Of a DNA stretch of 64,000 bases, positions 1 to 64,000 are shown piece after piece. Position numbers and translations under genes: made by a program. Source of the DNA: Spironucleus salmonicida (taxonomy: Eukaryota; Fornicata; Diplomonadida; Hexamitidae); contig CM035318.1 of assembly GCA_000497125.2 (NCBI GenBank), forward strand, positions 864,001 to 928,000, in the 5' to 3' direction. The notes beneath the pieces were generated by a model. It was not told the DNA's origin. It did not search any database and saw nothing but the letters and a program-made list of their open reading frames with translations. Position 1 is the stretch's first letter, and every line of letters starts with the position of its first letter.

Positions 1-453
1 CTGGGGAGGTACGACGAGGTCCTGCACGGGCTGGACTACCTGCGCACGCACGACTTCGTGCAGACGCTCCCGCCGCCGGCCCGGCTGGCCTTTGCGTTCC
101 AGGGGGCCGTGCCGCGCACCCACGTGTCCCAGACCGAGGAGTTCCGCATCCTCGCCGTGGAGGCCGTTGCGCTCCGGTGCTGGCTGGACGGGCGGGCCGC
201 GCAGCTTGTGGTGGACCGCGAGAAGGTGGCCCTGCCGCACGCGGCGTTCGGCTTCGAGCTCCCGGTCACCATGCAGCGGCTGGGGCGGCGCCAGGTGCGC
301 GTCGGGACCCTGCGGGCGCGGGCGGTGGTGGAGATGCAGGAGGAGGACGCCGACCACCTCGCAAAGGTGCTGCAGGTGTACCAAGACCAGTTCGCGGCGG
401 CCAGGGCGCTGGACCTCGGGCAGTGCGACCTGTACAGCGTGCTGGGCGTGTGA
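1..453 (+). CDS. LRR-type protein, C-terminal part (copy 1, cut by window start)
   Basis: This open frame enters from the window edge and ends at TGA 451-453. It matches the last 150 residues of the intact gene at 12076-13479, offset 13026. No catalytic motif was recognised in this C-terminal region; it is probably an interaction domain. It converges on the Myb-like gene with a 30-bp gap. Whether the upstream part is present cannot be seen. The function is unknown. Confidence 0.7.
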   Translation: MGRYDEVLHGLDYLRTHDFVQTLPPPARLAFAFQGAVPRTHVSQTEEFRILAVEAVALRCWLDGRAAQLVVDREKVALPHAAFGFELPVTMQRLGRRQVRVGTLRARAVVEMQEEDADHLAKVLQVYQDQFAAARALDLGQCDLYSVLGV

Positions 454-483
454 GGCCGCCCGGCGGCGTAGTGATGCATGCAG

Positions 484-693
484 TCACTCGCAGCAGGCCC
501 GCAGCAGCTTGAGCAGCTCGCCCTCCTGGGCCGGCGCGGCGTCCTTGCGCATGCGGTAGTGCTTGTTCTTGATCACGGCGACCGAGAGCCGCGGGAAGCT
601 CTCGCACCGGATGCGCTCCCACTGGCTCCCGTGGCGCTGCACGACCTGGTGGAGGCGCTCCTCCTGCTCGTAGGTCCATCGGTAGGCTGGCAT
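484..693 (-). CDS. Single-repeat Myb/SANT-like protein, 69 aa (copy 1)
   Basis: The protein has one Myb-type helix-turn-helix repeat across residues 5-49: a W..EQEERL start, then HGSQWERIR, then FPRL and VIKNKHYRM, matching the tryptophan spacing and K-N-[KR]-[HY] recognition helix of Myb/SANT repeats. That suggests DNA binding. The start is set by MPAYRW, preceded by ACTCCACA directly at the ATG as in several neighbours; a longer upstream frame is an artefact. The copy differs from the others by a few residues (VV for AV; EGE for DGE). Confidence 0.72.
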   Translation of the reverse strand: MPAYRWTYEQEERLHQVVQRHGSQWERIRCESFPRLSVAVIKNKHYRMRKDAAPAQEGELLKLLRACCE

Positions 694-835
694 TGTGGAG
701 TGGCGAGTACATTGGCGACAGGGACGCGGGCGGGTCCGACGCCGCGTGCCGTAGAAAGCAGGCGTGGGCCCGAGAATACCCCGCGATAGGGCAGTTTTTT
801 CTGCGAGTACGAGGAGCGGTGAGGAAAGGAAAGTG

Positions 836-1858
836 TCACTCGTGGTGGGCATGGCCGTGGTCGTGCCCATGATCGTGCCCGCCGGTGACCACCTCGATCA
901 CGTTGCTCACGCTGACGAGGCCGAAGCCCAGCAGCGTCCACAGCGCCCCGCCGGCGACCTCGCGCGCGGTGCCGGTGATCTCGTGGCCGAGGATCTCGAC
1001 CAGCACGATCGCCAGGAAGGTGCCCGCCGCGAAGCTCATGAAGCAGTCCTTGGTCACGTTGAAGGCCACGCCCGCCTCGCTCACGTGCGCGAGCCGCATG
1101 ACCGCGAAGGTCACCAGCTGGGCCACCGGCGTCGCGAAGGCGATGGGCAGGGCGAAGGCGAGGTTCTGGCGCCGGCTGAGCCCCTTGCGCATGCCCGCGA
1201 TCACCTGGCACGACACGTCGCACCACTTGTGCATCAGGATGGCGAGCGCCAGGAACGCGCCCTCGTGCAGGTCGGTCTGGAAGCCGAGGATCACGCCCTC
1301 GGACACGTCGTGGATCATGAGGCTGAGCATGAGCGCCTTGATGGTGGAGTCGGGCCTCACTGCGGGTGGCGCGGTGGCCTGGCAGGTCTCGGTGCAGTTG
1401 TCCGCGTCGTGGTCGTGGCAGTGGTTGTTGCGGTCCACCACGCAGGAGGGGCCGCAGTGGCCGAAGGTCATGGACGCGTGGGCCTCGCAGTCCAGCGGCG
1501 CGCTGCCGGTGTCCGAGGCCGAGGCGTTGTCGGGGTGGCCGTGGTCATGGTCGTGCCCGTGGTTGTGGCCCACCTGGATCACCACCAGCATCGCGAGGAT
1601 GCCCAGGAAGAGCACCACCGAGCTCACCGGGAAGTCCCCGCAGGCGTGGTTCAGCGCGTCCCCGGACTCGGGGATGATGTGCAGCAGCGCCACGCCCGCC
1701 AGCATGCCGCCCGAGAGGCAGTTCATCCGGCCCGTCACCCGCGTGCTCTTCGCGAGCCGCTGCACCAGGTAGGGCAGCACGCCGCCCAGCAGGGCCACCA
1801 CGAGGATCAGCAGGGCCGAGAGCGGTTGGAAGATTTCGATCGCGAGGGCGCTTGACAT
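836..1858 (-). CDS. ZIP-family divalent metal transporter, 340 aa (copy 1)
   Basis: This polytopic membrane protein is of the ZIP (SLC39) superfamily, which moves zinc or iron toward the cytosol. Membrane segments lie at about residues 10-33, 48-65 and 78-96. A His-rich loop follows (HNHGHDHDHGH), then a Cys/His cluster (about 120-155), then the metal-site helix HDVSEGVILG (about 183) and a partner helix with HKWCDVSC. The C-terminus is again His-rich. Length is normal for the family. ZIP proteins usually carry HS..EG; HD..EG here is a mild variant. It is encoded almost wholly with GC-ending codons. Confidence 0.9.
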   Translation of the reverse strand: MSSALAIEIFQPLSALLILVVALLGGVLPYLVQRLAKSTRVTGRMNCLSGGMLAGVALLHIIPESGDALNHACGDFPVSSVVLFLGILAMLVVIQVGHNHGHDHDHGHPDNASASDTGSAPLDCEAHASMTFGHCGPSCVVDRNNHCHDHDADNCTETCQATAPPAVRPDSTIKALMLSLMIHDVSEGVILGFQTDLHEGAFLALAILMHKWCDVSCQVIAGMRKGLSRRQNLAFALPIAFATPVAQLVTFAVMRLAHVSEAGVAFNVTKDCFMSFAAGTFLAIVLVEILGHEITGTAREVAGGALWTLLGFGLVSVSNVIEVVTGGHDHGHDHGHAHHE

Positions 1859-1957
1859 TGGGGGAGTGGTGCGGCGGAAAGAAAGCCGAATTTTGGGGGA
1901 ACATCTCGCGTACCGTATAATATCCTAATTCCCCGCGCCGCTCCACGCCGCCCAGTA

Positions 1958-2057
1958 TCATTCCCCACGCCGGCCGCACTCCCGCCCGGCCCCCGCCAGG
2001 AGGCGCTGCACCCGCCCGCACAGCCGCGCGTCACTGCACAGGTCGTGGGCCAGAGGT
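1958..2057 (-). pseudogene. C-terminal remnant of DPE2-like gene (copy 1)
   Basis: The last roughly 33 codons and TGA of the DPE2-like gene (compare 4551-4650) are present and then the match stops at about 2057, where the DNA becomes AT-rich. The upstream frame stays open for a while but does not resemble the GH77 domain. This is a repeat-edge fragment, not a functional gene. Confidence 0.6.
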
Positions 2058-2313
2058 GTACACGTTCTGACAAACTTTAGAAAATACTAAAATTTTAAAA
2101 CATAGATTATATGTATTTATGTATATGAAGATTCGAATGGGTAGATATTTCTGAAAAGATACAAAATCAGAAAGTAAACTGATGGATGAGATGAAAGGAA
2201 AATAATGTTTTGAAATTAAAATTATCTATTACCATCTTTATATCAAATATAATACAATATAAACCACAAATAGTAACTATAACAATATTATATAATATTT
2301 ATATTTATAAAAA
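2058..2313. promoter_or_regulatory. AT-rich upstream region of DPE2-like gene
   Basis: This AT-rich stretch holds a TATTATATAATATTTATA run about 15-35 bp before the ATG at 2314. TATATAA-type elements at this distance recur before many genes in the window. No gene is seen here. Confidence 0.45.
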
Positions 2314-4650
2314 ATGACGATCTAGTTTACTATAAATAACTACACAACATAGCTAGGCGAAAATTTATATATTATAGGATCTCTGCCAGAATTAGGTGAA
2401 AACAATATTTATAAAGCAATTCCACTAAAGTTTATAGACAACAAATGGTAAATTTAAGTTCATTTTAAATCTATCAAATCTGGGACATATAAGTATTTTT
2501 CAAACCTAAACCAGGACACGTACCTCCGAAAGCTGCCAATAATGCCCCAAAATACGACGGAAATACTTGAAATTTCGGATGATTGGTCTCCGCAAAGAAC
2601 CGACCCCTGGTACTCGGAAATTTATGATATAATACAACCGAAAACGCAGTTTAAAACTTCAATTCTTGATAATCTAAACCCAGCCGTTGAGTTCGAGGAG
2701 CAGCGGGTAATCATCCGCTGCTTCGCGGCGTACGAGGCTGGGACGCTCGAAATTTCGGGGTCCGGGAACCAGCTACTGAACTGGTCCACACGCTTTAAAA
2801 TGAACCAAATTGCACCCCGCACGTTCGAGCTGGAGCTGCTGTTCGAGCCACAGGAGGAGCCCTTTGCATTCAAATTCCTCAGGGACGGCACATACGAGGC
2901 CGGTCCCAACCGCTGCTTCTCCTACCGTCCAGGCGTGCAAGTACTAAACTGCTTCTACCGCTATGACTGCATTCCGCTGCTCCGCGTGGCCGGAATTTCG
3001 CTTGTGCGGACGCAATTTCCGCTGCAGAAAGTCGAAAAAATGGTCGATTTCGCACACAGCGCCGGTTTCAAAACCATAGCATTCCCATGCATCCATGCGG
3101 TCGACAGCAGCTTCGCGCTCGATCACGCAGTATTCGGCCTCGATGATGCCAGTGTACGCGCCGAATTCGACCGAATTCCGCTCTTCGAGCGCGTGGAAAG
3201 CACAATATAGCGCGTTCAGCGCAGCACATCGCTGTGCTACTGGCTTCCCGGCTACGCTGTCTACCGCGCCGTCTAGGGCGATCCTGACCTTCTCGGCAGC
3301 TTCGCGACGGACCGCGAGCGCGAAGGCTTCATAAGCCGCGTTTTCTTCACCGAAAAGCGCTTCCAGAGCGCGTATTTCGTAGCGTTTGAGCAGCTGCTGT
3401 TGCATGAGCTCCTGGAAACGGCCGTGCGCTACGCGCACGCGAACGGCATATTCCTGACCGGCGAGTTCTCGTTCACGATACCACGCAAGTCGCACAATTT
3501 GTGGCAGTTCGGACGCTTCTATACGCAGGGCTCGCAGGGTGCCGTGGACCTCGAGGCGCGCACGTCCTGCAATTTGAACTGTCCGGTGCTGAACTGGGGG
3601 AGCCTCAAGGAGGCCAATTACGTGTTTCTGCAGCACCAGATCTCGCAGTTGGAGCAGTACTTCAAGCACGTCGTACTAGCGACCTCCGAGCAGTTCTTCA
3701 GGACGTGGGAAATACCGGCAGAGTGCTTCCGCACAAACGGGCGCTTGGGGCGCTTTTCACCTGCGAATCCGATCCAAATTTCGAGCATTCCGGTGCACAA
3801 CCCACAGCGGCTCGTGCTGCCGAATCTGGCGATTTCGCACCTCGTGCCAGCCGTGATCAGCCGTGAGCAGGGGCAGCGGCTGGTATCGCTGGATATTCTG
3901 ACTGTTAAAGGCGATTCCTACGAGTTCCAAATGAGCGAAAAAGCGGCATGTAAGCTCCTGCACGATCAGCCTGTTTTGCAGGAATCCGTGCAAAAGATCA
4001 ACGGAAATCGCTGCATGGCGCCTGATCTCGCATACCCGCTGCTGAACTGCCACCCACTCATCCAGAACTAGCTGCAGTGCAGCGAAACGGCGTTTTTCAA
4101 AAGCCTCAGCCAGGCCGAGCAGGACGTCTTGCGTGGCATTTCGGGAAACTACTTCTGGAATCAGCACTGCTGCTGGATTGCGCGCGGCCACGAGCGATTA
4201 CAGTGGCTCCAGGGCATCGGCCAGGTCTTGTTTTCGTGTCGTGGTAGGAGCGAGCACTAATTTGAGGCTGAGTTCCTGAAATAAGGGATTTTGCTCAGCA
4301 ATCAGTTTCAGTTTCAGGGCAGCTCTGCCAGGGGGTGGATGAGCCTTACTGAAAGCAACATCTCATTTCGTGACAGTTTACTCGAGTAAAAATTTCGTGT
4401 TGATGAGTATATTAAGTCTATTAGTGGTGAAAGAAACTCGTAGAATTCTACAAAAGACAAAATAAAGATACTAATGACAGAAATGCTTAACTCAGATTCT
4501 ATGATCACTTTGGTACACTTGGATGATATTATCTCGCTGGCCGACGGCACGCCTCTGGCCCACGACCTGTGCAGTGACGCGCGGCTGTGCGGGCGGGTGC
4601 AGCGCCTCCTGGCGGGGGCCGGGCGGGAGTACGGCCGGCGTGGGGAATGA
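2314..4650 (+). CDS. Catalytically dead DPE2-like protein (2x CBM20 + GH77), 778 aa
   Basis: With TAA/TAG as Gln, one frame runs from ATG 2314 to TGA 4648-4650. Residues 1-75 match the first starch-binding CBM20 module of the DPE2 at 34109-36745 (NNYT start, YIIGSLPELG), a second CBM20 follows (WSPQRTDPWY), then a GH77 fold. The GH77 motif FRIDHVLGWFRIWEIP is replaced by an aligned block with Ala (about residue 456) at the nucleophile Asp; GEDLG becomes SCRGRSE and the HD pair becomes SN. The C-terminus still aligns (DLCSDARLCGRV). It is probably a glucan-binding pseudoenzyme or scaffold. GC content jumps within the gene, AT-rich at 2314-2500 and 4330-4530. The family is secure; the non-enzymatic role is inferred. 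Confidence 0.82.
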
Positions 4651-4685
4651 TACTGGGCGGCGTGGAGCGGCGCGGGGAATTAGGA

Positions 4686-4698
4686 TATTATACGGTAC
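4686..4698 (+). promoter_or_regulatory. Core promoter-like element TATTATACGGTAC before ZIP
   Basis: TATTATACGGTAC lies 52-64 bp before the ZIP ATG and recurs exactly 24-36 bp before the 352-aa gene at 46867 (and its mirror at 26176). The ZIP copies at 1858 and 14884 carry it too. This recurrence before unrelated genes suggests a core promoter element. Confidence 0.55.
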
Positions 4699-4749
4699 GC
4701 GAGATGTTCCCCCGAAATTCGGCTTTCTTTCCGCCGCACCACTCCCCCA

Positions 4750-5772
4750 ATGTCAAGCGCCCTCGCGATCGAAATCTTCCAACCGCTCTCGGCCCTGCTG
4801 ATCCTCGTGGTGGCCCTGCTGGGCGGCGTGCTGCCCTACCTGGTGCAGCGGCTCGCGAAGAGCACGCGGGTGACGGGCCGGATGAACTGCCTCTCGGGCG
4901 GCATGCTGGCGGGCGTGGCGCTGCTGCACATCATCCCCGAGTCCGGGGACGCGCTGAACCACGCCTGCGGGGACTTCCCGGTGAGCTCGGTGGTGCTCTT
5001 CCTGGGCATCCTCGCGATGCTGGTGGTGATCCAGGTGGGCCACAACCACGGGCACGACCATGACCACGGCCACCCCGACAACGCCTCGGCCTCGGACACC
5101 GGCAGCGCGCCGCTGGACTGCGAGGCCCACGCGTCCATGACCTTCGGCCACTGCGGCCCCTCCTGCGTGGTGGACCGCAACAACCACTGCCACGACCACG
5201 ACGCGGACAACTGCACCGAGACCTGCCAGGCCACCGCGCCACCCGCAGTGAGGCCCGACTCCACCATCAAGGCGCTCATGCTCAGCCTCATGATCCACGA
5301 CGTGTCCGAGGGCGTGATCCTCGGCTTCCAGACCGACCTGCACGAGGGCGCGTTCCTGGCGCTCGCCATCCTGATGCACAAGTGGTGCGACGTGTCGTGC
5401 CAGGTGATCGCGGGCATGCGCAAGGGGCTCAGCCGGCGCCAGAACCTCGCCTTCGCCCTGCCCATCGCCTTCGCGACGCCGGTGGCCCAGCTGGTGACCT
5501 TCGCGGTCATGCGGCTCGCGCACGTGAGCGAGGCGGGCGTGGCCTTCAACGTGACCAAGGACTGCTTCATGAGCTTCGCGGCGGGCACCTTCCTGGCGAT
5601 CGTGCTGGTCGAGATCCTCGGCCACGAGATCACCGGCACCGCGCGCGAGGTCGCCGGCGGGGCGCTGTGGACGCTGCTGGGCTTCGGCCTCGTCAGCGTG
5701 AGCAACGTGATCGAGGTGGTCACCGGCGGGCACGATCATGGGCACGACCACGGCCATGCCCACCACGAGTGA
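4750..5772 (+). CDS. ZIP-family divalent metal transporter, 340 aa (copy 2)
   Basis: Protein identical to copy 1 and intact. It sits 99 bp downstream of the DPE2-like gene on the same strand and 142 bp before the Myb-like gene. The start is set by the CACTCCCCCA run directly before the ATG. Three near-identical copies in 15 kb could raise dosage of metal uptake, if all are expressed. Confidence 0.9.
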   Translation: MSSALAIEIFQPLSALLILVVALLGGVLPYLVQRLAKSTRVTGRMNCLSGGMLAGVALLHIIPESGDALNHACGDFPVSSVVLFLGILAMLVVIQVGHNHGHDHDHGHPDNASASDTGSAPLDCEAHASMTFGHCGPSCVVDRNNHCHDHDADNCTETCQATAPPAVRPDSTIKALMLSLMIHDVSEGVILGFQTDLHEGAFLALAILMHKWCDVSCQVIAGMRKGLSRRQNLAFALPIAFATPVAQLVTFAVMRLAHVSEAGVAFNVTKDCFMSFAAGTFLAIVLVEILGHEITGTAREVAGGALWTLLGFGLVSVSNVIEVVTGGHDHGHDHGHAHHE

Positions 5773-5914
5773 CACTTTCCTTTCCTCACCGCTCCTCGTA
5801 CTCGCAGAAAAAACTGCCCTATCGCGGGGTATTCTCGGGCCCACGCCTGCTTTCTACGGCACGCGGCGTCGGACCCGCCCGCGTCCCTGTCGCCAATGTA
5901 CTCGCCACTCCACA

Positions 5915-6124
5915 ATGCCAGCCTACCGATGGACCTACGAGCAGGAGGAGCGCCTCCACCAGGCCGTGCAGCGCCACGGGAGCCAGTGGGAGCGCATCCG
6001 GTGCGAGAGCTTCCCGCGGCTCTCGGTCGCCGTGATCAAGAACAAGCACTACCGCATGCGCAAGGACGCCGCGCCGGCCCAGGATGGCGAGTTGCTCAAG
6101 CTGCTGCAGGCCTGCTGCGAGTGA
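5915..6124 (+). CDS. Single-repeat Myb/SANT-like protein, 69 aa (copy 2)
   Basis: Same gene as 484-693 in opposite orientation, with residues AV and DGE in place of VV and EGE. It has the ACTCCACA leader at the ATG and ends at TGA 6122-6124, 30 bp from the convergent LRR-protein tail. Confidence 0.72.
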   Translation: MPAYRWTYEQEERLHQAVQRHGSQWERIRCESFPRLSVAVIKNKHYRMRKDAAPAQDGELLKLLQACCE

Positions 6125-6154
6125 CTGCATGCATCACTACGCCGCCGGGCGGCC

Positions 6155-6739
6155 TCACACGCCCAGCACGCTGTACAGGTCGCACTGCCCGAGGTCCAGC
6201 GCCCTGGCCGCCGCGAACTGGTCTTGGTACACCTGCAGCACCTTTGCGAGGTGGTCGGCGTCCTCCTCCTGCATCTCCACCACCGCCCGCGCCCGCAGGG
6301 TCCCGACGCGCACCTGGCGCCGCCCCAGCCGCTGCATGGTGACCGGGAGCTCGAAGCCGAACGCCGCGTGCGGCAGGGCCACCTTCTCGCGGTCCACCAC
6401 AAGCTGCGCGGCCCGCCCGTCCAGCCAGCACCGGAGCGCAACGGCCTCCACGGCGAGGATGCGGAACTCCTCGGTCTGGGACACGTGGGTGCGCGGCACG
6501 GCCCCCTGGAACGCAAAGGCCAGCCGGGCCGGCGGCGGGAGCGTCTGCACGAAGTCGTGCGTGCGCAGGTAGTCCAGCCCGTGCAGGACCTCGTCGTACC
6601 TCCCCAGCCGCGCGTAGAAGCGCTCCAGCGCCTCGCGCGCAGTGAGCACGGGCTCCGGCTCGCTTTGCGGCGCGGCCTCTGCGTCCTCCTCCGCCTCCGA
6701 CTCGCTGCTCGGGGCTGCCGCTGGCCGGGGGATGGGCAT
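6155..6739 (-). pseudogene. 5'-truncated LRR-protein gene (copy 2)
   Basis: The frame matches the C-terminal 193 residues of the intact gene at 12076-13479, but homology ends at about 6735 where an ATG happens to sit in frame. The leucine-rich-repeat half is missing. A shortened protein could still be made from that ATG, but truncation by the repeat junction is the simpler reading. Confidence 0.65.
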
Positions 6740-6779
6740 GGTAGGATGGGATGCGAGCTGGTGGTGAGTGAATCAACTA

Positions 6780-6825
6780 ATTAGTAAGTAAGTAAGTAAG
6801 TCAGTCAGTCAGTAAGTAAGTAAAA
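6780..6825. repeat. Short TAAG/TCAG tetranucleotide tract
   Basis: Tandem TAAG units, then TCAG units, then TAAG units again lie just beyond the IR-B junction at 6735. Its position at the junction may mark a breakpoint or repair scar. Confidence 0.7.
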
Positions 6826-7455
6826 GCAAGATCGGTAAAACCCATTTCAGAAATGACAAAGACACAGTATTGTTATGCATAATGCATAGATATTGAATCA
6901 TCTATCGATGCAAGACGATGACGCATGGAATCATCATTAGAAGTAAGGATCATTTTACGCATGTAACCCATAAAGGGCATCGCTCAAATTTATGGATTCA
7001 GGACACGAGGGGCCCAGATCAATAGTTTACAAATGCAATTTTCCGAAAAATCGCAGGCATTATTATTTATAATACATGAATCTTGATCGATTTATCATAT
7101 ATGATGGATATCCAGCCCAAAATCCAGCGATCTCTTTAGACACTGCGGGCCGGCTGGGTCGCCCAAGCGCCGAATTTTTGAATAGAACCATACCCATCAA
7201 ATCATAAGAAATGAGATCATTAGTCGCACAGATACCCAAGAAACAACCGGGTGACCCGAATAGCAAACCAGAAATCCACAAGGACCAATTAAAAAGCATG
7301 TCACAAATCATATAAATAGAACCAATACCCATACACCAATGATACAAATCAAGTAGTCAAGAAATGAGATTAAAAATAAAAACAAATTAAAATTCATCGA
7401 TTCGAATAGCGTAAAATAGAATATAAATATACACAATACATTCATATGTAATGCA
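6826..7455. other. Intergenic DNA of intermediate GC, no secure gene
   Basis: This stretch is less AT-rich than other spacers. A minus-strand frame at about 6937-7347 is open with TAA as Gln and has hydrophobic segments, but it lacks an ATG at its start and any recognised motif. It is left uncalled. Confidence 0.4.
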
Positions 7456-8079
<624 letters not shown>

Positions 8080-8142
8080 AGGGGTGAGTGGACCACCGAC
8101 GCGCATGCGGCCCTAGAGGGAAACAAAGAAAATGACAAGATA

Positions 8143-8466
8143 TCACTTGAGCTCCTTCTCGGCGTGGAAGATGCCGTGGAGGTTGCAGTAGGAGGTGGCC
8201 ACGATTTTGGAGTAGCTGGCGATCTCGAACACGGAGAACTCGGCGACGGGCTCGGTGAGGCCGGGGTAGAAGTGGGCAGAGCCGAGCTCGATGAGGACGG
8301 CGCCCTTGAGGCCGTAGATCTTGATCTCGCCGATGTAGTGCTTGTCGGAGGTGGGGTGGAGCTCCTTCTCGCCGCACTGCACGTGGACCTTGCTGCCGGT
8401 GACGGTGATGTGGGGCACGTGCTTGTTGTTCTCGACGGCTGCGTGGATGATGGTCTGGAATGACAT
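8143..8466 (-). CDS. Superoxide reductase (neelaredoxin/desulfoferrodoxin class II-like), 107 aa
   Basis: The enzyme reduces superoxide to hydrogen peroxide at a non-haem Fe(His4Cys) centre in the cytosol of anaerobes. The ligands are visible: His16 in KHVPHI, His37 in ELHP, His43 in KHYIGEI, and Cys94/His97 in YCNLHGIF. The N-terminal desulforedoxin domain with its second iron is absent, so this is the one-iron form. The start follows ACTCCACA at the ATG, as in the Myb-like gene. Superoxide reductase is known in Giardia, which supports a diplomonad-like anaerobe. Confidence 0.88.
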   Translation of the reverse strand: MSFQTIIHAAVENNKHVPHITVTGSKVHVQCGEKELHPTSDKHYIGEIKIYGLKGAVLIELGSAHFYPGLTEPVAEFSVFEIASYSKIVATSYCNLHGIFHAEKELK

Positions 8467-8568
8467 TGTGGAGTGGGCGCAGATTTATGACCCGCGAATC
8501 GGGATCGCGGCCCAATCCCGTTTACCCAAAGTATACAAAACGTAAAGCGCTGTATACTTTGTACACCC

Positions 8569-8751
8569 TCACTCCCGCTCGAGGGCCTCCAGGCGGCGCC
8601 CCAGCTCCAGCAGCTCCACCTTCGCGCGCGAGAACGCGTCGAAGAAGCGCCGCGCCTGGACGTAGGGCACGGGCCGCGCGCCGGGCAGGTCGAAGCGGAT
8701 CACGGCCGCGGGGTGGATCAGGGGGCGGCGCAGGGCGCTCAGCGTGCTCAT
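8569..8751 (-). CDS. Small hypothetical protein, 60 aa
   Basis: The GC-rich frame ends at TGA. The start ATG is preceded by GACGCTCCAA and, about 35-45 bp upstream, by GCGTATTATATACCC, a TATA-like element. The C-terminal half (about 30-60) is a charged amphipathic helix, possibly a coiled coil. It is not recognised. Confidence 0.5.
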   Translation of the reverse strand: MSTLSALRRPLIHPAAVIRFDLPGARPVPYVQARRFFDAFSRAKVELLELGRRLEALERE

Positions 8752-9079
8752 TTGGAGCGTCAGTTACTGGGCCGCGGGCCGCTGCGGGTATATAATACGC
8801 GCGCGTCTGGGAGGGGAGCCCCGCCCTGGGTATCGGACCGTAATAGGCCGCTCCAGAAACCAGTTTCGGCACACTTAAGAACAGACGCCGCATCCCCCGT
8901 AATACCGCGGCCCCGCCAGGACAGAAACTGTTTTTACTTGCGTTTCGCTGCGGCGCACACTGGGCTTTTCTATGGCGGCCTTCGGAGCGGAGTACCATGT
9001 AGGCGCCGTCCTCCGCGGAAGGCGGAGCGGGCCCGCCCGGAATGGAATACAACAATGCTCACTCGCCGCGCCCGGGCGC
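8752..9079. promoter_or_regulatory. GC-rich spacer with TATA-like element
   Basis: This holds the TATTATATA element of the downstream small gene; the remainder is GC-rich with no supported gene. Confidence 0.4.
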
Positions 9080-9394
9080 TCACAGCAGCTGGGGGCTGTC
9101 GACGTCCCTGACCACCGGGATCCGGGGCAGCTGGTCCCCGCCGGCGCCCATCACCTGCCAGGCTGGCTGGACCCCCTGGCCGGCCACCTCGACGGTCTCC
9201 TGGCGGCAGGCCTGCGTCTTGACCATGCCCAGGACCTGCTGCACCTGGTCCATGTAGTCGTGGTAGGTCCGCCTCTGGTCGCGCTGGACCTTGCAGCAGC
9301 AACAGCAGAAGGTGATGGCCCCGCTGGCGATGAAGACCATGAGCAGTACCATGACGGAGATCAGCACGGCCTCGGTCGAGCTCACTCCTCCCAT
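9080..9394 (-). CDS. Single-pass membrane protein with Cys cluster, 104 aa
   Basis: After a short N-terminus, residues about 8-30 form a membrane helix that ends in FCCCCCKVQ, a five-Cys run at the cytosolic face, typical of palmitoylated or lipid-clustered anchors. The tail is soluble and Gln-rich. The start is preceded by CCCTCCACACAA. The family is not recognised. Confidence 0.6.
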   Translation of the reverse strand: MGGVSSTEAVLISVMVLLMVFIASGAITFCCCCCKVQRDQRRTYHDYMDQVQQVLGMVKTQACRQETVEVAGQGVQPAWQVMGAGGDQLPRIPVVRDVDSPQLL

Positions 9395-9509
9395 TTGTGT
9401 GGAGGGGGATAAAGAGAGTTGGTGCGGCGGGCGGTGCTATTGTACTCGGGAGTGCGGAGACCCCGCTTCTCTTTATCGAGCCGAAACTGCGCCGAGTTCT
9501 TGGGCGGCC

Positions 9510-10088
9510 TCACTTCCCGCCGCCCGCGCTCCGGCTGGGGCGCTGCATGTCCACCAGGTAGCCGATGTCCCAGCGCCCGCGGAACTGCCGGCCCTCGATG
9601 TGCGGGCTGGCGTCGCCGCCGATGCGGTATCCCTTGAAGGCCTTCTGCCGGAGCACCTCCGTCTCGCGGGCCCGGTACACCTGCCGGATGCCCTCCGCCA
9701 CCGACGGCGCCTTGGCTGCCAGGGTCTCCACGATGCGGCAGATCGTGATCAGCTGGTCCTCGAAGTCGTCCACGCCCACGAAGCAGGACGCAGGGCCGTA
9801 GAACACGCCCGAGAGCGCGCGGAAGAAGGGGAAGTTGTGCTGGCTCACGGCCATGACCAGCCGCTCCGTGCCGAAGATATCGCACAGCACCGCGAAGTGG
9901 TACTGGCCGCCCAGGTCGAGCAGGCCGGTGTAGAACGCGAGCAGCTGGTCCGCGGTCTTGGCCCCGGCGTAGTAGAAGAGCTTGGCCACGAAGTACTTCA
10001 TGAGGTTGCCCAGGTCCAGGACCCGGAGCGCCTCCAGCTGGGCGAACTGCCGCTGGACGCCGAAGGGCAGGTCGTCGAACAGCCGCAT
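9510..10088 (-). CDS. Hypothetical protein, 192 aa
   Basis: The GC-rich frame starts at MRLFDDLPFG. An upstream extension to 10211 is open, but TTATACATTC lies 25-35 bp before this ATG, favouring the shorter form. The middle is rich in aromatic and hydrophobic residues (FPFFRALSGVFYG); the C-terminus is basic and Gly-rich. No family is recognised. Confidence 0.55.
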   Translation of the reverse strand: MRLFDDLPFGVQRQFAQLEALRVLDLGNLMKYFVAKLFYYAGAKTADQLLAFYTGLLDLGGQYHFAVLCDIFGTERLVMAVSQHNFPFFRALSGVFYGPASCFVGVDDFEDQLITICRIVETLAAKAPSVAEGIRQVYRARETEVLRQKAFKGYRIGGDASPHIEGRQFRGRWDIGYLVDMQRPSRSAGGGK

Positions 10089-11053
10089 TCTTGCACTTCG
10101 CAGGGAATGTATAAGAAGCGGATATTGCGTATCGCTCCACCGGCCATGGCGCATCACAGCACGGCCCATCCCCTGCACCGGCCTGTGCGGGCTGCGGGCG
10201 GTGCCACGCATAGAATGTACCCTGCGTATTCTATCCCACCCCCCTCAGCCTCAGCCTCGCTCCAGCAGGCCTGGCGCATCAGGTGCCAGCGCAACTCCTA
10301 GGCTAGACCCACTTCAGAAATGTGACAGGCATAGTGTGCCTATCCAGTAGGCTGCCCATACCGGCCGAACGGCTAGAATACTAGTCACTCCTCACCACTC
10401 CCACTCATACTGGCTGAGCTGGATCCTCTGCGTTTACATCTTCTGATATGTGGGGGCGTCTGCGCGTTCGTAGGGCTTTCTGGCCCGGTGCGGGGATTTG
10501 GAACATTTTATCATTTATAAAAAAATAAAAACTATAAAATTATATAAATAACTAAAAGATATAGATGTAAAAATTTATTTTTTAAATTTATAATATCCTA
10601 TAATACTTATCATTGGTTTAAAATTTATAAGTGTGGTTAGATTGAGATTTAGCTTTGATTCTCTAGATTTATATATATCAAATCTTATTAGTTAGTATTA
10701 TTGAATGACATAAACTAATAATAATTATATAAACTAGACAGAATAAGTACGAGAATACTAATTTTAGCAACAGAAATAGAATTTGGTTTCAATAACACTA
10801 ACTAATAATGTTAGTATAACAAATATTACTACCTAATTTCCACCTAACACAAATATGATTCATGTTTATAAACATTAGGTTCATATAGTTGGATATTAAA
10901 ATCATTAAAACTATTTTTAATCGTTTTATTAAGCTAATATATAGTTTAACTCACTCTAGAAAAGCAATTCTAAGTCAAGTAAAATATTTTTCCCGTATTC
11001 ATAGATTATACTTTTTACTATATATAAGTAGCTTTACTTTTACAAAAATTAAA
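10089..11053. other. Intergenic: GC-rich 350 bp, then AT-rich, no gene seen
   Basis: The GC-rich edge carries the promoter of the 192-aa gene and a short element (CCCACTTCAGAAATG) resembling one at about 6840. From 10490 the DNA is strongly AT-rich. A TACTATATATAAGTAG element precedes the gene at 11054. Confidence 0.5.
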
Positions 11054-11368
11054 ATGTTCGCAGAACTATTTTCGGATTAACAAACTCCTACTCCACCACC
11101 ATCAATTTAGTTACCACGAAGGCTTATTTTGTTGTAAGATGTTTTTGATGAAAAGGAAGAATAAAAAATTACTAAGAAGTTTACTTAAAGTTTGAAAAAA
11201 ATACGATCGGAAAACAAACTCAAATGCAGGGAAGAAATCATTAGAAATCTTAAGAAAAAGGTAGTTAAATAAGAACCATAAAAGATTTGTTAAGATTAGA
11301 GTTTTTCAAACCTAATGAAGAAACTTTAGTAGTTCGAATAGTAAACTAACGAAGATAGTGAGTTTTGA
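11054..11368 (+). CDS. Hypothetical charged protein, 104 aa
   Basis: With TAR as Gln the frame is open from ATG to TGA with many in-frame TAA/TAG codons, which would be improbable by chance in such AT-rich DNA. A Pro-rich N-terminus (TPTPPPS) is followed by a strongly Lys/Glu-rich helical part. It is not recognised. Confidence 0.55.
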
Positions 11369-11442
11369 AAAATATGGAAAACATTAATATAAACTTTTAT
11401 ATAATAAATACTACTAATTAAAATAATTAAACATTCCGCAAT

Positions 11443-12033
11443 ATGCCAAAAGCTGAACCAAAATCTACAATCTCTGAGCTTAACCTCTCTTATAAACTAT
11501 TTTCCGAGTCTAACCGCTTAGAATTCATTATATAAAATGTCACCGAAGCTTATCCAGAATATGGTCCACCTGAGCCTATAATGACATTAGAAGAGCCACC
11601 TATTGAAGAAGAATCCCCGGAATAGGAAACTGCACAATCTCAGCAAGCTGCAGCTCCAGTTCCAACTCCTGTTGCTGTTGTCGCCACACCTATAGATGCT
11701 GAAGAGGAAGACCCTGATGCTCCTCGTAAGAAAATTAAAAAAGAACCGATATTATTCATTGCCAGTAAAGAAAAAGATATGGATAAATGGAACGTTTTGT
11801 GTATGATCTTATTTTAGTAGAATCTTTACGAATTATAAAACGATCAATAAATGGAATGTATCGAGATTCTAGATAAATTAACTAAGTGGGCAAAAACCTT
11901 TTACTTACAGGACTCATTTTCAGTCGATTTCTTCACTTATGTAATGGACAGATTGAAGCTCGGTAAAAAATGCGATATTGGTATTAATAGAAATATCTCC
12001 GCCATCAAAGAGGAGTTTAAATGCAAATTTTGA
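11443..12033 (+). CDS. Hypothetical acidic/Pro-rich protein, 196 aa
   Basis: An intact frame under the UAR=Gln code. Residues about 40-100 are low-complexity acidic and Pro/Ala/Gln-rich, followed by a basic patch APRKKIKKEP that resembles a nuclear localisation signal. The C-terminal 90 residues are predicted helical. A nuclear role is possible but the family is not recognised. Confidence 0.6.
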
Positions 12034-12075
12034 CTGATATATAATTATTATACATTTAATTTATTTCCGCGTTTA

Positions 12076-13479
12076 ATGCCAGTAGTGACCACAATTGCTG
12101 ACCTGAAAAATATCCAGCCACCACGCACAGTCACGTTCCAGCCATAAATAGATATACCAATACAGCTCACTCAGCTGCACACCATACTAATCTCATCACA
12201 ACTACAGGTTATCCTAGACCTCTCCCTCACTACAAATTTTCAAGATTGCCTGGCACCACTCTAGAACGCCCTCAATACGAACAGGGTATGTGCTTTGTCA
12301 CTTGCAGGCGTGAAAATATCTTCCTCGCAGTTTCGGGCGCTGAACTTGAACACGATCAGGGAGCTCGATATTTCCTGGACGGGGCTGCGCATGGCACAAG
12401 TCAACGCGCACAATATCGAGACACTCTACGTTCAAGGCCTCGATCTGCGGGGGTTTTCGACGGCGAATTTGCCTAAGTTGACCGAGCTGGACTTCTCGTA
12501 CGCGGCGAACTGCGAGATACCCCTTACGGGGCTGCGCAAAGTGGTAGCGTGCGGTGTGAAACTTGACTTTGAGGGGCTTCGGGGAGTTGAAAATGTCGAG
12601 GTCTCTGCTGCGACGCAGCGAGAGCTCAAGAGCCTCTGCAAGAGCCGGCATCTGGACAGCTTCGTGGCCTACCAGGACGGCGGAGCAGACCTGGGGATCC
12701 TGGCGGCTAAGTACCCAGGGGTTGCCGTCCAGGACCACTTTTAGGAGGAGGCGGCGCCCGACCTTTTCGCGTACCGCGGCGGGTCCGAGGACGTGCTCTT
12801 CGGCCTAGAGCCGCCCCACGTGAATCTGGCGTACCAGAGCCGGCACGACGAGTTCTTCGCGCTCTCGCGGCTCGAGGAGCAGGCGTGCGTCTGCGCACCC
12901 ATCCCCCGGCCAGCGGCAGCCCCGAGCAGCGAGTCGGAGGCGGAGGAGGACGCAGAGGCCGCGCCGCAAAGCGAGCCGGAGCCCGTGCTCACTGCGCGCG
13001 AGGCGCTGGAGCGCTTCTACGCGCGGCTGGGGCGGTACGACGAGGTCCTGCACGGGCTGGACTACCTGCGCACGCACGACTTCGTGCAGACGCTCCCGCC
13101 GCCGGCCCGGCTGGCCTTTGCGTTCCAGGGGGCCGTGCCGCGCACCCACGTGTCCCAGACCGAGGAGTTCCGCATCCTCGCCGTGGAGGCCGTTGCGCTC
13201 CGGTGCTGGCTGGACGGGCGGGCCGCGCAGCTTGTGGTGGACCGCGAGAAGGTGGCCCTGCCGCACGCGGCGTTCGGCTTCGAGCTCCCGGTCACCATGC
13301 AGCGGCTGGGGCGGCGCCAGGTGCGCGTCGGGACCCTGCGGGCGCGGGCGGTGGTGGAGATGCAGGAGGAGGACGCCGACCACCTCGCAAAGGTGCTGCA
13401 GGTGTACCAAGACCAGTTCGCGGCGGCCAGGGCGCTGGACCTCGGGCAGTGCGACCTGTACAGCGTGCTGGGCGTGTGA
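12076..13479 (+). CDS. Leucine-rich-repeat protein, 467 aa (intact copy 3)
   Basis: Under UAR=Gln the frame runs from ATG 12076, after a TATAATTATTATACAT element, to TGA 13477-13479. Residues about 45-200 hold irregular LRRs (LNTIRELDISWTGL, NLPKLTELDFSYA). An acidic Ser/Glu linker follows at about 275-295, then the C-terminal region shared with copies at 1-453 and 6155-6739. LRRs imply protein-protein contact. The first 210 bp are AT-rich with TAA/TAG codons, the rest GC-rich. Only this copy is full length. Confidence 0.75.
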
Positions 13480-13509
13480 GGCCGCCCGGCGGCGTAGTGA
13501 TGCATGCAG

Positions 13510-13719
13510 TCACTCGCAGCAGGCCTGCAGCAGCTTGAGCAACTCGCCATCCTGGGCCGGCGCGGCGTCCTTGCGCATGCGGTAGTGCTTGTTCTTGATC
13601 ACGGCGACCGAGAGCCGCGGGAAGCTCTCGCACCGGATGCGCTCCCACTGGCTCCCGTGGCGCTGCACGGCCTGGTGGAGGCGCTCCTCCTGCTCGTAGG
13701 TCCATCGGTAGGCTGGCAT
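13510..13719 (-). CDS. Single-repeat Myb/SANT-like protein, 69 aa (copy 3)
   Basis: Protein sequence as copy 2, with the same ACTCCACA leader and convergent arrangement with the LRR gene. Confidence 0.72.
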   Translation of the reverse strand: MPAYRWTYEQEERLHQAVQRHGSQWERIRCESFPRLSVAVIKNKHYRMRKDAAPAQDGELLKLLQACCE

Positions 13720-13861
13720 TGTGGAGTGGCGAGTACATTGGCGACAGGGACGCGGGCGGGTCCGACGCCGCGTGCCGTAGAAAGCAGGCGTGGGCCCGAG
13801 AATACCCCGCGATAGGGCAGTTTTTTCTGCGAGTACGAGGAGCGGTGAGGAAAGGAAAGTG

Positions 13862-14884
13862 TCACTCGTGGTGGGCATGGCCGTGGTCGTGCCCATGATC
13901 GTGCCCGCCGGTGACCACCTCGATCACGTTGCTCACGCTGACGAGGCCGAAGCCCAGCAGCGTCCACAGCGCCCCGCCGGCGACCTCGCGCGCGGTGCCG
14001 GTGATCTCGTGGCCGAGGATCTCGACCAGCACGATCGCCAGGAAGGTGCCCGCCGCGAAGCTCATGAAGCAGTCCTTGGTCACGTTGAAGGCCACGCCCG
14101 CCTCGCTCACGTGCGCGAGCCGCATGACCGCGAAGGTCACCAGCTGGGCCACCGGCGTCGCGAAGGCGATGGGCAGGGCGAAGGCGAGGTTCTGGCGCCG
14201 GCTGAGCCCCTTGCGCATGCCCGCGATCACCTGGCACGACACGTCGCACCACTTGTGCATCAGGATGGCGAGCGCCAGGAACGCGCCCTCGTGCAGGTCG
14301 GTCTGGAAGCCGAGGATCACGCCCTCGGACACGTCGTGGATCATGAGGCTGAGCATGAGCGCCTTGATGGTGGAGTCGGGCCTCACTGCGGGCGGCGCGG
14401 TGGCCTGGCAGGTCTCGGTGCAGTTGTCCGCGTCGTGGTCGTGGCAGTGGTTGTTGCGGTCCACCACGCAGGAGGGGCCGCAGTGGCCGAAGGTCATGGA
14501 CGCGTGGGCCTCGCAGTCCAGCGGCGCGCTGCCGGTGTCCGAGGCCGAGGCGTTGTCGGGGTGGCCGTGGTCATGGTCGTGCCCGTGGTTGTGGCCCACC
14601 TGGATCACCACCAGCATCGCGAGGATGCCCAGGAAGAGCACCACCGAGCTCACCGGGAAGTCCCCGCAGGCGTGGTTCAGCGCGTCCCCGGACTCGGGGA
14701 TGATGTGCAGCAGCGCCACGCCCGCCAGCATGCCGCCCGAGAGGCAGTTCATCCGGCCCGTCACCCGCGTGCTCTTCGCGAGCCGCTGCACCAGGTAGGG
14801 CAGCACGCCGCCCAGCAGGGCCACCACGAGGATCAGCAGGGCCGAGAGCGGTTGGAAGATTTCGATCGCGAGGGCGCTTGACAT
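13862..14884 (-). CDS. ZIP-family divalent metal transporter, 340 aa (copy 3)
   Basis: Same 340-aa protein as copies 1 and 2, with at least one silent difference (GGC for GGT at about 14395). The TATTATACGGTAC element and the CACTCCCCCA leader are conserved. Intact. Confidence 0.9.
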   Translation of the reverse strand: MSSALAIEIFQPLSALLILVVALLGGVLPYLVQRLAKSTRVTGRMNCLSGGMLAGVALLHIIPESGDALNHACGDFPVSSVVLFLGILAMLVVIQVGHNHGHDHDHGHPDNASASDTGSAPLDCEAHASMTFGHCGPSCVVDRNNHCHDHDADNCTETCQATAPPAVRPDSTIKALMLSLMIHDVSEGVILGFQTDLHEGAFLALAILMHKWCDVSCQVIAGMRKGLSRRQNLAFALPIAFATPVAQLVTFAVMRLAHVSEAGVAFNVTKDCFMSFAAGTFLAIVLVEILGHEITGTAREVAGGALWTLLGFGLVSVSNVIEVVTGGHDHGHDHGHAHHE

Positions 14885-14983
14885 TGGGGGAGTGGTGCGG
14901 CGGAAAGAAAGCCGAATTTCGGGGGAACATCTCGCGTACCGTATAATATCCTAATTCCCCGCGCCGCTCCACGCCGCCCAGTA

Positions 14984-15106
14984 TCATTCCCCACGCCGGC
15001 CGCACTCCCGCCCGGCCCCCGCCAGGAGGCGCTGCACCCGCCCGCACAGCCGCGCGTCACTGCACAGGTCGTGGGCCAGAGGCGTGCCGTCGGCCAGCGA
15101 GATAAT
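14984..15106 (-). pseudogene. C-terminal remnant of DPE2-like gene (copy 3)
   Basis: The last 40 codons match 4528-4650. Upstream of GATAATAT the sequence is unrelated AT-rich DNA; an in-frame TGA lies at 15230-15232 and no ATG lies between, so this is a fragment left at the repeat edge. Confidence 0.65.
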
Positions 15107-15237
15107 ATTATTAAACCTAATTTTGATAATCTGCTCAATAAAGACAGCTTTTTCAACTATAAATTAATATAACAATAGTATATAAAAGTTTATTTACTAT
15201 TATTTTAACGAAAAGTAGATAAATTAATGTCATTCAC

Positions 15238-15525
15238 TCAAATACTTATCAAATCGTCTATAAATTAGTCATCGCTATCTGATTTGAACTCCATTACTGT
15301 TGATAGCAAATTACTCCTCATACCCTATGATTTTGATAACTAAAAACCGCCAAATTTTTGTTTAGAGGACTTTTAACAATTTTAATTTTGTGATGGTTTA
15401 TATTTGACACTCAATAAATCTTCTGCATTATTCATAGCTTATGGTTTTATGATAGTTATATTATTAAGTTCGTCATAAGATGTATTAGGTAAATTTAGTT
15501 AAAAAAATGAGTTATTTGATTTCAT
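15238..15525 (-). CDS. Hypothetical protein, 95 aa
   Basis: An intact ATG-to-TGA frame that contains several TAA/TAG codons read as Gln. It is polar, Ser/Asn/Gln-rich and likely disordered, with an acidic end (SDSDDQFIDDL). It lies 41 bp beyond the glucokinase stop on the same strand. Not recognised. Confidence 0.5.
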
Positions 15526-15566
15526 TAATTCTGTTATATATAAATATATATAATAGTATATGTAAT

Positions 15567-16343
15567 TCATTTGTTTTCAACCAATTCAATAAAATTAAGA
15601 CAACCGTAAAATGCTTATTACTAATTTAAAATAGATACATCGGAAAATTAATTAGAAAATTATTTAAATTACTAATAATTTTTAGAAACAACACCACCTG
15701 TTAAAAATATACTCTATATGTTAAACATTTTTCTTATTTACAGGATATATTATTCTACAAATAAAAAATATTTTTACACGATTTAAGGTCTAGTTTTGAA
15801 TATTTATTTTGCCGTTAAATTGTTTTTACTATAAAATTCGCATAAACTTATTATTCCTTAACTAGATATAATTCTATCATAAGAAATAACTGAAATTTTA
15901 AACTTTCTACATAAAAACTCATTTAGGTCCTGATCTAAATCAACTCGTATATGACCACATTCTGATGCATATACTGTATTATTTACTTTATAGCAAACAC
16001 CAATACCCGTACCAATACCTATAAAAATAGCATTATTACATTTTATAGAATATCCTACACTTTCCATATCGTTTAAAAAATAAACTTCGCCTTTGAAGAG
16101 TGATTACAAATGTTATTTTGAATATTATATTTGACATTTTTCGATTGTAAAATACAAGTTTTTATCATCATGCGGACCAGCTATAGCAATAACTATTTAT
16201 GAATAGTTTAATTTCTAAACTTTATCAATTATTTGTGTAAATTTATCGTTTTGTGTCCTCATTGAAAGTTATTCGATCAACCTACCTTCAGAAAATATTG
16301 CAATCTTCGTATAAGTTGAACCTAGATCAACTATAATTTTCAT
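15567..16343 (-). CDS. glk: Glucokinase, bacterial type (ROK/GLK clan), 258 aa
   Basis: The enzyme phosphorylates glucose with ATP to feed glycolysis. Under UAR=Gln one frame joins the actin-like ATPase motifs: phosphate-1 loop DLGSTYTK at residues 6-13, catalytic LNDMESVG (Asp), phosphate-2 IGIGTGIGV, the glucose-binding ECGHIRVD, and adenosine motif LTGGVVSKNY. It is shorter than Escherichia coli Glk (about 321 aa). Diplomonads are known to use bacterial-type glucokinase. It is divergent from the sugar transporter at 16439, 95 bp apart. Codons are AT-rich with many TAA/TAG. Confidence 0.85.
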
Positions 16344-16438
16344 TTACTTCTATTATATTTTATATATTATAATTAATTATCCAAAATAATAATTTAAACT
16401 TACTATATAATATTTGTTATATAAAATAAATAAATAAA
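16344..16438. promoter_or_regulatory. Bidirectional promoter, glucokinase / sugar transporter
   Basis: The 95 bp between the two divergent ATGs contains TATATTATAATTAATTAT and TATATAATATTTG, TATA-like elements usable on either strand. This would co-regulate uptake and phosphorylation of glucose. Confidence 0.5.
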
Positions 16439-17707
16439 ATGATATATTTTTACAGATTATTGACTATTTAGCTATTAGCTGGAATTTCACTAGGTTCTGC
16501 CCTCTCAAACATGTCACGGGACATTATTTAGCTTTATTACATGGATACTTATGGAATTAGCTTCGACGAGGCTGAAGTTATCATTAAGTAGTTTTTACCC
16601 CTATTATCCACGTCTTCGATAATCGGCTTTGCAGCCGGTTCATCGCTATTTTCGTTGATCGCCAAATTCTTAGGGTTCAAACTAACGGCAATGATCGGTT
16701 GCACTGGCGTTTTCCTCTTTACCATCGGGTAATGTATTCCGGTTAATGAATACTTCTTGTTCATTATGCGGGTTTTGGCAGGGTTCTTCTAACTGCTTTT
16801 TATGTGTCCCACACTGGTAATAGTTGGCGAGCATGCCTTGCCTCAGAAACGTGGCATTTTAGGGATGTGGTTCCAGTTTGGAATCACCATTGGAATATTT
16901 ATCAATTCAATAATTTTACTGGTAATTAAGCTCACGTTTCTCAAATTCAACTGCTGGTGGGCCTCCTTTTGTCCAGCCATTCTGAGCTCCCTCGCGGGGC
17001 TCATTTTGCTTTTTTTCACGCCGGATGTCCAGAAGCGGATCCACAAAGAGGTAAATTATTCGTAGATTTTCACCAGGGAGTACGGCGAGTTGCTGCTGTG
17101 TACGGTTTTTCTGGGCATCAACCAGCAGTGGACGGGGATCAATGGCGTCATTGTTTTCGCGAACGAGATCTTTAAAAACCAGTTCAACTCTGAGTTTTCG
17201 TCTATCATCTGCAACTTTGTTATTGCATCAGTGAATATCGTTTTTACGGTCATAGCGCTGCTGCTGATCGAACGACTGGGCCGGCGACGGCTTCTTTTTA
17301 CGGGGCTCACGATTTGCTTCATGAGTCAGTGTATAATCCTATCAAACTACGGTCTGCGGTAGCCCTCGCAGCCACTACTGCTAGGGTGCTACATCAGTTT
17401 CATTATCGGGTTCGCGGTCGGTCCGGGGCCGATTTTATACGTCCTCGCCTCTGAAATTTTCCCAATTTCTGCTAAGAGTATGTTTATCGGAATTCTTATG
17501 TCCTGCAATTACGTTTCGCATCTTTTCGTGATCGTTTTGTTTCCAATTCTGACCGACTGGGCGAATTTTATTCTGTACATCAGCCTGACGATTTCGACCA
17601 CATTTGTTCTATTCTTCTATTGCCCTGAGACAAAGGGTAAGACGCAGGCTGAAATTCAAGAGACGCTGGCAAATTCGACGAATTTCCGGATTTCAGTTGT
17701 AGAATGA
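16439..17707 (+). CDS. MFS sugar porter (GLUT-like hexose transporter), 422 aa
   Basis: About twelve hydrophobic segments. Sugar-porter hallmarks are visible: the substrate motif NQQWTGING in TM7, LIERLGRRRLLF between TM8 and TM9, GPGPILYVLASEIFP (PESPR/PETKG context) in TM10, and PETKG near the C-terminus. Five or more TAA/TAG codons lie in frame and read as Gln. It probably imports glucose, which the divergent glucokinase then phosphorylates. Slightly shorter than the usual 450-500 aa. Confidence 0.85.
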
Positions 17708-17741
17708 ATTTTTGATATATAATAATACTATTATACGAAAA

Positions 17742-18890
17742 ATGCTTAAAGCCGTTTTGGACATTTTCTACCAAATATGCGCTATTCCGCACGGGTCAGC
17801 TGATACTTCGGCACTCGAGAGCTTTATTAAGGATTATGCAGTTGCAAATGACTGAAATCTGGATTCAGACACAGCAGGTAATCTTCTGCTCGCCAGGGAC
17901 CTCCCTGGGACGCCGATACTCACCATTCAGGCCCACATGGACATGGTGAAGACATTAGATCGCGAAATAACGCCAATGGTGCACGGAAACTTGCTATTTT
18001 CGCCAGGGACCTCCCTGGGCGCCGACAACGCCACCCTATCGAGCTGCTGCTAACGAATTCCGAGGAGACGACGATGAGCGGTGCGCACGGGCTCGGCGTG
18101 GCCCCGAAGTCGCCAATTCTGCTCAACACGGACTGGACATCGGACCGCGAATTGCTGATCCACGCCAACGGGGGCTTCTGCGCGCGCCTGCGGTTCCCGT
18201 TCGCCCCGGAACTCGCAAATTAAGCGGAGAAGGTCTTCGCCGACAAAGACGAGCGCGTGCTGACCGCCGGCGCACTGGGAAGCCCCATTTTGGAGTACCT
18301 AGAGCAGATTCAGTTTGTGGCGAGCGCGCAGTGCGGATCTGCGCCAGGGAAGGTCATGAACCAGCGAAGGTCATGAACCAGCGAAGATCATGAACCGGGG
18401 CTCCTCGTGGCCGAAAACAAGCAGATCGCAACGCTCCGGAACAGCCAGCGCCAGTTGGTGCAAAATATTAACATTGGCGTTATCCAGGCCGCTGGGGACG
18501 AGATTACCCTCGAATTGCACGTGCGGGCAAGCTGTAATTTGGAGGACATCGCGGCCCAAATCTCGCGAATTTGCGCTAAATTCGGTGGAGATTTTACGGT
18601 TTTCCAGGCGTACAACCACGAAATCCGCGAGATCCTCCCTGCCTTCAAAGTGGCGAAAAGCGAAGCGTATGGGGTGCTGCTGCAGAGCTTCAGTACCGCA
18701 CCAGATGAAATTTTTTACGAGGGCGGAACGGAAATAGGCGTTTTGCAGTAGAAACTGGCACACACGGAGCACTTTGTTATCGGGTGCAATATTCACGACA
18801 CGCACACGGAGCAGGAGCGGGTGGAGCTAGACAGCATTGCGCGAATGTGCTACGTTGCTGAGCGGTTTATTTTGCTGTTGAAAAAATGTG
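17742..18890 (+). pseudogene. pepD: Aminoacyl-histidine dipeptidase (PepD, M20) pseudogene
   Basis: Fragments of a PepD-type zinc dipeptidase lie in order: IPHGSADTSALESF, AHMDMV (metal His/Asp), GTSLGADNA, ELLLTNSEETTMSGAHGL (catalytic Glu), then the C-terminal half with CNIHDTHTEQERVELDS. Lesions: an in-frame TGA at 17853-17855; a frame change and loss of about 20-30 residues between GADN and ELLLT (about 18040); and a 17-bp tandem triplication at 18349-18399 that shifts frame again. The 3' end runs into the kinesin leader. It is decaying but still readable, so inactivation is probably recent. Confidence 0.8.
18349..18399 (+). repeat. 17-bp tandem repeat, three units
   Basis: The unit GAAGGTCATGAACCAGC occurs three times, the last unit with changes. 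Since 17 is not a multiple of 3, the extra units shift the pepD frame. Confidence 0.9.
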
Positions 18891-18941
18891 AATATTATAT
18901 GAATTTAAATGTTTTATTTTTCACTCCAATTACCTTTAAAA

Positions 18942-20882
18942 ATGTCAGACACGGTGAAAGTGATTATTCGCTGCAGGCCGTTTAACCAGAAAGAGGCAAA
19001 CGAGGGCGCGCACAACGTTGTGTTTTCAAACAAAGAGCTGTGCACAGTTACAGTTAATCCGCCAGATTATGACCCGAAAAACCCTGGAAACGACAAGGAC
19101 GCGAAATCTATGGGCAAAAAAGTGCCCAGGACATTCACTTTTGACGGTGTTTTCGGTATTGAATCCAAAAACATCGATATCTTCCTAGAGTCGTTCAGGC
19201 CAGTAATCCATTCGCTGATGGAGGGCTTCAACGCCTGCATTTTCGCATACGGCCAGACCGGCTCCGGGAAGACCTACACGATGGCCGGGGACAAAAATCA
19301 ACCAGGATGCACGCCGAATTCGTTTCAATTTTTGTTCGACCAAATCGCCAAAAACACGGCCGTGGAGTACCTGGTAACTGGTTCCTACATCGAAATCTAC
19401 AACGAGCATGTGATGGATCTGATCACGCCAGGTGGAAACTTGCCGCTCCGTGAGCACCCAGAAAAGGGTATTTTCATTGCTGGGCTCACGGAGCACACAG
19501 TGCAGACCGATGAGCAGCTACTGGAACTCATGGACAAGGGCTTCAGCAACCGCTCGGTCGCCGCCACCAAAATGAACGCCACGTCCTCCCGCTCGCACTC
19601 AATTTTTATGGTAAAATTGGAGTGCGCAGAAACGATCCAAAACAAGGAAACTATCCGCGTCGGGAGGCTCAATTTGGTCGATTTAGCGGGTTCTGAGCGC
19701 CAGGGAAAGACGGGCGCCGAGGGCCAACGGCTCAGCGAGGCGAACGCGATCAACCTATCGCTCACAACGCTCGGAATCGTCATTTAGAAGCTCGTAGACG
19801 GCTCCAACCACATCCCGTACCGCGATTCGGTCCTCACGCGCCTCCTGCAGAATTCGCTCGGCGGAAACTCGAAAACGCTCATGGTAGCGGCCGTGAACCC
19901 GGCGTCCACGAACTACGACGAGACCATGTCAACTTTGCGCTACGCGGACCAGGCAAAAAAGATCAAAAACAAGCCAAAAGTCAACGAGGACCCCAAAGAC
20001 GCCCAGATTCGCGAGATGCGCGACCGCATCAAAAAGCTCGAGGACCAGCTCCAAAACGCGATGCAGAACGGCGGAAATGTGCTGATTTTGCAGCAAATTC
20101 AGCAGAAAATCCTCCAAATTCAACCGGACGAGCAGCTTGAAGAAATAGAGGAAATAGAGGAGTACAGCGACCCGTAGCAGGCCGAGCAGATGCGAATTCT
20201 TCGCGAGAACCAGAAAATCCTCTCAGCGAAGATGCTAGAGCAGGAGCAGAGCACGAGCGCGGCGAAACTGACGATTCAAGACATGAAAAACACGCTAAAA
20301 ACGCTCAAAAACGAAGTCATCTCCGGGAAGCAGCTAATCGATCAGAATCGCGAGCGGGAGCGCGCGTTGCGGGAGGCGCGAATTAAGCTCGCGGAGCGCC
20401 TGGAGCGCGAGGGAAATTTGCGGAAAGAACTCGATTTTAAGGAGCGGAAAATCGCTGAAAACCACGCAAAACGCCTCTCGACGGGGCAGGAAGTTGAGGG
20501 CCTGAAGCGCAAAATTGAGGGCCTGAAGGGGGCCATAAAGGGCACGATTTAGGACATTCAGGAGGTGAAAGAGGAGCAGCAGCGATTTTTAGACGATTTG
20601 GTGCGGGAGCAGCAAAACGCGATTTAGGCGATTGATCAAAAGTCACTTTTAATTCAACTTTTCATTCCACCTCACGAAATTGACAAAATTTCGAACAATT
20701 TGAAATTCAACGAATCGGCGCTGAAATTCGACGAAATCAGCAGAGAAAAAATCGACAGAATTATGATGGAGGCCAGGAACGCGAAAATCAAGTTTCCGCG
20801 CGGAAATTTGGTGGCGCAAGAGGGGGGCCTGGGGGGGCTGGATATGCAGAGGGAGGCCGTGGAAAAGACTGTGGTTAAGTGA
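18942..20882 (+). CDS. Kinesin-2-type motor protein, 646 aa
   Basis: This is a plus-end microtubule motor. The N-terminal motor domain (about 1-345) shows P-loop [13 protein letters not shown], switch [12 protein letters not shown], switch [10 protein letters not shown] and [14 protein letters not shown]. The neck [17 protein letters not shown] is the kinesin-2 signature, followed by coiled coil (about 370-620). Kinesin-2 drives anterograde intraflagellar transport. Four TAG codons (first at 19785-19787, in LGIVIQKLVDG) sit where Gln fits. The leader overlaps the end of the pepD pseudogene. Confidence 0.9.
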
Positions 20883-21123
20883 TTGGGGTGATTTTTGGTG
20901 ATTTTTGGGAAAGGGAAAATGTTGTATAATAATGTATAATAATGGTAATAATGTGTAATAATGGTAATTGGATGAAATCGGTTTTTTAATTTTCGGTAAT
21001 ACTGATTATTATATGAAAAATAGATTTTTAGTTGTTGTTTTAGTTAAGTTTCTGGTTTCGCATTCGGGAAATGTTGTTGATATATGGTGATATGGCGTAT
21101 TCAAGGAAGTTGTGTTTTATAAA

Positions 21124-21495
21124 ATGAGAAAGATGGCGTGCGCGAAGTTGTTGTTGTCTCCGCTGGTTAGGATACGCAATGTGAGTAAAATCATGCGATA
21201 GACGCCCAGAAGCCCAGGAAAGTACAGTTATAGTGTGCCGTTAGCACCAATTGTGCCAGTGGAGAGATTAGGTAATATTTAACAATATTCAGGACAAGAC
21301 TCCATTACGGAAATTAATTTGTCCTTCATCAATCGAGAGTTAATAATAGAATAAAAAAACGCATTAAAGCTAAAATAAGATATTCAGAATAGTTACTTAA
21401 TTTGCTAATAGCATTTTTCAAGGCTTGAATTAATAGATAGGTCAGTTGATACCATACTTTCTAAACTAGGTTGTTGGGTACCTATTGTTATTTGA
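21124..21495 (+). CDS. Hypothetical protein, 123 aa
   Basis: An intact frame with UAR=Gln. A basic N-terminus is followed by a Pro patch (PLAPIVPVERLG) and a Gln/Glu/Lys-rich helical half, probably coiled coil. Not recognised. Confidence 0.5.
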
Positions 21496-21655
21496 TTTTG
21501 ATATGGTGCATAATTTAACGATATTATATAAAAGTATACATGTAATGAATTTTTATATAATTGGTTTATAAGTTCGTATAAATTAAGATTTATTTTCTAT
21601 TAATAATATTTTACCCAATATTTAAAATAGTATACTAATATAGGTATTAATTAAA

Positions 21656-21883
21656 ATGCCAATAAACATTTTACCCTTTGGTAAGAAAAATAAGTCTTAG
21701 TTACACATGAACCAATCAGAAGCAAACTTAACTAGTAAAAAATACGACAATATGTCATCAATAGAGTTTTTAAACAATGAAGTTGGCAATCCCAAAAGTG
21801 CTTACCAGTTTTTAGATTTTGTTCCTGACTTTGATTTAAATAGCGAAAATTCATAAGAACATAAAGTAAAAGGTAAAAAGTGA
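21656..21883 (+). CDS. Small hypothetical protein, 75 aa
   Basis: A short ATG-to-TGA frame in AT-rich DNA, containing a TAG and a TAA read as Gln. It is polar with a central aromatic stretch (YQFLDFVPDFDL) that resembles a short linear motif. Not recognised. Confidence 0.4.
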
Positions 21884-22060
21884 GTAAACTCTAATTTATT
21901 GATCATTTACCTATGAGCGCTCGTGATTTTAATATTATATAATTTAAGAAGATATCGTATACTAAATATTTTAAATAGGGAAACTAGTACGCCGTTAGAT
22001 AATTTCACTCATAATTAGTCAATATACAGATATATACGTATTTTAGTTAAGAAAAATTAT

Positions 22061-22480
22061 TCAACAGCATCTCTTTTTTCTATTTCGTTATCCAGTAACC
22101 TCGCTTTTATGATAAGTCTAAAAGATGTGATCCTTTGGAGATTTCAACATCAGTGTCTCATTTGTAACTTCAGTTACAATTATTAAGTTCTTTAACAAAG
22201 CATACTTCTAAGAAACGTCATCATGGACCTTTACTATAAGGTATTAGTTCTAAATTGTCGGCAAATTCAACTAAAATACTAATTAGTCGTAAAATATTAG
22301 CATTAAATCTGCATTGAAAGCGTAGTGCTTGTAAAATGCTTCACTAGGCAAATACCAAAATACTATATCACCTTTATTGACAAAAACAGGATAGTTAAAC
22401 TATAAGAAACTTGGAAGCTGCTAGTGCACCATAAATTCATTGACTAAAGCGATATTTCCAATCAAAATTACTTTTTGCAT
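22061..22480 (-). CDS. Hypothetical protein, 139 aa
   Basis: The frame MQKVILIGNI to a Lys/Arg-rich end contains five or more TAR codons. It is in the same frame as the gene at 22505-23008, separated by one TGA, and an AATATAATAAAG element precedes its ATG. It could be a second gene or the 3' half of one gene broken by that TGA. Confidence 0.45.
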
Positions 22481-22504
22481 TTTAAAAATATCTTTATTAT
22501 ATTT

Positions 22505-23008
22505 TCATATAATTAATTCATCATCAGAAGTAACGTTTAAATCTCTAAAAATTTGTGAATTTAGTCTCACCATTCCCTCAACTTTGAGATCCACACCAGT
22601 AAGGTTACTATTACTGGGTATAATTCGGCTACAATTTCGCACTATAGGTTTAGATGATGTACAACTAGGGATAAGCTTATAGTACTTATTAGTATTATTA
22701 TTTTATATTCTAGCAGAAATTCGTGGTGATAATCTTTTAAAATTTGCATCTGCTGTATACAAAGATTTCAGATCGATTTTGAAATTATTTTGTTTCGCTT
22801 ACTATATTTTACAGATACCTAAGAAAGATACTTCTCTCTTTAGTTTCCGTTAAATTTACAGTAAATGGTCCTTTTCATCTCCTGGCATCACTAACTTTGG
22901 ATATGTAGAGATACTTTATTATGCAGTAATTTTGTCATGTGTTTTAATCTCCATACGTTTTTATTAGTTCATTGCTTGCTCATATAAAAGTTCAATGGGT
23001 TTCGGCAT
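22505..23008 (-). CDS. Hypothetical protein, 167 aa
   Basis: Open for 167 codons with many in-frame TAA/TAG, starting MPKPIELLYEQ. Basic and Ser/Asn-rich; no recognised domain. See the neighbour at 22061: the pair may be one gene with a nonsense TGA at 22505-22507. Confidence 0.45.
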
Positions 23009-23045
23009 TTTCAATTATATAATTATATGTAATTATATATGTATT

Positions 23046-23492
23046 TCACTTCTTTTTATATTGCGTTAATGTTTTTAACTTAGAGTCTTATGGTTGGTTT
23101 TAGTTTTATGATCGCAGTGAGGAAAATTACACTAGTTATTTGGTTTTTATAGGAGAATGCTGTCTAAATGGGCTATTTTACAATGATTGTGGATTAGTGC
23201 GAGATAGTTTTTTCTAAGCAGTTTTTCTCGATTTTTCTGGGCAATCCTCTACCGACTCATTAGATATATAGCTATTTATCAGCTATATATCCATATCCTC
23301 TAGCTGATTTGCCAATAAGCTCCTAGGAGTTTCCTTTTTACCAGTTTTCGCCTAAAAATCCTAGCTATTAGTAATAAAATTTAGCCGCTAGCTCATCTTA
23401 TCCAGTTTATTATTGATATAAAGCTTCTCTAGCTACGCTAGCGACTTTGTCTAGTTCTACTTCGGCATAAATCTGTGAATACTAGATTCCAT
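23046..23492 (-). CDS. Hypothetical Gln/Ser/Lys-rich protein, 148 aa
   Basis: A frame with about fifteen TAA/TAG codons but no TGA until its end. The N-terminal third looks helical; the rest is disordered with SP sites (QNSPFRQHSP). Same orientation as the two genes downstream. Confidence 0.5.
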
Positions 23493-23610
23493 TTTGGGTG
23501 TTATCTAAAAATAGTAATATAATATCTTATATAAAAGTACAAAAAGCAGCATTATATTATAAACTTTATTTTTACCATTACTACAATTTCAACGCTCGCC
23601 ATGACCACCA

Positions 23611-24207
23611 TCAGCCCATTGTGGCCAGAACCTGACCTGCCAGCTCCTGCACCTGACAACAGACTTGGCAGCCCTCGAATTCTGTAACTCTCCCGAATCC
23701 CCATGAAACACCTAAAAACGCGACGTTTGCGCGCGCAGCGGCGTATAAATCTACCACTGTATCACCGACAAGCACCGCTTACGCCGCTCCCTGCAGCATC
23801 TCCGGGTCTGGCTTCGGCCGATATTCCGGAACGGCCCGCACCTCGTCGAATACGTCTGCTATCGCCAGCTATCGCAGCTGGAAACACACGCTTTCCCGAT
23901 CCCGGTTCGTCGACAGAATAATCCTACAGCCCGCACGCCGCAGAATCCGGATCTGGTCCACGACGTGCGGGAATAAGACTGGCATTGTCTGTCTGGTAAT
24001 GATGTCATAGATATTTCGTGCGTCTGGGTGATTTTCAAAAACTGTGGCCACGAAGAAGGCCGAAGCTGCGCCGACTGGAACGGCATTGTAGAACTCGGCC
24101 TCGGTGTGGAACTCAAGCCCCAGCAGCTCCCGCGTCTGGCGAACTATTTAGTACAGCGTAGCCTTTGTGTCGCAAATCGTGCCGTCGAAGTCCAGAAATA
24201 CAGTCAT
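23611..24207 (-). CDS. HAD-superfamily phosphatase (phosphoglycolate phosphatase-like), 198 aa
   Basis: Motif I is FLDFDGTICDTK (nucleophile Asp at residue 6), motif II LSTNRDR, motif III KPDPEM, and motif IV LVGDTVVDLYAARA; the C1 cap lies between residues 15 and 85. This is the Gph/beta-phosphoglucomutase-like subgroup. Two TAR codons read as Gln. The substrate cannot be set from sequence. Confidence 0.8.
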
Positions 24208-24516
24208 TAATCTGTCTCGCAAACTTAGTAGGATTGGGGCAACCAGAGGAAATTAGAAATAATATTTTATTATATAATTTAGTATTTAAAATAGTAAAGC
24301 AGTGAAAAAGTGAAAACGAATCTAACTTTTAACTTTAAATAGTGAGAAGCGTGCTTAGCAGGTTAAAACGAGTATAACTCAGGTGAAAAATGAAAATCAT
24401 GATCGGGTAGTTTACGCTGCAACTACCTTGTTATTTCTCGAGTTACCACTGTCTTCAGACTAGGGCGAATTGTTGTTTTTGGCTATACTCTATCTTCGAT
24501 AAGGGGATCTAATAAC

Positions 24517-24837
24517 CGCGAATCCGAATAAACTGCCACTCCACAAATGCAGGTGGACCTCCAGCTCGACGCCACGCTGCGTTACATCGACCGCTATCAG
24601 GGCTGCCGCTCCGACACGCCCCAGAAGTCGTGTACTCAGTTCGCCGGATACGCGACAGTGCGCCCCACGGCGGAGCTGTACCCCCTGCCAGCGCTGCCGC
24701 CGCACCGCTGTGCCTCCCGCAAACCAGAGGTCGGGGATGGCCGGCAGAGGCTGAACGAGGTGCGCAACTTCAGGCGCGGCTGGCGCTTCTGAGTGAGGGG
24801 TTGGGTAATTTGTGTATCGAATGCGGCGGTCACGCCG
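24517..24837 (+). repeat. 321-bp GC-rich direct repeat, copy 1
   Basis: Nearly identical to 41113-41433 in the same orientation (offset 16596). It carries one whole small gene with leader, flanked by unrelated AT-rich DNA at both ends. Confidence 0.92.
24547..24792 (+). CDS. Hypothetical protein, 81 aa (copy 1)
   Basis: The start is set by ACTCCACAA before the ATG, as in the Myb-like and superoxide reductase genes. The protein is basic, with a C-terminus RNFRRGWRF, three Cys residues and a Pro-rich centre. Not recognised. A second, overlapping frame also stays open across this repeat (see 41113). Confidence 0.5.
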   Translation: MQVDLQLDATLRYIDRYQGCRSDTPQKSCTQFAGYATVRPTAELYPLPALPPHRCASRKPEVGDGRQRLNEVRNFRRGWRF

Positions 24838-25043
24838 GGATGGGAATATGCGTGAAGTTGGAAGACCCTTTCCATACCTTCATGTTGCTATGCGGCTAAA
24901 CTTAGTTTTTTATGTTTGATAAGAACAATTTTAGGTTTTAAGTAGTTTTAACCTCAAACAATGTAAATTTATCTGAATGAGGTATACAAATTAAACTCTA
25001 AGATACTTATTTGTAAGAATTAAATATTGAAGAACAACCGTAA

Positions 25044-25115
25044 ATGCAGATGAACAGGACGGACAATATCAAGAATTACCTGGTGCTCCGGGACCGCCTG
25101 CTGAACTGGCTGTGA
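25044..25115 (+). pseudogene. 5'-truncated copy of the 42-aa ORF
   Basis: The last 21 codons of the ORF at 51688-51816 are present and end at TGA; upstream of CAGATGAAC the sequence is unrelated. Confidence 0.5.
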
Positions 25116-25117
25116 CC

Positions 25118-26176
25118 TCAGACCATCCCCAGCAGCACGAACAGGTTGTTGATCTCGGCCGTAAATTTCCCCTTAATGCGCTTCGCGGTCTGTATAATCC
25201 TGGCTGGATCCCCGCCGCCTTGTTTCATCATCTACACGACGCCCTCATCGCCGTTCTCCAATATTTCGCAGCTCGACTCATAGGCGTACGCAATCAGCAC
25301 TTCGAGCAATGTCTGGTCTAAATTGGTGCTCGCCATGACCACGTCTAAGATTCTCAGTGAGAATTTAATTCCTTTCTTGGCGAAGCCCGTGAAGATCAGT
25401 CCGCTGAGCGCGCAGTCCACCAGATGATAGACGCTCTGCGACAGTCGCTCCTGGATGACGTGCAAGGGCTCGCCCTGGTCCTCGAACAGGCGGATGACCG
25501 CCTTGAAAATGCAAATGGAGTACGTCTTGATGGTCTGCTCCGCAAACGACTGGAAATCCCGGAACACCCTGGACCCGCAGTAGTGCAAGACCAGCGCCAG
25601 CGCCTGTTCCTCCGTGTCCGCGGTCAGTAACAGCACAGCGGTTAGAAGCGACAGCCCCTGCACGTAGAAGTTGTTGTGGAGGATGGCGGCGCACACCACG
25701 TTGTTCAGTGGATGGAACAACAGCTGGCCTGCCTGGAACAGCCAGAGCGAGGAGAAGGTCCGGTCGATGTCCGCGAGCAGCATCGAGTGCTGCTAGACGT
25801 AGTTGCTCGCCAGGAACTGCGTCTCCAGGATGTCCCTGTCGTGCACCAGGTTGAACTCGGCGTTCATTGGCAGGAGCTTCACGCGGTAGAGCAGGTCCCG
25901 CGCCGTCTGCAGCGTCTGCGCGCCCAGGAACGTCGTGTACAGCAGGGACCGGTTGTAGATATCCACCGGCAGCTCGAGCCTGTCTAGGTTTTTAAAGTTT
26001 ATCTCGTGGTAGGGGACCGACTTTTTGGGGTAGATCGTGGTTTTGAAAACTTTGGCCTCCTGCTGGGTTTTCGCGGAGGCCTTCATATAGTCGTCGATGA
26101 TCTTCTTGGGCAGACTGGTCTCGCTGAAGACCTGCTTGTAGATGAAGATCCTCTGCTCGGGCTATATTTTGTCCAT
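25118..26176 (-). CDS. Conserved hypothetical protein, 352 aa (copy A)
   Basis: Start MDKIQPEQR, where Gln is TAG; two further TAG codons are read as Gln. It is predicted almost wholly alpha-helical with hydrophobic helices (HNNFYVQGLSLLTAVLLL), possibly an alpha-solenoid scaffold, but no family is recognised. The promoter element TATTATACGGTAC lies 24-36 bp upstream. It ends tail-to-tail with the small ORF, 2 bp apart. Three copies lie in the window, one truncated. Confidence 0.7.
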
Positions 26177-26212
26177 TCTGGGAAGTGATTCTATCGACAG
26201 TACCGTATAATA

Positions 26213-26728
26213 TCAAATATTCATTAGTTTTTGAATAGTCGCGCATATATGAGTATGGCCAGATCGGTGCGGGTACAAGTATATTGGTAAATTAGTTGGT
26301 TTTTCTGAAATTAAATCAAATTTGCGAGAGAGTTTCTGCGTGCGCGGAGCAATCCTGGCGATCCGCGGAGTGACTCGGCGCCAGCGGGGGGCGATTGGGC
26401 CTTGCGCGGAGTCGTGGGGAGGCGCCTGCCCGTACTGCTGCAGGGACGCTGCTGCCGGATAATTTATGTCTGCCCGTGCGCCGGCACTGTCTTCGCGGCG
26501 TTGCCCGCTGAGTACGGGTGGGATGGTGAGCAGCGAGCCCGCCCTGCTCCGCCAGGTCAGCTGGGCCTGAGTGGGGTGTCCAAAGTCGCTAATGCCAAAT
26601 TGCGAAAATGCTCTGCCGGCCTCCACACCGCAGCTCTTGCATTCTGGGTGCGGGACGGCTGCGGGCGCAAGAGGACCCGGTGCCGCTGCATCTGCCTCCT
26701 CCAGAGCCCTGGGCGGGCCGGATAGCAT
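26213..26728 (-). CDS. Possible protein, 171 aa (copy A)
   Basis: An open frame begins right after a TATACAATACCACATAGTAT element and ends at TGA inside the promoter of the 352-aa gene. Ala/Pro/Gly-rich with one CKSC pair; composition is unlike the neighbours. It may be a spurious frame in a GC-rich divergent promoter region. Confidence 0.3.
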   Translation of the reverse strand: MLSGPPRALEEADAAAPGPLAPAAVPHPECKSCGVEAGRAFSQFGISDFGHPTQAQLTWRSRAGSLLTIPPVLSGQRREDSAGARADINYPAAASLQQYGQAPPHDSAQGPIAPRWRRVTPRIARIAPRTQKLSRKFDLISEKPTNLPIYLYPHRSGHTHICATIQKLMNI

Positions 26729-26884
26729 ATACTATGTGGTATTGTATACTAGTAATCCCACCCTACACTTGCCTCGGCGGCCGCCGGCCCAGAGCGATGC
26801 CTGGCTGAATGCAGCAGCGAGTTTATGACGGCCGCCATTTGCGCGTATAGACTATAATAATGAGGTTACGTAACGCCAAAATAA

Positions 26885-27964
26885 ATGAACGAGTTTGCCC
26901 TGCAGCTGCTCAAGTGCCTCCTGTCCGTCCTCGCGTCCCTGCCCATCGCCGTCATCGTCTTCGGCACCGTCTTCCTGTGCTGCGGGATGAGCCCGCGGTA
27001 CTTCGAAATATTCTACGGCGACATAATCTCGAGCCTCACCCTCGCCTCGCTGCTGACCCAGCGCACCTTCAAGGAGGCAGAAAAGCGCCTGGAGAAGCTC
27101 CACTACGTCGTGAAGTACATAATCGTGTCGTCACTCGTCGTGGGCTGCGGGGTGCTGCTCTTTGCGGCGGAGTCCTTCTTCGTCTTGCGCTACTTCCCAG
27201 GGCAGACGGACATCATCATCCTGCACAGGTACTGGTTCACGATCACCGTCATGATGTCGCTGTTCTTCTTCGACCATCAGGTGATCCACCACCCATACCC
27301 GTACAAGATCATCTTCTGGTACCTGATTAGCTGGCTGCTGTACTACGTCATCAACGACTCCATCCCGCTCTCACTCGCCCGGACCACGATCTACATCGGG
27401 TTTTACCGGCACCACATCCTCCGGTTCATGCCCACCGAGTTCCTGACGACCCCGAACCGGCTGGTGATCTTCTCCGTGCTGCTCTGCCTGCACACGATAA
27501 TATTCCAGGAGCTGGCGATGCTCTCCGACGCCTCGGCCGAGCTGGCCCAGTACCGCGCGATCTACTACCAGTCGTTCCTGAACTTCGGGTTCACGCTCGC
27601 CAACCACCGGCTGGTGAAGAGGCAGCAGCAGAAGGTGCTGGTGAACAAGAAGTACCTGCCCGTATACATCCTGATCTGCTACGGGTACGGCATCATCATC
27701 GGGTTCCTGGTGATGCTGGTGTACCACGGCGTGTTCTTCCCCTACTTCTTCCAGAAGGTCATCTCGCAGGAGCTCCCCAAGACCGACAGCCTGTACGTGG
27801 CCAGCACGCTGAACTGGATCGACCGGGTCTCCTACGTGCAGACCCTGTCGTACGTGCGGCCGAAGGAGGACGTAGAGCAGCCGCACGACGACCACCATGG
27901 CCTGATAGTCAGCACGCCCCACAGCGTCACGGAGAACCTGAGCCAGCTAGAGCATGTGCTGTGA
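26885..27964 (+). CDS. Polytopic membrane protein, 359 aa (copy A)
   Basis: About seven hydrophobic segments (residues 8-32, 78-99, 115-130, 140-160, 195-215, 255-280 and others) with a His-containing stretch DHQVIHHPYPYK (about 133) and FYRHHILRF (about 172). The C-terminal 60 residues are soluble and acidic. No TAR codons. A GACTATAATAATGAGG element lies about 30 bp upstream. No family is recognised; transporter or enzyme is open. Confidence 0.7.
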   Translation: MNEFALQLLKCLLSVLASLPIAVIVFGTVFLCCGMSPRYFEIFYGDIISSLTLASLLTQRTFKEAEKRLEKLHYVVKYIIVSSLVVGCGVLLFAAESFFVLRYFPGQTDIIILHRYWFTITVMMSLFFFDHQVIHHPYPYKIIFWYLISWLLYYVINDSIPLSLARTTIYIGFYRHHILRFMPTEFLTTPNRLVIFSVLLCLHTIIFQELAMLSDASAELAQYRAIYYQSFLNFGFTLANHRLVKRQQQKVLVNKKYLPVYILICYGYGIIIGFLVMLVYHGVFFPYFFQKVISQELPKTDSLYVASTLNWIDRVSYVQTLSYVRPKEDVEQPHDDHHGLIVSTPHSVTENLSQLEHVL

Positions 27965-27976
27965 GGCAATACACCA

Positions 27977-28654
27977 TCACCAGAAGGCGCCGCTGTAGTT
28001 GGCGCTGAAGAGATTCAGGCTCGGGAGGTTGGAGTTGGCGAGGTTTGCCTGGAACATTTCCAGCGAGGCAATCGCCTGGTTAATTATAGGATCGTTCATG
28101 CCGTAATAGGCAGGCTGATGCGCGTGCTAGGTCTGGGGATGGTTGCTGAAGAGTGGCTTCAGAACAATTGTGTCCTTGGGGTCTGGTACCCGGTTAGCTA
28201 GCTGCCGCTCGCCGCTCCGGAGCCCCTTAACCACGTGGTACACAAGGTTGTCGACGGCGATGGGGAAGATGTCCTTTCCTTCCACCAGCTTCTTGCAGCT
28301 CTCGCGAGGAGTCTTCTAGTCCACGTCTGGCCCCTCCTCGTGGTACGCCTAGGCAATGCAGTCGATGAGTACCTTATGGTAGCGCTTGATGTCCCCTGAG
28401 TATGCATGCTTCTGATAGCAGTTTGAGAAGTGCTTGGTGGACCAGTCCCCGGTGACCCCTAGGATCTTGTTCAGTGCCGGCCAGAACCCCTGACGATCCT
28501 GCTTAGACAGGCTGTGGAATAGCGCAATAGCATCGCGGGGAGATGCGTTCTGCGGAAGGTCTGGAACTCTTGTGCGGAGAACCCGCAGGAACGCCTCGTC
28601 GAAGGCCTGGTGTGCGACTGGCGGTGTCCTGCCCATTTTTATGCAGTATCGCAT
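27977..28654 (-). CDS. Conserved hypothetical protein, 225 aa (copy A)
   Basis: The frame is intact with TAG as Gln. MRYCIKM or the internal MGRTPP (28636) may be the start; TTATATAATATGG lies just upstream. Helical N-terminal half with FWPALNKILG and GDWSTKHFSNCY; the C-terminal 60 residues are Asn/Pro-rich and disordered. At 28115-28117 the codon is CAG where the mirror copy has TAG. Not recognised. Confidence 0.68.
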
Positions 28655-28731
28655 ACCATATTATATAAACGCATTGTATTTGTGGTTTAGACCAGTTCCC
28701 TAAAACCTAATTACCAGACAGAGCAATTACC

Positions 28732-30228
28732 TCACTTCACATCGTTGATCCAGCTCACACCAGTCTCCTGCCTGTCCATGAACCTCACGACCTGGTTGTA
28801 GCTCTTCTTGTACTCCTCGTTTTTCTCCTCCCTGGCAGCGATGATCGGAATCTGCTGTTCGGCCCTGAATTCCTTCATTTTCTTCACTATTTCCTTCTTG
28901 TCCGCCTCCTTCTCGAGCGCGATGTCCCGCTTCTTCCTAGCGACCACAATGTCGACCTCCTGCCTCTGCGCAATGCCTCTTTGGCGTTTTTCCTCCAATA
29001 AACGCTATCTCACGACCCCCTCGGCCTGGCGCTCGTCCTCGACCAGCTCGATCATACGCCTGCCGTACGCCATGTCCTCCATTTTCGCTGTAACCGATAT
29101 AGCGTGTCTTTCGGCCTCCTGGATCTGCTAGGTCTCGTAAACGTCCTAATTGACCGATTTCCAGTGCCCGTACCACTGCTTTTACTGCTCTTTCTTGCGC
29201 TGTCCGTCAACTTTCGCGTGCATCATCGAGTCAATAACGGCTTATTTCTTCTCCTCAGCCTCTTATATCACATGCTCAGCGTTCTTCTATTTGACCGCAT
29301 TTGCATCGCGTATTTTCTGCTAGAAAGCACTCTATTTCGCCTTTGTATAGTCCTGCAAACTGTCCTTAGCCGAATCCGTCCGAATTTCCTCCTGATATAA
29401 CATTTTCCGCTCCTTTTGAAATGCGTCGCGTTTTTCCTGCTCTTTTTAGAGGAAAAATTCGTACATTTCGGCCGTTTTTTGCTTCTTTTCAATCTCTGAA
29501 ATTCGCTCATTTTCGCAGTCCTCAACGTACCGCTAATGCATGATTTTGGCCTCCGCGAGCTCCTTTTCGGTCTCGAAAGTCCCAAAAGTCTTGTCGAATA
29601 CTTGATCGCGAAATATTTTTTCGTTGAAATCGCTGCATTTTTTGCAGTTTTCGCGCGCCCTCTGCAGGATGACGCTCTTGAACGTCTTTTCCTTCGCGGC
29701 GGCGCCCTCCAAAAACGCGCGATAATTCGCGTCGTTTTGGGCCTCCGATTCGCATTTTTTACGATTTTCGACTTTCCACTCCTTCTCGAATCGCGCGCAA
29801 TCCGCTGCATTTCTGGCGACTTTCAAGTATCTGGAATACTCCGAATTGTCGCTAATTTTGGCTTTTGCGATTTCCACTTCTTCTTGTCTGCGCGCTTTTA
29901 GACGGTTTTCGTACGTTTCTGCGTTCTTGTACATCTCGTTTTGAATGTTTTTTTTGTGCGCTAAAATTTTTTGGATTCTTATGTCCTCGTTAGAAAAATC
30001 GGTGTTTGACCATTTTGAGGCCCTCGTGACTGCAATATTGGCCTCTTTGACGTCAATTTGCTCGTTTTGCGTGTTCTGGAGGTCGTTTTCTGTCGTTTTC
30101 GAGTTTGTTGGGTGCGCGCGGAATCGCATCTGGTCCAGATGGGATGTGGAGATGATGTTCGGCAGGGGGTTGTTTTGGGGCGGGGCGTGGTTGTTAGCCT
30201 TGTAAAAGACCGAATCCGTGTACGGCAT
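28732..30228 (-). CDS. Coiled-coil protein, probably axonemal/cytoskeletal, 498 aa
   Basis: A single frame with about fifteen TAA/TAG codons. After a disordered N-terminus (1-50) it is almost continuous Lys/Glu/Arg/Gln helix, with repeats of the KAR.QEEVE and EEKRQRGIAQRQ kind, reminiscent of trichohyalin-plectin-homology flagellar proteins (CFAP45/53-like). That assignment rests on general character only. It diverges from the small gene at 30302 over a 73-bp spacer with TATAATAGTATATAATAATG. Confidence 0.7.
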
Positions 30229-30301
30229 TATTACGGAACGAAATTGCGGAAAATGAAATATATGTATAATAGTATATAATAATGATAATATAATTTGAAA
30301 A

Positions 30302-30457
30302 ATGGTTGATGATCCAATTAAATTGAGTAGTGTGCAAAATCCAGGGATGAAGGCTATCCGGAATACGCTGGTCTGGAAGGCCCGGAGGGCTTACGAGGAG
30401 GCGATTGCGGAGGATGAGACGCTGAAATTGTTCATCGAGCAAATGCTGAAGAAGTGA
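30302..30457 (+). CDS. Small hypothetical protein, 51 aa
   Basis: ATG-to-TGA frame, MVDDPIKLSS to EQMLKK, with a helical basic/acidic C-terminal half. It is preceded by TATATAATAATGATAATATAA. The last nine codons recur at the IR-D right edge (39930-39956), so the IR junction cuts this gene there. Not recognised. Confidence 0.5.
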   Translation: MVDDPIKLSSVQNPGMKAIRNTLVWKARRAYEEAIAEDETLKLFIEQMLKK

Positions 30458-30490
30458 GAGGGTTATATATAATAGTGGCGGCTGCGCAAA

Positions 30491-31957
30491 ATGGAGGATC
30501 CTCTATGGCACGGCATGCTGGCGCTCCAGGAGGACCTGAAGGCCGTAAAGGCGCTGCTGCTGCACCTGCCCTGTCCAGACGTCCCGGACCTCACCTTCCC
30601 GTGCGCTCCCCCGCGGCCCCCGTCCCCGCTCCCGGTGCTCCGCGAGCTCGTCCTGGCGGCGCCCACGCTCTCCCAGGCCACCGCGGTGCTGGAGGCGCCC
30701 GTGGGCTCTGCCGCCTTCGGGGACGCCCTGGCCGCCGTACACCGCCAGAGCGAGCGCACGCCGGGGCTGCGGCCGCTCGTGGCCTTCGGGGTGCAGAAGG
30801 CGCAGAACTACGCCCTGCTGGGCCTGCGCCAGATGCGCGAGAGCGCGTTCGCGGGGCGGCAGCGCATGACGATGCGGCAGGTGCAGGCCCAGTTCCTGTC
30901 CCCGGGCGCGCGGGCGGCCTTCGACGTGTGGCGCCAGACCGACTTCGAGGGCTTCTGGGACGCCCTCGTCGCCGGGTACGTCCGCACCGTGGGGGAGTAC
31001 AACGCGCAGCACCTCCGGGTGGGGGCCAGCGCGCCAGCCGCCCCCGCCCTGCCGCGCACGCTGCTGGGCTTCGCGGTGCACCGGACGGCGGGGAGCGTGT
31101 CGGAGGCGGAGCAGCAGGCGGCGGAAGGCAGCTTCCCCCTGTCCAACCAGTTCCTGACGGAGGCGGGCGCGCTGCTCAACGGGGCAGGGGTGGCCTCCGT
31201 CCAGGCGCACGTGGCGGGCCTGGGGTTTCCGGAGGTGCGGCTGCTGCAGCAGGGGCTGCGCGACCGGGCCCTGACGGCGGTGCTGTACGACCTCATCTTC
31301 CTGCGGCGCACGTTCCTCACGCCAGTGGCGACCTACTTCTCGCTGCTGCTGTTCGAGCAGGAGGCCGTGGCGTGTCTCACCGCGGACGCCGGCCTGCAGT
31401 TCCGCGTGCTGGGCCGCCTGTTCCAGCCCCTCTTCGCCTCGGTGAGCCGCCTGCTCCTCGAGACGCGCTGCCTCACGCGCTACGCGGAGGTGCTGTGCCT
31501 CGCCGGGGCGTTGCGGCCGTTCTGCGGCCCCTTCGCCGCCAAGCAGCTCGGCGCCATGGAGGGGTTCTGCGCGCGCGGGATCGCCTGCGAGGCGGCTGGG
31601 CTCGCGCTCGTCTCGCGGGACCCGCCGCCGTGCCTGCCCACCGCGCCCTCGGCCTACTGCATGGCGGCGTGCGGCGTGCTGCGGCTCACCGGGGCGACTG
31701 CCGGGGTGGAGGGCATCGCTGGGCTGCGGGCGGGCCTCCTGGGCGCGGTTGAGGCCGCCGCCCCCACAGCGGTCGCGCGGCTCAACGCCCTCGGCCTGGC
31801 CGCCGCGATGCTGGACGCCGACGACCCCCTGCAGAGCGAGCTGGCGCGGCGCGTTGATGGGGCGAGGGCGGCGGTGCGCTAGGAGCTGGCTGCCCGCACC
31901 GCTGGGCGGGAGGCCGGCGTGATCGGGGAGTGGGAGCGCCGGAGCCTGTGGGAGTGA
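30491..31957 (+). CDS. Hypothetical alpha-helical protein, 488 aa (copy A)
   Basis: The GC-rich frame extends through one TAG (31880-31882, Gln) to TGA 31955-31957, adding 25 residues. Predicted all-helical, Ala/Leu-rich, with few charged clusters; reminiscent of helical tethering or scaffold proteins but not assignable. TTATATATAATAGTGG lies about 20 bp before the ATG. It converges on the 268-aa gene with a 9-bp gap. Confidence 0.65.
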
Positions 31958-31966
31958 GGATGGCAG

Positions 31967-32773
31967 TCACTTCGAGTTGTGGCCGGTCCACTTCTGGCAC
32001 ACGTTCTCGGGCCCCAGGGCGTTCACCTCCTCGCACAGCCCGGCGAAGGGCACCGGCGCATACTGGGCGGCGCGGACTGGGTTCTTGACGACCCGCGCGC
32101 GCTGCAGCTGCTCCGCGATCACTGCGCTCGGGGAGGCCGCGAAGGCCTCGGTGAAGGCGTGAAAGCGCAGGCGCTTGAGGAAGGACGCGCGGAGGCGGGC
32201 CAGGGGCGCGAACGAAGGCGGCGCGGCCGGAGTGGGGTTGCGCAGCCCCCAGAAGGGGAAGTAGCAGTCGCCCGCCGGCACCTCCGCCTCCTGCAGTGCG
32301 ACCACCGTGCCGCGGTATCCGGCGCGCAGGGCGGCCGCCTGCACGTCCGTGAGCAGGAACACCCCGGGCCCGCGCGACCCGGGCAGCAGGGAGTGCGCGA
32401 TCACCTCGGTGGGGTGCAGCAGCAAGTCGGCGGGCAGCGCGGCGAGCGCGGGGGCGGGGAGGCGCAGCACTGTCCTGCCGGCGCGCGCCTCCACCCGAAT
32501 TCCGAGTGCCGCGGGGTCCACCGGGGCGCCGGCCGCCAGAATCGCCGGGAAGGTAGCCACCGTGGTGCGCAGCCGCCCGCAGGCGAGGGCGAGCACGCTC
32601 ACGACGCCGGCGGCGACACGGACCACCACGGGCGTCGGGACGCGGGGAAGCTGCTGCGCCAGGGCCCGCAGGGTCAGCGCGCGCTCCTTCTCCAGGATGC
32701 GCCCCAGCATGCGGTCCGCCGGCGCCGGGAGGCCTGCGGGGACAGCGGCGGGGTAGAGGCGGACGTCGGCCAT
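31967..32773 (-). CDS. Hypothetical protein, 268 aa (copy A)
   Basis: Start at MADVRLYP, 32 bp after the stop of the 141-aa gene on the same strand; a longer frame to 32809 is open but would overlap that stop. Ala/Val/Leu-rich with a conserved-looking core (GDCYFPFWGLRNPTP) and a C-terminus CQKWTGHNSK. Not recognised. Confidence 0.62.
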   Translation of the reverse strand: MADVRLYPAAVPAGLPAPADRMLGRILEKERALTLRALAQQLPRVPTPVVVRVAAGVVSVLALACGRLRTTVATFPAILAAGAPVDPAALGIRVEARAGRTVLRLPAPALAALPADLLLHPTEVIAHSLLPGSRGPGVFLLTDVQAAALRAGYRGTVVALQEAEVPAGDCYFPFWGLRNPTPAAPPSFAPLARLRASFLKRLRFHAFTEAFAASPSAVIAEQLQRARVVKNPVRAAQYAPVPFAGLCEEVNALGPENVCQKWTGHNSK

Positions 32774-32805
32774 TTCGGAGGGGCGGGATATGGGAAAGGA
32801 ACGCC

Positions 32806-33230
32806 TCACTTAGCCCTGCGGGCCTCGCGCTCCACGAAGCGCTGGCGGCCGCGGGACAGCCCCAGGCTCTTGCTGCGCACCAGCTCTGCGGCCGCGCCCC
32901 TGCGGCGAATGGCGGCCAGCTCGCGCTCGATCTCCCCGGTGCGGTCCGCAAGCTGGGCCCGCGACAGGCGGAAGGCGGAGGGGATGCGCTCCAGGCACAC
33001 GCAGGAGGCCCCAGCCTGGATGTGCAGAGCGCCAGGGACCGGGGCTCCAGGTCGAGCGCGTGCAGCTGGGCCGCCGTGGGCGTGCAGTTCTCGGAGGAGG
33101 CCTGCGAGCAGCCCGAGAAGTTCAGCGGGGTCCTCGGTATCTTCTGCCTGATCGCCTTGGGGCGGGGCTGCTCCACGGGCACCTCGCGGCTGCGCTCGCT
33201 GATGATCCGCTGCAGGGTAGCGATGTCCAT
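32806..33230 (-). pseudogene. 141-aa protein gene with 1-bp deletion (copy A)
   Basis: It matches the intact copy at 37155-37580 except that a run of five C is four here (about 33008-33011), which shifts the frame after residue 75. Either this copy is inactivated or the base is a sequencing error in a homopolymer. Confidence 0.7.
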
Positions 33231-33285
33231 TTCGCGGAGTGGGTGGCGCTGGCAGAGCGGCTGAGGGTTTTTTAGCAAACAGTTT

Positions 33286-34108
33286 ACTGCAAATTATTAT
33301 CCATGGCTATATTGAAGTATCATTAGCTTAATTCAATAAACCAAATATAATTTGTTCACATTCGTGGTTTACATAGTGTAGAAAACACCGAAACATAACG
33401 TTAATGACAACAGTGTAATTTTGTTTAGAAAATCAAAAATAAAATACTTTTTAACTAATTCACTATGGCTATCATTACATAGCTAGTGTTAATAGTAATG
33501 CATCTAATCTTTCAACTTACTACTTACGAATTTTGTAGTATTTATTCTGAATAACACGTACAGAAATAAGAGGGAAATACATTTGTTAAATACGTTACCA
33601 ATCCCCCCTCATATTTAAAACAGCTTACTTTAGTTGCGTCGTTTCAACATAGTTCCATCTATGATAATTCATTGGGAAAGGTGTACAATAAGAAATATTT
33701 CAATTATAAATATTATCATATTTACATAGAATTCGGAACAGGAATCAGATAGTTCCACTTAAATTAACGATTACAAAAATAACTTGAAAAAGAATAGTAT
33801 ATAGTATATTAATATTGTATGCATTTAGAAATAATTATTAGTCTAATTACCACTTCAATTTATCATATTATATATATCCAATATATTTACCTCTTTATTA
33901 AGATAGTTCTATCGAAACCTAGGATTTCCTAGTTTCAGCTAAGATTTAACGTCCGGACAATCATAATTAAAATGTATTATACATTTAGTATATTATTTTA
34001 TAACATGTTAAATATCTCAGGAAAAATTCAACCGGAACACTGAAGTAAAACTCATTATATAATATACATTTCCTATTGCTTATGAAGTATATATAAAATA
34101 AATTTCCA
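33286..34108. other. AT-rich spacer, no supported gene
   Basis: Strongly AT-rich; short frames only, with TGA frequent on both strands. It lies between the IR-D left arm and the DPE2 stop codon. Confidence 0.5.
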
Positions 34109-36745
34109 TCAGATAATTCTGCCAGATTTTTGAATTTCTTCTCTAACAAGAGAACAGAACTCCTTGTTTTCGAGTAAATCCTCAATAGTCATTGGCATTC
34201 TGTATCTCCAATACCACTCAGCAATTTCTGGGTGGTTTATATCTTCCTTGGCGACGTCTCCACTATATCTAGTTTTTTCAGTAATTGCAGTCCAATCTTA
34301 TATCAAAAACATGCTAATCATGCTCTCAGTATGGAGCAATTTGCGAACAATATTAAGACTGTCAGAAACAGTTAAAGGTTTCTTCCAGCAATCATCATGT
34401 CTATCTAATTCTGTTCTCCAATACTCTTCGACTTACTTACCGCCCCTTGACCACCAACTTCTCAAACTTGGGCAATCATGGGTACCAGGAGTACAAACAG
34501 TCATCCAGCTGTAGTTTTCTTGTGTTTAAAATGTATTTTATGGGTTAGATGGCATATTGTGTACTCTTAATCCAAGTAAACCAAACTCTTCCATCTTTTA
34601 AGGAACGATTGGAGCCAATAGACCTAAGTCCTCACCAATAATTAACATATTTGAAGCTTTCCCAATAATTGGGAGTCTTATGGAGGCAGTATCAGCCCAT
34701 ACACCTTAATGAGCCTTGAAAAAGTAGTCATTTGCAATTTCGCGAAGTAAGTGCTTGGTGCCGTCATTTAATGCTTTGAAAGATGGAGTTTCAGTAGCGT
34801 ATTTTAAATTACAGAATATTGGATGACCGCAATTTTACCCGTTTAATCTATCACGAGTCATGCATCTGTTAGCATTTAATAAAACTATCGCTGTTTTAAT
34901 ATTTTCAAATTGTGCATCATCTGTAATAAGCTTTCGTGCTTTATCAACGCTTTATTTTTCATTAAGTGAAAATCTAAGCCTATTTTGAATGGAATCAAAG
35001 TAAAAGAAACCGTTATTTTCAAGAAATTCGTATTCAGAGACATTACAAAGAGTTGGAATGACGTTAGATTTTTCCAGCAATGGTTCACAAAGACGATCTA
35101 TATCCCAAAATTAAATTCTGTCCCAGTAGATAGGATCGCAAGGCGCAAAATGCCCTAATCTTCCATTACCTTTAACACATTCACCAGGAATTTCCCAAAT
35201 TCTGAACCATCCTAAAACGTGATCAATTCTAAATGAATCGAAATATCTTTCCATGCTTCTAAAACGGATGCTCCACCATTCAAACTGATTATCTTTTTGC
35301 ATTTCTGTCCAATTATAAGTAGGGAATCCCCAATTTTGTCCCGTCTCCGAGAATTGATCAGGAGGCGCCCCAGTGCATGTATCCATATTAAATAGCCCAG
35401 TTCTCTCCCAGGTATCAACAGAAATAGGATTTACGCCAATCGGAATATCACCTTTCAGGAAAACACCATTTTCACGGGCATAGGATGCAGCACTCACAAG
35501 CTACTGATCCAAAACGTATTAAATGAAGGCATAAAACCAAATTTCTGATTTTTTAGTACCGTAAAATATATCTTTTAAATATACTTACCTTTCCTGCATA
35601 TCAAGTTTAACAAATTTTTCGTTATCGTAAACCGCATTTTTGCCCCACTTGCTGAAATCGATAGTGCCAAACTGCTCAGTAAGCCATTTAAACACACAAT
35701 AACCGTATATCCAGTAATCCACATCACGAGTTTCCGCAACCCATTTTTTGATTTTCCCTTCCAATTTGCCAATTTGCTTGTTGTAAATTAGCCTCAAAAT
35801 GCGCATTTTCTCAGAAATCGTGAGCTCGTAATCCATGCTAATTTCGCCTCCCGCGCACCTCATTTTCGCTCCCTATATCTCCTTTTCGAATTCTGACGCC
35901 CCCTCAATTTCGCGCAAATTCGCGTAAATCGGGTGCATCGCGAACACGGAAATCCCGGAATACGGGTACGAGTCCTTCCAGTTATTTTCGCACTGGGTGT
36001 CGTTAATAGGCAGGATTTGTATCACCCTGACGCCCGTTTTGCTGCACAAATCGGACAGCATTTTCAGGTCCGAAAACTCGCCGCAGCCGACGGAATTCGT
36101 CGTTTTGAGCGAAAAAACCGGCGTGTTTACGCCCGAAAAACGCGTTTTTGGAGCGTTTTCGTACCTGAAAAAATGCGTCGAAATTGAGCCGATTTTGGAA
36201 GGGAAATTTTTGTGATTTTCGCCGAATTCCCACATTTAATTAGTAATAAATTTGTATTCGAATTCGTCGTTTGGAGCGAGAAACTCGTAAATTCGGTTTC
36301 CGATGTGGTGCATTTCGGTCGATTTGGACCAATTTTGAGACGTCGAAATGCTGACCGAGGCGCACGGATAGGGCACCAGGACGCGAATTACGTGGTTAGA
36401 ACACGTGAATTCTGATGGATTTTGGGGCTTTCCGGCGATGACCTGAAAGGCGGTTGAATACCACGGATTCGCTCTAGAGGGCGAAAAATCGTCACTTAAA
36501 ACAATCTCTGCGCCGTCTACGAAGGGCGGCAGCGCACGCGTCATTACGTCGTCTCTTATATCAGTAAAATAGCGATATGTTGCTGATTCGTATTTTTAGA
36601 ATATAATAGTCGCTTTTTGTGAGTTTTTTGTGTACGTGAGCGGGACTGGGAATTCGCGTGTGCCGAGCTCAGCGGTCGAGCCGAGTAGGTAGATTTGCTC
36701 TGCGTGGTTTGCGGTGTAGTTGGCGAGGTGGAAAGTGACTTTCAT
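34109..36745 (-). CDS. DPE2: 4-alpha-glucanotransferase, DPE2 type (2x CBM20 + GH77), 878 aa
   Basis: The enzyme transfers glucose from maltose to a glucan, releasing glucose, in the cytosol. With UAR=Gln a single frame covers: CBM20-1 (about 1-95, HLANYT..YLLGSTAELG), CBM20-2 (about 110-170, SPSRANPWYS), GH77 start VFSLKTTNSVGCGEFSDL, INDT, then the active site: nucleophile Asp about 508 in FRIDHVLGWFRIWEIP, acid/base Glu in IGEDLG, and stabiliser Asp in THDCPSLRSWW. TGAPPDQFSETGQNWGFPTY is intact. The start is set by homology to CBM20 and an ACTATTATATCAG element about 40 bp upstream. Glucose made here would go to glucokinase. Confidence 0.9.
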
Positions 36746-37154
36746 TTTTAAGGAAAGGGAAAAATTAGATTACTGATATAATAGTGAAAAATGCGTATCT
36801 GACGATTTGAATAACTGTCAGTTATTTACGGTGAGAATAAGGTTAAATGGGCGTTTGGAATTGCGAATAGGTGTTAAAATTTGTAAAAACCTGGAACACT
36901 TTTAATGAGATGTATTTTCAGTGCAATTTGACAAATTGCGTAAATTAACATGCAAGGTGTAAATTTTAAGATTTGAAATTATATGATCAGTTTTATCGAG
37001 AAATTTAGCTACAAACAGCTAGTAATTTCCTCCTCAAAGATTGAAAATTGTCATGAATACGTAATTTGGGCTAGCTAAATTTTGATTACCTATTTATGAA
37101 AACTGTTTGCCAAAAAACCCTCAGCCGCTCTGCCAGCGCCACCCACTCCGCGAA

Positions 37155-37580
37155 ATGGACATCGCTACCCTGCAGCGGATCATCAGCGAGCGCAGCCGCG
37201 AGGTGCCCGTGGAGCAGCCCCGCCCCAAGGCGATCAGGCAGAAGATACCGAGGACCCCGCTGAACTTCTCGGGCTGCTCGCAGGCCTCCTCCGAGAACTG
37301 CACGCCCACGGCGGCCCAGCTGCACGCGCTCGACCTGGAGCCCCGGTCCCTGGCGCTCTGCACATCCAGGCTGGGGGCCTCCTGCGTGTGCCTGGAGCGC
37401 ATCCCCTCCGCCTTCCGCCTGTCGCGGGCCCAGCTTGCGGACCGCACCGGGGAGATCGAGCGCGAGCTGGCCGCCATTCGCCGCAGGGGCGCGGCCGCAG
37501 AGCTGGTGCGCAGCAAGAGCCTGGGGCTGTCCCGCGGCCGCCAGCGCTTCGTGGAGCGCGAGGCCCGCAGGGCTAAGTGA
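37155..37580 (+). CDS. Hypothetical protein, 141 aa (copy B, intact)
   Basis: Start at MDIATLQ after CACTCCGCGAA. A disordered basic N-terminus, a Ser/Cys segment, then a helical Arg/Glu-rich C-terminal half (RTGEIERELAAIRRRG). One strand with the 268-aa gene 32 bp downstream. Not recognised. Confidence 0.6.
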   Translation: MDIATLQRIISERSREVPVEQPRPKAIRQKIPRTPLNFSGCSQASSENCTPTAAQLHALDLEPRSLALCTSRLGASCVCLERIPSAFRLSRAQLADRTGEIERELAAIRRRGAAAELVRSKSLGLSRGRQRFVEREARRAK

Positions 37581-37612
37581 GGCGTTCCTTTCCCATATCC
37601 CGCCCCTCCGAA

Positions 37613-38419
37613 ATGGCCGACGTCCGCCTCTACCCCGCCGCTGTCCCCGCAGGCCTCCCGGCGCCGGCGGACCGCATGCTGGGGCGCATCCTGGAGAAGG
37701 AGCGCGCGCTGACCCTGCGGGCCCTGGCGCAGCAGCTTCCCCGCGTCCCGACGCCCGTGGTGGTCCGTGTCGCCGCCGGCGTCGTGAGCGTGCTCGCCCT
37801 CGCCTGCGGGCGGCTGCGCACCACGGTGGCTACCTTCCCGGCGATTCTGGCGGCCGGCGCCCCGGTGGACCCCGCGGCACTCGGAATTCGGGTGGAGGCG
37901 CGCGCCGGCAGGACAGTGCTGCGCCTCCCCGCCCCCGCGCTCGCCGCGCTGCCCGCCGACTTGCTGCTGCACCCCACCGAGGTGATCGCGCACTCCCTGC
38001 TGCCCGGGTCGCGCGGGCCCGGGGTGTTCCTGCTCACGGACGTGCAGGCGGCCGCCCTGCGCGCCGGATACCGCGGCACGGTGGTCGCACTGCAGGAGGC
38101 GGAGGTGCCGGCGGGCGACTGCTACTTCCCCTTCTGGGGGCTGCGCAACCCCACTCCGGCCGCGCCGCCTTCGTTCGCGCCCCTGGCCCGCCTCCGCGCG
38201 TCCTTCCTCAAGCGCCTGCGCTTTCACGCCTTCACCGAGGCCTTCGCGGCCTCCCCGAGCGCAGTGATCGCGGAGCAGCTGCAGCGCGCGCGGGTCGTCA
38301 AGAACCCAGTCCGCGCCGCCCAGTATGCGCCGGTGCCCTTCGCCGGGCTGTGCGAGGAGGTGAACGCCCTGGGGCCCGAGAACGTGTGCCAGAAGTGGAC
38401 CGGCCACAACTCGAAGTGA
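37613..38419 (+). CDS. Hypothetical protein, 268 aa (copy B)
   Basis: Protein identical to the copy at 31967-32773, with the same short upstream spacer and a 9-bp gap to the convergent 488-aa gene. Confidence 0.62.
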   Translation: MADVRLYPAAVPAGLPAPADRMLGRILEKERALTLRALAQQLPRVPTPVVVRVAAGVVSVLALACGRLRTTVATFPAILAAGAPVDPAALGIRVEARAGRTVLRLPAPALAALPADLLLHPTEVIAHSLLPGSRGPGVFLLTDVQAAALRAGYRGTVVALQEAEVPAGDCYFPFWGLRNPTPAAPPSFAPLARLRASFLKRLRFHAFTEAFAASPSAVIAEQLQRARVVKNPVRAAQYAPVPFAGLCEEVNALGPENVCQKWTGHNSK

Positions 38420-38428
38420 CTGCCATCC

Positions 38429-39895
38429 TCACTCCCACAGGCTCCGGCGCTCCCACTCCCCGATCACGCCGGCCTCCCGCCCAGCGGTGCGGGCAGCCAG
38501 CTCCTAGCGCACCGCCGCCCTCGCCCCATCAACGCGCCGCGCCAGCTCGCTCTGCAGGGGGTCGTCGGCGTCCAGCATCGCGGCGGCCAGGCCGAGGGCG
38601 TTGAGCCGCGCGACCGCTGTGGGGGCGGCGGCCTCAACCGCGCCCAGGAGGCCCGCCCGCAGCCCAGCGATGCCCTCCACCCCGGCAGTCGCCCCGGTGA
38701 GCCGCAGCACGCCGCACGCCGCCATGCAGTAGGCCGAGGGCGCGGTGGGCAGGCACGGCGGCGGGTCCCGCGAGACGAGCGCGAGCCCAGCCGCCTCGCA
38801 GGCGATCCCGCGCGCGCAGAACCCCTCCATGGCGCCGAGCTGCTTGGCGGCGAAGGGGCCGCAGAACGGCCGCAACGCCCCGGCGAGGCACAGCACCTCC
38901 GCGTAGCGCGTGAGGCAGCGCGTCTCGAGGAGCAGGCGGCTCACCGAGGCGAAGAGGGGCTGGAACAGGCGGCCCAGCACGCGGAACTGCAGGCCGGCGT
39001 CCGCGGTGAGACACGCCACGGCCTCCTGCTCGAACAGCAGCAGCGAGAAGTAGGTCGCCACTGGCGTGAGGAACGTGCGCCGCAGGAAGATGAGGTCGTA
39101 CAGCACCGCCGTCAGGGCCCGGTCGCGCAGCCCCTGCTGCAGCAGCCGCACCTCCGGAAACCCCAGGCCCGCCACGTGCGCCTGGACGGAGGCCACCCCT
39201 GCCCCGTTGAGCAGCGCGCCCGCCTCCGTCAGGAACTGGTTGGACAGGGGGAAGCTGCCTTCCGCCGCCTGCTGCTCCGCCTCCGACACGCTCCCCGCCG
39301 TCCGGTGCACCGCGAAGCCCAGCAGCGTGCGCGGCAGGGCGGGGGCGGCTGGCGCGCTGGCCCCCACCCGGAGGTGCTGCGCGTTGTACTCCCCCACGGT
39401 GCGGACGTACCCGGCGACGAGGGCGTCCCAGAAGCCCTCGAAGTCGGTCTGGCGCCACACGTCGAAGGCCGCCCGCGCGCCCGGGGACAGGAACTGGGCC
39501 TGCACCTGCCGCATCGTCATGCGCTGCCGCCCCGCGAACGCGCTCTCGCGCATCTGGCGCAGGCCCAGCAGGGCGTAGTTCTGCGCCTTCTGCACCCCGA
39601 AGGCCACGAGCGGCCGCAGCCCCGGCGTGCGCTCGCTCTGGCGGTGTACGGCGGCCAGGGCGTCCCCGAAGGCGGCAGAGCCCACGGGCGCCTCCAGCAC
39701 CGCGGTGGCCTGGGAGAGCGTGGGCGCCGCCAGGACGAGCTCGCGGAGCACCGGGAGCGGGGACGGGGGCCGCGGGGGAGCGCACGGGAAGGTGAGGTCC
39801 GGGACGTCTGGACAGGGCAGGTGCAGCAGCAGCGCCTTTACGGCCTTCAGGTCCTCCTGGAGCGCCAGCATGCCGTGCCATAGAGGATCCTCCAT
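38429..39895 (-). CDS. Hypothetical alpha-helical protein, 488 aa (copy B)
   Basis: Mirror of 30491-31957 with the same in-frame TAG near the C-terminus and the same TATA-like leader. The two copies appear identical at the protein level. Confidence 0.65.
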
Positions 39896-40104
39896 TTTGC
39901 GCAGCCGCCACTATTATATATAACCCTCTCACTTCTTCAGCATTTGCTCGATGAACAAATTCAGAACAAACTACGCTTCTGGGTAGTATATAGCGAGTAT
40001 CAGGCTATAAAGACTATTCTAATCCTTATGTTCAGTTGAAAATGCTGAGAAAAATAAATAATATCCAATAAACTTTTCACTTGGTTTAACTCGAACAACT
40101 GTAC

Positions 40105-40332
40105 TCAACCTAGACTATCTTCTGTTAGATCTAAAGTAAGAAGATCACAGTCGGCCAAATTTAGAAACTGATAGCAATTCTTTGAATCCCTAACAGCCTG
40201 GTCTATGTTGCCATTAATAATATGAGAGTTTGATCTGCTAGTTTTAAAAATCAGACACCCTAATGATTTTTGTGATTTTTTGAGTTTGTTAAAGTTCATG
40301 GGTGCAACAGCTGAACGGCCTTTTAGCTGCAT
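40105..40332 (-). CDS. Small hypothetical protein, 75 aa
   Basis: ATG-to-TGA frame, MQLKGRSAV to TEDSLG, preceded by TATAATATATTATTTTTATAA. No TAR codons. Moderately hydrophobic C-terminal half (FLNLADCDLLTLDL). Not recognised; could be chance. Confidence 0.35.
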   Translation of the reverse strand: MQLKGRSAVAPMNFNKLKKSQKSLGCLIFKTSRSNSHIINGNIDQAVRDSKNCYQFLNLADCDLLTLDLTEDSLG

Positions 40333-41112
40333 TTATAAAAATAATATATTATATCACGATATAATATAATTAGGATGTAAAAAGTTAATACCTGTAAAAC
40401 TAACAATATATTATACAATTAATTAAATCTATTATTATAGATAATTACGAGAATTTATACTAAGTTTCAAGATAGTTTTATCCATATAAATTAGAGAACA
40501 AATAGCCAATTGTATCCTCAAACAAATCAGGTAAATAATAAAGTATTAAATTAATAGTAATAATAATTGTATATGAGTGTTTTCAAAAAGTATAGTTTAA
40601 TTATTAATCCATATCACATAAATAGTAAATTTAAAAATAATAGAAATAATATTTTCTCAGAATAATAGATACTAAAGGTGATAGTAACTATAAGTTAAAT
40701 AAATATGGGAGTTGTATTTACTGCAAGTCTCAGCATTATGGTAAATGCCAGTTAACACCAAAAAATATGAAAAATATGTAACGTGTTCTTTAAATAGTTA
40801 TAATGCATTTAATTTTTGTGAGCATTTACATTAAAGCGACATATATTTAATTAAACTACACTACTAAATGTTTTTATTTTGATAAAATTGAGCTAATTTA
40901 TAGAACTAAATATTATATAGAACAATTAAATTTTAATTAATTAAGGATACTGAATAATCTTAAATATTTATGTACTCCTGTTAATTAACTTAGTAAATAC
41001 TACTAAATTCCTTAGAAACTAATTGCATACCAAGTATACTTTATAACTATTCCAAATATTAATAACATATTTCATCTAGTTTCTCCGGTGTTTATTATCA
41101 GCCTATTGCAAT
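40333..41112. other. AT-rich region with a possible broken zinc-knuckle ORF
   Basis: From about 40560 (MSVFKKYSLIINPYH, ATG 40574) a frame reads to FSEQQ and, after a one-step frame change, continues as NKYGSCIYCKSQHYGKC and remains free of TGA through the 321-bp repeat to about 41530. The Cys/His spacing resembles a small zinc-binding knuckle. It may be a pseudogene or a chance frame. Confidence 0.25.
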
Positions 41113-41433
41113 CGCGAATCCGAATAAACTGCCACTCCACAAATGCAGGTGGACCTCCAGCTCGACGCCACGCTGCGTTACATCGACCGCTATCAGGGCT
41201 GCCGCTCCGACACGCCCCAGAAGTCGTGTACTCAGTTCGCCGGATACGCGACAGTGCGCCCCACGGCGGAGCTGTACCCCCTGCCAGCGCTGCCGCCGCA
41301 CCGCTGTGCCTCCCGCAAACCAGAGGTCGGGGATGGCCGGCAGAGGCTGAACGAGGTGCGCAACTTCAGGCGCGGCTGGCGCTTCTGAGTGAGGGGTTGG
41401 GTAATTTGTGTATCGAATGCGGCGGTCACGCCG
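41113..41433 (+). repeat. 321-bp GC-rich direct repeat, copy 2
   Basis: Copy of 24517-24837, with different AT-rich flanks on both sides. Confidence 0.92.
41143..41388 (+). CDS. Hypothetical protein, 81 aa (copy 2)
   Basis: Same protein as 24547-24792 with the ACTCCACAA leader. Only the leader of about 30 bp is shared, so any promoter must lie in that short stretch or differ between the copies. Confidence 0.5.
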   Translation: MQVDLQLDATLRYIDRYQGCRSDTPQKSCTQFAGYATVRPTAELYPLPALPPHRCASRKPEVGDGRQRLNEVRNFRRGWRF

Positions 41434-41530
41434 ACATAGGAAAGTGTCAGGAGTTTAAGTGCAATTAAACTTCGATGAATTTTCTGATAACATTCGCAAA
41501 TATATTTTTTTCTGCTAAAAATATGTCTAA

Positions 41531-42049
41531 ATGATATAATATGTTAATTATAATAAATTAATATCATTCTAAGTCTTTTATAAATATAAATTCGTCTTTC
41601 TTTTATATATTCATACTGCTAAAATTTAAACTAACTAGTCAGGATCAGTAAAGCTTAAACTATATCTTTCGCAGCTTATTGATAAATTTACATTAAATTA
41701 ACTTTTTGATCCATTTTCTGAGCAAAACTCAAGATCTATAAATATATCATTAATATTTTCTTCTAGAATTTATGATTTAACAGTAGATAATTTTCTCAGA
41801 CCCATTACTGGTTCTTCCTGGACTACAACAATAGATGATAAAGATGTGTCTGCTGATTATATAGTAGAAATACATTATCCCATTTCTAAGTTATCAAATA
41901 TTCTTTATATTATTTAGTAATACTGTCAATAGTTTTTGTTTCTTAAGTTTTTACAAAAAACATATATATAATATTTCTAATTATAAATTAATACATATCT
42001 AGTATAAACTTTGTGGTCCTTATTGAAGTTGCTCACTTTGATTAAATGA
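41531..42049 (+). CDS. Hypothetical protein, 172 aa
   Basis: A frame in AT-rich DNA with more than ten TAA/TAG codons and no TGA before 42047-42049. The central part looks protein-like (FSSRIYDLTVDNFLRPITG). The start is uncertain. Not recognised. Confidence 0.42.
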
Positions 42050-42541
42050 ATATTTTACAGATTGTATTTACATTAATAAAATTAAGCATAATTGATCTTA
42101 TTGTCTAGGAAATATTGAGTTTGGATAATACGCTATGTTATTGCTTTATGCTTGAACATATATATAAATGTTAACTTTAATTAGTTGAATACGCAATACC
42201 TATTATGATAAATAACGAAAATAGTTAATATAATTATATTGATTGATTAAAAAAATCTGCAATTGAGTTTCCCGAATCTTGTCGTACAATTATCCTTATT
42301 ATGAAATTTTTAACTTGTCTCTTCCAACTGTTAGCTTACTTTAACTTCATTAATTGTTTTGCTAATTGTAAATATAAATCTAGCAATTTATAAAATTTTA
42401 AAAAGAAATTTACATTATTATATAATATAATAAATAATTAATTAAAAATCTAAATACCAAATATTGTGTTTAGTCCTAAAACCACGCATCTCACTTTATT
42501 CAGGAACAAAACAAGTGTCATATAAACGCAAAAAACCAGTT
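42050..42541. other. AT-rich spacer, no gene seen
   Basis: No frame with coding character on either strand; lies 3' of the convergent genes at 41531 and 42542. Confidence 0.5.
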
Positions 42542-43630
42542 TCAGTCAATTCCGTCCTCTTCATGCTCTTCTTGCTACTCAACTACCCCATTCACCTCGT
42601 ACATCCCTGCATCGTTAAGCATTCCACCCCCGGCCACGAAAATTCCGGCCAGATAGTCATCCCCGAATAATGAAATTGCAATCATTTTCAACTTTTCGCT
42701 CCAATTTTAATCAACAAAATGCAGCACTTCCGGCGCTCTGAATAACAATTTCTGCTCCAACTCGTTAAGCCGCTCGGTGCCCACTCCCGATGCGGCCGAA
42801 ATAAGCTCATTTTCCCTGAATTCGACCAACTTCTGATATATCGAGTTTGTGGTTCGCGGTGTGTGCTGCACGGCCAGAAGCTGCTTCTGGAGCGTGTTAA
42901 GCTGCTGCGCCGAGCTCTCGATACGGTATTGTGCTTCCTCCTGGATCGCTGTGAAGTTCTGCTGCGACGCGAAGAGCTGCCGCTCCAGGTCCTTAATTAT
43001 GCGCTCGTAGCCGCCCACGTCCTCCTGCGCGCCCTAGAATTCGCGTTCCGTCTGCGCCTGCAGGGTCGCGACCTATCCCTCCAGCTGCGCTTTGCTACGG
43101 TCCAGCTTCCGCAGCTCTCTGATCAGAATTTCGTTATCGCGTTCGAGAGCAGCGCGCGCCTTCTCCTGCTCGAATGCGTTTCCGGCGCCGTCGCGCTCCT
43201 GGATCTGCCGGAAGAGCTGCTCCTGCTCCGCGAGAAGCTGCTACCGCTGCTGTTTCAGGCGTGTCACCTCGTCCTGCAGCTTCATGTTGTGCTTCGTGAG
43301 CGCCTGATACTGCTCGTGGGTGACCGGTGGAGGCTTCAGGACCTGAAAGCTCGAAATTTGGATGTTTTTGATGGGCGGAACCGCATTTTGGGGCCGCTTG
43401 GGGCGTTATATCTCTGCCGTGGATGTGCTATCTCGGAGGTCGAGCTTCAGCGATTCAATTTCACGTTTTGCCGCCTACAGGTGCGACTTCGTCGTTTTGT
43501 AGAGCGATTTGTAGTTTTTAAGCTGCTATTTGGCAAATTTGAGGGATGACTCCAATTGCGCGTTCAGTTCTAGAATTTGTGGTGTCGTGAGCGGTTTCGG
43601 CTTGGGTATTTGGGGAAGCGGTTTGGGCAT
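42542..43630 (-). CDS. Coiled-coil protein, 362 aa
   Basis: One frame with about ten TAR codons. A Pro/Lys-rich N-terminus (MPKPLPQIPKPKPLT), a short coil, a Pro-rich linker, then a long coiled coil (about 105-310, EQEKARAALERDNEILIREL), and a C-terminal tail of which the last 40 residues are acidic. Probably cytoskeletal; no family is recognised. Confidence 0.7.
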
Positions 43631-44222
43631 TTTTAATAGTATACATATTGGATATTATATAAAAACCATAACTTAAATAAACTAGAAATGAAAGTTGTTT
43701 TTATATAATAATATAAATAACTTTTTATACAGTAAATCGGAAAATGGAAAAAATAATTTATTTATAATTGTAAATTTTTAAAAGGTAGATAATACTGATT
43801 TTCGTGAAATACAAGGTAAAGCATATAATTGGATGTGCTAGAATGAATAAAAGTTAGGTAAATCAGTTACGTTATATCTTTTAGCTTTCGTGAAAATCTT
43901 GCATATGAGTATACTGTTATTGAAATGTAATTCTTAGTTATAGGTTTTATACCAAGATTACATGATTCTCGTTTGGTTATAATGGTATTATACATTTAAA
44001 TATTTTTTCCTAGAAATATTTATATTGCTATAACATAATTAACTAGCGTCAAAGAAATACTTTTGAATGATAGTATTTTAGTTGCGTAAAATATTTGTAT
44101 CATAAAAACATATAATATATTTAAATATATATTGATTTACTGTTAAATAAAAATATAGTGAATTGTTTAAAATATTATTTAATTACTTAGAAATAATATC
44201 ATTTGTAAAAAATCGGGAAACC
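43631..44222. other. AT-rich spacer, no confident gene
   Basis: Two overlapping frames are open for 50-90 codons with TAR as Gln, but neither has a supported start or motif. Confidence 0.4.
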
Positions 44223-44327
44223 ATGTTCGAGAAAGAAACCGAGGAGTACAAGAAGAGCTACAGCCAGGTCGTGAGGTTCATGGACAGGCAGGAGACTGGT
44301 GTGAGCTGGATCAACGATGTGAAGTGA
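44223..44327 (+). pseudogene. C-terminal fragment of the 498-aa coiled-coil gene
   Basis: The last 28 codons (EEYKKSYSQVVRFMD) and TGA match 28732-28819; an ATG happens to lie just upstream. It is cut by the IR-C edge. Confidence 0.7.
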
Positions 44328-44388
44328 GGTAATTAGGTTTTAGGGAACTGGTCTAAACCACAAATACAATGCGTTTATATAATATGGT

Positions 44389-45066
44389 ATGCGATACTGC
44401 ATAAAAATGGGCAGGACACCGCCAGTCGCACACCAGGCCTTCGACGAGGCGTTCCTGCGGGTTCTCCGCACAAGAGTTCCAGACCTTCCGCAGAACGCAT
44501 CTCCCCGCGATGCTATTGCGCTATTCCACAGCCTGTCTAAGCAGGATCGTCAGGGGTTCTGGCCGGCACTGAACAAGATCCTAGGGGTCACCGGGGACTG
44601 GTCCACCAAGCACTTCTCAAACTGCTATCAGAAGCATGCATACTCAGGGGACATCAAGCGCTACCATAAGGTACTCATCGACTGCATTGCCTAGGCGTAC
44701 CACGAGGAGGGGCCAGACGTGGACTAGAAGACTCTTCGCGAGAGCTGCAAGAAGCTGGTGGAAGGAAAGGACATCTTCCCCATCGCCGTCGACAACCTTG
44801 TGTACCACGTGGTTAAGGGGCTCCGGAGCGGCGAGCGGCAGCTAGCTAACCGGGTGCCAGATCCCAAGGACACAATTGTTCTGAAGCCACTCTTCAGCAA
44901 CCCTCCCGAGGCCTAGCACGCGCATTAGCCTGCCTATTACGGCATGAACGATCCTATAATTAACCAGGCGATTGCCTCGCTGGAAATGTTCCAGGCAAAC
45001 CTCGCCAACTCCAACCTCCCGAGCCTGAATCTCTTCAGCGCCAACTACAGCGGCGCCTTCTGGTGA
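44389..45066 (+). CDS. Conserved hypothetical protein, 225 aa (copy B)
   Basis: Mirror of 27977-28654 with a few changes (Leu for Pro at KTLRE; PPEA for HPQT). Codon 44926-44928 is TAG where copy A has CAG in the same position, direct support for TAG=Gln. Confidence 0.68.
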
Positions 45067-45078
45067 TGGTGTATTGCC

Positions 45079-46158
45079 TCACAGCACATGCTCTAGCTGG
45101 CTCAGGTTCTCCGTGACGCTGTGGGGCGTGCTGACTATCAGGCCATGGTGGTCGTCGTGCGGCTGCTCTACGTCCTCCTTCGGCCGCACGTACGACAGGG
45201 TCTGCACGTAGGAGACCCGGTCGATCCAGTTCAGCGTGCTGGCCACGTACAGGCTGTCGGTCTTGGGGAGCTCCTGCGAGATGACCTTCTGGAAGAAGTA
45301 GGGGAAGAACACGCCGTGGTACACCAGCATCACCAGGAACCCGATGATGATGCCGTACCCGTAGCAGATCAGGATGTACACGGGCAGGTACTTCTTGTTC
45401 ACCAGCACCTTCTGCTGCTGCCTCTTCACCAGCCGGTGGTTGGCGAGCGTGAACCCGAAGTTCAGGAACGACTGGTAGTAGATCGCGCGGTACTGGGCCA
45501 GCTCGGCCGAGGCGTCGGAGAGCATCGCCAGCTCCTGGAATATTATCGTGTGCAGGCAGAGCAGCACGGAGAAGATCACCAGCCGGTTCGGGGTCGTCAG
45601 GAACTCGGTGGGCATGAACCGGAGGATGTGGTGCCGGTAAAACCCGATGTAGATCGTGGTCCGGGCGAGTGAGAGCGGGATGGAGTCGTTGATGACGTAG
45701 TACAGCAGCCAGCTAATCAGGTACCAGAAGATGATCTTGTACGGGTATGGGTGGTGGATCACCTGATGGTCGAAGAAGAACAGCGACATCATGACGGTGA
45801 TCGTGAACCAGTACCTGTGCAGGATGATGATGTCCGTCTGCCCTGGGAAGTAGCGCAAGACGAAGAAGGACTCCGCCGCAAAGAGCAGCACCCCGCAGCC
45901 CACGACGAGTGACGACACGATTATGTACTTCACGACGTAGTGGAGCTTCTCCAGGCGCTTTTCTGCCTCCTTGAAGGTGCGCTGGGTCAGCAGCGAGGCG
46001 AGGGTGAGGCTCGAGATTATGTCGCCGTAGAATATTTCGAAGTACCGCGGGCTCATCCCGCAGCACAGGAAGACGGTGCCGAAGACGATGACGGCGATGG
46101 GCAGGGACGCGAGGACGGACAGGAGGCACTTGAGCAGCTGCAGGGCAAACTCGTTCAT
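45079..46158 (-). CDS. Polytopic membrane protein, 359 aa (copy B)
   Basis: Same 359-aa protein as 26885-27964. Convergent with the 225-aa gene, 12-bp gap. Confidence 0.7.
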   Translation of the reverse strand: MNEFALQLLKCLLSVLASLPIAVIVFGTVFLCCGMSPRYFEIFYGDIISSLTLASLLTQRTFKEAEKRLEKLHYVVKYIIVSSLVVGCGVLLFAAESFFVLRYFPGQTDIIILHRYWFTITVMMSLFFFDHQVIHHPYPYKIIFWYLISWLLYYVINDSIPLSLARTTIYIGFYRHHILRFMPTEFLTTPNRLVIFSVLLCLHTIIFQELAMLSDASAELAQYRAIYYQSFLNFGFTLANHRLVKRQQQKVLVNKKYLPVYILICYGYGIIIGFLVMLVYHGVFFPYFFQKVISQELPKTDSLYVASTLNWIDRVSYVQTLSYVRPKEDVEQPHDDHHGLIVSTPHSVTENLSQLEHVL

Positions 46159-46314
46159 TTATTTTGGCGTTACGTAACCTCATTATTATAGTCTATACGC
46201 GCAAATGGCGGCCGTCATAAACTCGCTGCTGCATTCAGCCAGGCATCGCTCTGGGCCGGCGGCCGCCGAGGCAAGTGTAGGGTGGGATTACTAGTATACA
46301 ATACCACATAGTAT

Positions 46315-46830
46315 ATGCTATCCGGCCCGCCCAGGGCTCTGGAGGAGGCAGATGCAGCGGCACCGGGTCCTCTTGCGCCCGCAGCCGTCCCGCACCCAGA
46401 ATGCAAGAGCTGCGGTGTGGAGGCCGGCAGAGCATTTTCGCAATTTGGCATTAGCGACTTTGGACACCCCACTCAGGCCCAGCTGACCTGGCGGAGCAGG
46501 GCGGGCTCGCTGCTCACCATCCCACCCGTACTCAGCGGGCAACGCCGCGAAGACAGTGCCGGCGCACGGGCAGACATAAATTATCCGGCAGCAGCGTCCC
46601 TGCAGCAGTACGGGCAGGCGCCTCCCCACGACTCCGCGCAAGGCCCAATCGCCCCCCGCTGGCGCCGAGTCACTCCGCGGATCGCCAGGATTGCTCCGCG
46701 CACGCAGAAACTCTCTCGCAAATTTGATTTAATTTCAGAAAAACCAACTAATTTACCAATATACTTGTACCCGCACCGATCTGGCCATACTCATATATGC
46801 GCGACTATTCAAAAACTAATGAATATTTGA
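46315..46830 (+). CDS. Possible protein, 171 aa (copy B)
   Basis: Mirror of 26213-26728; frame and length conserved, but the two copies are nearly identical DNA so this is weak evidence of coding. Confidence 0.3.
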   Translation: MLSGPPRALEEADAAAPGPLAPAAVPHPECKSCGVEAGRAFSQFGISDFGHPTQAQLTWRSRAGSLLTIPPVLSGQRREDSAGARADINYPAAASLQQYGQAPPHDSAQGPIAPRWRRVTPRIARIAPRTQKLSRKFDLISEKPTNLPIYLYPHRSGHTHICATIQKLMNI

Positions 46831-46866
46831 TATTATACGGTACTGTCGATAGAATCACTTCCCAGA

Positions 46867-47925
46867 ATGGACAAAATATAGCCCGAGCAGAGGATCTTCA
46901 TCTACAAGCAGGTCTTCAGCGAGACCAGTCTGCCCAAGAAGATCATCGACGACTATATGAAGGCCTCCGCGAAAACCCAGCAGGAGGCCAAAGTTTTCAA
47001 AACCACGATCTACCCCAAAAAGTCGGTCCCCTACCACGAGATAAACTTTAAAAACCTAGACAGGCTCGAGCTGCCGGTGGATATCTACAACCGGTCCCTG
47101 CTGTACACGACGTTCCTGGGCGCGCAGACGCTGCAGACGGCGCGGGACCTGCTCTACCGCGTGAAGCTCCTGCCAATGAACGCCGAGTTCAACCTGGTGC
47201 ACGACAGGGACATCCTGGAGACGCAGTTCCTGGCGAGCAACTACGTCTAGCAGCACTCGATGCTGCTCGCGGACATCGACCGGACCTTCTCCTCGCTCTG
47301 GCTGTTCCAGGCAGGCCAGCTGTTGTTCCATCCACTGAACAACGTGGTGTGCGCCGCCATCCTCCACAACAACTTCTACGTGCAGGGGCTGTCGCTTCTA
47401 ACCGCTGTGCTGTTACTGAGCGCGGACACGGAGGAGCAGGCGCTGGCGCTGGTCTTGCACTACTGCGGGTCCAGGGTGTTCCGGGATTTCCAGTCGTTTG
47501 CGGAGCAGACCATCAAGACGTACTCCATTTGCATTTTCAAGGCGGTCATCCGCCTGTTCGAGGACCAGGGCGAGCCCTTGCACGTCATCCAGGAGCGACT
47601 GTCGCAGAGCGTCTATCATCTGGTGGACTGCGCGCTCAGCGGACTGATCTTCACGGGCTTCGCCAAGAAAGGAATTAAATTCTCACTGAGAATCTTAGAC
47701 GTGGTCATGGCGAGCACCAATTTAGACCAGACATTGCTCGAAGTGCTGATTGCGTACGCCTATGAGTCGAGCTGCGAAATATTGGAGAACGGCGATGAGG
47801 GCGTCGTGTAGATGATGAAACAAGGCGGCGGGGATCCAGCCAGGATTATACAGACCGCGAAGCGCATTAAGGGGAAATTTACGGCCGAGATCAACAACCT
47901 GTTCGTGCTGCTGGAGATGGTCTGA
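46867..47925 (+). CDS. Conserved hypothetical protein, 352 aa (copy B)
   Basis: Intact copy; TATTATACGGTAC at 46831-46843. It differs from copy A at, for example, Ser for Thr in LLLSADTEEQ. It lies in both IR-C and IR-E. Confidence 0.7.
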
Positions 47926-47927
47926 GG

Positions 47928-48056
47928 TCACAACCAGTTCAGCAGGCGGTCCCGGAGCACCAGGTAATTCTTGATATTGTCCGTCCTGTTCATCTGTATT
48001 TGCATGTTGTCAATCATGCTTTACGATGGACGATACGCCAGCGTAATTGAACGCAT
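47928..48056 (-). CDS. Small ORF, 42 aa (copy B)
   Basis: Mirror of 51688-51816 with one silent change. Its stop is 2 bp from the stop of the convergent 352-aa gene. Sequence MRSITLAYRPSQ, then a basic helix (DNIKNYLVLRDRLLNWL). Possibly a very small subunit; not recognised. Confidence 0.42.
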
Positions 48057-48113
48057 TTTAAGGATGCGGTAGTATGATAAATAATATTATTTCTATATAG
48101 TAAGGTCACTTAG

Positions 48114-48527
48114 TCATAAGCTAGTTTCTGGAGTCATGCTTTGCTGTAAATTCTTTAATTTAAAGTAGCTATCTCGATAACTAACGTCATCAAAATACAC
48201 TTTATAGTCCAGCATGATAAGTATCTTATTTTCTTCTACCTTCACCTGATGGGGGTCCTTAACGAATTTATAAAGTCGTGATGGCGCATCAACAATCATC
48301 TTGTTGGTTAAGGATAATACCGCAGTAATTGTTGACTCGTAGTCGTCAATTTGGTGATTGCTCTCAAAAATCCGAACAAACAATGGAAGGCAGCAAACTA
48401 ATGACTCTGGCACCAAGCCACCATGGATAAGAAGGCCGTATACCAAGTCATAAATATCTTTGAGCGGGATATCATCAAAGTACATGTGTAGAAACAATGC
48501 GATGTTGCGAGTGGTTATATGATTCAT
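48114..48527 (-). CDS. Possible cyclin-like protein, 137 aa (copy 1)
   Basis: Helical protein MNHITTRNIALFL. The stretch PLKDIYDLVYGLLIHGGL followed by LFVRIFESN and TAVLSLTNKMIVDAP resembles a PHO80/cyclin-box helix arrangement (YL.RI, then ASK..DD). The match is weak. No TAR codons. Confidence 0.4.
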   Translation of the reverse strand: MNHITTRNIALFLHMYFDDIPLKDIYDLVYGLLIHGGLVPESLVCCLPLFVRIFESNHQIDDYESTITAVLSLTNKMIVDAPSRLYKFVKDPHQVKVEENKILIMLDYKVYFDDVSYRDSYFKLKNLQQSMTPETSL

Positions 48528-48635
48528 ACTATAAAGTGATTTTCTAATAAAACCATTAATAACATATATTATTTCGCAATTATTTTTAGTAGATTTTATA
48601 ATACAAGAAACTATTGAGTGTTAATGATAACAAGT

Positions 48636-49913
48636 TCAGTCTCTTTCACCTCTGATATTTTGCATTGTAAAGGCATCTTCTACGTCTCTTTGCGTCAAAT
48701 TTTTTCCAAGTAGATACGAAAGTTTCGCATATGCTGCTTCTGATGTCATGCCCTACGATGATTTAGCGCCTGCTTTCTTCAGCTAACTCGAGGCATTATA
48801 CGAGCCGAGTTTAATTTCGCTAGTATGAGCTTGCGATACCAATCCAATTACACAGCCTGCCTTGTGTAATTCCCCTAGTTTTTCGCAGAATTAGTCCGAA
48901 CCACCATTTCCTTCGCCGAACACTTGTAGAATTATACCCTTGCATGACTAGTAATTTTCTAAAACTTAAGGCTCGAGCCCTGGGACTAAGTGGATTACTC
49001 CTATAGAATCACAAATATCCGCAACTTTAAAATCGCCTGCTCCATAATCCGGCTCTTAAAAGTTTCTCACCAAATCACGTCTATAGTTAAGCGTTATGCC
49101 AAACTCAGCCAAAGGTTGCATTTAGGTAGAGTCAAATGCATCTAAGGACCATGACGAAAACTTTTAACTTCTATTTCCACGCATAAGCTTATTATTTATA
49201 AATACTGTTACCTCAGGAATTTACAGCTAAGAAGCACAAATAATAGATCCTGCTAAGTTAAAGTATCCATCAGAGTAAGGAGATGATAAAGGTAGTTACG
49301 ATGCGGTCAAAACTACATGCTTCTATAAATTCTCAAACATGAACGAAAGCGCGGATGCAGTATACGCTAAAGTATCAGTTCCATGAACAATGACAAAGCC
49401 TTTGAAGATTTCGTAGATCTCAAGGACTGAAAGGGCTATTTTCCTCCAATCTTCTGGTGTCATGATAGAAGAATCAATAGGAGGGGGTAATGAATATAAC
49501 ATATAAGATGGCATATCTTTATGGATAAAAATAGGATTAGTTTAGAGTACCGATAATAAATAGTTTGGATCTGGACTCAATTGTCCCTATGCATCTTTCA
49601 CCATACCAATAGTTCCACCAGTATAAATAATAGCGATAGCCTTAGATGGTTTTTCGGGTAGTTTAGTGATTGGTTTGAGTAATTTTTCATGAATATTTTA
49701 ACAGGTTTATTTAGGGGATTCAAATTATTGTTATATTTTGTCAGATAATGATTTTGTACCGTATAAAGGGATACCTTCTACATTTGGCAATGTGGATGGT
49801 GGAGACTTTAGTAACTTGTCTTTAATGATTGTATGTTATTAAATTGAATTTACTTGCACCTGATTTAACCGCGGTTTAATAATATTTTAATGAGCTTATT
49901 AATTCTTGCTCAT
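48636..49913 (-). CDS. L-asparaginase type I, long form, 425 aa
   Basis: It hydrolyses asparagine to aspartate and ammonia. The catalytic region is the same as in the 50032 gene ([40 protein letters not shown]). With UAR=Gln the frame continues past the palindrome edge to ATG 49911-49913, giving an extra 70 or so polar residues ([17 protein letters not shown]) before [10 protein letters not shown]. The extension lacks a signal peptide. Confidence 0.82.
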
Positions 49914-50031
49914 TTAAGTATTGCTTATGATGCTACAAGAGATATAGTTTAATATAATATATCTGGTGAAAAAATGTATATATAATTATTATGAATACTA
50001 ATATAATAATTTAATTCAGAATCACAAATAA

Positions 50032-51108
50032 ATGAACTACTAACAAAGTTTATACGAAAAATTACTCAAACCAATCACTAAACTACCCGAAAAACCATCT
50101 AAGGCTATCGCTATTATTTATACTGGTGGAACTATTGGTATGGTGAAAGATGCATAGGGACAATTGAGTCCAGATCCAAACTATTTATTATCGGTACTCT
50201 AAACTAATCCTATTTTTATCCATAAAGATATGCCATCTTATATGTTATATTCATTACCCCCTCCTATTGATTCTTCTATCATGACACCAGAAGATTGGAG
50301 GAAAATAGCCCTTTCAGTCCTTGAGATCTACGAAATCTTCAAAGGCTTTGTCATTGTTCATGGAACTGATACTTTAGCGTATACTGCATCCGCGCTTTCG
50401 TTCATGTTTGAGAATTTATAGAAGCATGTAGTTTTGACCGCATCGTAACTACCTTTATCATCTCCTTACTCTGATGGATACTTTAACTTAGCAGGATCTA
50501 TTATTTGTGCTTCTTAGCTGTAAATTCCTGAGGTAACAGTATTTATAAATAATAAGCTTATGCGTGGAAATAGAAGTTAAAAGTTTTCGTCATGGTCCTT
50601 AGATGCATTTGACTCTACCTAAATGCAACCTTTGGCTGAGTTTGGCATAACGCTTAACTATAGACGTGATTTGGTGAGAAACTTTTAAGAGCCGGATTAT
50701 GGAGCAGGCGATTTTAAAGTTGCGGATATTTGTGATTCTATAGGAGTAATCCACTTAGTCCCAGGGCTCGAGCCTTAAGTTTTAGAAAATTACTAGTCAT
50801 GCAAGGGTATAATTCTACAAGTGTTCGGCGAAGGAAATGGTGGTTCGGACTAATTCTGCGAAAAACTAGGGGAATTACACAAGGCAGGCTGTGTAATTGG
50901 ATTGGTATCGCAAGCTCATACTAGCGAAATTAAACTCGGCTCGTATAATGCCTCGAGTTAGCTGAAGAAAGCAGGCGCTAAATCATCGTAGGGCATGACA
51001 TCAGAAGCAGCATATGCGAAACTTTCGTATCTACTTGGAAAAAATTTGACGCAAAGAGACGTAGAAGATGCCTTTACAATGCAAAATATCAGAGGTGAAA
51101 GAGACTGA
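50032..51108 (+). CDS. L-asparaginase type I, short form, 358 aa
   Basis: Cytoplasmic-type asparaginase. First catalytic Thr in IYTGGTIGM (about residue 31-35), second in [10 protein letters not shown] (Thr-Asp), Lys/Asp context [26 protein letters not shown], and [14 protein letters not shown]. Length is typical of type I (about 340). More than fifteen TAA/TAG codons read as Gln. N-terminus [14 protein letters not shown] differs from the mirror gene, which lies head to head 118 bp away. Confidence 0.87.
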
Positions 51109-51216
51109 ACTTGTTATCATTAACACTCAATAGTTTCTTGTATTATAAAATCTACTAAAAATAATTGCGAAATAATATATGTTATTAATGGTTTTATTAG
51201 AAAATCACTTTATAGT

Positions 51217-51630
51217 ATGAATCATATAACCACTCGCAACATCGCATTGTTTCTACACATGTACTTTGATGATATCCCGCTCAAAGATATTTATGACTTG
51301 GTATACGGCCTTCTTATCCATGGTGGCTTGGTGCCAGAGTCATTAGTTTGCTGCCTTCCATTGTTTGTTCGGATTTTTGAGAGCAATCACCAAATTGACG
51401 ACTACGAGTCAACAATTACTGCGGTATTATCCTTAACCAACAAGATGATTGTTGATGCGCCATCACGACTTTATAAATTCGTTAAGGACCCCCATCAGGT
51501 GAAGGTAGAAGAAAATAAGATACTTATCATGCTGGACTATAAAGTGTATTTTGATGACGTTAGTTATCGAGATAGCTACTTTAAATTAAAGAATTTACAG
51601 CAAAGCATGACTCCAGAAACTAGCTTATGA
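51217..51630 (+). CDS. Possible cyclin-like protein, 137 aa (copy 2)
   Basis: Mirror copy with the same 137-aa sequence as 48114-48527. Confidence 0.4.
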   Translation: MNHITTRNIALFLHMYFDDIPLKDIYDLVYGLLIHGGLVPESLVCCLPLFVRIFESNHQIDDYESTITAVLSLTNKMIVDAPSRLYKFVKDPHQVKVEENKILIMLDYKVYFDDVSYRDSYFKLKNLQQSMTPETSL

Positions 51631-51687
51631 CTAAGTGACCTTACTATATAGAAATAATATTATTTATCATACTACCGCATCCTTAAA

Positions 51688-51816
51688 ATGCGTTCAATTA
51701 CACTGGCGTATCGTCCATCGTAAAGCATGATTGACAACATGCAAATACAGATGAACAGGACGGACAATATCAAGAATTACCTGGTGCTCCGGGACCGCCT
51801 GCTGAACTGGTTGTGA
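51688..51816 (+). CDS. Small ORF, 42 aa (copy C)
   Basis: ATG 51688 to TGA 51814-51816, with one TAA as Gln. Preservation in both arms with a silent difference hints at coding but proves little. Confidence 0.42.
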
Positions 51817-51818
51817 CC

Positions 51819-52685
51819 TCAGACCATCTCCAGCAGCACGAACAGGTTGTTGATCTCGGCCGTAAATTTCCCCTTAATGCGCTTCGCGGTCTGTATAATC
51901 CTGGCTGGATCCCCGCCGCCTTGTTTCATCATCTACACGACGCCCTCATCGCCGTTCTCCAATATTTCGCAGCTCGACTCATAGGCGTACGCAATCAGCA
52001 CTTCGAGCAATGTCTGGTCTAAATTGGTGCTCGCCATGACCACGTCTAAGATTCTCAGTGAGAATTTAATTCCTTTCTTGGCGAAGCCCGTGAAGATCAG
52101 TCCGCTGAGCGCGCAGTCCACCAGATGATAGACGCTCTGCGACAGTCGCTCCTGGATGACGTGCAAGGGCTCGCCCTGGTCCTCGAACAGGCGGATGACC
52201 GCCTTGAAAATGCAAATGGAGTACGTCTTGATGGTCTGCTCCGCAAACGACTGGAAATCCCGGAACACCCTGGACCCGCAGTAGTGCAAGACCAGCGCCA
52301 GCGCCTGCTCCTCCGTGTCCGCGCTCAGTAACAGCACAGCGGTTAGAAGCGACAGCCCCTGCACGTAGAAGTTGTTGTGGAGGATGGCGGCGCACACCAC
52401 GTTGTTCAGTGGATGGAACAACAGCTGGCCTGCCTGGAACAGCCAGAGCGAGGAGAAGGTCCGGTCGATGTCCGCGAGCAGCATCGAGTGCTGCTAGACG
52501 TAGTTGCTCGCCAGGAACTGCGTCTCCAGGATGTCCCTGTCGTGCACCAGGTTGAACTCGGCGTTCATTGGCAGGAGCTTCACGCGGTAGAGCAGGTCCC
52601 GCGCCGTCTGCAGCGTCTGCGCGCCCAGGAACGTCGTGTACAGCAGATATTTCGTATAGTTTTCGTTATTATTTATAAGGATCAT
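51819..52685 (-). pseudogene. 5'-truncated 352-aa protein gene (copy C)
   Basis: Homology to copies A/B stops at 52646, losing about the first 83 residues. An AT-rich upstream frame is open and supplies ATG 52683-52685, giving 13 new residues before LLYTTFLGAQ. It could be a fused functional gene, but no promoter or homology supports that. Confidence 0.6.
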
Positions 52686-53067
52686 TAATTTAATAATATA
52701 CACAATGCCTATATATCGAAATTACGCTTCGATTAATCCATTGATGCATATTATATACAGAATTGAAAAAATTATTGTTTTATTAAATTTTACAATAGTA
52801 TATTATACAATAATTAAGGAATTAGATTGAATGCTAGTCATTACACTATATTGTTAGTAAACATAGGTGTTTCCAACAGCATTAAAAATAGTGACTGTAA
52901 CAAATCTTACTAACTGTCATTTTCAACCAGACGAAATACTTACTTATAATCTATCATTTTAAGTATCAAATGTATCCTTCGTTTACACATAAATACTAAA
53001 TATAGTAAACAACATCTCTACTATCACGATCGAACCACGATCTTCAGAGGAACAAAAAGCATTCGAT
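52686..53067. other. AT-rich spacer
   Basis: No supported gene; the frame of the gene at 53068 stays open upstream for over 40 codons without an ATG. Confidence 0.4.
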
Positions 53068-53361
53068 ATGTTCCTGACAACCTATGCCCAGTTTATCAGC
53101 AACGTTACGAATTTTCACCGGTATGATGTGGTAATAATTAAATGGAACGAGGACCTTATTGTTATTGATTAAAAAATTAACTATAAGATCCTATTTTACT
53201 CTATAATTTGTTTATTCTTAACTTTCGCAATGATTGCTACAATTCTGATTATTAAAAAGGTTAAAAGTGATAGGTAAGAGCTACAATCGCAGATAGAGCA
53301 AGATACATTACAGTTTAAGAAAAAGTTAATCCCTACTGCTTCATTTTACTACGTTAAGTGA
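53068..53361 (+). CDS. Small membrane protein, about 97 aa
   Basis: One strong membrane helix (about 43-66, ILFYSIICLFLTFAMIATIL), then a basic stop-transfer and coiled tail (KKVKSDRQELQSQ). Tail or type II anchoring is likely. The start may lie upstream since the frame is open there. Not recognised. Confidence 0.5.
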
Positions 53362-53492
53362 TACTTTTCCATTTTTATATTGATTTTTACTTTAAATAAA
53401 ATATATTGGATTAAGTTTATATATTGGATCAATCATAGTAATGTTGAGTCATATTTATACTATATATTATATATTATTAACCATTTCTGAAA

Positions 53493-54074
53493 ATGACAGT
53501 TTCCTACACTGTATTCACAATGGCTCTTAAATTAGCGTTATAGGAATTCCATAGTATTTATGCATTATAATATCAACTACCTCCTCTACCCTTTGAACCG
53601 TTCCAATATTACAACTACATCATTAATAGTGATCTCCTCAAAAAAGGCTTTTTAAGCTATCTGCGGGTACACGTTTGCGAGGTTTACCGCCTCAGAGAAG
53701 ATACTATGCCATTAAAAATGGAGGAACGTTCTTTCAATCGAATTTATAAATAAACTGTTTTAGGGATTTAATAAAGTAAGCGAAAAGAATCTGGCACCAA
53801 ATTAGCTACATATGAAAATTATTTAATTTAAGATACAAATTATGATAATACTCGATTTTTGAATAAATTTAAGGAAGAAATGTTGAAGATACAGGCGTGT
53901 TGGGTGCCGTATTAAGTACCTAATAAGCCAGAAATAGTTCTAGTATAAAAAATGGAAAAATTTTAATTTCCGAAGTATTTATTGGAATAAATTGCAATTT
54001 TGACACTAGACGATAATGTTTAGAGCAAGCAACAAAATGGTGCATATAAAAATGCATAAAATAGTGTGAAGTGA
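53493..54074 (+). CDS. Hypothetical protein, 193 aa
   Basis: Intact with many TAR codons. An N-terminal aromatic-rich half (LPPLPFEPFQYYNYI, SYLRVHVCEVYRL) and a charged C-terminal half (KFKEEMLKIQACWVPYQVP). TATATTATATATTATT lies 20-40 bp upstream. Tail-to-tail with the ZNRD2-like gene, 9-bp gap. Not recognised. Confidence 0.6.
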
Positions 54075-54083
54075 GTAATAATT

Positions 54084-54695
54084 TCACATCATTTCGATTT
54101 TCTCAACCACCTCAAATACTCCTTTGATCGCTGATGTAAGCAAAATAATTTAGTTAATATCCTCCTCATCAATGAGTTTTTCTGATAAAATATTAATTTT
54201 TAATTTTAATAAATCTAAAATACTTTCATCTTGATTACTAGATACATTTAAAGTAGGTAAATTTTCATCATTTATAAATTTATTTTATACACCTTTAATG
54301 CTCTATTCAACACGTCTTTTCGCATCTTACACTAATTTATCAACATTTACCACTTATTATTTTACTGCTGGTACATCCCCTTTATATCCACAAGCTCCAC
54401 AAGTAACGAATGATTTATCTGGGGAACGCATAAGTGGTGAATAACAATTTTAGATAGGACACGAATCATTTAGCATACAATACTATTATAAAAGTAATTA
54501 TGACGTGATGTCTTCACGGGGCGCTTATTTTTCATAAACTAGTTTAACATCACAAATAGGGCAATACATAAATTCAGAATCAGGAGAAGATATTATAGGT
54601 TTTTAACACTTAGGACATTTTTATTTAGATGGAGGAACTAACTTCCAGTTAAGGCCCAAATAATAATCAATTGGCTATTTAGCTTCAAAAGTCAT
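54084..54695 (-). CDS. ZNRD2/SSSCA1-like zinc-ribbon protein, 203 aa
   Basis: Two zinc ribbons: CPKC...CPIC (about residues 27-48) and CPIQNCYSPLMRSPDK...CGAC (about 79-101). The second, preceded by QYCMLNDSCP, matches the Auto_anti-p27 (Sjogren/scleroderma autoantigen 1) pattern, in which a CP..C.PLM motif is followed by C..C. The second ribbon begins CPIQNC, with one extra residue between the cysteines. A C-terminal helix follows. Function in the family is poorly known (mitosis, Tankyrase partner in animals). Confidence 0.68.
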
Positions 54696-54833
54696 TACAC
54701 AGAAGTGGAATATTAATAATTATAATATATAGATATATTATATGCTAAAATGAAACTATTTTACAATCATCCATAGCTTAAACCTTCGAATCTTCCCCTT
54801 ATTCAAAGATTACCATTTTACTATTAATAATCA
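54696..54833. promoter_or_regulatory. Divergent promoter region
   Basis: Contains TATAATATATAGATATATTATATGC between two divergent genes. Confidence 0.4.
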
Positions 54834-55127
54834 ATGTATAATGAAAAATTAATATTAAAGAAACAAAATGCTTATATATTAAATAAAAAACCACCTACTA
54901 CTAGCTAAACAGTTATTGAGATAATGAATAAAACATAAATTGATCCAATTCTCTATTAATTTGATGAAGACCTTTAGAAACCAAATAAATTTTCCGAACT
55001 TGAATAACCTGCATTGATATAAACTTATAATAAGTATGATCGTAATAGTTATGATATTGTGCTAAATTATTTGAAAAAAAATAAAAAATCAGTCAGATTT
55101 CCTATTATAAAAAAGATGTCAGAGTGA
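54834..55127 (+). CDS. Hypothetical protein, 97 aa
   Basis: Frame intact with several TAR codons: MYNEKLILKKQNAY to FPIIKKMSE. Tyr/Lys/Asn-rich. Not recognised. Confidence 0.45.
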
Positions 55128-55776
55128 ATTATTTTGTTACTATACACGCAAATGCTACCAATTTTTAAATTTGTTCTTATTGAAATAGATAAATCTTATC
55201 ACAAAAAAGTTATACCGTTTCTTAATAAAGATTATAAAAATTATAATGAATTAAGTAATATTAGTGTATTGTAAATTAAGTATTGAAACAGCTATAATAT
55301 ATTGATAATATATGAACTATATAAGGAAGATAATATTTATTTTTAGTAGATTTAGTTTGACACTATTCACCTGTTTCTCACAACAACTTCATTATAAAAT
55401 CTCATACACTACTACATTTTATTTTTAATACTTAAAACGTATTGTACTTATTATTAAGTAGTGACATGACAATTATTTAGTATATGAAGTAGCATCTATG
55501 ATTATATAACTTGAACACTGTGTAACGAGTTTGCAAAATAATGTGAACAAATTAGATTTATAAATTCAATATGACGTATATAATATGAGCAAGCTAGTTA
55601 TCTTTTTTTATTTCAATGCTTATTAGTTTATTTGTAACTATTGCAACATTATAACAATATTAGATATTATATTTCTGCTTCTAAAACATAAACCACAAAC
55701 ATTAAATTTTATCAATAGTTACACTAAAATATAATAAATTAAATATATTATCAAATCAATCAAACCATTCCTTCAA
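55128..55776. other. AT-rich region upstream of PGK
   Basis: A 44-codon frame at about 55151 (MLPIFKFVLIEIDKS) is open but unsupported. TATAATAAATTAAATATATT lies 20-45 bp before the PGK ATG. Confidence 0.4.
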
Positions 55777-57000
55777 ATGGACTTCAACAAGTTATCTATT
55801 AAGGACGTTGATGTTAAGGATAAAGCTGTATTTATCCGTGTTGATTACAATGTCCCACAGGATGATGCCGGCGTTATTACCAATACTGCTCGTATAGATG
55901 CCTCTATCCCCACCATCCAGCATGTATTAAACAGCCATCCTAAGTATATTGTTTTATGCTCTCATTTGGGTCGTCCTAAAGGTACTGGCTTTGAACAGAA
56001 GTTTTCTATGAAGCCCGCTTCTGAAGCTCTTGCAAAGATTTTAGGTAAGCCCGTCACTCAGCTTGAAGATGTAGTTGGCCCTAAGGTTGAAGAAGCACTC
56101 AAAAATGCTAAGTAAGGTGAGATTTTCATGCTTGAAAATGCTCGTTTCTATAAGGAAGAAACAAACGAAAACGAACAAGATGAAACAGTTAAGACTTTCA
56201 GAAAGAATCTCAAAGCTTTAGCTGATATCTATTGTGATGATGCCTTCGGTACTGCTCACAGACCTCATTCTTCTATGGTTGGTGAAGGTTTTGATATCCG
56301 TTGTGCTGGTTTCCTTTTACAAAAAGAAATTGATTACTTCAAAATCGCTCTTGCTGAACCAAAGAAGCCTTATCTCGCCATTCTCGGGGGTGCTAAGATT
56401 TCTGATAAGACTAAGCTCATCCATAATCTCCTCCCAAAGGTTGATAAAATCATTCTCTGCGGTGGTATGGCTTACGCTTTCCTTAAGAAACAGGGTATGA
56501 CCATTGGTAACTCCCTTTATGATCCTAAGTGTGACGCTGATGTTGAAATCATCATCAAAAAGGCTGCTGAGCTCAAAGTTGAAATCATCCTCCCAATAGA
56601 TTTCAGATGTACTCAGGATTTTAAGAACGATGCTGAAATGAAAATTTTCACCAAGGAATAAGGGATTCCTGATGGCTGGGAAGGTTTAGATGCTGGACCA
56701 AAGTCTGAGGAAGTTTTCAAAAAGGCTGTCTTAGATTCTAAGACTATTATTTGGAATGGTCCCGCTGGTGTTTTCGAATTCGCCAACTTCGCCAAAGCTA
56801 CTTTTGCTATTTGTGATGCTTGCGTTGAAGCTACCACTAAAGGTGCTATCACCATTATCGGTGGTGGTGACTCTGCTACTGCTGCTAAGAAAGCTAAGGC
56901 CGTTGACAAGCTTTCCCACGTTTCCACTGGAGGTGGTGCCGCTCTTGAACTCCTTCAGGGTGATATTTTACCTGGTGTTGCGAGATTATCTAACAAGTGA
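55777..57000 (+). CDS. pgk: Phosphoglycerate kinase, 407 aa
   Basis: Glycolytic enzyme making ATP and 3-phosphoglycerate from 1,3-bisphosphoglycerate. RVDYNVP with [10 protein letters not shown] (substrate site), [33 protein letters not shown] and [11 protein letters not shown] (nucleotide site) are all present, length normal. Two TAA codons (residues 113 and 295) sit at KNAKQGEIF and TKEQGIPDGW, where Gln fits the family. Regular, GC-moderate codon use suggests high expression. Confidence 0.97.
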
Positions 57001-57346
57001 ACGGTTTTATTGATTTATATGATATTAATGAATATTGCTGAGCAAAATAAATTTAATTGATAAGAAATTTAGACCATCCCAAAGCTTTGTTTTTATTAAA
57101 GTAGTATTCAATCCTCAATATATTATTAAATAATTAGTTCTCTTGTGTACGAATTTTTATTTATTATCTCGTTTAACAATATTAAAAGATAATAAATAAT
57201 TATTATAAAATTAATCTCTTTGCATTTTAAATTCTTTAATTTTGAGATTATTTTCTTTAAAGTTATAGTAATTAGAAAATAATTAAAATATAAAGATTTT
57301 TGTTCATGTACCACTAAAATAAACCAATAGATATTAAACTTTTTTT
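57001..57346. other. AT-rich spacer, no gene
   Basis: Convergent 3' ends of PGK and the helicase-like gene; no coding frame seen. Confidence 0.5.
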
Positions 57347-58540
57347 TCAAATAACTAATTGAGGAAAAACTATAGAAAGTCCCCCTTTTTATAGATCCAT
57401 AATGAGAGCACAGTCTGTGGTCTATGAAATATCATCGGTCAATAAAATCCACTTCCTAGCAGACCGTAAACTGCTATTACATAGAGCTTCTATTGCTCTT
57501 GCAAATTTTCTTCGACTACTGATTAAGCCAACTTTAACGTGTTATTTCTTAATATACATTAGGCTAAAAATGATAATTCCAAAGCATATTCCGTCCCCTG
57601 GAATGAATCTCGACGAGAAAGGAATGAAATTTGTATACCCTTATTAAATAATTTTAAAAATCGCAAATTAGGATCTAGACAAATGTGTAAATTTTAAAAC
57701 TTTACGCACGAACTAAGCTAAATCATTTGGCAATGTAGTTTTCCATGATGTAGTATACACAAACTTCAAAGTATCTGGGACAAATAAAGTTGAAATAGCA
57801 GTATTATCAATAGGCTAAAATGTGGATTTAAGTAGTTCGCTGGCTATTTAAGTATCATCTAACACAATATCATTGTTACCTGCCTGTAAAATTTCTATTT
57901 GAGTTCCTAGCTCTAAAAATGAAGCAAATTCTACAGAATCTTCAATACTAACTATTTTGGCCGTGAAAAATAAAGGCGTATCTGAATAAATCTAATAAAT
58001 CTAACCATTACGTAATTGTTCATAAACAGCAGTCTGTAAAGATAAGGAGTCACGTTGCGTTATTATTGCTTGTTTGTCGCTTACTTTAACGTTTTTAATA
58101 GATTTTCGATAGATAATCTAGTTAGGCTTTAATTATATAGCAGATACTAATGTTACTTTAGATGACAGGTTTATAACTTTAATATCTTTATTAAATTAGA
58201 AATTTGTTAATGTTGGTGACTATAGGAATAATATTTGTTAAATGAATGGATTACTCTGATAAAAGTTGTAGAATTATAATAGTAAAGGAAGTGTGATTTA
58301 GTTAACATGGAATAGGGTCAACTATGCGTCTTTTATGTTGATACTGATACTATGTGTTGTATTAATACATGTGACATTGGATTTAAGATAGAATATTTCA
58401 AGCTCATCAGAGTTTGTAAAGAGAGTAATACGTAATGGTTATTTACGATTTAATTGAGATATAAAATCTGGAAAAGCAGATTATGCTAACACTGTAGCTA
58501 CAATATTACCTTCAGATAGGTTTTTAATAATAGTGTTCAT
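57347..58540 (-). CDS. UPF1/SF1-helicase-like protein, truncated, 397 aa
   Basis: A long frame with about twenty-five TAR codons. The end resembles the start of a UPF1-type helicase core: LSRSQFAIFKIIQQG (Q motif), then PGDGICFG where GPPGTGK is expected, then HVKVGLISSRRKFARAIEAL matching the SN.AVD.L block. The upstream region could match the 1B/stalk region. Walker A Lys/Thr are lost and everything after motif Ib is missing. It is probably a degenerate paralogue; a chance likeness is possible. Confidence 0.45.
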
Positions 58541-58601
58541 TTTGAAATTGAATTAGTTTTTAAATTACTCTTATTATAATAAGCAGAATATAATAGTGAA
58601 T

Positions 58602-58937
58602 TCACTTAAGCAAATCCCGAACCCACTTGAGGATTGATTTTGAGTTTATTTTCCCTTCAAACAATGTTCTAGACCCATTAGAGATAAATACGATAGTTGG
58701 ATATCCGGACACTAGCTACTCTTGACAAAGATACAGATTTTACGAGCAATCAACTTATCCTATTTAGAATCCTAACTCACTACCATAAGCAAGCTTCTTA
58801 ATTTCAGAAGTAGCTCTAATACAGTGAGAACAATAAGGGGAATAAAATTTCAGGAGAGTTGGTTTTTCTAATATGAAATTATCAAAGTTAATTGAAGTAA
58901 GATTTTGTATTTCAGTTTAAAGTAGAAGAGCAAACAT
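58602..58937 (-). CDS. PDI-like thioredoxin-fold protein, 111 aa
   Basis: Short hydrophobic start MFALLLQ (possible signal peptide), then a thioredoxin fold with active site FYSPYCSHCIRA (CSHC), VDCSQNLYLC and GYPTIVFISNG (cis-Pro). Single-domain PDIs of this kind occur in diplomonads and act in ER disulfide formation. Several TAR codons read as Gln. Confidence 0.82.
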
Positions 58938-59094
58938 ATTTCGAGTCTCAAAACTTTATGTATATAAGTGTATATTAGCGATTGGAGTGGATATTCGTTG
59001 TATTTAAGAAGGGGTGATTGTGATTCATAGAGTTGGAATGCAATACTCATTTATAACCTTTAAAGTTAGGTAAATAATATTTACCACTTCCACA
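58938..59094. promoter_or_regulatory. Divergent promoter region, PDI-like / UPRT
   Basis: Contains TATATAAGTGTATATTAG toward the PDI-like gene and TAAATAATATTTACC toward UPRT, whose leader ends CACTTCCACA at the ATG. Confidence 0.4.
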
Positions 59095-59721
59095 ATGAAA
59101 ATTGTGGAAGTAATGCATCCTCTCATTAAGCACAAAGTTGGTCTCATGCGTGCAAAGGACGTCTCCATAGCTCGTTTCAGAGAACTTGCATCTGAAGTAG
59201 GCTCTCTTCTTACTTATGAGGCTACTGCATCTCTTGCTACCGAAAAAGTTACAATCGAGAGTTGGTAGGGCCCAGTCGAGATCGACTAGATATCTGGTAA
59301 AAAGTTTACAGTTGTACCAATTCTTCGTGCTGGTTTAGGCATGATGGACGGCGTCATCCAACATTGCCCAGGTGCTAGAATTTCCGTTGTAGGTGTTTAT
59401 CGTGATGAGAAAACCCTCCAACCAGTACCATATTTTGACAAGATCTGTGCTGGTATTGAATAGCGTATGGCTTTAATTGTTGATCCTATGCTTGCTACTG
59501 GTGGAAGCATGATAGCAACGATTGATTTACTTAAGAAAAAAGGATGTACGAATATCCGCTGCTTGGTTCTTGTTGCTGTACCTGAAGGTTTGAAGGCGCT
59601 TGAAGCCAAACACCCTGATGTAGAGATTTATTGTGCTGCAATTGATAGCCACCTTAATGAGTAAGGTTATATTATTCCAGGACTTGGTGATGCAGGTGAC
59701 AAGATTTTTGGAACAAAGTGA
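59095..59721 (+). CDS. upp: Uracil phosphoribosyltransferase, bacterial type, 208 aa
   Basis: It salvages uracil to UMP using PRPP. Start [54 protein letters not shown] loop [15 protein letters not shown] and the C-terminus [18 protein letters not shown] are those of enterobacterial Upp, with the same length of 208 aa. Three in-frame TAR codons (TAG at 59266-59268 and 59461-59463, TAA at 59662-59664) read as Gln. Strong bacterial likeness suggests gene transfer followed by adaptation to the recoded genome. Confidence 0.95.
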
Positions 59722-59834
59722 AGATTTCTCCACATTTAATTGTAATTACTAGTTTATATATTTTAATATCTATTATAAAATACAGTATAGATATTATATA
59801 TAATTCATATACACTCCATTAAACTTTCCATAAA

Positions 59835-60560
59835 ATGAGAGTTTCCAACTAGTCATTTTTGACAAGAATATCGGTTTTTACACTAACACGAGACTCAACA
59901 GTAGAGTATCCAGAATATAGACTTTCTACAAATTATGACATTCATCTTTCAGCACCAGATTTTACTTCATTAAATGATTTAAAATCCGCGATCTCTGAGA
60001 AAACAAATGCTGGATTTTTATCATCATAATTCTTTAGAGTAGCATTTTTAGGACAATTTACTACCTCTGGAACTTTTTTAACTACTTCAACTGAAGTTTC
60101 AACACAATTTTTATAGCAAACTGATAAAATATTCGATTTAGTAGTTGTAAGATATACAAAGGTTCAAAGTTATTAGCTCAAAAATCTAATTTCGTAAGAA
60201 GAATATCGTCAATTAGATGCATTGCTTCGTACAAAAAGGACTTATGCTAAGAAAGACATTTCTGACGATGAAATCGAGCCGGTGTAAATCAAATTTTTTG
60301 ATTAATTTTAAATTAAGGGGGCAAAAAGCTAGATTATCAGTGAAATTTTAAATTCCCCTGCTAGTAGATTTTATGGCCCTAAGATGGTTGAGGAATGGGG
60401 ATAAAGAATTACTAATCAAGAGCATAATAGTGTATGGTTACCACCATCCGAGTTTCCTTTAGTTCAAAACGGTGAGAATGGAGGATACCTTACTGTTAGT
60501 GTGTCGGCGCGGATATATGGGGTATGTATGAAGTTCGCCGGTATATTGAACTCTGAGTGA
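59835..60560 (+). CDS. Hypothetical protein, 241 aa
   Basis: Intact with about twelve TAR codons. Mixed alpha/beta character with a Ser/Thr-rich middle (FTTSGTFLTTSTEVSTQF) and C-terminal NGENGGYLTVSVSARIYG. No family is recognised. Confidence 0.58.
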
Positions 60561-61206
60561 AGTTAAGCTATAATAAAAATTTGTTTAAATTATTATTATT
60601 GTCATCTTAACGATATTTTCTAGAAAACTATAATAAAATATTCATTATAAAGATATTTTCCTTATGTTATTAAGTATATCTGAATAAGAATATTTTCATT
60701 TATTCTTAAGAATAGGATCCTCTTTATAAAAGAATCGGGAACTATAATACGTTGTAAACCTATTGATTATCTTTTAAATAACAATACTAATTATTAAATA
60801 TTACTTATTATTAGGTTATTTTAATTTTTATAGCAAATAATAAATTTGTATTTTAAATAAATACGGGTTTATTATAATTTAGGTTACAAGCATAAATAAT
60901 AAATATCACAAAATGATAGCGATACTTTATTATATAGAACAAAATAAAATTTATCCATAATTTAATAGATATAACTTCCATAATGGTTCTAGGTCAAAAT
61001 TCATGTAATAGTTTGTAAAATCGTTATGCGCTATGTAACAAAATAGAATTTATTGTAAATCCCTTTAGCAGTTGGAGTCTACCAGTTAACATTGAAACTC
61101 GTAATAATTTAGCTTATATGTTTCTTTCTCTGTGGAATAATACGTAAATTTATTTGGCTAGGTATCAAAGAAATAAGATCCGTAAACAGTAATCCAAGAG
61201 CAAATC
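60561..61206. other. AT-rich spacer, no supported gene
   Basis: A 60-codon frame at 60913 (MIAILYYIEQ) is open but weak; other long frames run antisense to the gene at 61207. Confidence 0.45.
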
Positions 61207-62352
61207 TCACTTTACATTAGTTTTCATAGCATATTTAGCTTTGGGATGCTGATTGGAGACACTTTACTGTTTTTAAAAAGTAATGGTGGCGGATTACTTT
61301 TTAGCGTACTAAGGAACTACAACTACTCCTTATTTTTTGGCATATTGAGGAAAACTTGCTTTCGCCATTTCCTTCTAATTGCTAATATAATACCCCTTGT
61401 TAAATTAGCTCAGCTTGTTGCAAAGTTTGCTGTTATTTTCGGCGAACTACTGACATAACAACTCATACGCCCTAATTTGAGCATCTGCAGCCAAAGTCTA
61501 GCCCTCAATAGCCTGCGAAATCGCAGCCTACTCCGCAAGCAGGCTGACTGTGTATTGCTACACCAACTCTGCTTTAACTTGCTCTGGAATTCTGTCCGCT
61601 CCAGCAAACACCGATTTTTCGATCATATTCTCCACTACGTCATGCAAAGCCTCTGTTATTTAACCAAAATCTACCTCTATGTCCCTCGTAACTTATATCA
61701 GCTCTTTGGAGAACTACTGCTATAAGTCAGGCTGCTAAATGACCTTTCGGCCCGCCACACTCTCGTTCTCCGTCGTCTCGTTGTCCGTGGTGAAGAACGT
61801 GAGCTGCTCCGAGTCTGTCACGACCTGGCCCTCTTAGATAAAATCGGTAATGTCTGGAATGGAACCCTCATCCAGCAGGTCTTCGATATCAACTCCTCTG
61901 CTGGAGTCGCCCTCTGAGGATGCGCCACAGAGAGTAACTTTTTTACCGATGTCTAAATCCCGATTGGGCACCACACAGTGCGCTTCATTTTCTGGCAACG
62001 TGGCAGAATTTTTATGTAAGATTCTGGCATGTGGTGACGTGAGGTTCACGTTGGGCTCCGTGTTTAGGTCCCGCTGGCTGTCTGTAATGTAGCTTTTTGC
62101 GCAGAAGCTTCTTTCACCGCGCACAGCATGCGCGCTAGAACTCTCATGGCTACCGGCTGGGTTTTGCATAAGCAGCGAGCGGTCGAACGAAATTTCCTGG
62201 TGCAGTTTCACTCCTGGGGCCAGCTGTGAGTCGCTTTAACTAATTTCGAACTCGCATTATATCACATCATCTAGAGTCTGCTGGTCTGATAGCTGTTGAT
62301 ACCTCTCGATATCGAAGGACTCGTCTTGGATGTTCGACGAGAAGGAGGACAT
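61207..62352 (-). CDS. Hypothetical Gln/Ser-rich protein, 381 aa
   Basis: A single frame with over twenty TAR codons. The N-terminal half is acidic and disordered (SSEGDSSRGVDIEDLLDEG); the middle (about 200-320) is a helical Gln/Glu-rich coiled coil; the tail holds two copies of the short repeat PQYAKKQ (about 335-355). Possibly cytoskeletal or vesicle-adaptor; not recognised. Confidence 0.62.
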
Positions 62353-62556
62353 TTCGTCTAAAATAATTTGTTTATAATAATATATAATAATAATAAAAAG
62401 TTCATGCAGTTTGGCGCTTGGGTTTCGGCCAAACCAAGTGAGTTTCTTAGCGTAAGAACTGTGTATGTGATGAAATGGCGGTATTGCAAAGCTGTAGATT
62501 TTTAAAATAATAAATAGATTTTACAATATAATATTATAATTATCGTTAAATTATAA

Positions 62557-64000
62557 ATGCTATCGTCGCTGGAGATCTTAGCGATGATTAACGGCCCCTG
62601 CCCACCACCGCAGGAGGAGCAAGCGCAGATGCTAGTAGACTAGCAGTAACATGTGATCGGGAGGCTTAAACGGCTCGTGCTAGCCTAAAAAGAGCAGATT
62701 AAACTCAAAAACGACGAAATAAACAGCCTACGGCACCAGCTGGGCCTGGATCCCATTATTTTTGCTGTTCCTGCTGGATCCTAGAGCGCTCGTAGCGTGG
62801 CACTGCCGTAGCCAGTAAAAGCAAACTTTCCAGGTCGCGCGTAACAGCATGCTATGGAATCAGAAAATGCCCACTCAACCTCACATATTGGTCGTAGCCA
62901 GCTTTAGGCGCCGGAAACTGCCGCAGATAGCCAATTTTCCGAACTGCTACTCTCCAATATTTCGCTTTTCGGCGTCCCGGCACACGTCCGTGGCCTCCAG
63001 CCGGTGCTCTTCGAACGCACCCTGGAGATATGTCGTGCTTTCACGCGGCGTGATTATAGTATCTCCTTGGCTATTTCCAGCGCCGAGCTGACCCAAATTA
63101 TGGAAAATGTTCCAGAAATCAACTGCAAAATCGACCAGCGCGACAGCGGGCTCGCGCTGTCCGATTTTGTGCCTTTTGACGTGCAGCGGGCACTGCGCGA
63201 TGTGACCGATGCCCACAACCCGCTACCGTCCGCAGTCGAGTTTGCGCTGAACTCGGCCGCTGATGCGACCCAGGGCGACGTATCCGCCGTCTTCGAAACT
63301 AGGGTCGGTAGCGCAGCCGCGTTCGCGCGGGCTGTGTGGCTAATTTTGGCTCATTGCGGGCTCAAGAGCGAGATCGTTGAAGGAAAAATCCTGATCTCCG
63401 GCTCCCGCCAGGTCATTGACCTCGCCGCACCAGCTGCGCTCTTCAGCGAAAAATTCGACATTTTCGACGAAAATTCACGCGTGCTAGCCCTTATATCAGA
63501 TCGACAAAAGTTCATTATCACGCAGAATTTCGACTCTGCCTCCATACCCGAGAACGCGCCTTATATCACTTAAAACTATCAGTTTTACAGCATTTTGACG
63601 CTCCAATTTTCCGCTCCTTTTGTCCCCCAGAAGGTCGATCTGCAGCCTGAAATTTCGAATTTTACGGCCTTCGGGATCCCGGCGTCGCTACGCGTCGGGA
63701 AGCCTGCGAATTTCGAGGAGGTCTGCCTCCAAATATACCGAAATTTCACGCTCCATCCTGCTAGCTTCCTGCCCGAAATCAGCGAAAACGTCGGCGACTT
63801 GCGGAGCTACCTGGCGGATTTGCAGGCCAAAACGAGCGACTGGCTGCTGCTCCTGCGACGCCTGCACCCCGCCACGCTTGCGGCGGAAATGGTGCTGAAT
63901 GGAGAGCGCCTGACGCGCTCTGCGCGCGTTTTCGACCTCCAGTACCTGCTCCAGCGTGCTGGCGTTTTGAGCTTCGCGGTGCGTGAAACCAGCTTACTTT
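62557..64000 (+). CDS. Hypothetical protein, at least 481 aa, cut by window end
   Basis: Frame open from ATG 62557 to the window end. A short coiled coil at about 24-60, a Ser/Gln linker, then a globular-looking region from about residue 125 (LFGVPAHVRGLQPVLFERTLEICRAF is split over several helices) with two related-looking modules. AT-rich TAR codons are confined to the first 120 codons and one near 63571. Not recognised. Confidence 0.6.

What the first reader, a model, noticed from the sequence alone, without database searches (positions are those of the whole stretch)
2314..4650. DPE2 pseudoenzyme beside an active DPE2
The 778-aa paralogue keeps both CBM20 modules and the GH77 frame but has lost all three catalytic positions: nucleophile Asp to Ala, GEDLG to SCRGRSE, HD to SN. 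A preserved, uninterrupted frame with all three lost suggests selection for a non-enzymatic role, for example a glucan-binding scaffold or regulator of the active enzyme at 34109.
Basis: partly seen in the sequence, partly recalled or inferred. Interest (0 to 1): 0.8.

Follow-up and report, generated by a model that had tools for sequence, protein, structure and literature searches.

The report
Two catalytically dead DPE2-like proteins
A salmon parasite keeps two intact relatives of a starch/glycogen-handling enzyme that have lost the whole catalytic centre but not the sugar-binding modules, which suggests that they work as glycogen-binding helper proteins rather than as enzymes.

Summary
Window 2314-4650 (+) is one 778-codon frame under the Hexamita code (TAA/TAG=Q). 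It encodes a CBM20-CBM20-GH77 (DPE2-type) protein lacking all three GH77 catalytic acids and several active-site loops. The genome is Spironucleus salmonicida. The window's canonical DPE2 lies at 34109-36745 on the MINUS strand, about 29 kb away; another is on contig C1.

New here: a second degenerate paralogue on contig C5 (P0004, 548 aa), which NCBI names '4-alpha-glucanotransferase'. Both share two active-site-loop losses seen in 0 of 124 compared DPE2-type proteins, so one loss followed by duplication is likely, though the tree does not resolve it. Both keep CBM20 consensus residues as well as canonical enzymes (14/16; 11/16) while GH77 consensus has collapsed (57/172; 43/172). Fourfold sites between them are saturated, yet codon position 2 is conserved. 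Neutral drift alone does not explain the open frame.

Most likely they are glucan-binding pseudoenzymes, perhaps non-catalytic partners of DPE2 in the manner of plant ISA2. Expression, glucan binding, partners and present-day dN/dS are untested. Two protein searches found no orthologue elsewhere.

The parts
2314..4650 (+). Degenerate DPE2 paralogue (P0001, 778 aa): CBM20-1, CBM20-2, GH77 frame without catalytic acids
2317..2511 (+). CBM20-1 as called by Pfam (residues 2-66)
   Evidence: 8 of 9 CBM20-1 consensus residues kept
2701..2955 (+). CBM20-2 (about residues 130-214, from alignment and predicted strands)
   Evidence: not called by Pfam
2992..4626 (+). GH77 part (about residues 227-771); catalytic positions: A456, EDLG missing after residue 640, TES at 679-681
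2309..2313 (+). Run of A directly before the ATG, as described for S. salmonicida start codons
   Evidence: PMC3916229 passage
34109..36745 (-). Canonical DPE2 (P0002, 878 aa) with FRIDH, GEDLG and GTHD motifs intact
4549..6607 (+). Right arm of a near-identical inverted repeat; holds the last ~34 codons of P0001 and a ZIP transporter gene (4750-5772)
1..2059 (-). Left arm of the same repeat: ZIP gene copy (836-1858) plus a stub of the P0001 3' end (1961-2062, minus strand)
12898..15111 (-). Third copy of the ZIP unit with a stub of the P0001 3' end (match at 14987-15130)

Best explanation
P0001 and its C5 paralogue P0004 are an old pseudoenzyme branch of the diplomonad DPE2 family in Spironucleus salmonicida. 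Shown or strongly indicated: a DPE2 copy lost two active-site loops (the 'SxGxGEF' loop and the 'NDT...SYPY' loop) and the catalytic acids; that copy duplicated; both descendants stayed open, kept their CBM20 modules and most of the GH77 scaffold (P0001) or a shortened one (P0004). Inferred: the selected function is glucan binding through the CBM20s, with the dead GH77 body as a docking or dimerisation surface. In this model the protein sits on glycogen and holds or tunes the active DPE2s, and possibly glycogen phosphorylase or the debranching enzyme, much as non-catalytic ISA2 partners ISA1 in plants.
Against: No expression, binding or interaction evidence. No orthologue of either protein found outside this genome, so present-day constraint cannot be measured. 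The maximum-likelihood tree does not resolve where P0001 and P0004 belong: end branches 5.72 and 5.9, flagged as long branches meeting. P0001 and P0004 are no more alike overall (23%) than either is to the canonical enzymes (22-25%), and each shares a larger fraction of rare residues with P0003 (28 of 117; 15 of 68) than the two share with each other (13 of 86), though with slightly different rarity counts. The 2-residue insert that both show in the joint alignment appears in only 2 of 6 separate alignments. P0001's 3' end lies in a rearranged inverted repeat. The fourfold comparison rests on only 26 sites. P0004's second half is poorly predicted (pLDDT under 50 at 477-505). The LGNW tryptophan of CBM20-1 (role recalled from other CBM20s) is absent in P0001, though also in the canonical P0002, P0003 and P0009.
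Confidence: 0.5

Rival explanations
1. Decaying paralogues: after loss of catalysis the genes have been under relaxed or no selection, and P0001 is a young, still-open pseudogene in an unstable duplicated region.
For: P0001 lies between inverted-repeat arms, and stubs of its 3' end occur twice nearby. The branch is extremely long. P0004 has lost about 165 further residues between the WEIP and GEDLG positions (19 against 184-188 in P0002, P0003 and P0009). PMC9509377 (parts 1 and 2 of 3 read) reports 194 pseudogenes in this genome; whether P0001 is one of them I could not see.
Against: Open frames at 22-25% identity are not expected under neutrality. The CBM20/GH77 contrast is selective. Position-2 conservation persists with saturated fourfold sites. 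A fold is still predicted with confidence for P0001. Recent relaxation cannot be excluded.
Confidence: 0.27
2. Two independent losses of catalysis from two DPE2 copies, rather than one pseudoenzyme lineage.
For: The tree does not group them with support. Their overall identity (23%) is no higher than to the canonical enzymes (22-25%). Each shares a larger fraction of rare residues with P0003 than with the other. The 2-residue insert is aligner-dependent.
Against: Same net 14-residue loop loss at the same place and overlapping loss of the GIG loop, 0 of 124 others. Shared rare residues above the null, also without residues seen in diplomonad enzymes.
Confidence: 0.15
3. A divergent enzyme with a changed mechanism or substrate.
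For: The barrel is predicted to be largely intact in P0001, and other acids (E459, E647, E680) lie near the lost motifs in the sequence.
Against: All three canonical acids are gone, as are the two loops, the conserved Arg before the nucleophile and most of the GAPPD..GQNW motif. P0004 lacks about 165 residues of the second half of GH77.
Confidence: 0.05
4. Assembly or reading artefact (wrong code, collapsed repeats).
For: The frame needs reassigned stops, and the 3' end lies in repeats.
Against: The code is the organism's own (PMC3916229, passage). All three catalytic positions lie before 4549, outside the repeat arm. P0004 gives the same picture on a different contig and is in NCBI.
Confidence: 0.03

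Closest known systems
DPE2 (cytosolic 4-alpha-glucanotransferase, CBM20-CBM20-GH77 with GH77 insertion)
   Same: Same domain order, fold and, in P0001, the insertion region (174 residues between WEIP and GEDLG positions against 184-188); same diplomonad-specific inserts as P0002, P0003 and P0009
   Different: All three catalytic acids and two active-site loops missing
Plant isoamylase ISA2 (non-catalytic GH13 paralogue and partner of ISA1; abstract of PMC12510319)
   Same: Conserved paralogue of a glucan-active enzyme without a functional catalytic site, coexisting with active paralogues
   Different: GH13 (recalled), not GH77; partner binding is shown for ISA2 and untested here
STBD1 CBM20 (8x8k) and AMPK-beta glycogen-binding module
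   Same: P0004's model matches 8x8k_C (Foldseek TM 0.76 by target length, rmsd 2.1) and residues 139-185 match the AMPK1_CBM profile (E 5.5e-5, 23.7 bits, below the cut-off of 26.8; 27 bits with its neighbours in the genome search)
   Different: Those proteins have no GH77 part; their roles are recalled, not tested

Membership tests
GH77 4-alpha-glucanotransferase (active enzyme) | Three catalytic acids (Asp in FRIDH, Glu in GEDLG, Asp in GTHD) | tested here: not met
   A456; Glu and Asp absent at the aligned places; 124, 124 and 123 of 124 compared proteins carry them
GH77 4-alpha-glucanotransferase (active enzyme) | GH77 fold | tested here: met
DPE2 subfamily | Two N-terminal CBM20 modules | tested here: met
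   Pfam for the first in P0001; alignment and predicted strands for the second
DPE2 subfamily | Large insertion in GH77 | tested here: met
   P0001 174 residues against 184-188; not met in P0004 (19)
Pseudoenzyme paralogue (ISA2-like role) | Homologous to an enzyme, catalytic residues lost, canonical paralogue in the same genome | tested here: met
   P0001 and P0004 against P0002 and P0003; activity of P0002 and P0003 is inferred from intact motifs
Pseudoenzyme paralogue (ISA2-like role) | Frame kept by selection | tested here: inconclusive
   Long-term constraint supported; present-day dN/dS not measurable without orthologues
Pseudoenzyme paralogue (ISA2-like role) | Expressed and bound to the active partner | not testable with these tools
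   No transcript or interaction data
CBM20 glucan-binding module | Binds alpha-glucan | not testable with these tools
   In CBM20-2 of P0001, W157, K187 and an aromatic before E195 are kept; the role of these residues is recalled from other CBM20s

The most novel reading that the evidence does not exclude
S. salmonicida has turned a DPE2 copy into a family of non-catalytic, glycogen-docking subunits (a dead-enzyme regulatory system for glycogen built on GH77), which assemble with the two canonical DPE2s. This would be a protist counterpart, evolved independently in another enzyme family, of plant ISA1/ISA2.
Probability: 0.3. Interest if true: 0.75.

Novelty: new variant of a known kind. Interest (0 to 1): 0.56.

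Why it matters
Non-catalytic paralogues steer glucan metabolism in plants (ISA2; abstract of PMC12510319), but my searches for 'GH77 + pseudoenzyme', 'DPE2 + pseudoenzyme' and 'disproportionating enzyme + catalytically inactive + paralog' returned no paper in the held library, which lacks most subscription journals. If real, this gives a small, testable case in a metamonad of a dead carbohydrate-active enzyme kept for its binding modules. It also bears on annotation: P0004 is deposited as '4-alpha-glucanotransferase' but cannot be one by the known mechanism.

Tried and rejected
Rejected: 'beside an active DPE2' in the sense of adjacent or paired. The canonical gene is about 29 kb away on the other strand; beyond position I looked for no link between the two.

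Rejected: foreign origin of P0001. It carries the diplomonad-only inserts and shares more rare residues with P0003, P0002 and P0009 than with any other compared protein.

Led nowhere or weak: the tree (28 rows) leaves P0001 and P0004 on unresolved long branches; I did not use it for or against one origin, and did not run the one-clade test. Protein search 1 with P0001 gave, besides itself, 4 hits; the two that are named are bacterial. One search with the P0004+P0001 alignment gave P0004 and one jgi protein (only 7996 candidates scored). Both are limited by shared 5-residue words. Hexamita inflata is in that database (P0009), but no degenerate orthologue appeared in these lists. dN/dS on orthologues was impossible, and pairwise codon statistics are saturated, so no dN/dS number is given. 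Paper searches 'Spironucleus + genome + 4-alpha-glucanotransferase' and 'Spironucleus + glucanotransferase' found 0 papers. In PMC3916229, PMC11787283, PMC7762791 and PMC3789958 I saw passages only; of PMC12510319 the outline with abstract.

Mended on re-check: the repeat arms, reported as 100% by the repeat finder, have 7 mismatches in 2059 and 4 in 2214. The 2-residue insert is not used as a main argument because it appears in only 2 of 6 separate alignments. I re-ran the rare-residue test without residues that the diplomonad enzymes also carry (3 of the 13 shared ones); the excess is weaker but stays.

Rows dropped: of the 127 proteins held, P0010 (613 aa) was left out for length; P0128 came later and is not in the counts. 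The 124 compared proteins are P0002, P0003, 118 further listed hits of P0003 (120 listed of 5354) and the 4 hits of P0001, so they are a biased sample of GH77. One of them (P0044) has Val at the third acid.

Full report
What was checked. The window lies at G000:C3:864001-928000 of a 14.47 Mb, 37-contig genome. The genome is Spironucleus salmonicida: the C5 protein P0004 is named '4-alpha-glucanotransferase [Spironucleus salmonicida]' by NCBI at 100% identity and coverage; [quoted passage not shown] and the genes read only with TAA/TAG as Q, matching TGA as the only stop (PMC3916229, passages).

The gene. Window 2314-4650 (+) is a single frame of 778 codons with 11 reassigned stop codons. The five other frames of the same stretch hold 5 to 22 TGA codons. 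It starts after a run of A, a feature described for start codons of this species (PMC3916229). Pfam finds CBM20 at 2-66 and GH77 at 309-476. The second CBM20 is seen by alignment and predicted strands.

Loss of catalysis. Compared were 124 DPE2-type proteins (the canonical P0002, P0003 and P0009 plus 121 others). The nucleophile Asp, the Glu of GEDLG and the Asp of GTHD are present in 124, 124 and 123 of them. P0001 has Ala456 at the first, and no acid at the other two aligned places. The loops that carry SxGxGEF and NDT...SYPY are missing, as is most of the GAPPD..GQNW motif. The exact residue pairing at the second and third sites depends on the aligner; the loss does not.

The canonical enzymes. 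P0002 (window 34109-36745, minus strand, 878 aa) and P0003 (contig C1, 901 aa) keep all motifs and are 53% identical. Their activity is inferred from the motifs. The Hexamita inflata enzyme P0009 is the closest named relative in the listing (41% to P0003).

A second dead paralogue. The GH77 family search of the genome gave four places: the two canonical genes, P0001, and C5:838158-838481. The last belongs to an open frame of 548 codons, P0004. It has both CBM regions, a GH77 N-terminal half, a short C-terminal part and no catalytic motif. Genome searches with P0001 and P0004 found no further full-length member; they found two short stubs of P0001's 3' end.

One lineage or two. In P0001 and P0004 the spacing between the conserved G and D is 18 and 20 instead of 27, and between D and S 20 and 20 instead of 34; both are constant in 124 of 124. 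When each is aligned without the other, a 14-residue gap falls at the same place, give or take one residue, in 5 of 6 runs. The 2-residue insert before FSL, 0 of 124 in the joint alignment, appears in only 2 of these 6 runs and is weaker evidence. Shared rare residues number 13 of 86 (null 5.6 sd 2.2, 13 of 5000 shuffles). Without residues also carried by a diplomonad enzyme they number 10 of 67 (null 4.4 sd 2.0, 57 of 5000). Against: their overall identity (23%) is no higher than to canonical enzymes (22-25%); each shares a larger fraction of rare residues with P0003 (28 of 117 and 15 of 68) than with the other; and the tree cannot place them. I favour one loss, then duplication.

Selection. 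Consensus residues (at least 90% in 121 non-diplomonad proteins) kept: P0001 14/16 in the CBM20s and 57/172 in GH77; P0004 11/16 and 43/172; P0002 10/16 and 129/172; P0003 11/16 and 127/172; P0009 12/16 and 133/172. The contrast is significant only in the two dead proteins (p 2.9e-5 and 0.0006), and again when each is added independently to a fixed alignment (14/16 against 59/173; 12/16 against 39/173). Between P0001 and P0004, fourfold sites agree at 0.27 (0.25 expected, 26 sites) while codon position 2 agrees at 0.49 (0.27 expected). A neutral sketch gives on average 10 to 12 in-frame TGA codons by 25% identity, and 0 of 100 runs without one at each of three GC settings. It ignores indels, which would break the frame further, and uses the canonical P0002 gene as a stand-in ancestor. 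These show constraint over much of the history, not necessarily today.

Surroundings. P0001 sits between arms of a near-identical inverted repeat (1-2059 and 4549-6607; 7 mismatches), with a third copy at 12898-15111 (4 mismatches in 2214 to 4523-6736). The unit carries a ZIP transporter gene (tested on the left copy) and the last part of the P0001 gene: a 34-codon match in the left arm and a 48-codon match at 83% in the third copy, of which about 41 codons lie in the near-identical part. The right arm, continuous with the full gene, is the likely source (inference). High GC in duplicated regions is reported for this genome (44.7% against 30.7%, PMC9509377) and fits P0001's GC3 of 0.65 against 0.27-0.42 in the canonical genes.

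Most likely mechanism. The genome has a glycogen phosphorylase match, two debranching-enzyme matches with the same score and AMPK-type CBM loci. In plant DPE2, CBM20-1 confers starch binding and the enzyme is a homodimer (PMC3789958, passages). A dead DPE2 that keeps CBM20s and the GH77 body could bind glycogen and join canonical DPE2 as a non-catalytic subunit, as ISA2 does with ISA1 (PMC12510319, abstract). Shown: dead site, kept modules, long-term constraint, two members. Inferred: glucan binding, partner, regulation.

Verdict. The finding is real and goes further than stated, because there are two such proteins with shared loop losses. It is a new variant of a known kind (a pseudoenzyme paralogue in glucan metabolism). 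The scaffold/regulator role is plausible but unproven.

Noticed in passing
G000:C5:837240-838886 (L004:583-2229): Second degenerate DPE2 paralogue, deposited in NCBI as 4-alpha-glucanotransferase although it lacks the catalytic motifs.
   Followed up: yes
window 1-6736 and 12898-15111: Three near-identical units with a ZIP transporter gene, two of them inverted around P0001; 7 mismatches in 2059 and 4 in 2214.
   Followed up: partly
window 25042-28715/44328-48001, 47098-49699/50045-52646, 30422-33012/37374-39964: Further 2.6-3.7 kb inverted repeats with 13, 6 and 1 mismatches; the last pair flanks the canonical DPE2 gene.
   Followed up: no
window 7459-8078: Array of about 156 AATC units; the + strand has C but no G over 7501-8000. 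It is not the TAGG telomere repeat.
   Followed up: no
window 55498-57000: Phosphoglycerate kinase frame with about 100 residues before the Pfam match (101-488 of 500).
   Followed up: no
P0044 (unnamed DPE2-type protein found): Has Val in place of the third catalytic acid (THV instead of THD), other two acids intact: another possible dead or altered DPE2.
   Followed up: no
G000:C4:111034-112302 and G000:C32:1738-3006: Debranching-enzyme matches with identical scores on a large and on a high-numbered contig: a duplicate or an unplaced repeat.
   Followed up: no
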